Origin: Clostridiales bacterium
GTDB taxonomy: Bacteria > Bacillota > Clostridia > Lachnospirales > Lachnospiraceae
Direction: 5' to 3'
DNA: 32,613 nucleotides
Assembly: GCA_012519695.1 (NCBI GenBank)
Contig: JAAYPT010000082.1
Span: 1 to 32,613 of the forward strand
Under the pieces are notes generated by a model that saw only the letters and a list, made by a program, of their open reading frames with translations, was not told the origin of the DNA and ran no database searches. Below are positions 1 through 32,613 of this stretch, piece by piece. Within the stretch, counting starts at the first letter, position 1. Every line of letters begins with the position of its first letter. A program made the translations under genes and the position numbers.

Positions 1-1
1 A

Positions 2-91
2 TGGGCGCTTGAGGGTTTATTTGTATTGTCCAAAACCATAGCAAAATATATCAAATATAAAAACAGCTCCAAAGCCAGTAAGGGGGCGTGA
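2..91 (+). CDS. 3' end of a truncated gene, possibly a TetR-type regulator
   Basis: The window opens inside a plus-strand reading frame that runs 29 codons to a TGA at 89-91. The visible residues begin WALEGLFVLSKT and end in a lysine- and serine-rich tail. A helix of the form ALEG-x-hydrophobic-LS followed by a basic tail resembles the last helix of many TetR/AcrR-family regulators, but that is a weak resemblance from about 29 residues. The frame ends at an inverted repeat (83-109), as expected for a gene end, and faces the minus-strand decarboxylase operon. It could also be a chance open frame at the window edge. Confidence 0.4.
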   Translation, partial: WALEGLFVLSKTIAKYIKYKNSSKASKGA

Positions 92-109
92 TTCAAAGAA
101 TCACACCCC
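83..109. repeat. Inverted repeat at the end of the left-edge gene
   Basis: An 11-bp stem, GGGGCGTGATT against AATCACACCCC, encloses the loop CAAAG. It pairs fully with one G-U when read on the minus strand and has one C-A mismatch on the plus strand. It overlaps the stop codon of the truncated plus-strand frame. There is no good T-run directly after it on either strand, so terminator function is uncertain. Confidence 0.45.
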
Positions 110-170
110 AACACTTGACATAGAGCCTATTTTTCGACACTTTTCATCGTTTTTTAGTAAAAAGCACAAT

Positions 171-201
171 AAGAAAGACGGATTTTTATTCCGCCTTTCT
201 T
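171..201 (-). terminator. Intrinsic terminator of the decarboxylase operon
   Basis: Read on the minus strand, AAGAAAGGCGGA pairs with TCCGTCTTTCTT (one G-U) around a short A-rich loop, about 20 nt after the OadA stop codon. A T-rich stretch follows after a few bases. It closes the five-gene operon. The stretch 92-170 between it and the left-edge frame shows no other gene. Confidence 0.75.
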
Positions 202-220
202 AAAATTATTATCACTTATC

Positions 221-1639
221 TTATACTGGATATGCCTGATTCTCCTTGTCAGCAAGAGTTGCATCTACTTTCGTTTGCTGTGCCTGTCGATATTTAAAGA
301 ACTCCGTAGCTACCTGCGGGAATAATGCGTATGACAATACATCTTCATCCTGCTGTTTCCACTGCTTCATTTCTTCTTCGATTTTAGCAAGTTCCGGTTC
401 TAATAAATCTGCCGGTCGACAAGTAATTGCATTTTTCTTTTCTTCACCCAACACCTTATCTACAATCTCCGGATTAAATGGTTTTACCGTCTGTCCATAT
501 TTACCAAGCAGCACATCTTTTGTTTCTTTTGTTGCTACTTTATAGCGTTCTCCCATCAGTACATTAAACACTGCCTGAGTTCCTACAATCTGGCTGGATG
601 GAGTTACCAATGGCGGTTCTCCCAAGTCTTTTCTTACGCGTGGTACTTCTGCTAACACCTCTTCAAATTTATCTTCCTTGCCCTGCTCTTTTAACTGGGA
701 AAGCAAGTTGGATAACATACCACCCGGTACCTGATATAATAATGTCTTGATATTTACACCTAACACTTTGGGATTCATCAAACCGTTTTCCAAGCACTCT
801 TCGCGCATTGGTCTGAAATAGTCTGCAATTTCTGCAAGCTTTGTCTGATCCAATCCGGTATCGTACTCTGTTCCCTTGAACGCTTCTACCATAACTTCTG
901 TTGCCGGCTGGCTGGTTCCAAGAGCAAACGGAGACATTGCGGTGTCTATAATATCACATCCAGCTTCTACAGCCTTCATGTAAGTCATAGATGCCACACC
1001 ACTTGTATAATGTGTATGAAGCTCAATCGGTAAACTGGTAGATGCTTTTAAAGCTCGAATTAATTCATCTGCCTTTTGTGGCACCAGTAACCCTGCCATA
1101 TCCTTGATACACAAGGAATCTGCTCCCATATCTTCTACTCGTTTTGCCATGTCCATCCAATAATCTAAGGTATATGCATCTCCTAAAGTATAGGATAATG
1201 CTACCTGTGCATGTCCTTTTTCTTTGTTACATGCACTTACTGCTGTCTGAAGATTACGAATATCATTCAAACAGTCAAAAATACGGATAATATCAATTCC
1301 GTTTGCAATAGATTTCTGCACAAAATATTCTACTACATCATCTGCATATGGACGATATCCTAAAATGTTCTGTCCACGGAATAACATCTGTAACTTTGTT
1401 TTTTTAAATCCATCTCTCAGTTTTCTCAATCTATCCCATGGGTCTTCCTTTAAGAAACGAAGGCATGCATCAAAAGTTGCGCCTCCCCAGCATTCTACTG
1501 CATGATAACCTATATCGTCCATTTTATCTACAATCGGTAACATTTGTTCTGTTGTCATACGAGTTGCAATCAGAGACTGATGTGCATCACGCAGTACTGT
1601 TTCGGTAATTTTTACCGGTTTTTTTATCTGTTCAGCCAT
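221..1639 (-). CDS. oadA: OadA-type carboxyltransferase (oxaloacetate decarboxylase alpha / pyruvate carboxylase subunit B family)
   Basis: A 472-residue DRE-TIM-barrel carboxyltransferase that moves CO2 between oxaloacetate/pyruvate and the biotin of a carrier protein. Visible family motifs are TETVLRDAHQSL (residues 12-23, metal-ligand Asp18), the SLCIKDMAGLL strand with the reactive Lys179, and the metal-binding pair ELHTH (His208, His210). It stops after the carboxyltransferase and helical domains, with no C-terminal biotinyl domain; a separate biotin carrier is encoded two genes upstream. I chose the ATG of MAEQ: AGAGG lies 7 nt before it, whereas a start five codons earlier would place that ribosome binding site inside the gene. 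It is the last gene of the operon, 39 nt after oadB. Family assignment is firm; oxaloacetate against another 2-oxoacid cannot be settled from sequence. Confidence 0.9.
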   Translation of the reverse strand: MAEQIKKPVKITETVLRDAHQSLIATRMTTEQMLPIVDKMDDIGYHAVECWGGATFDACLRFLKEDPWDRLRKLRDGFKKTKLQMLFRGQNILGYRPYADDVVEYFVQKSIANGIDIIRIFDCLNDIRNLQTAVSACNKEKGHAQVALSYTLGDAYTLDYWMDMAKRVEDMGADSLCIKDMAGLLVPQKADELIRALKASTSLPIELHTHYTSGVASMTYMKAVEAGCDIIDTAMSPFALGTSQPATEVMVEAFKGTEYDTGLDQTKLAEIADYFRPMREECLENGLMNPKVLGVNIKTLLYQVPGGMLSNLLSQLKEQGKEDKFEEVLAEVPRVRKDLGEPPLVTPSSQIVGTQAVFNVLMGERYKVATKETKDVLLGKYGQTVKPFNPEIVDKVLGEEKKNAITCRPADLLEPELAKIEEEMKQWKQQDEDVLSYALFPQVATEFFKYRQAQQTKVDATLADKENQAYPV

Positions 1640-1678
1640 TTTCTTACCTCTCATTCCGCCTTACGACTTCAAACTGTT

Positions 1679-2827
1679 TTATATTCCAAAGATTGCCATA
1701 AATACACCGGCTGCCACGGCAGTACCGATAACACCTGCAACATTTGGTCCCATTGCATGCATAAGTAAAAAGTTAGTCGGGTCTTCTTCAGCTCCTACCT
1801 TCTGTGATACACGAGCCGCCATTGGTACCGCAGATACTCCCGCAGAACCGATCAAAGGATTGATTTTTCCATGCGTAAGCTTGCATAACAACTTTCCAAA
1901 CAATACTCCTGCGGCTGTACCAAACATAAATGCTACTAATCCAAGGAATACAATTTTTAATGTAGTAATATTTAAAAATGCCTCTGCGCTGGTGGTTGCA
2001 CCAACAGAAGTTCCCAGTAAAATAACTACAATGTACATCAACGCATTTGATGCTGTTTCAGACAACTGACGAACTACACCACACTCACGGAACAAGTTTC
2101 CTAACATCAACATTCCTACTAATGGTGCTGTTGTTGGTAACAATAAGCAAACAATTGCTGTTACAATAATTGGAAATAATATTTTTTCTAATTTTGAAAC
2201 AGGACGCAAGTTTTCCATTTTGATTGCACGTTCCTGTTTGGTTGTAAATAACTTCATAATCGGTGGCTGTATAATAGGTACCAGCGCCATGTACGAATAT
2301 GCCGCTACCGCTATCGGTCCTAACAGACCTGTCTGTCCAAGTTTTCCTGCTAAGAAGATAGATGTCGGACCATCTGCTCCTCCGATAATGGATACAGCTG
2401 CTGCGGCTTTATCATTAAATCCTAACAATATTGCCAGGAAATATGCGCCGAAAATGCCGAACTGGGCTGCTGCTCCAAGTAAAAAGCTGATTGGATTTGC
2501 AATCAATGGTCCAAAGTCCGTCATCGCTCCTACACCAAGGAAAATCAATGATGGAAGTATCGACCATTCATCCAGGGAATAAAAATAATAAAGTAACCCA
2601 CCTACACCGTTGCTGGATTCTTCCGGAGAAACAATAATATCCGGATAAATATTTACCAACAACATACCAAACGCAATTGGAACCAACAGCAAAGGTTCAA
2701 ACCCTTTCTTAATTGCCAGAAAGAGAAAGATAAACGCTACTAAAATCATAACATAGTTTCCCCACGTCAGATTAAAGAATGCTGTTTGATGCAGGAGGTT
2801 TAATAATGTTTCTCCTACGTAACTCAT
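1679..2827 (-). CDS. oadB: Sodium-translocating decarboxylase beta subunit
   Basis: A 382-residue polytopic membrane protein of the OadB/MmdB/GcdB family. It removes CO2 from carboxybiotin and uses the energy to export Na+. About nine to eleven hydrophobic segments span the length. The conserved pump-core motif [13 protein letters not shown] is present; its Asp is the family's essential ion-coupling residue. The C-terminal half has the second symmetry-related block around [17 protein letters not shown]. Length is at the short end of the family (usually about 370-430). AGGAGGG precedes the ATG by 7 nt. It starts 15 nt after the biotin-carrier gene and is followed 39 nt later by oadA, so the pump and its carboxylation partners should be co-expressed. 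Confidence 0.94.
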
Positions 2828-2842
2828 ATTTTGCCCTCCTGA

Positions 2843-3199
2843 TTATTTATTCATTGTTGCCAATAATGCACCTGCTTCTACTGCCTGTCCTACAGTCACA
2901 TCAATACTTGCTACTGTACCGTCTTCCGGTGCAACAACTGGTGTTTCCATCTTCATAACTTCCAATACCAAAATGGTATCACCACGTTTTACTGCATCTC
3001 CCGGCTTACTATCTACACTAAATACTTTTCCTGCTGCTCCTGCATCAATTTTAATGCTACCTGCACCGCCCGCTGCTTTTGGAGTTGCCGGTGCTACTGG
3101 AGCTGTTCTTTTTGGTGCTGCTGTTCCCTGAGATGCTCCGGTTTCTTCCACTGTAACATCATAAACATTTCCATTCACGGTAATTGTATAACTCTTCAT
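2843..3199 (-). CDS. Biotin carrier protein (biotinyl domain)
   Basis: A 118-residue stand-alone biotin carrier. Residues 1-18 form a strand-rich start, residues 20-47 are a flexible Ala/Pro/Thr/Gly linker and residues 48-118 are the biotinyl fold. The biotinylation motif EVMKMET is intact, so Lys83 should carry biotin. The linker lets biotin swing between carboxyltransferase and pump sites. AGGAGG lies 8 nt before the ATG. In this operon the carrier could serve both carboxyltransferases, the MmdA-like subunit encoded first and the OadA-type subunit encoded last. No biotin ligase is encoded in the window. Confidence 0.95.
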   Translation of the reverse strand: MKSYTITVNGNVYDVTVEETGASQGTAAPKRTAPVAPATPKAAGGAGSIKIDAGAAGKVFSVDSKPGDAVKRGDTILVLEVMKMETPVVAPEDGTVASIDVTVGQAVEAGALLATMNK

Positions 3200-3241
3200 T
3201 TTAATTTCCTCCTGAATATCAAGTAAAATTTTCTTTACTAT

Positions 3242-3961
3242 TTAAAATCTTCTCTTAATGGAACGCACCACAAAATCGTCTGTGGAAGTTCCTGTAGATG
3301 CTGCAATTGCCGCTGCAATTACTGCTACCAGTTCCAAATCATCCGTTGCCGTAACAGCCGGAATTTCCTGTACATTCTCATCTGTTGCAGAAACGATTGC
3401 TTTTTCATTCTTTTTCTTCTTTTGTTCCAAATATGGGAATATTTTAAAACCATAAATAATCAAGCTGATTAAAATCAGAACTGTAAATACAACTCCCATT
3501 CCCATTAACGTATTCAGTCCTGCATTTGCCATTTTTTCGCCTAATGTCTGCACCGGATCAACCGTAACATCATCCAATTCCATATTGTAATATGTGAAAA
3601 CAAAGGTTAAAATGACAGATCGTTCTTTAAATACAATTTCCTGTTCACAAGTAAGGGTCTTTCCTGACTTTGTGATAGTGAAATCTCCTAATTTCTGATA
3701 TTTTCCTACATCTTCTGTCGCATCATCCCAGCGTGTTACCATATCCGTAAGCATTTTATATTGTTCATTTTCATTGCTCTTGTACTGTTCTATTTGATCA
3801 TCACTCATAGCCAGTAACCCTTGTGCTGTTGACTGAACCTGTTCTTTCAACTGAGCATAACTATAACCATTATAATCTACTTTGGTCGGATCTTCTCCAC
3901 ACGCTGTTAAGCCAAGTACCATAAGACATAGGCTCAATATGAGCGCTATTTTCTTTTTCAT
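3242..3961 (-). CDS. oadG: OadG-like gamma subunit with an extra N-terminal lipoprotein domain
   Basis: A 239-residue protein. Residues 1-20 are a signal sequence ending in a lipobox, LTAC, so Cys21 would be lipidated. Residues 22-150 are an extracytoplasmic segment rich in acidic residues. A transmembrane helix at about 152-174 is followed by the basic run EQKKKK, as in OadG. The C-terminal AVIAAAIAASTGTSTDDFVVRSIKR block is typical of OadG, which holds carboxyltransferase and pump subunits together. Classical OadG is about 80-120 residues and lacks the outer domain. I chose the ATG of MKKKIALIL, 7 nt after AAAGGTG, over an in-frame GTG three codons upstream. It begins 13 nt after the carboxyltransferase gene. 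Family confidence comes from the membrane and C-terminal parts; the outer domain is unidentified. Confidence 0.82.
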   Translation of the reverse strand: MKKKIALILSLCLMVLGLTACGEDPTKVDYNGYSYAQLKEQVQSTAQGLLAMSDDQIEQYKSNENEQYKMLTDMVTRWDDATEDVGKYQKLGDFTITKSGKTLTCEQEIVFKERSVILTFVFTYYNMELDDVTVDPVQTLGEKMANAGLNTLMGMGVVFTVLILISLIIYGFKIFPYLEQKKKKNEKAIVSATDENVQEIPAVTATDDLELVAVIAAAIAASTGTSTDDFVVRSIKRRF

Positions 3962-3974
3962 ATGCTTCACCTTT

Positions 3975-5405
3975 CTATTTTGCTATATGCTTTTTCACTG
4001 GTTCTCCAGCACCTTTTGTATAAAGCATTTCAAATGCCGCTACTGCATACTTTCTGGTATCTGCCGGAGAAATAATCAAATCTACAAGGCCTCGTCTTGC
4101 GGCTGTCTGTACAGAAGATTGTAATTCCTCATATTCTTTTGCCTTTTGTGCAACTACTTCCGCACTCTCATCTTCATACATGATTTTTGCAGCTAATGTA
4201 GCATCCATCATTCCTACCTTACTGCCTTCCCATGCATATACCAAATCTGCTCCGATAGATTTACTATTCATCATAACAGAAGCACTTCCATATGCATTTC
4301 CTACAATAATATTTACCTTAGGAACCGTGGCATTGGCAAATGCTGCTGTCATATGTGCCATTGCCTTTGCTAAATTCTTTTCTGAGCATAAACTTGCTGC
4401 AAATCCTTCCACTGCTGTAAGTGACAAGATTGGAATATCAAAAGCATCACAAAACTGTATAAATTCTGCTGCCTTATTGCATCCTCTTGCGGAAAGTACT
4501 TTATCAAAAGTTTCCTTCTTTTCACCATTTTCATCAAAAACAACACCGGCATTGGCAACAGCACCTATTGTCATTCCATTTAATCGAAGAAATCCTGTTA
4601 CCATATTTTTAGCATAGTCTGCTTTTGTTTCTATAAAAAGATTATCATCTGCAATATTTGAAAGTACAAGACGTGGATCTTGAACGCAACCTTCCAGATT
4701 CTCGCAAATACGATTCAAATCGTCTGTACACTCTTCTTCTCTTCCACCACCTGCATTGTTTCCCGGAAGCATACACACAAGTTCTCGAATCTGTGTCAAA
4801 ATCTCTACTTCTGTTCCTATGCCATCAATGCATCCATTATTTTCAAATTGATATTTGGCATTTGCGGTATCACATTTTTCAACACTGTTTCCCGGAAGTG
4901 CATTTGGTGAATTTACAAACATTCTTCCCTGTTCTTCCATGAACGCAAAATCACTTAATGCCGGTACAACTGCCAATCCTCCACCACAATTACCGAATAT
5001 TGCCGAAATCTGCGGAACTACGCCACTTGCCTGCACTTGTTTCGCATAAATCTCACCAAATCCATTTAACGCATCTACGGATTCCTGTAATCGCATACCT
5101 GCACAATCAATCAATCCAATAACCGGTGCACCCATTTTCATCGCCATATCATAGATAGCTGCGACTTTTTTACTGTGCATTTCTCCAATTGTTCCATGTA
5201 ATACGGATGCATCCTGACTATAAACGTACACCAAATTTCCATCAATCAGACCATAACCAGTAATTACTCCATCTGAAGGGGTTTGGGACTGTTGTAAATT
5301 AAAATCTGTGTTTCTTGCAGTCACCAGAGCACCGATTTCCATAAAGCTTTTCTCGTCAAGAAGACTGATAATCCTCTGTCTTGCTGAGTTTGTAGTATTG
5401 CTCAT
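3975..5405 (-). CDS. Acyl-CoA-type carboxyltransferase subunit (MmdA-like, divergent)
   Basis: A 476-residue crotonase-fold carboxyltransferase with the N and C halves of the AccD/AccA superfamily fused, as in methylmalonyl-CoA, glutaconyl-CoA or propionyl-CoA carboxyltransferases. The first half has GTIGEMHSKKVA, DCAGMRLQESVDALNGFGE and the oxyanion-hole segment FGNCGGGLAVVPALSDF. The second has ATVPKVNIIVGNAYGSAS and the DLVYAWEGSKVGMMDA block. It is shorter than typical MmdA (about 510-520), and the usual PGFLPG-type loop before the second oxyanion hole is replaced by TAVEGFAASL, so the substrate is uncertain. GGAGG precedes the ATG by 8 nt. It is the first gene of the operon and has its own promoter just upstream. 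Confidence 0.85.
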   Translation of the reverse strand: MSNTTNSARQRIISLLDEKSFMEIGALVTARNTDFNLQQSQTPSDGVITGYGLIDGNLVYVYSQDASVLHGTIGEMHSKKVAAIYDMAMKMGAPVIGLIDCAGMRLQESVDALNGFGEIYAKQVQASGVVPQISAIFGNCGGGLAVVPALSDFAFMEEQGRMFVNSPNALPGNSVEKCDTANAKYQFENNGCIDGIGTEVEILTQIRELVCMLPGNNAGGGREEECTDDLNRICENLEGCVQDPRLVLSNIADDNLFIETKADYAKNMVTGFLRLNGMTIGAVANAGVVFDENGEKKETFDKVLSARGCNKAAEFIQFCDAFDIPILSLTAVEGFAASLCSEKNLAKAMAHMTAAFANATVPKVNIIVGNAYGSASVMMNSKSIGADLVYAWEGSKVGMMDATLAAKIMYEDESAEVVAQKAKEYEELQSSVQTAARRGLVDLIISPADTRKYAVAAFEMLYTKGAGEPVKKHIAK

Positions 5406-5457
5406 TCCTTAGACCTCCATGTGTATTTTTAATTTTTCTTACTTTTTATCCAATATA

Positions 5458-5486
5458 ATTGTATATCTTTTGCACATATTTTTCAA
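5458..5486 (-). promoter_or_regulatory. Sigma-A type promoter of the decarboxylase operon
   Basis: On the minus strand, -35 TTGAAA and -10 TACAAT are separated by exactly 17 bp, about 50 nt upstream of the carboxyltransferase ATG. No operator palindrome is obvious around it. Confidence 0.72.
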
Positions 5487-5538
5487 TAGACATTTTCTTA
5501 TTTTTGTTTATTTTTTTGCCATTTTCCAGTATATTCCA

Positions 5539-6759
5539 CTATTCATTTATACATAATTTTTTCACCATCCAGAATCTTTCCAGTAAATAATGTATGTACC
5601 ATATTCCATCTACTTTTTTTACTGTTTTCTTTGCTCTTATGGCAAACTTTCCTATTTCTTTTTCGTCCAAATAATAGGTTACTGAACCAATCTTTTCTCC
5701 TGCTTGAACAGGTGCTTTTAATTTTTGGGGAATATCATATACGGTATGTATTTGCTCATCGCTTCGTTTTAACACACGCAATGTATTTTCCTCTAATTCT
5801 ATTGGAACGGTTACTTGCTGATAAAGCTCATCATTTTGGGGAACCGCCTTTTGAACAACTAGTTCTGCAAACTTCTTATCACGTTCAAATACATCTTCAT
5901 AATGATAGTTTTCTAATGCATAATTCATTAATTGTTTGGTATCAGACCATTTATAAGTTTTATTGTTCGGCCATCCGCAAGCCAACAGACTTACAATAAA
6001 TGTTCGGTCGTCTCGTCGTAGTGCACCTACATAGCAATATCCTGCATTTCCTGTAAACCCGGTTTTTCCAGACAATGCCCCCTCCATCATTTGTAAAAAT
6101 GCATTGTGATTATTGCAACTATAATTTTTCGTTCCGGCAATATTAGAAAAACTGTGATTGGGTGTTCTGGTTATCTCCAGGAATTTTTCATCTTTAATAC
6201 AATAGCTCATAATTCGTGCCAAATCTGCTGCTGTTGTTCCATGGATTCCATTTTCATTCTGAGCATCCAGACCATTCGGTGTAATAAAATAGGAATCTGT
6301 ACACCCCAACTCTTTCGCCTTTCTATTCATCATATCCGCAAACCCTTCTACACTTCCACCGATATGTTCTGCAATTGCAACTGCCGAATCATTATGCGAT
6401 TCTAACATAAGGGAAAATAATAAGTCTTTCAAATAAAAAGCGTCTTCCGTAGTCATCCCCAAACGCACCTTGGGCATTGACGCCGCATAACTGCTTACTT
6501 TCACTTCATCATCTAAATTTCCATTTTCAATTGCCAGTATACAGGTCAGAATTTTCGTTGTACTGGCATTTGGCATGTGCGTATGCCCATCTTTTTCGTA
6601 TAGGATTCTTCCACTATCTGCATCCATCAACACTGCACTTTTTGCATAAAGATTTAAGTTCGCCTGCTCTTGAGCACAAGTGGGAACAGATAAAAAATTG
6701 CACATTTGTAAGCTTAAGATAACAGATAAAAATATCAGCACATATTTCTTTTTTATCAT
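5539..6759 (-). CDS. D-alanyl-D-alanine carboxypeptidase (DacF type)
   Basis: A 406-residue serine peptidase of family S11 that trims the terminal D-Ala of peptidoglycan pentapeptides. An N-terminal signal sequence (about residues 5-29) targets it outside the membrane. All three catalytic motifs are present: STTK at 66-69, SHN at 121-123 and KTG at 232-234. The C-terminal PBP5-type domain (about 290-380) ends in an aromatic, basic tail that could sit on the membrane. I start at MIKKK rather than a TTG twenty codons upstream, because the hydrophobic signal then lies at the N-terminus; the ribosome binding site is weak (AGAAG). It is separated from the upstream chemoreceptor-like gene by a terminator and a repeat copy, so it is probably its own transcription unit. 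A 22-nt motif shared with the subtilase gene lies just before it. Confidence 0.92.
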   Translation of the reverse strand: MIKKKYVLIFLSVILSLQMCNFLSVPTCAQEQANLNLYAKSAVLMDADSGRILYEKDGHTHMPNASTTKILTCILAIENGNLDDEVKVSSYAASMPKVRLGMTTEDAFYLKDLLFSLMLESHNDSAVAIAEHIGGSVEGFADMMNRKAKELGCTDSYFITPNGLDAQNENGIHGTTAADLARIMSYCIKDEKFLEITRTPNHSFSNIAGTKNYSCNNHNAFLQMMEGALSGKTGFTGNAGYCYVGALRRDDRTFIVSLLACGWPNNKTYKWSDTKQLMNYALENYHYEDVFERDKKFAELVVQKAVPQNDELYQQVTVPIELEENTLRVLKRSDEQIHTVYDIPQKLKAPVQAGEKIGSVTYYLDEKEIGKFAIRAKKTVKKVDGIWYIHYLLERFWMVKKLCINE

Positions 6760-6777
6760 TTTATCTTCTTTTCTGCT

Positions 6778-6799
6778 TTTTTCTTTTACTATATGCAAA
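6778..6799 (-). promoter_or_regulatory. 22-nt motif shared with the subtilase gene
   Basis: On the minus strand this begins TTTGCATATAGTAA and continues A-rich. The same 22 nt occur with one mismatch at 13914-13935. Both copies lie 11-18 nt upstream of a start codon in the same orientation. The core CATATAGTA fits the -10 consensus known for Bacillus sporulation factor sigma-K (CATANNNTA), but the -35 position here is not convincing. Confidence 0.4.
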
Positions 6800-6820
6800 T
6801 TTTCTTTTCTATAGAACAAA

Positions 6821-6924
6821 GAGTCCGGGCAGTGTCGTTTACGACTAATTTCTTCTCCGCGAGATGCGTATCCTTAGCGGAGCGTTTTTATGCAATAGGA
6901 CGTAATTTCCTATTGCATAAAAAA
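6821..6924 (-). repeat. Dispersed structured repeat, copy 1 (minus orientation)
   Basis: About 104 nt matching, on the minus strand, the repeat at 32487-32613. In order it has: a T-tract followed by ATGCAATAGGA pairing with TCCTATTGCAT; a stem CTCCGC/GCGGAG; GAAGAAATTA; a tetraloop hairpin GTCG-TAAA-CGAC; and a terminal CGGACTC. Compared with copy 3 it lacks about 26 nt before the last element. The repeat starts at the T-tract of the terminator of the upstream gene. It has no coding potential. Confidence 0.85.
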
Positions 6925-6925
6925 C

Positions 6926-6952
6926 GTCTCTTACACGCATTGTATAAGAGAC
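6926..6952 (-). terminator. Terminator of the chemoreceptor-like gene
   Basis: On the minus strand GTCTCTTA pairs with TAAGAGAC around a short loop, and G plus a six-T run follows. That T-run is also the first element of the repeat copy that follows. It lies just after the stop codon at 6970. Confidence 0.8.
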
Positions 6953-6969
6953 ATTCTACTATCATGTTT

Positions 6970-7809
6970 TTAAGAATTTTTAACAAAAGTTGATAATTCA
7001 TTTGCCCAGGAAACAATATCCTCTAAAGTTGAGATAATTTTATCTGTCTCTGTTGCCTGTGCTGTTGCAACTTCCGTTGCCTGTGTTACTTCATCTGTTA
7101 CTTTTTTTATCGCTTCAAAGATATCTGTAAGAGATGTATCTATTTCCTTCGCAGAGCTTCCACTAACCTGTGCTAATTTTCCCATTTCATTTGCTACTAC
7201 CGCGAATCCTCTTCCGGCTTCTCCTGCTCGCGCTGCTTCAATAGAAGCATTTAATGCAAGAATATTAGAACGTGATGCATTTCCCTGAATAGCACTTACT
7301 AACTTAGATGCTTTGTCTGCCTGATCTCTTACCATCTCAGATGTTGTATGTATATTACTCAGTTTTTCTGATAAATCAGTAGCACCCTGAGCTATTTCTT
7401 CTATGCTCTGTAATGACTCAATCAGATTAGAATCCAAAGAATCGGTCAATGCACCAACGCGAACTTTTTCTTTCGTAGAAACAAGGCTTGTCAATAATCC
7501 AACTACTTGTCCATCCTCGTAAATTGGAATCAGTTTTCCTCTTACCGGTATTCCAAATATTTCTTCCGGTGCCTCTTCTTCTGTTGCACTTCCATTTGCC
7601 ATCGCATTGAGAACAAACTCATGTTTTGGGTTGGATGCGATCAATGTTTCTCCTACCTGTACAAAATCAATTTGAAATCCATCTGCCTTCCATACCCCAA
7701 GAACCTCTGTTCTGCTAAATAATGCAAGATGCATATCATTTGTTGCCAACTGACGAAACAATGGCATTGTTTCCTTTAATTCCTCCAAAATTCTGCTTTC
7801 AGTTCCCAT
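6970..7809 (-). CDS. Short soluble methyl-accepting chemotaxis-like protein
   Basis: A 279-residue cytosolic protein. Residues 1-120 are a mixed alpha/beta sensory region with no membrane segment. Residues 120-279 are a helical hairpin with the conserved chemoreceptor tip [20 protein letters not shown] (about 183-202), the segment that contacts CheA and CheW. The signalling hairpin is much shorter than in classical receptors, so the adaptation-helix bundle is largely missing. The N-terminal part contains [20 protein letters not shown], a PAS-like or cache-like strand pattern; no ligand can be named. AAGGAGG is 9-10 nt before the ATG. It follows scpB by 70 nt and ends at its own terminator. 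No other chemotaxis gene is visible in the window. Confidence 0.85.
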
Positions 7810-7879
7810 TTATGAATTCCTCCTTCGTTTATCCGCTATGTAAATATCTTATGTGGCGGCAATATACTTCTATGATATT

Positions 7880-8449
7880 TTATACATCAAGTTTTAAATG
7901 CATTTCTTCTTCTGCCTGTTGCTTAAATTCCTCTACCTGTTCTGCATTTAACACTGGAAGTTCCTCTAATGACTGTACTCCAAAACTTCGTAAAAATTCT
8001 TCTGTTGTTCCGAAGAGTAACGGTCTTCCCGGTGCATCTAATCTTCCAAGTTCACATACCAAGTTATATTCTACTAACTTATTTACTGCATGGTCACAAG
8101 AAACACCTCGTATTTTTTCAATTTCCAATTTTGTAATTGGCTGTTTGTAAGCAATAATAGACAATGTCTCCAAGAGAACATCCGTCAGCACATGCCGTTT
8201 CGGTTGCTTGGCAATCTTGATTAAATACTCATACATTTCCTTTCTGGTACACATTTGAAACGCATCTTCTATCTCGATAATCTGAATACCACGATTCTCT
8301 TTTTCATACTTCTCCATCATGCCATAAATAATTTTTTTTGTTTCTTCTTTACTTAGCTCTAATACTTCTGCTATTTTCTCAAGTTCTACTGATTCTCCCA
8401 TGGAAAAAAGAACTGCTTCTATAATCGCTTCCTGTTGTTCTAATACCAT
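7880..8449 (-). CDS. scpB: Segregation and condensation protein B
   Basis: A 189-residue tandem winged-helix protein, the regulatory partner of kleisin ScpA in the SMC condensin complex. Typical ScpB stretches are QEAIIEAVLFSMGESVELEKI near the start and LLETLSIIAYKQPITKLEIEKI with RGVSCDHAVNKLVE in the second winged helix. GRPLLFGTTEEFLRSFG follows at about 150. I chose the ATG of MVLEQQE, preceded by AAGGAG, rather than the longer frame that starts inside scpA. It begins 19 nt after scpA. Length matches the family (about 180-200). Confidence 0.95.
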   Translation of the reverse strand: MVLEQQEAIIEAVLFSMGESVELEKIAEVLELSKEETKKIIYGMMEKYEKENRGIQIIEIEDAFQMCTRKEMYEYLIKIAKQPKRHVLTDVLLETLSIIAYKQPITKLEIEKIRGVSCDHAVNKLVEYNLVCELGRLDAPGRPLLFGTTEEFLRSFGVQSLEELPVLNAEQVEEFKQQAEEEMHLKLDV

Positions 8450-8468
8450 TATTTTACTCCTTATATTC

Positions 8469-9215
8469 CTAAGCTGCAACCCTTGATTCAATAAAAATAT
8501 CATCAAAAATATTTTCTTGAGATATGAAAATCTTTCCTGTTTTCATCAACTCTAAAATCGCTAAAAAAGTAACAATTATTTCCATCTTGCTGCTCTGTTC
8601 TTCAAGTAATCCGCGAAAGCTGAAATTTTTATGTTCCATAGCATACTCTTCTAAATATACCATGCGCTCCTCTAAAGACACTTCTTCCTTCTCTATCTTA
8701 CCGAATTGAGAGCGAATCGGGTCAATCTTATCTACTTGTTTTTTCATTACAGATTTGAATATGGCGTTCAACTTTGTAAGAGTAATATCAGAAACCAGTT
8801 CTTCTATATCTATAGGTTCTTCATACTGTCTGACTTCGTCCGGTATCGTAGGCACTTTAAACAATACTCGTTCTGCATCCATTTGTCGGTCTTTTAGCTC
8901 ATATGACATGCACTTGTACATCTTGTATTCTAATAACTTCTGTACCAATTCTGCACGAGGGTCTTCTTCCTCTTCTTCTGTCTCTTCTTTTGGCAATAAC
9001 ATTTTTGATTTAATATCAATCAAAGTTGCTGCCATTACCAAAAATTCGCTCATTATATTTAAATCCTGACGCTTCATCTCGCCAATATATTCTAAATACT
9101 GATTTGTAATTTCTACAATTGGAATATCATAAATATTTACTTTATTCTTTTCTAACAGATGCAATAGTAAATCCAATGGACCTTCGAACACCTGCAACTT
9201 TACTGTTAATTCCAT
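8469..9215 (-). CDS. scpA: Segregation and condensation protein A (kleisin)
   Basis: A 248-residue kleisin that bridges the heads of the SMC dimer and binds ScpB, for chromosome compaction and segregation. The N-terminal signature LQVFEGPLDLLLHLLEKNKVNIYDIPI is complete. The acidic linker EETEEEEEDPRAELVQKLLEYK is followed by the C-terminal winged helix VTFLAILELMKTGKIFISQE. I start at MELTVKLQV, preceded by GGGAG, rather than at a longer upstream extension. It lies 67 nt after the metallophosphoesterase and immediately before scpB, the usual Firmicutes pair. Confidence 0.95.
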   Translation of the reverse strand: MELTVKLQVFEGPLDLLLHLLEKNKVNIYDIPIVEITNQYLEYIGEMKRQDLNIMSEFLVMAATLIDIKSKMLLPKEETEEEEEDPRAELVQKLLEYKMYKCMSYELKDRQMDAERVLFKVPTIPDEVRQYEEPIDIEELVSDITLTKLNAIFKSVMKKQVDKIDPIRSQFGKIEKEEVSLEERMVYLEEYAMEHKNFSFRGLLEEQSSKMEIIVTFLAILELMKTGKIFISQENIFDDIFIESRVAA

Positions 9216-9282
9216 ATACACGCTCCCATAATATCTAACATCCTCTATTTTACCTTCTGTTTCAAGAAAATTCAAGAAATTT

Positions 9283-10155
9283 TTATATGCACTCTCGTGA
9301 ATTTTGAGGTACAAACCGGATGTCTAATAACTCTGCCCGATTAAATATACGAATGTGAAAGGTATGGGTTCCAAGCCCACGACTTACAATCACATTTTTA
9401 TCTCCAAATTCAAATCTTCCTGCATCGTATTTCGGAAAAAAAGTGAGCTGTGGAGACAATAGGCTTCCTACTCCCGGAATTCGTATCAAGCCACCATGAT
9501 TATGCCCGCAAAAAGCCACATCCGCTCCCCATGCAGCATACTGCTGCGCATAAGCCGGATTGTGCGCAAGTAAAATACCAAAAGCCTCCCCTGCCGGCTT
9601 GGGTAAAAAATCTTTCAGATCATTTTCTGCCATCGGTACAATTCTTCCTTTTTCATAATACTCTATGGGAAGTTCTAATCCGGTAATGCGCACTCCCTCC
9701 CAGTCCTTTAACGAAACACTCTCATTATTTAAAACTTTTACGCCTAATTTTTCTACTTCTGACATATATGCTTCAAACGCCTTATGATTTTTTCTTTTTT
9801 CTTCACGCAAACGTGTTTCATGATTTCCGAAACTATAATATACCGGTGCAATCTGTACTAAATTCTTTAGAAATTCCAGTGCAATTGGAAATGTATCCGA
9901 ATATTTTGATACAATTAAATCCCCCGGAATAAGTATGATTTTTGGATGGCGTTTTTCTATTTGTTGCAATAAGCGTTGATTTTGTTCACCATAGGAAAAC
10001 CCATGAAGGTCTGCAATTACAACTGCATGCTGTTCTTCTTTTATCTTTTCTGATTCTATCACATAATCATTTACTTCAAACTTTGTTAATTCCCATCTTT
10101 GCCAGAACCTAAAGACTACCACAAGCAAAATTAAAACTATCAGTATTTTTATCAT
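9283..10155 (-). CDS. Membrane-anchored metallophosphoesterase
   Basis: A 290-residue calcineurin-like phosphoesterase, similar to the YaeI/YkuE group. Residues 2-19 form an N-terminal membrane helix. The metal-binding motifs are ADLHGFSYG (D-x-H), IPGDLI (GD), FGNHETR (GNHE), LLAHNPAYA and FCGHNHGG (GHxH). YkuE/LpxH-like relatives act on lipid headgroups, UDP-sugars or related phosphates, but the substrate here cannot be read from sequence. The ATG of MIKILIV is preceded by AAAGG; a longer frame has no ribosome binding site. It is divergent from the dacF paralogue at 10255 and heads a run of genes with scpA and scpB. Confidence 0.88.
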   Translation of the reverse strand: MIKILIVLILLVVVFRFWQRWELTKFEVNDYVIESEKIKEEQHAVVIADLHGFSYGEQNQRLLQQIEKRHPKIILIPGDLIVSKYSDTFPIALEFLKNLVQIAPVYYSFGNHETRLREEKRKNHKAFEAYMSEVEKLGVKVLNNESVSLKDWEGVRITGLELPIEYYEKGRIVPMAENDLKDFLPKPAGEAFGILLAHNPAYAQQYAAWGADVAFCGHNHGGLIRIPGVGSLLSPQLTFFPKYDAGRFEFGDKNVIVSRGLGTHTFHIRIFNRAELLDIRFVPQNSRECI

Positions 10156-10254
10156 TTTACTACCTTTCTCTCTTATAATTACATACTTGTAAAAAACAAG
10201 AATAACAGACAAGCATCCGGCTTAAACTGTATTATAATATTTGGAGGTTATGCC

Positions 10255-11430
10255 ATGCGTTGTATTTTATCGCTATTTTTATCAGCATCCATGCTGTTTA
10301 CTTCTCTTTCTTTTACCACTGAAACGCCTGCTCAAACTTCTACCGAAGAATTAAATATTTCTGCTCCCTCCGTTGTATTAATGGAATCTTCTACCGGACA
10401 AATTATCTATGAAAAAGATTCCCATACCTCTCTTCACCCAGCCAGCATTACCAAAATCATGACTATGATTCTTATCTTCGATGCATTAGAAAAAGGAACC
10501 ATCACTTTAGATGATACGGTTACAGTATCTGATTACGCTGCAAGTATGGGCGGTTCCCAGGTGTTTTTAGAGCCCGGGGAAACCCAAACAGTTGATACCA
10601 TGTTAAAATGTATTTCCATCGCAAGCGCTAATGATGCCTGTGTGGCTATGGCTGAATATATTTGTGGTAGTGAACAGGAATTTGTAAACCAAATGAATCA
10701 ACGCGCCAAAAGTCTTGGTATGAAAGATACTACTTTCGTAAACTGCTGCGGACTTGATACCGATGGTCACATGACTACTGCCTATGATGTAGCATTAATG
10801 TCTCGTGAACTGATTACAAAATATCCCCAAATACATAATTACTGTACTGTCTGGATGGATACCATTACCCATGTAACGGCTAAAGGTTCCTCGGAGTTTG
10901 GCTTGACTAACACAAACAAACTCATTAAACAGTACGAATATGCCACCGGACTTAAAACCGGTTCCACCTCACAGGCAAAATATTGTCTTTCCGCAACTGC
11001 CAAACGGGATGATATGGAACTTATTGCTGTGGTGATGGCAGCTCCTGACTATAAAGTTCGCTTTCAGGATGCCGTATCGCTTCTAAATTATGGATTTGGA
11101 AAATGCAATATCTATCATGACGAAAATCAAGACGAATTACCGAACTTACCGGTTACCGGCGGTGTCTCTGACTCTGTGGCAATCGCCTATGAATCCGGAT
11201 TTTCTTACCTGGATGTATCCGGTGCGGACCTTTCTAAAATTACGAAAGAACTAAAACTTCCTAAGACAATTTCCGCTCCTAAAAAGAAATCCTCCATTGC
11301 CGGAAAAGCAGTTTATAAGCTCAATGGAAAAGAAATCGGCTCTGTTAATATTCTCTTTCAAAGTTCTGTAAAAAAAGCTACCTTCCGTGATTACTTTAAA
11401 TGGACGCTGGATGCTCTTTTTATGTCTTAA
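10255..11430 (+). CDS. D-alanyl-D-alanine carboxypeptidase (second DacF-type paralogue)
   Basis: A 391-residue S11 serine peptidase with a signal sequence (about residues 1-26). The motifs are SITK at 64-67, SAN at 124-126 and KTG at 234-236. The C-terminal PBP5-like domain has the PKTISAPKKKSSIAGKAVYKLNGKEIGSV pattern, and the protein ends in an amphipathic segment that could attach it to the membrane. GGAGG lies 7 nt before the ATG. It is only distantly similar to the paralogue at 5539-6759; here the SxN motif is the canonical SAN instead of SHN. It is the only plus-strand gene in the central region. It converges on cardiolipin synthase with only 10 nt between stop codons and no recognisable terminator between them. 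Confidence 0.93.
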   Translation: MRCILSLFLSASMLFTSLSFTTETPAQTSTEELNISAPSVVLMESSTGQIIYEKDSHTSLHPASITKIMTMILIFDALEKGTITLDDTVTVSDYAASMGGSQVFLEPGETQTVDTMLKCISIASANDACVAMAEYICGSEQEFVNQMNQRAKSLGMKDTTFVNCCGLDTDGHMTTAYDVALMSRELITKYPQIHNYCTVWMDTITHVTAKGSSEFGLTNTNKLIKQYEYATGLKTGSTSQAKYCLSATAKRDDMELIAVVMAAPDYKVRFQDAVSLLNYGFGKCNIYHDENQDELPNLPVTGGVSDSVAIAYESGFSYLDVSGADLSKITKELKLPKTISAPKKKSSIAGKAVYKLNGKEIGSVNILFQSSVKKATFRDYFKWTLDALFMS

Positions 11431-11440
11431 TTTTAAATTT

Positions 11441-12979
11441 TTATAATAATGGTGCAAATATTTTTAAAACACCTAACATTGTACGGATAACTGCCGGTCT
11501 TTTCCGGCAGAATTCCATGGTAATCTCTTCACACTGTTGCAAGGTATCCAATACATCTTCTTTTACCTGCATGACTGCCTTTGACTGGTACATCCATACT
11601 CCACATTCAAAATGCAAGTACAAACTCCGGTAATCCATATTAATGCTTCCCACAGTAGCAATCTCATCATCACAAACAAAACATTTTGCATGTACAAAAC
11701 CCGGTTTGTACTGATATATTTTCACGCCACTTTTCAACAATTCTTCATAATAAGACTGTCCCATCCAATAGATAATTTTCTTATCCGGTATTCCCGGCAT
11801 AATAATCCGCACATCCACGCCACTTTTAGCAGAGTTTTCCAAACACTTAATCATTTCATGATCCGGAATTAAATATGGCGTAAAAATATACACATAATCT
11901 TTTGCACGGCTAATCATATTCATATAAATATTTTCACCGGAAGTTTCATGATCCAGTGGACTGTCATCATATGGTTGCACATACCCGTCATTCTGATTTT
12001 TTTCTTTTTGATATACCTGTGGTTTAAAACGAACAATGTCTTTTTCTATTTCTTTGGTGATATAACTCCACATTTCTAAAAACATTACTGTAAAGCTCCA
12101 GACAGCCTCCCCTTTTAAGCGAAGTCCTGTATCTTTCCAATATCCAAATCGTTCAATGGCATTAATGTATTCATCTGCCAGATTGATTCCTCCGGTAAAT
12201 CCAATTTTGCCATCTACCACTAAAATTTTACGATGATCTCTGTTATTCATAATTACGGACATCACCGGATACAATGGATTAAATTTTACGCATTTTATAC
12301 CAAAGGACTGCATAGTCTCATAATATCTTGCCGGCAGTGTAGTAACACAGCCAAAGTCATCATAGATAAAACGCACATCTACTCCAGCCGCTGCTTTTTC
12401 CTTTAAAATATCTAATATCTGATTAAACATTACGCCTTCTTCCACGATAAAATATTCCATGAAAATAAAGTGTTCTGCGCTTTTTAATGCCTCCAATATG
12501 TCAGGGAACATTTCTTCTCCAACACGATAATACTTTGTTTCTGTGTTTCCATATACCGGGAAATTTGCCCAATCACTGATATATTTTGCCTGATTATAAA
12601 TACTCTTATCCTTTTGGCGTATTTCTTCCATGTATGAACCTCCATCCGGAAGTTCTCTTTCAAGTTCTCGGTTAATTATTTCCATTCTTTTTCTTGTTCT
12701 TCTAGTCATTTCAGAACGTCCAAAGATAAAATATATCAACAATCCCACAATAGGAATGGAAAGTATCACAAAACTCCAGGCAATCTTATATGAGGGATTA
12801 CTTCTTTTATTTACTATGACCAAAACCACAATAACCGCAATTAATTGTACAATCGTATCTACATACGAGTATTTCGCCATAACACCATTCAAAAGCGATA
12901 ACATCCATAATAACTGTATGAGAATTGCCATGGCTACAATCATAGTTCTTCCCATTAAAAGTTTCTTTATTTTCTTCAC
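11441..12979 (-). CDS. cls: Cardiolipin synthase (phospholipase D family)
   Basis: A 512-residue membrane enzyme that joins two phosphatidylglycerols into cardiolipin. Two or three N-terminal membrane helices lie at about residues 12-32, 40-57 and 68-87. Two HKD motifs follow: HRKILVVDGKIGFTGG (His249) and HAKCFVCDDEIATVGS (His430), with DYRS after the second. Length matches ClsA of Firmicutes. The start is a GTG preceded by GAGAGGATG. It begins 38 nt after the subtilase gene, so the two probably share a transcript. Confidence 0.94.
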   Translation of the reverse strand: MKKIKKLLMGRTMIVAMAILIQLLWMLSLLNGVMAKYSYVDTIVQLIAVIVVLVIVNKRSNPSYKIAWSFVILSIPIVGLLIYFIFGRSEMTRRTRKRMEIINRELERELPDGGSYMEEIRQKDKSIYNQAKYISDWANFPVYGNTETKYYRVGEEMFPDILEALKSAEHFIFMEYFIVEEGVMFNQILDILKEKAAAGVDVRFIYDDFGCVTTLPARYYETMQSFGIKCVKFNPLYPVMSVIMNNRDHRKILVVDGKIGFTGGINLADEYINAIERFGYWKDTGLRLKGEAVWSFTVMFLEMWSYITKEIEKDIVRFKPQVYQKEKNQNDGYVQPYDDSPLDHETSGENIYMNMISRAKDYVYIFTPYLIPDHEMIKCLENSAKSGVDVRIIMPGIPDKKIIYWMGQSYYEELLKSGVKIYQYKPGFVHAKCFVCDDEIATVGSINMDYRSLYLHFECGVWMYQSKAVMQVKEDVLDTLQQCEEITMEFCRKRPAVIRTMLGVLKIFAPLL

Positions 12980-13017
12980 ATAACCATCCTCTCATGTACA
13001 TTATCTCTTCTACTTTA

Positions 13018-13902
13018 TCACAATAATCTTCCAATGTCTACCATTCCCCACCCCTGTTTCGACGGCACCATTCCTAAGTCTAAGGCTCTTTCATAAAGTC
13101 GAAGCTTTACTTCTGCCGGGGAAAATCGCGGATATTTTGAAAGCAAAATTGCCACACAACCACTGACAATCGGTGCTGCCATAGAGGTCCCGCTTTTTTT
13201 AACATATTCCCCTGTTATAGAACAACTGATGATATTTGTTCCCGGAACCACCAATTCCGGCTTTACAATACAATGATCAGTAGGTCCTTGACCGGAATAG
13301 TCTGGTTTTAGTCTGGAAACGCCAATCTGTTCTTTGGTATCGTCACAACATCCTACGGTTATAATTTTTCTTGAAATTCCCGGAACCGTTACACTATTCT
13401 CTCCCGGACCATTATTTCCGGCTGCTGCCACAACTACAATTCCATTATCCCAGGCATAATCTACTGCCTGAAGCAATCTTCTTCGTTCTGAACTTTCTGC
13501 TTCTAATACCATTCCAATGGAAATATTCACTATTCGTATTTTATATTTTTCTTTTTCAGCAACCAACCATCGAATGGATTCTACTACATTTTCGGTGTTT
13601 CCGTTTCCCTTCTGATCCAATATTTTTACAACTATAAAATGTGCTTTTGGTGCAATTCCCATATATTTTCCACCGGAAATACTACCGTTTCCACCAATGA
13701 TACCGGCAATATGGGTTCCATGTCCATTGTCATCATAAGGCTTTGTTCTTCCATTTATATAATCACGAAAACATACCACCCTTTTTTCAAAGTCCTGATG
13801 TAAAAAAATCCCCGTATCTAAAACTGCAACCCCAACACCTTCACCATAATAACCGCGACGATATGCCTGATTCGCTCTGATAATCCTTCTTACTCTGTCC
13901 AT
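13018..13902 (-). CDS. Subtilisin-like serine protease without signal peptide
   Basis: A 294-residue S8 peptidase with a complete catalytic set: Asp29 in VAVLDTGI, His61 in NGHGTHIAG, the oxyanion Asn163 in AAGNNGPG and Ser240 in SGTSMAAP. There is no signal sequence, and only about 22 residues precede the catalytic Asp strand, so there is no long propeptide. This matches intracellular or AprX-like subtilases, so it probably acts in the cytosol. AAAGG precedes the ATG by about 8 nt. It is followed by cardiolipin synthase in the same orientation. The shared 22-nt motif lies directly upstream, raising the possibility of growth-phase or sporulation control, which is inference. Confidence 0.92.
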   Translation of the reverse strand: MDRVRRIIRANQAYRRGYYGEGVGVAVLDTGIFLHQDFEKRVVCFRDYINGRTKPYDDNGHGTHIAGIIGGNGSISGGKYMGIAPKAHFIVVKILDQKGNGNTENVVESIRWLVAEKEKYKIRIVNISIGMVLEAESSERRRLLQAVDYAWDNGIVVVAAAGNNGPGENSVTVPGISRKIITVGCCDDTKEQIGVSRLKPDYSGQGPTDHCIVKPELVVPGTNIISCSITGEYVKKSGTSMAAPIVSGCVAILLSKYPRFSPAEVKLRLYERALDLGMVPSKQGWGMVDIGRLL

Positions 13903-13913
13903 TGTTATTTTCC

Positions 13914-13935
13914 TTTTTCTATTACTATATGCAAA
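13914..13935 (-). promoter_or_regulatory. 22-nt motif shared with the DacF-type gene
   Basis: It matches the element at 6778-6799 at 21 of 22 positions. Here an AC dinucleotide lies exactly 17 nt before CATATAGTA, which fits the Bacillus sigma-K consensus AC-N17-CATANNNTA. Part of the similarity is generic A-rich leader sequence. Confidence 0.4.
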
Positions 13936-13957
13936 AAAGTTTTACCGGGTCTATCTT

Positions 13958-13986
13958 GTATTAATGCAATACAGTGTTTGTTACAA
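13958..13986 (-). promoter_or_regulatory. Possible promoter of the subtilase gene
   Basis: On the minus strand, TTGTAA and TAATAC are 17 bp apart. A perfect palindrome, TGTATT-AATGC-AATACA, overlaps the -10 region and could be an operator. The match to consensus is moderate, and the CATATAGTA element further downstream is an alternative. Apart from these and the weak terminator at 14025-14070, the gap 13903-14120 holds nothing I recognise. Confidence 0.4.
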
Positions 13987-14024
13987 TAGTAACCGGTTTA
14001 AAATCACATTTCTTATGATATAGA

Positions 14025-14070
14025 AATAAAGACTTTCAGAAAGTCACAAAACTTTTCGAAAACCTTTATT
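14025..14070 (-). terminator. Weak terminator-like structure after the MerR gene
   Basis: On the minus strand an outer pairing AATAAAG/CTTTATT encloses the self-complementary GACTTTCTGAAAGTC, followed by TTTATTTC. The stems are AU-rich, so function as a terminator is only plausible. Confidence 0.35.
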
Positions 14071-14120
14071 CTATGCGTTATATATACTTTTTATTAATTA
14101 TCTATCCGTTTCAAAATAAA

Positions 14121-14960
14121 CTACACACCATAATATTTCTGAATGGCATACGCAACATATTCCGAACACCCTTTTCCAAACTTGTTATCCGTTGCTTCTG
14201 CCAATTTGGAATTTTGCAAGTATTCTTTTGCTAAATCAAGCAATATATTTCTTGCATTATCAAGAGCAAACATTTTTTTGTAATTCTCTGCAAGCATTTC
14301 AACAGCAGAGACTGCCATATCTGCATTATTGGTTTCTTTGGCAGTCATAAATTGCTGATAAATTTTTCCATTTTCATCTTGTTCCTGTTTTATTTCCTGA
14401 GTATCTCCGGTTGATTGCATAATTGCTTCCATTGCTTTCTCTTTACTGCCATACCATTTTAATACATTTGCCCATGCCTGTTCATTTGAAAATCCTGATT
14501 CCAAGTGGTCTCGATATTTTTCCACACTTCCATATTTTTCTACTTGCTCCTCAAGTGATTTTGGGGACATACATTGTAATGTATGGTCTAAAATTTTCTG
14601 AATTTCTTCATTGTTGAATGCCTCAAAACTCATAGTATTAACTCCTTTCATCACATCCGTTATTAACTCAATAATCCCATTTAGTCGGTTTCGCTTTTGC
14701 TCCAACAATGACTTTTGAGTTAATAAAGCCTGTTCCCTGTCATAATTAGGGTTATCCAATATTTTTTTAATATCTTGCAATGGAATTTCCAATTCTCTAA
14801 AAAACATAATTTCCTGTAATCTTTCCAATGCTTTGTTGTCATATAAGCGATATCCTGCGTCTGTTAATTCTGTTGGTTTTAATAAACCTATTTCATCATA
14901 ATATCTCAACGTCCTTATACTTACTCCGGTTATCTCTGACACATCTTTTACAGTTTTCAT
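14121..14960 (-). CDS. MerR-family regulator with TipAS drug-recognition domain
   Basis: A 279-residue activator. Residues 1-70 are a MerR winged helix (VKDVSEITGVSIRTLRYYDEIGLLKPTELTDAGYRLYD), residues 75-115 the dimerisation helix, and residues 120-279 a helical TipAS-type domain ending FGKGCSEYVAYAIQKYYG. TipAL/Mta-type proteins bind cationic or thiopeptide-like drugs and activate efflux or their own gene. AAAGGAG precedes the ATG. Its promoter has the 19-bp spacer and central palindrome characteristic of MerR targets, indicating autoregulation. No transporter lies next to it, so its other targets must be elsewhere. It follows pnp but is separated by a strong terminator. Confidence 0.92.
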   Translation of the reverse strand: MKTVKDVSEITGVSIRTLRYYDEIGLLKPTELTDAGYRLYDNKALERLQEIMFFRELEIPLQDIKKILDNPNYDREQALLTQKSLLEQKRNRLNGIIELITDVMKGVNTMSFEAFNNEEIQKILDHTLQCMSPKSLEEQVEKYGSVEKYRDHLESGFSNEQAWANVLKWYGSKEKAMEAIMQSTGDTQEIKQEQDENGKIYQQFMTAKETNNADMAVSAVEMLAENYKKMFALDNARNILLDLAKEYLQNSKLAEATDNKFGKGCSEYVAYAIQKYYGV

Positions 14961-14981
14961 TGTTTTCTCCTTTCAATCCTT

Positions 14982-15012
14982 ATCCTAAACCGTTACGCAA
15001 CGAGAGAGTCAA
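14982..15012 (-). promoter_or_regulatory. MerR-type promoter with 19-bp spacer
   Basis: On the minus strand -35 TTGACT and -10 TAGGAT are separated by 19 bp instead of 17. The spacer contains the palindrome CGTT-GCGT-AACG. Overlong spacers with a central dyad are the known hallmark of promoters untwisted by MerR-family activators. It lies about 20 nt upstream of the MerR start codon. Confidence 0.8.
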
Positions 15013-15068
15013 CACTTATTTTAATAATATTCTGTAAAAATTTACCCAGCCTGTTCCAAGCATATAAA

Positions 15069-15103
15069 AAGAGGTCTGTTTTCTATTTGAAAACAAACCT
15101 CTT
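15069..15103 (-). terminator. Terminator of pnp
   Basis: On the minus strand AAGAGGTTTGTTTTC pairs with GAAAACAGACCTCTT (one G-U) around a 5-nt loop and is followed by TTTTA. It starts 13 nt after the pnp stop codon. Confidence 0.9.
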
Positions 15104-15115
15104 GTGTTTTTCCTT

Positions 15116-17209
15116 TTATGCTTCTGCCGGAACGTCTTTGATAGAGAAACTGATTCTTCCCATCTTATCTTTTCCAAGACAAACTACTTTTACCATGTCT
15201 CCTAATGTCAAAACATCTTCTACATGATTGATACGTTCTTTTGAAATCTTAGAAATGTGAACCATTCCTTCTTTTCCCGGTGCAAACTCAAGGAATGCAC
15301 CAAATTCTTTGATACTGATGACTTTTCCTACAAAAATCTGTCCTTCTTCAAAGTCCGTAGTAATAATCTGTATCATCTTTACAGCCTTGTCCATCATTTC
15401 TTTATCTGTACCGCAAACAGAAACTGCTCCTTCATCAGAAATGTCAATCTTTACACCAGTCTGTTCGATGATTGCATTGATTGTCTTTCCACGCTGTCCA
15501 ACTACATCACCAATCTTAGCCGGGTCAATCTGAATCTGAACAATTTTTGGTGCATACTTGCCAACTTCTTTTCTTGGCTCTGCGATTGCCTTAGACATTA
15601 CATTATCCATAATATAAAGTCTTGCTTCTCTTGTTCTTGCAATTGCTTCTTCTACGATTGGTCTGGTTAATCCGTGAATCTTAATATCCATCTGGATAGC
15701 TGTAATACCATCATGTGTACCGGTTACCTTAAAGTCCATGTCTCCAAAGAAGTCTTCTAAGCCCTGAATATCGGTAAGTACTACATAATCATCATCTGTT
15801 TCTCCTGTTACCAAACCACAGGAAATACCTGCTACCATCTTTTTAATCGGTACTCCTGCTGCCATCAATGCCATACAAGAAGCACAGGTAGATGCCATAG
15901 AAGTAGAACCATTGGATTCAAATGTTTCGGACACTGCACGAATTGCATATGGGAATTCTTCTTCTGTAGGAAGAACCGGTACCAATGCTCTTTCTGCTAA
16001 TGCACCATGACCGATTTCACGACGTCCCGGACCTCTGCTTGGCTTTGTTTCTCCAACAGAATATGCAGGGAAATTATAGTGATGCATATAACGTTTGTTT
16101 ACTTCATTTTCATCTAATCCATCAATTCTTTGTACTTCAGATAACGGTGCTAATGTTACAACATCACAAATCTGAGTTTGTCCACGAGTAAACATAGCTG
16201 AACCATGAACTCTTGGAATCAAATCTACTTCTGCTGCCAATGGACGAATCTGATTGATAGCTCGTCCATCCGGACGCTTATGATCCTTCAAAATCATCTT
16301 ACGAACAGTTTTCTTCTGATACTGATAGATTGCTTCTCCTAATACTGCAAGCCATTCTTCATTATCAGCAAATGCTTCTTCTAACTGCTCTGTAATCTTT
16401 CTAATATTTTCTTCACGTTCCTGTTTTACATCTGTGAAAACAGCTTCCTCCATTGCCTCTGGAGGTACAATTTCTTTAATTGCCGCAAATAATTCTTCTG
16501 GTACTGCACAACTGGTATATTCATGCTTTTGTTTTCCAACTTCAGCTACGATTTCATTGATAAATGCAATAATCTTCTGATTGATGTCATGCGCCATATA
16601 AATAGCTTCAATCATTTTTGCTTCCGGAATCTCATTTGCGCCTGCTTCAATCATAATTACCTTTTCGCTGGTAGAAGCTACAGTTAAGTTCAAATCTCCG
16701 TTCTTCCACTGTTCCTGACTTGGGTTGACGATAAATTCTCCGTCAATCATCCCCACCTGTGTCATTGCACATGGACCGGCAAATGGAATATCAGAAATAC
16801 TTGTTGCAATAGCAGAACCTAACATTGCTACGATTTCCGGACGACATTCCGGGTCTACACTCATAACTAAGTTATTCAAAGTTACATCATTTCTATAATC
16901 TTTCGGGAATAATGGTCTCATAGGACGGTCAATAACACGAGAAGTTAAGATTGCATTTTCAGATGCTTTTCCTTCTCTCTTATTAAATCCTCCCGGAATC
17001 TTTCCTACTGCATATAATTTTTCTTCATATTCTACACTTAATGGGAAAAAGTCAATTCCTTCTCTTGGCTTTTCTGATGCAGTTGCAGTACTAAGTACTA
17101 CAGTATCGCCATAATGCATCAAAGCAGCTCCGTTTGCCTGTGCAGCTACTCTTCCAATATCTACGCGAAGAGTTTTTCCTGCAAGTTCCATTGTAAACTG
17201 TTTAAACAT
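15116..17209 (-). CDS. pnp: Polyribonucleotide nucleotidyltransferase (PNPase)
   Basis: A 697-residue 3'-5' phosphorolytic exoribonuclease of the mRNA degradation machinery. The order is RNase PH domain 1 (about 1-210), helical linker, RNase PH domain 2 (about 310-540, with GPGRREIGHGALAERAL and FESNGSTSMASTC), KH domain (about 550-610, IGDVVGQRGKTINAI) and S1 domain (about 620-690, GQIFVGKVISIKEFGAFLEF). I start at MFKQFTMEL because GAAGGAG lies 8 nt before it; a longer in-frame extension falls in the structured leader. It follows rpsO, the common arrangement, with a 278-nt gap that carries a terminator and two further hairpins. Confidence 0.97.
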   Translation of the reverse strand: MFKQFTMELAGKTLRVDIGRVAAQANGAALMHYGDTVVLSTATASEKPREGIDFFPLSVEYEEKLYAVGKIPGGFNKREGKASENAILTSRVIDRPMRPLFPKDYRNDVTLNNLVMSVDPECRPEIVAMLGSAIATSISDIPFAGPCAMTQVGMIDGEFIVNPSQEQWKNGDLNLTVASTSEKVIMIEAGANEIPEAKMIEAIYMAHDINQKIIAFINEIVAEVGKQKHEYTSCAVPEELFAAIKEIVPPEAMEEAVFTDVKQEREENIRKITEQLEEAFADNEEWLAVLGEAIYQYQKKTVRKMILKDHKRPDGRAINQIRPLAAEVDLIPRVHGSAMFTRGQTQICDVVTLAPLSEVQRIDGLDENEVNKRYMHHYNFPAYSVGETKPSRGPGRREIGHGALAERALVPVLPTEEEFPYAIRAVSETFESNGSTSMASTCASCMALMAAGVPIKKMVAGISCGLVTGETDDDYVVLTDIQGLEDFFGDMDFKVTGTHDGITAIQMDIKIHGLTRPIVEEAIARTREARLYIMDNVMSKAIAEPRKEVGKYAPKIVQIQIDPAKIGDVVGQRGKTINAIIEQTGVKIDISDEGAVSVCGTDKEMMDKAVKMIQIITTDFEEGQIFVGKVISIKEFGAFLEFAPGKEGMVHISKISKERINHVEDVLTLGDMVKVVCLGKDKMGRISFSIKDVPAEA

Positions 17210-17268
17210 TCTTCTATCTCCTTCATATATATTCTGGAAGACATTGTCCTCCGTTATGGCAGAAGAGA

Positions 17269-17320
17269 CCGAAACTACTGAGTTACACACAAGTATTTAT
17301 GTACATCTCAGTGGTCTCGG
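17269..17320 (-). promoter_or_regulatory. Long stem in the pnp leader
   Basis: On the minus strand CCGAGACCACTGAG pairs with CTCAGTAGTTTCGG, giving 14 bp with one G-U and one mismatch, about 60 nt before the pnp start codon. A double-stranded leader stem cut by RNase III is known for pnp autoregulation in Escherichia coli; a similar role here is inference. Confidence 0.55.
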
Positions 17321-17359
17321 AAGTGCCTCCCGCCAATTTTTCTCCTCTACACGAGTAAC

Positions 17360-17388
17360 AAAAAACTTCAATGCTTGCATGAAGTTTT
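17360..17388 (-). terminator. Second terminator-like hairpin between rpsO and pnp
   Basis: On the minus strand AAAACTTCA pairs with TGAAGTTTT, with an inner TGC/GCA extension, and a run of six Ts completes it. It lies about 80 nt beyond the rpsO terminator and about 150 nt before pnp. It could be a backup terminator or an attenuator for pnp. Confidence 0.6.
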
Positions 17389-17441
17389 GACAAGCACTGC
17401 GATAGCTTCTAACACTCGCAAAGTGTGTTTTTCATAGTTAT

Positions 17442-17471
17442 GAAAATAGAGCGGAACTCCGCTCTATTTTC
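17442..17471 (-). terminator. Terminator of rpsO
   Basis: On the minus strand GAAAATAGAGCGGA pairs with TCCGCTCTATTTTC around a tiny loop, 16 nt after the rpsO stop codon. The T-run is short. Partial read-through into pnp is likely. Confidence 0.75.
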
Positions 17472-17487
17472 TATAACCGCCAGAAAA

Positions 17488-17754
17488 TTACTTTCTGATA
17501 CCTAAACGGTCAATTAATGTACGATATCTTTCGATATCAACCTTCTTCAGGTATGCAAGTAAACCACGTCTCTGACCTACCATTTTCAAAAATCCTCTTC
17601 TGGAATGATGATCCTTTGGATTCTCTTTTAAGTGATCTGTTAACTCCTGAATTCTTGCTGTTAAAATAGCAACCTGTACTTCTGGTGAACCTGTATCTCC
17701 AGGTGTTCTTCCGTACTCAGCGATGATTGCCTGTTTCTTTTCCTTTGCTATCAT
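17488..17754 (-). CDS. rpsO: 30S ribosomal protein S15
   Basis: An 88-residue S15 of exactly the expected length. The conserved [17 protein letters not shown] and [19 protein letters not shown] stretches, which bind 16S rRNA, are intact, as is the C-terminal [19 protein letters not shown] lies 8 nt before the ATG. It has its own promoter and a folded leader of about 100 nt, so it is probably autoregulated. It is upstream of pnp. Confidence 0.98.
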
Positions 17755-17783
17755 AATGATAACCTCCTCTAATTCTTAAAATC

Positions 17784-17840
17784 GCCCTGTTACTGTGCAT
17801 ATTAAGTAATGGTTGGAGTGTCCGATTACTGAATATGGGC
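17784..17840 (-). promoter_or_regulatory. Folded rpsO leader (candidate S15 autoregulatory element)
   Basis: On the minus strand GCCC pairs with GGGC at the base, and inside it ATATTCAGTAAT pairs with ATTACTTAATAT with one mismatch. The element lies between the promoter and the ribosome binding site. Autoregulation of rpsO by S15 through leader structures is established in several bacteria; this fold is only a candidate and was not matched to a published motif. Confidence 0.5.
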
Positions 17841-17856
17841 TTATTCACACCAATGC

Positions 17857-17886
17857 ATTATAACATAGTTATTCTATGCTTGTAAA
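17857..17886 (-). promoter_or_regulatory. Promoter of rpsO
   Basis: On the minus strand -35 TTTACA and -10 TATAAT are separated by 18 bp. The spacer carries a CATAG/CTATG dyad. It lies between the NlpC/P60 stop codon and the S15 leader. Confidence 0.75.
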
Positions 17887-17892
17887 GCACTT

Positions 17893-18945
17893 TTAATCAT
17901 TTAATAAACGAACAACACAAATCGGTGTACGATAAAAAGCATTTGAAATTTTAATTCCAGTTTTTGCTGAACTTGCATGTACAACTTGTCCACCGCCGAT
18001 ATACATTGCAACATGGCTGATACTCTTACCACTTCCATAGAAGAACAAATCTCCCGGTTTTGCCTGTGAAGCATCAATTCTTGTACCACAGTTCGCCTGT
18101 GCTTTAGATGAATGAGGTAAATAAATACCGTATTTTTCATAAATTCTCATGGTAAATCCGGAACAATCCACTCCGTTTGTAAGGCTTGTGCCACCCCAAA
18201 CATAACGGTTACCTACGAACTGGCATGCATATTGTATCATATCTACACGAACATCCGATACACCCTGTCCATACTGAAGTTCTGTTAATGTCATCGCCTT
18301 TGGCAACTCTTCTGCTAAAGTTACAAATTCTTTTGCAACATAACATTCATCACCATCTACATCTACTTTTATCCAATCACCTAAGTCTTCTAATACTTGT
18401 AATTCTTCGCCTTCAGCTATGGTTGTCCAGATACTGCATTCTGTATTGGGTTCGGTTCTTGCATTTAAAGTCATTGTATTGGAAGTCGCCATCGTAGACT
18501 TCACTTCTTCTGCCTTTTGTGCTGCCACATCTCCGGTAAATAAAAACTCACTTTTTACATATCCGGTAACATCACCTGACTGTATCTTGGTCCATTCTCC
18601 TTCGGTACCTAATATTTCACATCCGGCATCCTTTGGTAACTTTCCTACCAAATCATAATCTTCCCCGGCACCTTCACGAATATTCAAATGATTGTCAACA
18701 TTTGCAATTCCAAGATTTGTATATCCACATATTGTAGTTGCTGTAGCATCTGGATTTGCAGCTGTTGTATTCTGTGCTTCTACCGCAGACATTCCCACAC
18801 CTGCACCACTGGCAAGGCTCTCACCTAATACAGCGGTAATTCCTGCATTTACTCCATTTGCTGCTTCTGCATAAGTAGGAGCTATACTACAAATTGTAAC
18901 GCCTGCCATACAGGCTGCAATTATTTTTTTTACTTCATATCTCAT
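17893..18945 (-). CDS. Secreted SH3-NlpC/P60 cell-wall hydrolase
   Basis: A 350-residue exported peptidoglycan hydrolase. A signal sequence (about residues 5-29) is followed by an Ala/Thr-rich linker, two bacterial SH3 domains (about 85-137, with HLNIREGAGEDYDLVGKL, and about 157-210, with TLNARTEPNTECSIWTTI) and a C-terminal NlpC/P60 domain (about 232-350). Catalytic residues are in place: Cys261 in DCSGF, His311 in SHVAMYIG and His323 in VVHAS. The SH3 domains should bind the wall and the NlpC/P60 domain should cut stem peptides. I chose the ATG with GGAGG 6 nt upstream over an in-frame GTG twelve codons earlier. The gene has its own promoter and an unusual hairpin-bearing leader. Confidence 0.95.
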   Translation of the reverse strand: MRYEVKKIIAACMAGVTICSIAPTYAEAANGVNAGITAVLGESLASGAGVGMSAVEAQNTTAANPDATATTICGYTNLGIANVDNHLNIREGAGEDYDLVGKLPKDAGCEILGTEGEWTKIQSGDVTGYVKSEFLFTGDVAAQKAEEVKSTMATSNTMTLNARTEPNTECSIWTTIAEGEELQVLEDLGDWIKVDVDGDECYVAKEFVTLAEELPKAMTLTELQYGQGVSDVRVDMIQYACQFVGNRYVWGGTSLTNGVDCSGFTMRIYEKYGIYLPHSSKAQANCGTRIDASQAKPGDLFFYGSGKSISHVAMYIGGGQVVHASSAKTGIKISNAFYRTPICVVRLLND

Positions 18946-19010
18946 ATTTGACCTCCGCGCTGACTCTCCCGCTCGTACCACTCAAAATTTTTTCGCTAAT
19001 CGCGTAAACA

Positions 19011-19047
19011 AAAAACAGTAGAATATTTATGATACCCTACTGTTTTT
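19011..19047 (-). terminator. Terminator-like hairpin directly after the NlpC/P60 promoter
   Basis: On the minus strand AAAAACAGTAG pairs with CTACTGTTTTT and is followed by further T residues. It can terminate the long operon that ends with the Na/Pi cotransporter gene 61 nt upstream. However, a near-perfect promoter lies between that gene and the hairpin, so it is also the very start of the NlpC/P60 leader. Confidence 0.75.
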
Positions 19048-19054
19048 CTTTGCT

Positions 19055-19083
19055 ATTATATCAACCAAAAATTACATTGTCAA
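19055..19083 (-). promoter_or_regulatory. Consensus promoter of the NlpC/P60 gene
   Basis: On the minus strand -35 TTGACA and -10 TATAAT, both perfect, are separated by exactly 17 bp. This is the best sigma-A promoter in the window. Transcription should begin about 5 nt before the hairpin at 19011-19047. Confidence 0.9.
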
Positions 19084-19108
19084 GTTTTTTGTAACATTTA
19101 TGTAATAT

Positions 19109-20740
19109 TTATATAGTTTCTTCTTCTGGATCTTTCTCCAAAATAGAAAATGCAATATTGGTAGAATGATCTCCGATACGTTCCAATCCTGTCACCAGGT
19201 CTGTGAATATAATTCCTGCCATTGGAGAACATTTTCCCTTTGCCATACGTTTTACATGATTCTGCTGAAGCTCACGTTCCATACGGTCAATGCTGTTTTC
19301 TAATTCCATGATTTCGTTTTGCATGTCCGCATTCTGTGTAATAAACATTTCCATGGATTCTTTGAAAATGCGCATCGCTCTTTCATGCATTTCTAAAATT
19401 TCTTTTGTTCCCTTCTTAGTAAAGGAAATTCCATCTTCGATACATTTGATTGCCGCATCTGCAATGTTTTCCGCATGATCGCCAATTCTTTCGATATCAC
19501 TTACTACATGGAACAACCCGCCGATTCTTTCTGCATCTGCAACAGGAAGCTGCAACTGATTAATCTTTACCAGATAATTTGTGATTTCATGACTCAAAAA
19601 GTCAATCTGTTTTTCGGTTTCATATACCTGTTGAATCTTTTCCTGTGAACCATCAAAAAAGCCTTCCATAGAAAGTTCCAAATTGTCATATGCCATCTTT
19701 GCCATACGTTCAATTTCCTGTGTTGTTTCTACTACAGCAGTAGATGGAGAGAAAATATTTTGTTTTCCAATATACATGAGTTGATAGTCCTGATTTTCTT
19801 TATCTTCTCCTGGAATAATCAGCTTTGTCAATGCCACAAACTGTGACGATAACGGCAAGAACAAAATTGTCTGGAAGGTCTTAAACAAGGTATCGGCATT
19901 TGCCACACATCTTCCTACGTCAGAACCTGATATTTTTAAAATAAACGGTTCGAAATACTGCATGCCTAACGCTAATAGCAATCCGATAATCACCATTCCG
20001 AATACGTTAAACATTACATGAATTAACGCTGCTCGTTTTGCCTCTTTTCTTGTATCTAAGCTTGCTAAAACCGCCGGTGTACAGGAACCGATATTACATC
20101 CCAAAATTACATAGAAACAAACAGAAAGGTCTATCAATCCCTGTCCTGCCATTAATAATAAAATACTAACGGTAACGGAAGAACTCTGCACTATCACGGT
20201 AATTACAGTTCCCATTAAAATTCCAAGTAATGGATTATCAAGACTTCCTAATACATGAAGTACAGATTGATAATTTCTTAAATCTGCCATGGCATCTTTC
20301 ATCATACTGATTCCCATAAACAGCGCACCAAATCCCAGAATTACCTCACCGATTTTCTTTACCATAGGCTTCTTTCCAAACATCATGAAAACGGCACCTA
20401 CAAACAAAATAAACGGTGCTACTCCGGTTAAATTAAATGCAACTAACTGAGAAGTGATTGTTGTACCGATATTCGCACCAAATATAATTCCTACAGATTG
20501 TGCTAACGACATGATTCCGGCGTTAACGAAACTAACTACCATTACTGTAGTCGCACCTGACGACTGAATAATAGCCGTAAATAATGCTCCAAAAATAACT
20601 GCAACAATTTTATTCTTGGTCATCACCTCTAAAATACTACGAAGTTTTGCTCCTGCTGCCTTTTGTAATCCCTGACTCATAAAAGTCATTCCAAATAAAA
20701 ATAGTCCAAGACCACCTAACAATGTTAAAATAAGCTCCAT
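19109..20740 (-). CDS. Na+/phosphate cotransporter with PhoU-like domain
   Basis: A 543-residue protein of the NptA/PNaS family. The first about 310 residues are polytopic and contain the two inverted repeats with signature QSS motifs: IIQSSGATTVMVVSFVNAG and VIVQSSSVTVSILLLMAG. A helical PhoU-like region follows (about 345-540, with SDIERIGDHAENIAD and a second ERIGDHSTNIA). These proteins carry phosphate with Na+ in either direction; the PhoU part is thought to be regulatory. The ATG is chosen over a GTG that overlaps the ribF stop codon; AAGGGTG lies before it. Only 5 nt separate it from ribF, so it belongs to the translation operon transcript. Confidence 0.92.
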   Translation of the reverse strand: MELILTLLGGLGLFLFGMTFMSQGLQKAAGAKLRSILEVMTKNKIVAVIFGALFTAIIQSSGATTVMVVSFVNAGIMSLAQSVGIIFGANIGTTITSQLVAFNLTGVAPFILFVGAVFMMFGKKPMVKKIGEVILGFGALFMGISMMKDAMADLRNYQSVLHVLGSLDNPLLGILMGTVITVIVQSSSVTVSILLLMAGQGLIDLSVCFYVILGCNIGSCTPAVLASLDTRKEAKRAALIHVMFNVFGMVIIGLLLALGMQYFEPFILKISGSDVGRCVANADTLFKTFQTILFLPLSSQFVALTKLIIPGEDKENQDYQLMYIGKQNIFSPSTAVVETTQEIERMAKMAYDNLELSMEGFFDGSQEKIQQVYETEKQIDFLSHEITNYLVKINQLQLPVADAERIGGLFHVVSDIERIGDHAENIADAAIKCIEDGISFTKKGTKEILEMHERAMRIFKESMEMFITQNADMQNEIMELENSIDRMERELQQNHVKRMAKGKCSPMAGIIFTDLVTGLERIGDHSTNIAFSILEKDPEEETI

Positions 20741-20745
20741 ATTTT

Positions 20746-21675
20746 TCACCCTTGATTTTCTCTGAAATATTGTTTTCCTAATGCAACATCATGTGACATC
20801 TGCTTTTTTAAATCCTCTAACGATTCAAACTTTTTTTCCGCCCTTATTTTTGTGATAAAGCTTACCTTTACTTCTTTTCCATAGATATCTTCATCAAAAT
20901 CAAATATATGAGTTTCTACACCTACCGGATTTTTCCCTTCTACTGTGGGTTTGCACCCTATATTGGTTATTCCCGGATGTATTTTTCCATCCCATTCTGT
21001 TACAGAAAAATATACCCCAAAAGGCGGTAACAGTTTTTCATCTGGTGGAATCAGATTAATTGTGGGAATTCCAAGCACTGCTTTTCCCATTTTTTTTCCG
21101 TGAAGAATTGTTCCTTCTACGAAGTAACGATATCCCAACAATTCATTTGCCTTTTCAATATTGCCTGCTACTATCTGTTCTCTTACAAATGTGCTGCTAA
21201 TATCTCTTCCATCTTCTTGCATCTTATCTACTACTTCTACTTCGTATCCGTATTTAGAAGCATATTGCCGAAGCATATGATAGTCTCCTCGGCGATTATG
21301 ACCGAAATGAAAATCTTTTCCTACTACCATACACTTTACATTGAGCTGGTTAACCATATACTCAATGAACAATTCCGGTTCCATGCACATAATCTCTTTT
21401 GTAAATGGACATTCTATAAGATAATCAACACCAACCTTTTCAAAAAGCTGACTTTTTTCTTCGTTTGTAGTAAGTACCTTTGCTGCTACATGATCCACAC
21501 TTTTTCTTGGAGGAATATCAAACGTGAAAACGACTGCTTTTAATCCCTCCTGCTTCTTTTGAAACATATAATCCATTAACAATTCATGTCCTCGATGAAG
21601 TCCATCAAATTTTCCCAGAGACAAAACCGTTGGTTCCTCTATTTTAAATGCTGTTGTTCCTTTTATGTATTCCAT
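20746..21675 (-). CDS. ribF: Bifunctional riboflavin kinase / FAD synthetase
   Basis: A 309-residue enzyme making FMN and then FAD from riboflavin. The N-terminal adenylyltransferase domain has LGKFDGLHRGH (residues 20-30) and the DFHFGHNRRGD segment. The C-terminal kinase domain has GKAVLGIPTINL, FGVYFSV, GITNIGCKPTVEG, ETHIFDFDEDIYG and LKKQMSHDVALGKQYF. The usual IGFPTAN motif is replaced by LGIPTIN, a mild variation. It starts 9 nt after truB with a weak ribosome binding site, which suggests translational coupling. Confidence 0.96.
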   Translation of the reverse strand: MEYIKGTTAFKIEEPTVLSLGKFDGLHRGHELLMDYMFQKKQEGLKAVVFTFDIPPRKSVDHVAAKVLTTNEEKSQLFEKVGVDYLIECPFTKEIMCMEPELFIEYMVNQLNVKCMVVGKDFHFGHNRRGDYHMLRQYASKYGYEVEVVDKMQEDGRDISSTFVREQIVAGNIEKANELLGYRYFVEGTILHGKKMGKAVLGIPTINLIPPDEKLLPPFGVYFSVTEWDGKIHPGITNIGCKPTVEGKNPVGVETHIFDFDEDIYGKEVKVSFITKIRAEKKFESLEDLKKQMSHDVALGKQYFRENQG

Positions 21676-21684
21676 GATTGTGTC

Positions 21685-22617
21685 CTATTCCCTAAAAATC
21701 TTAATCGGTCTGATATCCTTATACTTATCGTTATATTGATAAACACCTATAAATTGATGCTTAGAATCATAAATTCGAAGTTTTTGTTGCTTTAAATCTT
21801 CCTGCCATCCCACCAGCCATTCTGCTTGCATAGCATTTCCATTATACAACATTTTGGTAAATTCTTCTCTGACACTAAGTTTTGGATATTCCTCAAAGAC
21901 TTCTTCTACTTTAAGAATTACATCTCCTAAGCTTTCTGTGCTAAGTTCCTGTCCTTTTTCTTCTCGGACTTGTGCTGCAATCTGCTCTATCTGTGTTAAA
22001 CGCAATGCATTTTCCAGTGTAAACTGAGATACTTTCGTACGAAGTAAGGATTCCATACATCCTCCGCACCCCAATTTTTCACCAATATCCTGACAAAGCG
22101 TACGGATATATGTTCCCTTGGAACAGTGCACAGTTAGTTTTACTCGTGGAAGCTCAATTTCTTCTATATCTATAGAAAAAATCTGCACTTCTCGAGGCTT
22201 TCTCTCTACCTCGATACCTGCCCTTGCCAAATCACAAAGCTTTTTTCCATTCACTTTCAATGCTGAATACATTGGCGGAATCTGGGCATAAGTACCTACA
22301 AATCCCGCTATTACTTCTTTTACTTGTTCTTCGGTGCAGGTAACTTCTCTTTTTTCCAGTACTGTGCCGGTGATATCCTGTGTATCTGTTTTTTCTCCTA
22401 GCAACAATACCGTCTCATATACTTTATCTTTTTCTGTCAGCATATCACATACTTTTGTTGCTTTTCCTAAGCATACAGGAAGAACCCCTTCTGCCTCCGG
22501 GTCCAGCGTTCCGGTATGTCCTATTTTCTTTTGTTTGAGAATTCCACGAAGTTTTGCTACCACATCATGGGAGGTAAATCCTCTTTCCTTGTACACATTA
22601 ATTATGCCATTAATCAT
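21685..22617 (-). CDS. truB: tRNA pseudouridine-55 synthase
   Basis: A 310-residue enzyme that makes the universal pseudouridine-55 in the tRNA T-loop. The catalytic motif KIGHTGTLDPEAEGVLPVCLG contains nucleophile Asp39. QIPPMYSALKVNGKKLCDLARAG and CSKGTYIRTLCQDIGEKLGCGG are further family signatures. The C-terminal part resembles a PUA-like extension. It begins 7 nt after nrnA. Confidence 0.97.
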   Translation of the reverse strand: MINGIINVYKERGFTSHDVVAKLRGILKQKKIGHTGTLDPEAEGVLPVCLGKATKVCDMLTEKDKVYETVLLLGEKTDTQDITGTVLEKREVTCTEEQVKEVIAGFVGTYAQIPPMYSALKVNGKKLCDLARAGIEVERKPREVQIFSIDIEEIELPRVKLTVHCSKGTYIRTLCQDIGEKLGCGGCMESLLRTKVSQFTLENALRLTQIEQIAAQVREEKGQELSTESLGDVILKVEEVFEEYPKLSVREEFTKMLYNGNAMQAEWLVGWQEDLKQQKLRIYDSKHQFIGVYQYNDKYKDIRPIKIFRE

Positions 22618-22624
22618 AACGATA

Positions 22625-23572
22625 TTACAATTGCTCCTTTATATCTTCACACAATACACTGATGATTCGCTCCGGTGTCTCACTCATTGTAGCACCTGCT
22701 GCTCTAACATGTCCACCACCTTGATGTTTCATCGCAATTGCCGCCACATCAACATTACCATTGGAACGCATACTTACTTTCCAGGTTCCGTCTTCATTTT
22801 CATATAAAAATATTGCCACTTCCACATCTTTTGTGATTCGTAACTGACTTACAATTCCCTCTAAATGTTTCGGTAAGACATGGTAATGTTCCATTTCTTT
22901 TTGAGAAATGGTCGTTGCAATACATGCTCCTTCTAAATACAGCATACTATTTAGTAATGCCTGACCTAATATCTTATTCTGTTCAAAGGTCTTTGTATAA
23001 AAAGTTTCATCTACAATCTTGGAAAAATCAATTCCTTTTCCCATCAATTTTCCTGCAATATTCATGGTTTTTGCTGATGTACAAGAATACTGGAATACAC
23101 CTGTATCATGCACCATGCCTACATAGATACATTCTGCAATCTCTTTTGTGATTTTTTCTTCTTCTAATAATTCAAAAACCAGCTCGGATGCCGAACTTGC
23201 TTCCGGAAAAATATAGTTTTCATCTGCAAAACTTGCATTACTTACATGATGGTCAATACATACTGTTTTTTGGGCAGTTTTAAAGTATTTCACTGCGTTT
23301 CCAAGTCTTCCTGTATCACCACAATCCTGTACAATACACAAATCATACACTTGGTTTGAATCACAGTTATTTTTTATTTTCTCTGCATTTTTCAAAAACT
23401 TAAAAATATTAGGGATTGGCTCCAAATACAAATCTACTTCAATATTCGGATACCATGTTTTGATATAATTATAGGTTGCTAAACAGGAACCTACACAGTC
23501 CCCATCCGGACGTACATGTCCGGCAATGGCAACTGTTTCTACCTGTTCCAGCTGTGAAGCCAGATTCTCCAT
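22625..23572 (-). CDS. nrnA: DHH-DHHA1 phosphoesterase (NrnA-type oligoribonuclease)
   Basis: A 315-residue DHH phosphodiesterase that degrades nanoRNAs and/or pAp, and in some relatives pApA. The metal motifs are AIAGHVRPDGDCVGS (His19, Asp23, Asp25), VQDCGDTGRLG and the DHH triad at residues 107-109 in CIDHHVSN. The C-terminal DHHA1 substrate-binding domain ends with GGGHVRAAGAT. It lies between rbfA (3-nt gap) and truB, the standard Firmicutes place. Confidence 0.94.
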   Translation of the reverse strand: MENLASQLEQVETVAIAGHVRPDGDCVGSCLATYNYIKTWYPNIEVDLYLEPIPNIFKFLKNAEKIKNNCDSNQVYDLCIVQDCGDTGRLGNAVKYFKTAQKTVCIDHHVSNASFADENYIFPEASSASELVFELLEEEKITKEIAECIYVGMVHDTGVFQYSCTSAKTMNIAGKLMGKGIDFSKIVDETFYTKTFEQNKILGQALLNSMLYLEGACIATTISQKEMEHYHVLPKHLEGIVSQLRITKDVEVAIFLYENEDGTWKVSMRSNGNVDVAAIAMKHQGGGHVRAAGATMSETPERIISVLCEDIKEQL

Positions 23573-23575
23573 AAT

Positions 23576-23932
23576 TTACTGCTCCTTATTTACATCATCA
23601 ATCAGCTTTGACATATTTACACCATATTCAATAGACTGATCCAGTACAAACCGAATCTCCGGTGTATTTCTCAGATTGATATTCTTTGCTAATTTACTCC
23701 GAATATATCCTTCTGCACTCTTTAAACCTGCCAAAGTATCTTTTTGAGATTCTTCATCTCCCAATACACTGATATATGCTTTGCAGCTCTTTAAGTCCGG
23801 AGCAACTTCTACTGCTACCACGGAAGTTAACGGATTGATTCGTGGGTCTTTTATTTCCCCACGAATGATATTACTTAATTCTCTTAAAACTTCTCCGTTT
23901 ACTCGTGTATTTTTAATACTGTTTTTTCTCAT
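23576..23932 (-). CDS. rbfA: Ribosome-binding factor A
   Basis: A 118-residue KH-like protein that helps mature the 5' end of 16S rRNA in the 30S subunit. Typical features are the N-terminal RVNGEVLRELSNIIRGEIKDPRINPLTSVVAVEV and the C-terminal IRSKLAKNINLRNTPEIRFVLDQSIEYG. Length is normal. It starts 16 nt after infB and ends 3 nt before nrnA. Confidence 0.97.
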   Translation of the reverse strand: MRKNSIKNTRVNGEVLRELSNIIRGEIKDPRINPLTSVVAVEVAPDLKSCKAYISVLGDEESQKDTLAGLKSAEGYIRSKLAKNINLRNTPEIRFVLDQSIEYGVNMSKLIDDVNKEQ

Positions 23933-23948
23933 ATTCTTTCCTCAAGTC

Positions 23949-26678
23949 CTATCGTGGAACCTCTACCATAGTATATGCTTCTACTATATCCTGTTCCTGA
24001 ATATCATTAAATCCTTCAAAGACAAGACCACATTCATAGCCTGCTTTTACTTCTTTTACATCATCCTTAAATCTCTTCAAAGATGCCAAATCTCCTTCAA
24101 AAATCTGTTCACCTTCACGAGAAATACGCACTTTGCAACCTCTCTGGAATACACCGTCCAATACATAGGAACCAGCAATATTTCCAACTCCGGAAGCTTT
24201 GAATATCTGGCGCACTTCTGCATGACCCAAAACTTTTTCTTCGAATATTGGGTCTAACATGCCCTTCATAGCTGCCTGAACATCTTCAATAGCGTTATAA
24301 ATAACCTTATACAGTCTAACATCTACGCCTTCACGCTCTGCGGTTGCTTTTGCTGTTGCATCCGGACGTACATTGAATCCAATAATAATTGCATTGGATG
24401 CAGATGCAAGGCTTACATCAGATTCATTGATAGCACCAACACCACCATGAATTACCTTTACAACTACTTCTTCATTAGAAAGTTTTACAAGACTTTGTTT
24501 TACGGCTTCTACGGAACCCTGAACATCTGCCTTTACAATGATTGGAAGTTCTTTTACATTACCAGACTGAATCTGAGTGAACAAATCATCCAGTGACATT
24601 CTGGATTTTGTTTCTTCCAACATTTTTTCTCTTCCTTCAGAAATAAAGGTATCTGCAAAACTCTTAGCTTCTTTTTCAGAATCTGTACATACAAAGATTT
24701 CCCCAGCATTTGGAACATTATTCAATCCTAATATTTCCACCGGTGTAGAAGGTCCTGCTTCTTTTACTCTTCTTCCCTTGTCATCAATCATAGCTCTGAC
24801 TTTACCATAGCAGCTTCCGCATGCAATCGGCTGTCCTACTTTCAAAGTACCTTTCTGTACTAAAACAGTTGCAACAGAACCTCTTCCCTTATCAAGCTGT
24901 GCCTCGATTACAACACCTCTTGCATTTCTCTTTGGATTTGCTTTTAATTCACAGATTTCTGCTGTTAAAAGTATCATTTCTAACAACTGCTCGATACCTT
25001 CGTGTGTACGCGCAGAAACCGGTACGAAAATAGTACTTCCACCCCAGTCTTCCGGAATTAATTCATATTCTGCTAATTCCTGTTTTACACGCTCGATATT
25101 CGCACTTGGTTTATCCATTTTATTTACAGCTACAATAATTTCTACTCCTGCTGCTTTTGCATGGCTAATTGCTTCTACCGTCTGTGGCATTACACCATCG
25201 TCTGCTGCTACTACAAGGATTGCAATATCTGTAGAATTAGCACCACGCATACGCATTGCAGTAAATGCTTCATGTCCCGGTGTATCTAAGAATGTAATCT
25301 TTTCTCCGTTACACTCAACCATATATGCACCAATATGCTGTGTAATTCCACCTGCTTCACGGTCAATTACATGTGTATCACGAATTGCATCCAACAGGGA
25401 TGTTTTACCATGGTCTACATGACCCATAACACATACAACCGGTGGACGTTTTACCATATTTGCTTCGTCCTCGTCATCCTCTTTCAAAAGTTCTGCAATA
25501 ACATCAACTTTTTCTTCCATTTCACAAATACAGTTGAATTCTAATGCAATTTCTTCTGCTTCTTCAAATGTAATCTCACTGTTTACAGTTACCATATTTC
25601 CCTGTAAGAATAATTTCTTGATAATTACAGAAGCCTGAACTTTCATGCGATCTGCTAATTCTTTAATAGTCATCTTTTCTGGAAGTGTAATTGTTTTAAT
25701 GGTATCTTCTTCCTTCTGCTGTGGTTGTGGAGCAGGTTGCTGTTTTTTCTTTTTAGTGCTCTTCTCTAAATTATCAAAACGCTCCTGCTTCTTTCCCATA
25801 ATATCCTTTTCATGACGCAGGTTATTATTCTTACGGTTTTCGCGTTCGCGACTTTCTTTTCCTCTTTCCTCTACTGCCGGAACAGGAGAATTCTGATTCA
25901 ACTTACTAATTTCCTGTTCAAAGCGGTTCTTGGAATTATTGGAACGGTTCTGACCATTTCGGTTATTATTTCTATCGCCTTGTGGACGTTGACGGTTTCC
26001 GTCCTGTCTTTGTCTCTGGTCGTTCTGCGGACGCTGCTGACGATTTCCGTCCTGTCTTTGTCTCTGGTCGTTCTGCGGACGTTGCTGACGATTTCCGTCC
26101 TGTCTCTGGTCATTCTGCGGACGCTGCTGACGGTTTCCGTCCTGTCTTTGTCTCTGGTCGTTCTGTGGACGTTGCTGACGGTTTCCGTCCTGTCTTTGTC
26201 TCTGGTCGTTCTGTGGACGCTGCTGACGGTTTTCATCACCATTTTGTCCCTGTGGACGCTGTTGACGATTTCCATCACCATTCTGTCCCTGTGGGCGTTG
26301 CTGACGGTTTCCATCCTGCTTTTGTCTTTGGTCATTCTGTGAATGTTGCTGACGATTTCCATCCTGTCTTCCACCCTGCTGTGAACGTTTTGGTGCAGTT
26401 TTGCTATTTTGTGGATTGAAAACGACTGTGATACTGGACTTCTTCTTTGGGCGTTCTGCTGCCTTTTTGTCCTTGTTTTCCTCTTTATTTGTTTCCTTCG
26501 TTTCTGCTGTTTTCTCTGTCTTACCGGAAAACCTCTCTTTTACCATAGAAATCACATCATCCTCAATGGAACTATTTGCTACTTTTCCGGTAATATTCTT
26601 CTCTTCAAGAAATTTTATAATATCTTTTGACTGTATATCTAATTCTTTTGCAAGTTCATGTACTCTGACTTTTGCCAT
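23949..26678 (-). CDS. infB: Translation initiation factor IF-2
   Basis: A 909-residue GTPase that brings initiator tRNA to the ribosome. Residues 1-50 are an IF2_N module, residues 51-330 a long basic low-complexity linker, and residues about 333-383 a second IF2_N module ([21 protein letters not shown]). The G domain has GHVDHGKT (419-426), DTPGH (465-469) and NKMD (519-522), followed by domains II, III and the tRNA-binding domain IV. The linker contains nine tandem Gln/Arg/Asn/Asp-rich repeats (about residues 104-234). It begins 16 nt after ylxQ, preceded by GGAGG. Confidence 0.97.
25977..26369 (-). repeat. In-frame tandem repeats in infB
   Basis: About nine repeats share the protein core [16 protein letters not shown]. 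The main DNA unit is 48 nt and is almost identical in the central copies; shorter variants ([14 protein letters not shown] type) lie towards the gene start. Every unit is a multiple of three, so copy-number change would keep the frame. Confidence 0.92.
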
Positions 26679-26694
26679 ACTCTTGTTACCTCCG

Positions 26695-27015
26695 CTATTT
26701 AGTTTTTTCCAATAATTTTAATTTTTTCTCCAGACTCTTGGCAAATCCTTCATCTAATACTGCCACCGAAGCTCTGAATTGTTTACCTATTGCATGCCCT
26801 AACGCTTCTTTCTGAGCATATATATACATTGGAACCTGATAAAAAGAACACATATTGCGAAACATTTTTCTCGTATTGTCTGATGCCTCTTCTGAAACCA
26901 ATACCAGAAATGCTGTGCCGCTTTTTACCGCCTTTTCTGTTGAAAACTCGCCGCTTGTCACTTTTCCTGCTTTTGCTGCTAATCCAAGCATTGACAATAT
27001 TCTATCTTGCTGCAA
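26695..27015 (-). CDS. ylxQ: L7Ae/YlxQ-family RNA-binding protein
   Basis: A 106-residue L7Ae-like protein. The start [27 protein letters not shown] and [16 protein letters not shown] are typical of the YlxQ/RpmGA group, which bind kink-turn RNA. The start codon is TTG with AAAGGAG about 10 nt upstream. It overlaps the end of ylxR by 14 nt, suggesting translational coupling. The exact cellular RNA target is unknown. Confidence 0.92.
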
Positions 27016-27274
27016 TGTTTTCCATCTCCTTTGTCAGATTCTCAATTACTTCCTGTGGTATGGCAGTTTTTAAGGAACGTTCCAGTCCTTTACTTTTAAT
27101 TGCCTTTTTCAGACATTCTCCATTAGGACATATATATGCACCTCTGCCATTTTTCTTTCCAGTTGTATCTAAAAGGATTTCTTCTTCTGATGTTTTTATC
27201 ACACGAAGCATTTCCTTTTTGTTTTTCATTTCACCACAGCCTACACATTGACGCATGGGAATTTTTTTATTCAT
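27002..27274 (-). CDS. ylxR: YlxR-family RNA-binding protein
   Basis: A 90-residue protein with the YlxR signature MRQCVGCGEMKNKKEMLRVI, the GRGAYICPNGECLKKAI motif and a C-terminal helix. The two Cys pairs (CVGC and CPNGEC) might bind metal. Family members are nucleoid- or RNA-associated and have been linked to RNase P. The ATG overlaps the nusA end (ATGAATAA, stop of nusA inside), with GAGGAG just before it, so I did not use the start six codons earlier. Confidence 0.93.
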   Translation of the reverse strand: MNKKIPMRQCVGCGEMKNKKEMLRVIKTSEEEILLDTTGKKNGRGAYICPNGECLKKAIKSKGLERSLKTAIPQEVIENLTKEMENIAAR

Positions 27275-28397
27275 TCTCCTGCTCCTCTTCATAACTTGAA
27301 GCTTCTAAATCTTCTTCAAAATCATCCTCATAGTCATTTTCATAATCCATGAAGTCACCTGCTTCTCTTGCCTGTGTTTCACTCTTAATATCAATCTTGA
27401 ATCCGGTTAATCTTGCTGCAAGTCTTGCATTCTGTCCTTCTTTACCAATTGCAAGTGATAACTGATAATCCGGTACGACTACTTTTGCTGTCTTTTCTTC
27501 TGCATCTGCAATAACAGAAATAACTTTTGCAGGACTTAATGCATTTTCAATAAGCATTGCTGCATTGTCACTCCAGTTAATAATGTCAATTTTTTCTCCA
27601 CGAAGCTCATTTACAATGGCATTTACTCTGGCACCATTTAGTCCAACACATGCACCTACCGGATCTACATTTGGATCATTGCTCCATACTGCAATCTTAG
27701 TTCTGCTTCCTGCTTCTCTTGCAATACTCTTAATTTCTACGATACCGTCTTTTACTTCTGTTACTTCAGATTCAAATAAACGCTTTACTAATTCCGGATG
27801 TGTTCTGGAAACTAAAATCTTTGGTCCTTTGGAAGTTGATTTTACTTCTAAGATATATACCTTGATTCTTTCTGTTGGCTGGAACACTTCTCCCTTAACC
27901 TGTTCGTTTTCGCTTAAAATCGCATCTGCTTTCCCAAGGTTAATGCTGATATTCTTACCTACATAACGCTGTACCACACCGGTAACAACATCTTTTTCTT
28001 TTCCATAATATTGGTTAAATAATACTTTTCTTTCTTCTTCACGAATTTTCTGTAAAATTACGTTCTTTGCATTCATAGTAGCAATACGTCCAAATTCTTT
28101 AGACTTTACTTCTACATTTACAATATCACCTAATTCATATTTGGAATCCAACATCTTTGCATTTCCCAAACTGATTTCTAATGCATCATCCTGTACTTCT
28201 TCTACTACAGTTTTTTCTGCATATACATGGAATTCGCAAGTTTCCGGGTTGATATTTACCTTAATATTGTCTGATTTTCCAAAATGGTTCTTGCATGCTG
28301 TAATCAAAGAATTTTCAATTGCTTCTAATAAAGTATCTTTACTGATGTCTTTTTCCTTTTCCAGTATGTTTAACGCTTCTAATAACTCATTGTTCAT
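27267..28397 (-). CDS. nusA: Transcription termination/antitermination factor NusA
   Basis: A 376-residue RNA polymerase-binding factor that modulates pausing, termination and antitermination. Residues 1-125 are the N-terminal polymerase-binding domain, about 130-200 an S1 domain (VVTGVVQRYVGKNISINLG), and about 205-345 two KH domains (DPVGACVGLNGARVNAIVNEL and LSLAIGKEGQNARLAARLTG). The last about 30 residues are an acidic tail. Gram-positive NusA lacks the C-terminal acidic repeats of E. coli, and the length fits that. AGGAGG precedes the ATG. Confidence 0.97.
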   Translation of the reverse strand: MNNELLEALNILEKEKDISKDTLLEAIENSLITACKNHFGKSDNIKVNINPETCEFHVYAEKTVVEEVQDDALEISLGNAKMLDSKYELGDIVNVEVKSKEFGRIATMNAKNVILQKIREEERKVLFNQYYGKEKDVVTGVVQRYVGKNISINLGKADAILSENEQVKGEVFQPTERIKVYILEVKSTSKGPKILVSRTHPELVKRLFESEVTEVKDGIVEIKSIAREAGSRTKIAVWSNDPNVDPVGACVGLNGARVNAIVNELRGEKIDIINWSDNAAMLIENALSPAKVISVIADAEEKTAKVVVPDYQLSLAIGKEGQNARLAARLTGFKIDIKSETQAREAGDFMDYENDYEDDFEEDLEASSYEEEQENE

Positions 28398-28448
28398 TTT
28401 TTTATCCTCCTGAATGTTTTCTTGTTATCGACGCATTTATGACGTATT

Positions 28449-28916
28449 CTAAAAATCAAAAGCTAAACGAATTAGCGCTATGTCTGACTTATTAAATATC
28501 ATTTCTTCTTCATCTTCTGTTTGAATGGTAACAGTATTTTCATCATATGCTGTTAAAATACCATAAAATTCTTTTTGTTTGTTAATTGCACGGTAAGTTC
28601 TAATCTCTAATTCTTTTCCCATGCTTCTTACATAATCCTTTTCTTTTTTTAATGGTCTTCCTAACCCCGGAGAGCTCACTTCAAAAATATAGGATTCTTC
28701 AATAAAATCTGCTTCATCTAGTAAATCACTCATTTTCCTGCTTACTACTTCACAGTCATCTACAGTGATTCCACCTTCCTTATCGATGTACGCACGAAGA
28801 TACCAGTTGCCACCTTCTTTTACATATTCCACATCTACCAATTCAAAATTATTTTCTTCCATGATTGGCAGTAACAATTCTTCCGTACGTTGTTCATACG
28901 TCTCTTTTCTTGACAT
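28449..28916 (-). CDS. rimP: Ribosome maturation factor RimP
   Basis: A 155-residue factor for 30S maturation. The N-terminal domain includes ELVDVEYVKEGGNWYLRAYIDKEGGITVDDCE and the family motif YIFEVSSPGLGRPLKKEKDY; a C-terminal Sm-like domain follows (about 88-155). AGAGG precedes the ATG. It is the first gene of the nusA-infB operon, behind a promoter and a leader hairpin. Confidence 0.97.
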   Translation of the reverse strand: MSRKETYEQRTEELLLPIMEENNFELVDVEYVKEGGNWYLRAYIDKEGGITVDDCEVVSRKMSDLLDEADFIEESYIFEVSSPGLGRPLKKEKDYVRSMGKELEIRTYRAINKQKEFYGILTAYDENTVTIQTEDEEEMIFNKSDIALIRLAFDF

Positions 28917-28962
28917 ATTCTACACCTCTTTCCATATTCAGTTTTCTTTGCCTCACATAAAA

Positions 28963-28990
28963 TTGAGAGTGGACCAATGCCCACTCTCAA
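28963..28990 (-). promoter_or_regulatory. Leader hairpin of the rimP-nusA operon (possible attenuator)
   Basis: On the minus strand TTGAGAGTGG pairs perfectly with CCACTCTCAA around an 8-nt loop and is followed by TTTTA. It lies about 20 nt after the predicted transcription start and about 45 nt before the rimP start codon. It has terminator form, but its place upstream of an essential operon points to regulated read-through. It shares TCCACTCTCA with the infC leader. Confidence 0.6.
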
Positions 28991-29018
28991 GTCTAAGATT
29001 ATCTTTGTTATCATAAAC

Positions 29019-29047
29019 ATCATATCACTTAAATCACGGAATTGCAA
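29019..29047 (-). promoter_or_regulatory. Promoter of the rimP-nusA-infB operon
   Basis: On the minus strand -35 TTGCAA and -10 TATGAT are separated by exactly 17 bp, about 100 nt upstream of rimP. It is back to back with the micro-gene promoter at 29118-29146. Confidence 0.72.
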
Positions 29048-29117
29048 GGGTTTTACTGAAATTTTACAAATTTAAGCCTATCTCTTGCTCTCTTTCCTGA
29101 TTTCCAGATTCCTCCTA

Positions 29118-29146
29118 TTGCAAAAATATTACGATTTTGTTACAAT
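29118..29146 (+). promoter_or_regulatory. Promoter of the cysteine-containing micro-gene
   Basis: Plus-strand -35 TTGCAA and -10 TACAAT are exactly 17 bp apart. The predicted start of transcription is about 40 nt before the micro-gene start codon. Confidence 0.7.
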
Positions 29147-29197
29147 TCTTTTGTGATCAGCTGATACACATAAAAAAGAAATAAGGAGGACGAAACT

Positions 29198-29269
29198 ATG
29201 TGTTTTAATTTCAATAGCTGTTCCGAGTTATTTAATGCTATCTGCAAATATTTTAACCTCGGTTGTTAA
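29198..29269 (+). CDS. Putative 23-residue cysteine-containing peptide
   Basis: An ATG-to-TAA frame of 23 codons. The first eight residues are MCFNFNSC and the last seven YFNLGC preceded by K-rich context (ICKYFNLGC). An ideal AAGGAGG lies 8 nt before the ATG, a 17-bp-spacer promoter is upstream and a strong terminator begins 8 nt after the stop codon, so this is a complete one-gene unit. Cysteines are at 2, 8, 16 and 23; residues 2, 16 and 23 are in heptad register, and Phe, Leu, Ile, Tyr and Asn make up most of the rest. Net charge is about zero. It lacks a signal sequence and I do not recognise it. It could be a membrane-active or metal-binding peptide, or the coded part of a dual-function small RNA. 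Confidence 0.6.
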   Translation: MCFNFNSCSELFNAICKYFNLGC

Positions 29270-29276
29270 TTTTATT

Positions 29277-29302
29277 GCCCCGACAAATGTCGGGGCTTTT
29301 TT
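29277..29302 (+). terminator. Terminator of the micro-gene
   Basis: GCCCCGAC pairs perfectly with GTCGGGGC around AAAT and is followed by six Ts. It is the strongest terminator in the window. Its T-run is also the start of repeat copy 2. Confidence 0.95.
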
Positions 29303-29348
29303 ATGCAATAGGCAATTGCGTCCTATTGCATAAAAAACGCTCCGCTAA
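29297..29348 (+). repeat. Dispersed structured repeat, copy 2 (truncated)
   Basis: The T-tract of the micro-gene terminator runs directly into ATGCAATAGG, a CAATTGCG-containing loop and CCTATTGCAT, then ACGCTCCGCTAA. After that the similarity to copies 1 and 3 stops, so only the first hairpin and the left arm of the second are kept. Confidence 0.85.
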
Positions 29349-29392
29349 AGTGTAAAAATCATGATTTTCCTATTATATTTCAACAAATAAAA

Positions 29393-29430
29393 AATGCTGA
29401 AAGTATGATATACTCAATACTTTCAGCATT
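29393..29430 (-). terminator. Terminator after tRNA-Glu
   Basis: AATGCTGAAAGTAT pairs perfectly with ATACTTTCAGCATT around a 10-nt loop. On the minus strand it is followed by TTTTATTTG. It lies about 30 nt beyond the tRNA 3' end. The plus-strand side also has a T-rich end, so it may be bidirectional. Confidence 0.88.
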
Positions 29431-29461
29431 TTCTACGGGTTGGGCTATTCTAAATAGCTAG

Positions 29462-29533
29462 CAGCTCGTAGGGGAATCGAACCCCTGATTCCGCCGTGAG
29501 AGGGCGGCGTCTTAACCGCTTGACCAACGAGCC
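29462..29533 (-). tRNA. tRNA-Glu (anticodon CTC)
   Basis: A 72-nt cloverleaf on the minus strand. The acceptor stem GGCTCGT pairs with ACGAGCT (G1-U72 wobble), the anticodon stem CCGCC/GGCGG holds the loop CTCTCAC with anticodon CTC, and the T arm contains GGTTCGATTCC. The discriminator base is G and CCA is not encoded. The D arm GGTCAAGCGGTTAAGAC is typical of bacterial tRNA-Glu. It reads GAG codons. Confidence 0.95.
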
Positions 29534-29555
29534 ATGTTGAAACTCAACAATAAAG

Positions 29556-29584
29556 ATTATATATGCTGAGTTTCAAAAAGTCAA
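29556..29584 (-). promoter_or_regulatory. Promoter of tRNA-Glu, inside an inverted repeat
   Basis: On the minus strand -35 TTGACT and -10 TATAAT are exactly 17 bp apart. The predicted start of transcription is about 15 nt before the tRNA. An inverted repeat, TTGAAACTCA/TGAGTTTCAA (29537-29576), spans the promoter and could also help terminate rplT transcripts. Confidence 0.75.
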
Positions 29585-29628
29585 GTACTATTTTTCAAAT
29601 TTTTCAAAAAATTGAAACAACTTGGAAA

Positions 29629-29985
29629 TTAAGCTACTTTAGATTTTGCTAATTCTGCTAATGTTGCAAATCCTTCTGCATCATTTACAGCCATTTCAGC
29701 TAGCATCTTACGGTTTACTTCTACACCAGCTAATTTTAAACCATGCATAAACTGGCTGTAAGAAATTCCGTTGATTCTTGCTGCTGCGTTGATACGAGCA
29801 ATCCATAACTGTCTGAACTGTCTCTTTCTCTGCTTTCTACCTGCATAAGAACTTGTTAATGCTCTCATAACAGACTGTTTAGCTACTCTATACTGTTTGG
29901 AGCGTGCTCCTCTATATCCTTTTGCTAATTTTAATGTTCTATTATGTTTCTTTTTAGCATTTAATCCGCCTTTAATTCTTGCCAT
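29629..29985 (-). CDS. rplT: 50S ribosomal protein L20
   Basis: A 118-residue L20 of normal length. The basic N-terminus [26 protein letters not shown], the [13 protein letters not shown] motif and the C-terminal [16 protein letters not shown] helix are conserved. L20 is needed for early 50S assembly and is the autorepressor of infC-rpmI-rplT in Bacillus. AAGGAGG precedes the ATG. It ends the operon, 26 nt after rpmI. Confidence 0.98.
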
Positions 29986-30011
29986 GACTTCTATTCCTCC
30001 TTAACTTATTC

Positions 30012-30209
30012 TTACAAATATGGTAAAATCTTCTTCATATTCTTAACATTAGTTGCATCTGTCATTGCTGCTTTTCTTAAGTTTCTCTTTGTCTTAGTAG
30101 ACTTCTTTGTTAAGATATGTCTCTTATAAGCTTTATTTCTCTTTAACTTTCCTGTACCTGTCACTTTGAAACGTTTTGCTGCTGCTCTGCTTGTTTTAAT
30201 TTTTGGCAT
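30012..30209 (-). CDS. rpmI: 50S ribosomal protein L35
   Basis: A 65-residue, very basic ribosomal protein. The conserved stretch [21 protein letters not shown] is followed by [23 protein letters not shown] and ends KKILPYL. AAGGAGG lies before the ATG. It is between infC (24-nt gap) and rplT. Confidence 0.98.
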
Positions 30210-30233
30210 TTTTGTTTCCTCCTTAAATCCTGT

Positions 30234-30740
30234 TTATTTCTTTTCCGCCAGCACCAAACTGATACTGCGGCCTTCTAATTTAGGTGCCTTTTCCACTACT
30301 GCAACATCTGATAAAGCTTCTGCGAACTCATCCAGAATGTGCTTGCTGCTCTGCATATGAGCCATTTCTCTTCCGCGGAAACGCAATGTTATCTTTACTT
30401 TATTACCTTTAGCAATAAACTTTCTTGTTGCATTAATTTTTGTATTCAAATCATTGGTCTCAATGTTTGGTGATAAACGGATTTCCTTTACCTCAACAGT
30501 TTTTTGCTTTTTCTTGGCTTCTTTTTCTTTTCTAACAAGCTCGTATTTATACTTGCCATAATCGATAATCTTACATACCGGTGGCTTTGCAGTCGGGGCG
30601 ATTTTTACCAAGTCAAGATCTGCCTCCTGTGCAAGCTTTAATGCCTCTCTTGCTGACATAATACCAAGCTGATCTCCGTTCTCGCCAATCAAACGAACTT
30701 CCTTATCTCTGATTTGTTCATTAATCATTAACTCGCTAAT
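30234..30740 (-). CDS. infC: Translation initiation factor IF-3 (AUU start)
   Basis: A 168-residue factor that keeps 30S subunits free and checks the initiation codon. The N-domain has INEQIRDKEVRLIGENGDQLGI and the APTAKPPVCKIIDYGKYKYE linker strand; the C-domain has IRLSPNIETNDLNTKI and KVKITLRFRGREM. I start at ATT (ISELMINEQ, read as Met) because GGAGG lies 9 nt before it. The first ATG, four codons on, is 21 nt from that site and would remove conserved residues. An AUU start for IF-3 is known in several bacteria and gives autoregulation. It heads infC-rpmI-rplT. Confidence 0.95.
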   Translation of the reverse strand: MSELMINEQIRDKEVRLIGENGDQLGIMSAREALKLAQEADLDLVKIAPTAKPPVCKIIDYGKYKYELVRKEKEAKKKQKTVEVKEIRLSPNIETNDLNTKINATRKFIAKGNKVKITLRFRGREMAHMQSSKHILDEFAEALSDVAVVEKAPKLEGRSISLVLAEKK

Positions 30741-30895
30741 GGTTTTGCACCTCCAAAAATTAATATAAATAAAGTGGATAGGCAGACTATCCACTAATAT
30801 TCAAATACTTCCGTATTTTTATCGAATATAAACCATTAGTCACTCAATTGTGCTAAGGTGAGAGTGGATACTCTACTTTGTTTTCTACTTACAAC
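30741..30895 (-). ncRNA. infC-rpmI-rplT leader (candidate L20-responsive leader)
   Basis: About 155 nt of untranslated leader between the predicted transcription start and infC. It contains an upstream TATCCACTCTCACC segment, a small hairpin AAATAC-GGAA-GTATTT and the attenuator at 30774-30794. In Bacillus the same operon is controlled by L20 binding to the leader and premature termination. The position and the mutually exclusive pairing support the same class here; I did not match it to a published consensus. Confidence 0.65.
30774..30794 (-). terminator. Attenuator hairpin before infC
   Basis: On the minus strand GTGGATAG pairs perfectly with CTATCCAC around 5 nt and is followed by TTTATTT, about 35 nt before the infC start codon. 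Its 5' arm (AGTGGATA) is also complementary to TATCCACT further upstream in the leader (30863-30870), which gives an antiterminator alternative. Confidence 0.72.
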
Positions 30896-30901
30896 TCCAT
30901 T

Positions 30902-30930
30902 ACTTTACCACACCTTTTTACTATCGTCAA
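30902..30930 (-). promoter_or_regulatory. Promoter of infC-rpmI-rplT
   Basis: On the minus strand -35 TTGACG and -10 TAAAGT are separated by exactly 17 bp. It lies at the start of the about 155-nt leader. Confidence 0.78.
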
Positions 30931-31000
30931 GTGTTTTTTTCTATTCTTTATAAAACGATAAAAAACCTCAATTTATCTTAGTGGGAATGATGAATTATAA

Positions 31001-31062
31001 TTGACGTATCAACATCTGTTGACGTACAATTATCTTGTATATTTTAATACAAAACATTGTAC
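31001..31062 (+). promoter_or_regulatory. Dyad-rich promoter region of the nitroreductase gene
   Basis: TTGACG (31001-31006) and TACAAT (31025-31030) are 18 bp apart and form a plausible promoter. Between them is TCAACA-TC-TGTTGA. Downstream, TTGTAT/ATACAA (31035-31052) is nested inside GTACAAT/ATTGTAC (31024-31062). TTGACGTA is also directly repeated 18 bp apart. The arrangement suggests a repressor or activator site; the regulator is unknown. Confidence 0.55.
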
Positions 31063-31081
31063 AACGCAAGGAGGAACTAGC

Positions 31082-31615
31082 ATGGAATTTCAAAATGTAT
31101 TAGAACAAAGAAGAAGTATTCGCCAATATACGGCACAACCTGTGGAAGATGAAAAACTCCACCAGATGATTCAGGCAGCAACACTTGCCCCTTCTTGGAA
31201 AAACTCACAGGTTACCCGCTATTATGTAGTAAAGGATTCAAAAAAACTTGCTGAAGTTACTGCTGCTTTGGCTGAATTTAATCAAAAAAATGTTGTAAAT
31301 GCACCAGTCTTAATTATTCCTACAATCGTATTAAATCGTTCCGGTTTTGAAAGAGATGGTTCTCCAACAAATGAACTTGGAAATGGATGGGGATATTATG
31401 ACTGTGGTTTGCACAACATGGCTCTGTTATTAAAAGCAACCGAACTTGGTCTTTCTACCCTTGTTATGGGAATCCGTGATGCAGAAAAAATAAAAGAGAT
31501 TCTTGATATTCCAGAAAATGAATCTGTTGTCAGCGTCATCAGCGTAGGATATAGTGATGCTACACCTGATATGCCAAAAAGAAAAACCGTTGAGGAGATT
31601 GCACATTTCTTATGA
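31082..31615 (+). CDS. Nitroreductase-family FMN oxidoreductase
   Basis: A 177-residue flavoprotein of the nitroreductase superfamily. LEQRRSIRQYTAQPVEDEKL near the start and APSWKNSQ are the FMN-phosphate-binding signatures; GYYDCGLHNMALLLKATELGLSTLVMG and the glycine-containing VSVGYSD-type end are also conserved. It likely uses NAD(P)H to reduce nitro compounds, quinones or flavin; the natural substrate cannot be deduced. AAGGAGG precedes the ATG, whereas the longer frame upstream runs through the promoter. Its stop codon overlaps the next start (ATGA), so it is coupled to the PHP gene. Confidence 0.92.
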   Translation: MEFQNVLEQRRSIRQYTAQPVEDEKLHQMIQAATLAPSWKNSQVTRYYVVKDSKKLAEVTAALAEFNQKNVVNAPVLIIPTIVLNRSGFERDGSPTNELGNGWGYYDCGLHNMALLLKATELGLSTLVMGIRDAEKIKEILDIPENESVVSVISVGYSDATPDMPKRKTVEEIAHFL

Positions 31616-32469
31616 TTGACTTACATACACACTCCACGGAGTCTGATGGAACCCTTACTCCTCAGGAGTTAATGCAATTAGCCAGCGATATAGGGCTTTC
31701 TGCAATTGCACTCACAGACCACGATACCGTAGGTGGGCTTTCCAAGGCAAAGCCTGTTGACGAAAGTCTGGGGATTGAACTGGTACCCGGTATTGAACTT
31801 TCTACCGATTATAATGGTACGGAAGTGCACATGCTTGGTTTTTATATTGATGATACCAATCCTGCCTTTCTTAAAAAGCTACAGGAATTTATTGACAGCC
31901 GCAATCTCCGTAATGAAAAAATGGCATTTTTGCTTCAAAAGGAAGGATTCTCTATTACTTTAGAGGATTTATATCGTGAATATCCTGACAGTGTCATTAC
32001 CCGTGCTCACTTTGCACGTTATTTAGTAGAACATGGCTATGTTAAAGACCGGGATACTGTTTTTCGCAAATATCTTGGTGATAACTGTCGCTGCTATGTT
32101 CCACGGGAAAAAATCACTCCATTTGAAGCAATTGACTTAATTCATCTTGGTGGTGGACTGGCATTTTTCGCTCACCCGGTACTCTGTCACATGAATCATG
32201 ACAGACTACGTTTCTTTGTTCGGGATTTAAAAGAAGCCGGTCTTACCGGAATGGAAGCCGTCTATTCCATGAACTCTCCCGGAGATGAACGGAATATGAA
32301 AAAACTTGCTCAGGAGTTTGACTTACTTATCAGTGGTGGTTCTGATTTTCATGGAGAAAACAAACCTTATATCCATCTTGGAACCGGAAAAGGTAACTTA
32401 AGAATTCCCGATAGTATATTAGATGCTATCAAAACAGAAAAAGAAAGAGTGTCCCAAAAGTCTTTATAG
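31612..32469 (+). CDS. PHP-domain phosphoesterase (RNase AM/TrpH-like)
   Basis: A 285-residue PHP metal-dependent phosphatase. The metal ligands are in MIDLHTHSTESDGT (His5, His7), ALTDHDT, ELSTDYNGTEVHMLG, FAHPV and the C-terminal SGGSDFHG. The layout and length match the YciV/TrpH group, where characterised members remove the phosphate of 3',5'-nucleoside bisphosphates and trim RNA 5' ends. The start ATG overlaps the nitroreductase stop codon by 4 nt, so no separate ribosome binding site is needed. The terminator begins inside its last codons. Confidence 0.93.
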   Translation: MIDLHTHSTESDGTLTPQELMQLASDIGLSAIALTDHDTVGGLSKAKPVDESLGIELVPGIELSTDYNGTEVHMLGFYIDDTNPAFLKKLQEFIDSRNLRNEKMAFLLQKEGFSITLEDLYREYPDSVITRAHFARYLVEHGYVKDRDTVFRKYLGDNCRCYVPREKITPFEAIDLIHLGGGLAFFAHPVLCHMNHDRLRFFVRDLKEAGLTGMEAVYSMNSPGDERNMKKLAQEFDLLISGGSDFHGENKPYIHLGTGKGNLRIPDSILDAIKTEKERVSQKSL

Positions 32470-32491
32470 ACTTAAGGGGCACTCCCTTTTT
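32447..32491 (+). terminator. Terminator of the nitroreductase-PHP operon
   Basis: GAGTGTCCC pairs with GGGGCACTC (one G-U), with an inner AAGTCT/AGACTT stem, and is followed by CCTTTTTA. The 5' arm lies inside the last PHP codons. The T-run is shared with repeat copy 3. Confidence 0.85.
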
Positions 32492-32613
32492 ATACAATAG
32501 GAAATTGCGTCCTATTGTATAAAAAACGCTCCGCTAAGGAAGCACTCCTCGCGGAGAAGAAATTAGTCGTAAACGACACCGCTCGGGCGCGAAAGAGTCC
32601 GACAAGCGGACTC
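32487..32613 (+). repeat. Dispersed structured repeat, copy 3 (runs off the window)
   Basis: The longest copy. TTTTTATACAATAGG pairs with CCTATTGTATAAAAA. It is followed by CTCCGC/GCGGAG, GAAGAAATTA, GTCG-TAAA-CGAC, a GCTCGGGCGCG segment absent from copy 1, and GAGTCCG-ACAAG-CGGACTC at the window end. It begins in the T-run of the PHP terminator. No coding potential is seen. Confidence 0.85.

Follow-up and report, generated by a model that had tools for sequence, protein, structure and literature searches.

Does a 23-codon reading frame standing alone between rimP and a tRNA gene represent a real gene and, if so, what might its product do for the cell? The question arises in the 32,613-nucleotide stretch of DNA from a bacterium of the Lachnospiraceae that was analysed here (the window). 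An earlier reading, made from the sequence alone, had described around this frame a free-standing micro-gene with a promoter of 17-bp spacing, the Shine-Dalgarno sequence AAGGAGG and a perfect terminator, and each of these parts was found at the position first noted. The promoter is of the extended -10 type (29118..29146, plus strand), with the -35 sequence TTGCAA at 29118-29123 and, after the 17-bp spacer, the -10 sequence (TGt)TACAAT at 29141-29146. Over the spacer and -10 lies a WalR-type direct-repeat box, TATTAC-N5-TGTTAC (29127..29143, plus strand), with one mismatch to TGTWAH-N5-TGTWAH. Downstream are a dyad, TGTGATCAGCTGATACACA (29152..29170, plus strand), at the predicted 5' end of the transcript, where it probably forms a 5' hairpin and folds in both the minimum free energy (MFE) and centroid structures; the Shine-Dalgarno sequence (29183..29189, plus strand), 8 nt 5' of the ATG; and the frame itself, MCFNFNSCSELFNAICKYFNLGC (29198..29269, plus strand), which was assessed by its translation, its relatives and pN/pS. 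An intrinsic terminator follows (29277..29302, plus strand), made of a perfect 8-bp stem at 29277-29296 and a run of six T residues. As had been described, the micro-gene diverges from rimP (28449-28916, minus strand), whose product matches Pfam RimP_N, and a tRNA-Glu gene (29461-29533, minus strand) lies about 190 bp beyond the stop codon. The cysteines are indeed at positions 2, 8, 16 and 23, those in heptad register being 2, 16 and 23. The description as free-standing is borne out by the unit's own promoter, Shine-Dalgarno sequence and terminator and by relatives of the whole unit in other genera. At the level of sequence analysis, the micro-gene is thus confirmed as real and protein-coding, equipped with a promoter, a strong Shine-Dalgarno sequence and a terminator of its own.

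The evidence for coding comes from comparison with those relatives. For the window and its ten best DNA matches, pN/pS was 0.28 in frame and 1.13 in each shifted frame, which is the bias towards synonymous substitution that the sequence-only reading had proposed looking for, here seen in other genera; a set of 12 members picked by peptide motif gave 0.27 in frame. Within the same window-plus-ten comparison, differences at codon positions 1, 2 and 3 were 0.22, 0.15 and 0.43, so that differences are approximately two to three times as frequent at third positions as at the first two, and both TGT and TGC are found at three of the four cysteine positions. The low in-frame pN/pS, the greater variation of third positions and the exchange of TGT and TGC argue that selection acts on the peptide, and the family is shown by these substitution patterns to be under purifying selection for its amino-acid sequence.

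Within its own genome the micro-gene is single-copy in searches with the DNA, the peptide and a sequence model of the unit, and the next-best match of the model, on contig C67, is a different gene. When 29 genomes of the genus (its own and 28 relatives) were searched in the same three ways, the unit was absent from all 28 relatives and hence present in one of the 29. The two nearest relatives, with RimP proteins 95 and 97% identical, are without the unit between tRNA-Glu and rimP. The expectation that close relatives would conserve the frame and its cysteines was met with conservation in other genera only: genus relatives lack the whole unit, and therefore hold no decayed frame to judge. Nine places besides its own in the genus search were set aside as chance, five (L012, L013, L014, L019 and L020) by reading and the other four, located in reading frames of 116-452 aa, unread; the DNA match L010 in genome G005 was also due to chance. 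Six weak rows of the genus unit-model search yielded no member among the five that were read (that on C67, and L237-L240), and the sixth was rejected unread. One of them, L240 (genome G018, 1563-1655), has a 30-aa frame with a strong Shine-Dalgarno sequence that starts MCF, is otherwise unlike the family and was left uncounted.

A wider DNA search of 397 Lachnospiraceae genomes matched 21 at E <= 0.001, 16 of them real (own genome included) and five (G415, G249, G285, G097 and G168) chance on reading. The best DNA relative, in G204, is matched at 85% over query bases 1-173 (E 2.4e-50). A peptide profile and the unit model added six genomes (G052, G076, G155, G172, G268 and G372), giving intact relatives in 22 of the 397 genomes (own included; two of the same genus). 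This figure counts only genomes in which the ORF and Shine-Dalgarno sequence were read at the locus, presence of the latter having been a criterion when relatives were collected, and it excludes weak peptide-profile rows (E 0.005-0.05). It is a floor, because the unit model matched 93 genomes at E <= 0.01, of which the strong places were read; most of the weak ones, with E above about 1e-4, were left unread, and these were not counted. In genome G248 (L221, read as L208), a promoter and a remnant of a Shine-Dalgarno sequence without an ORF look like a decayed copy, which was not counted.

At the level of the order, nine of 295 genomes matched at E <= 1e-4 and five were real (own, G052, G426, G439 and G656); G426, G439 and G656 lie outside Lachnospiraceae, in two other families. 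The matches in G168, G586, G638 and G669 hold no such micro-ORF; those in G586, G638 and G669 are confined to the promoter, and the latter two have no micro-ORF with a Shine-Dalgarno sequence. A phylum sample of 348 genomes, searched at E <= 0.002, returned only the own genome and one chance match (L241 in G1033). Viral contigs gave no exact match to two patterns, and plasmids none. Four phage records matched, three of them partially (these were not read) and one at full length: MT836467.1 (L229), which is labelled 'Bacteriophage sp.' and encodes a family member. Judged from its coaE-, polA- and other bacterial-type ORFs, this record looks like a bacterial chromosome. These searches show a family with a patchy distribution across Lachnospirales. 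Horizontal transfer of the unit is inferred from this patchy pattern and from its absence between tRNA-Glu and rimP in the two nearest relatives; repeated loss is a possible alternative explanation of the same distribution.

What kind of peptide is encoded? Family members are 19-29 residues long and share the core M-C-F-N-F-x-S/N-C, in which Cys2 is sometimes lost. Every one of 32 peptides has M1, and conservation reaches at least 90% at F3 and Cys8. After the core comes an amphipathic stretch, for example SELFNAI or SDLLAMI, with further cysteines near its end; variants of this segment include SELFNAICKYFN, SDLLAMIKACFGC and SDLLSLLSKYC. Outside Lachnospiraceae, the peptides of G656 and G439 are MCNFDFASILEMLCQLCGFGC and MCNFDFASVLEILRQLCGFGC, respectively, and the tandem ORFs of G426 encode peptides of the form MFFTFSCADFIKYIRRCFR. 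In 26 of 37 distinct peptides, several of which are near-identical copies, no more than 4% of composition shuffles attained the helical hydrophobic moment, which was ordinary in the other 11. This amphipathicity favours binding of the micropeptide to a membrane. No known family had seemed to fit, and database searches agree: 30 of the 32 peptides (two were too short to scan) gave no match in Pfam, NCBIfam or PHROG at E 0.01, a profile of all 32 gave none in the PDB at E 1, and the window peptide drew one Pfam row only, whose E of 0.26 missed the cut-off by far. A literature search found no description for the peptide strings or the topic, and small-protein catalogues may hold the family unnamed. 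For example, Sberro et al. in 2019, a study cited in PMC13376575, reportedly described uncatalogued small proteins of the human microbiome, overlooked genes for fewer than 50 residues; the micro-genes belong to the same class and may sit unnamed there. This family of Lachnospirales micro-genes has apparently gone unrecognized so far.

Clues to when the peptide is made are found in the promoter. In relatives it is conserved as CTCCTATTG...TGTTACAAT, the core consisting of CTCCTATTG and after it TGTTACAAAATTGTTACAAT or a three-repeat version, and it contains a direct repeat, TRTTAC-N5-TGTTAC, with an 11-bp period that overlaps the -10. This repeat fits the WalR consensus TGTWAH-N5-TGTWAH, as given in PMC9210968, the window copy with one mismatch. 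A -10 was recognized in 30 of 39 units; two of these are inner ORFs that share a promoter, so the number of distinct promoters is 28. The box lies across the -10 in 26 of these 28, exactly in 19 and with one mismatch in seven (the window among them), and is absent at that place from L143 and L223. The nine units without a -10 by pattern are L144, the third ORF of L147, two ORFs of L224 and five of L230. Random upstream sequence gave the box exactly in 0.3% of cases and with at most one mismatch in 5.3%; the -10 was held fixed in this control because the second half-site coincides with the extended -10.

The same motif connects the micro-gene with a second gene in the window. T[AG]TTAC-N5-T[AG]TTAC occurs there twice and nowhere else: at the micro-gene and at 19091..19107 (minus strand), 7 bp before the TTGACA of the promoter of a gene for a cell-wall hydrolase with NlpC/P60 and SH3 domains (17893..18981, minus strand). 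The corresponding region was taken, as 16-kb stretches, from 16 of the 28 genus relatives, and 15 of these have the hydrolase gene. In all 15 the motif lies 7 bp before the TTGAC (-35) of that gene, and it occurs once per stretch, at that site only; the sixteenth stretch has neither gene nor motif. A conserved candidate operator is thereby supplied for the hydrolase gene in this genus. Against the strict TGTWAH-N5-TGTWAH, one of the 15 relatives' sites is exact, three have one mismatch and 11 have two. Because the hydrolase sites rarely fit TGTWAH and the window site has one mismatch, another OmpR-family regulator is possible.

In the genome as a whole, four sites have at most one mismatch to TRTTAC-N5-TGTTACAAT: that of the micro-gene, that by the hydrolase gene (19107-19091, minus strand), L243, and L244, which is inside a coding frame. 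At L243, on contig C63, three TTACAA-type repeats precede a reading frame that encodes at least 446 aa; this may be a further site of the regulon, and a promoter of the frame's own apparently lies further downstream. When up to two mismatches are allowed, the genome count of 16+25 barely exceeds the 18+18 of the reversed control, and no site in this genome matches TGTTAC-N5-TGTTAC exactly.

A model that we give about an even chance of being right is that the autonomous gene encodes a leaderless, amphipathic, cysteine-bearing micropeptide belonging to a WalR-type regulon for envelope homeostasis. A WalR-type (OmpR-family) regulator would bind the box, activating the hydrolase gene, where the box precedes the -35, and repressing the micropeptide gene, where it lies across the -10; activation and repression are assigned here by box position alone. 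When the regulator is inactive, whether through excess hydrolysis, envelope stress or growth arrest, the micropeptide might be derepressed as the hydrolase is shut down. It might then be made in quantity from an mRNA protected by its hairpin and act at the membrane, where its likeliest role would be that of a brake on hydrolysis or of an envelope protectant; its cysteines would conceivably serve in disulphide pairing or anchoring.

There is precedent for both arms of such a circuit. WalR~P in B. subtilis represses iseA and activates yocH (PMC7299342), and the regulator activates yocH, lytE and cwlO and represses iseA, which specifies a D,L-endopeptidase inhibitor (PMC7299342, PMC4478028). It is because WalR of B. 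subtilis both activates hydrolases and represses iseA that the micropeptide is proposed as a repressed envelope effector. The likeness to the WalR (YycF/VicR) regulon and iseA lies in a WalR-type box at the position expected to repress, and in a motif common to the micro-gene and an NlpC/P60 hydrolase gene. In contrast to this regulon, the hydrolase sites of most relatives are two mismatches away from TGTWAH, and the regulator here is putative. Furthermore, IseA differs by description from a leaderless 23-residue peptide, being a secreted D,L-endopeptidase inhibitor, and no sequence evidence was found that would link the family to IseA or to the phenol-soluble modulins.

A bolder form of the model, which we regard as speculative and rather unlikely, is that the unit is a portable brake. 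A complete gene within about 150 bp, it would be passed between genera without partners and plug, through its own operator, into the recipient's essential WalR-type circuit; whenever hydrolase output is off, a cysteine-bearing amphipathic peptide would directly restrain or protect the envelope, condensing an IseA-like function into approximately 20 residues. A recurring and apparently unannotated micro-gene of Lachnospirales thereby gains a family defined by sequence, together with a regulator and a process that can both be tested. Should the peptide act on the envelope, a WalR-type circuit, best known from Bacilli, would be seen to control a mobile micropeptide in these gut bacteria.

The genomic surroundings bear on these proposals and on their rivals. 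No neighbour recurs, as no Pfam family matches more than two of the 106 proteins flanking 28 loci. Crude ORF calls place the closest upstream gene in opposite orientation to the unit at 15 of 26 loci, and the closest downstream gene likewise at 19 of 27, so that in most cases the unit does not share an operon with its neighbours. Leader-peptide and attenuator readings were dropped, since the downstream gene varies and is opposed in those 19 loci. Some genomes carry tandem arrays of two to five ORFs, with three in tandem in G292 and two in G194. More than one ORF is also present in G052 and G172 (four each) and in G192 and G372 (two each). The ORFs of L147, L149 and L230 are repeated with their own Shine-Dalgarno sequences; the L230 array of G426 (about 1579-2060) consists of five near-identical micro-ORFs, each so equipped, with starts 101-111 bp apart.

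Such arrays would also suit a leaderless exported surface-active peptide, like the staphylococcal phenol-soluble modulins or leaderless bacteriocins, aimed at neighbouring cells or at the producer's own surface. Phenol-soluble modulins are leaderless amphipathic helices of about 20-45 residues exported by a dedicated ABC transporter. The family resembles them and delta-toxin in its tiny ORFs, its tandem copies and its leaderless peptides of 19-29 aa, amphipathic in 26 of 37 cases, and its patchy distribution is as expected for competition genes. It is unlike them in bearing cysteines, in its Phe-rich N-terminus, in having no known exporter and a different regulator box, and in giving no family match in Pfam, NCBIfam or PHROG. 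Against such a role, no recurrent transporter or immunity gene adjoins the unit among the 106 flanking proteins, and net charge is 0 or +1 in 30 of the 37 peptides, each of which has two to five cysteines. We consider a role of this kind unlikely.

The cysteines themselves raise the prospect of a cytosolic or envelope metal or redox micropeptide, serving as a thiolate ligand for Zn, Cu or Fe-S, and the sequence-only reading had named both membrane and metal binding among its suggestions. Two to five cysteines occur in every one of the 37 distinct peptides, and Cys8 is at least 90% conserved. The others are usual in the close subfamily and lost or shifted elsewhere, varying in number and spacing, with only two in the L230 array and in three L224 copies. 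The anticipated conservation of cysteine spacing therefore holds for Cys8 and not for the other cysteines outside the close subfamily, and of the two binding suggestions the membrane is favoured by the amphipathic stretch, whereas a fixed four-cysteine metal site is weakened by the shifting of cysteines. With a promoter box that points to the envelope as well, a metal or redox function appears quite improbable.

An alternative at the level of the whole unit is a type I toxin, as had also been suggested, with its antisense RNA encoded in the same unit. Like TxpA, BsrG and Fst of Firmicutes, the peptide is short and partly hydrophobic, and is encoded by an autonomous gene with its own promoter that is multicopy in some genomes (G172, G292 and G052). 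In the MFE fold of the window transcript, part of the Shine-Dalgarno sequence pairs with a CCUC inside the ORF; the centroid leaves it open, and relatives are without this CCUC. Unlike those toxin genes, the window's unit has no minus-strand promoter-like site in a simple consensus scan of 29048-29546, and the suggestion was left unsupported. Third codon positions in the family are free to vary, and 3' flanks are unshared among loci: the conserved block begins near TTTCCA, upstream of the -35, and ends at the stop codon, and the terminators that a simple scan detected after 17 of 39 family ORFs differ in sequence. Several of the 22 ORFs without a detected terminator are inner ORFs of tandem arrays. 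A type I toxin seems very unlikely.

The preferred reading of a membrane-acting micropeptide also calls on the RNA leader, where the 5' dyad is consistent with an mRNA-stabilising hairpin. In 18 aligned sequences its pair column 8-18 holds A-U six times, G-C six times, C-G once and G-U once, with four unpaired; 80.6% of cells pair, compared with at most 52.5% for slid structures. Two covariation counts were reached by 22 and 29 of 500 shuffles, the percentage paired by 140, the number of pairs changed on both sides by 343 and that of further pair types by 498, and RNAalifold on a longer alignment found no pair. With statistics so mixed, the covariation is only suggestive. A small RNA with an incidental ORF could draw on this covarying dyad, on the conservation of promoter and leader and on the stable fold of the window transcript (z -3.3), and is extremely unlikely given a pN/pS of 0.28 in frame only and the tandem repetition of ORFs with their own Shine-Dalgarno sequences (L147, L149 and L230); nor is the dual-function small RNA once proposed needed, because 3' ends differ between loci.

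The micro-gene terminator is followed directly, at 29297-29348, by a repeated palindrome of about 52 bp (ATGCAATAGG...CCTATTGCATAAAAAACGCTCCGC), which has further copies in the window at 6874-6924 and 32487-32537. It was found at 55 places besides the query, some of which are the two strands of one palindrome, corresponding to roughly 40 copies of what resembles a REP or MITE element.
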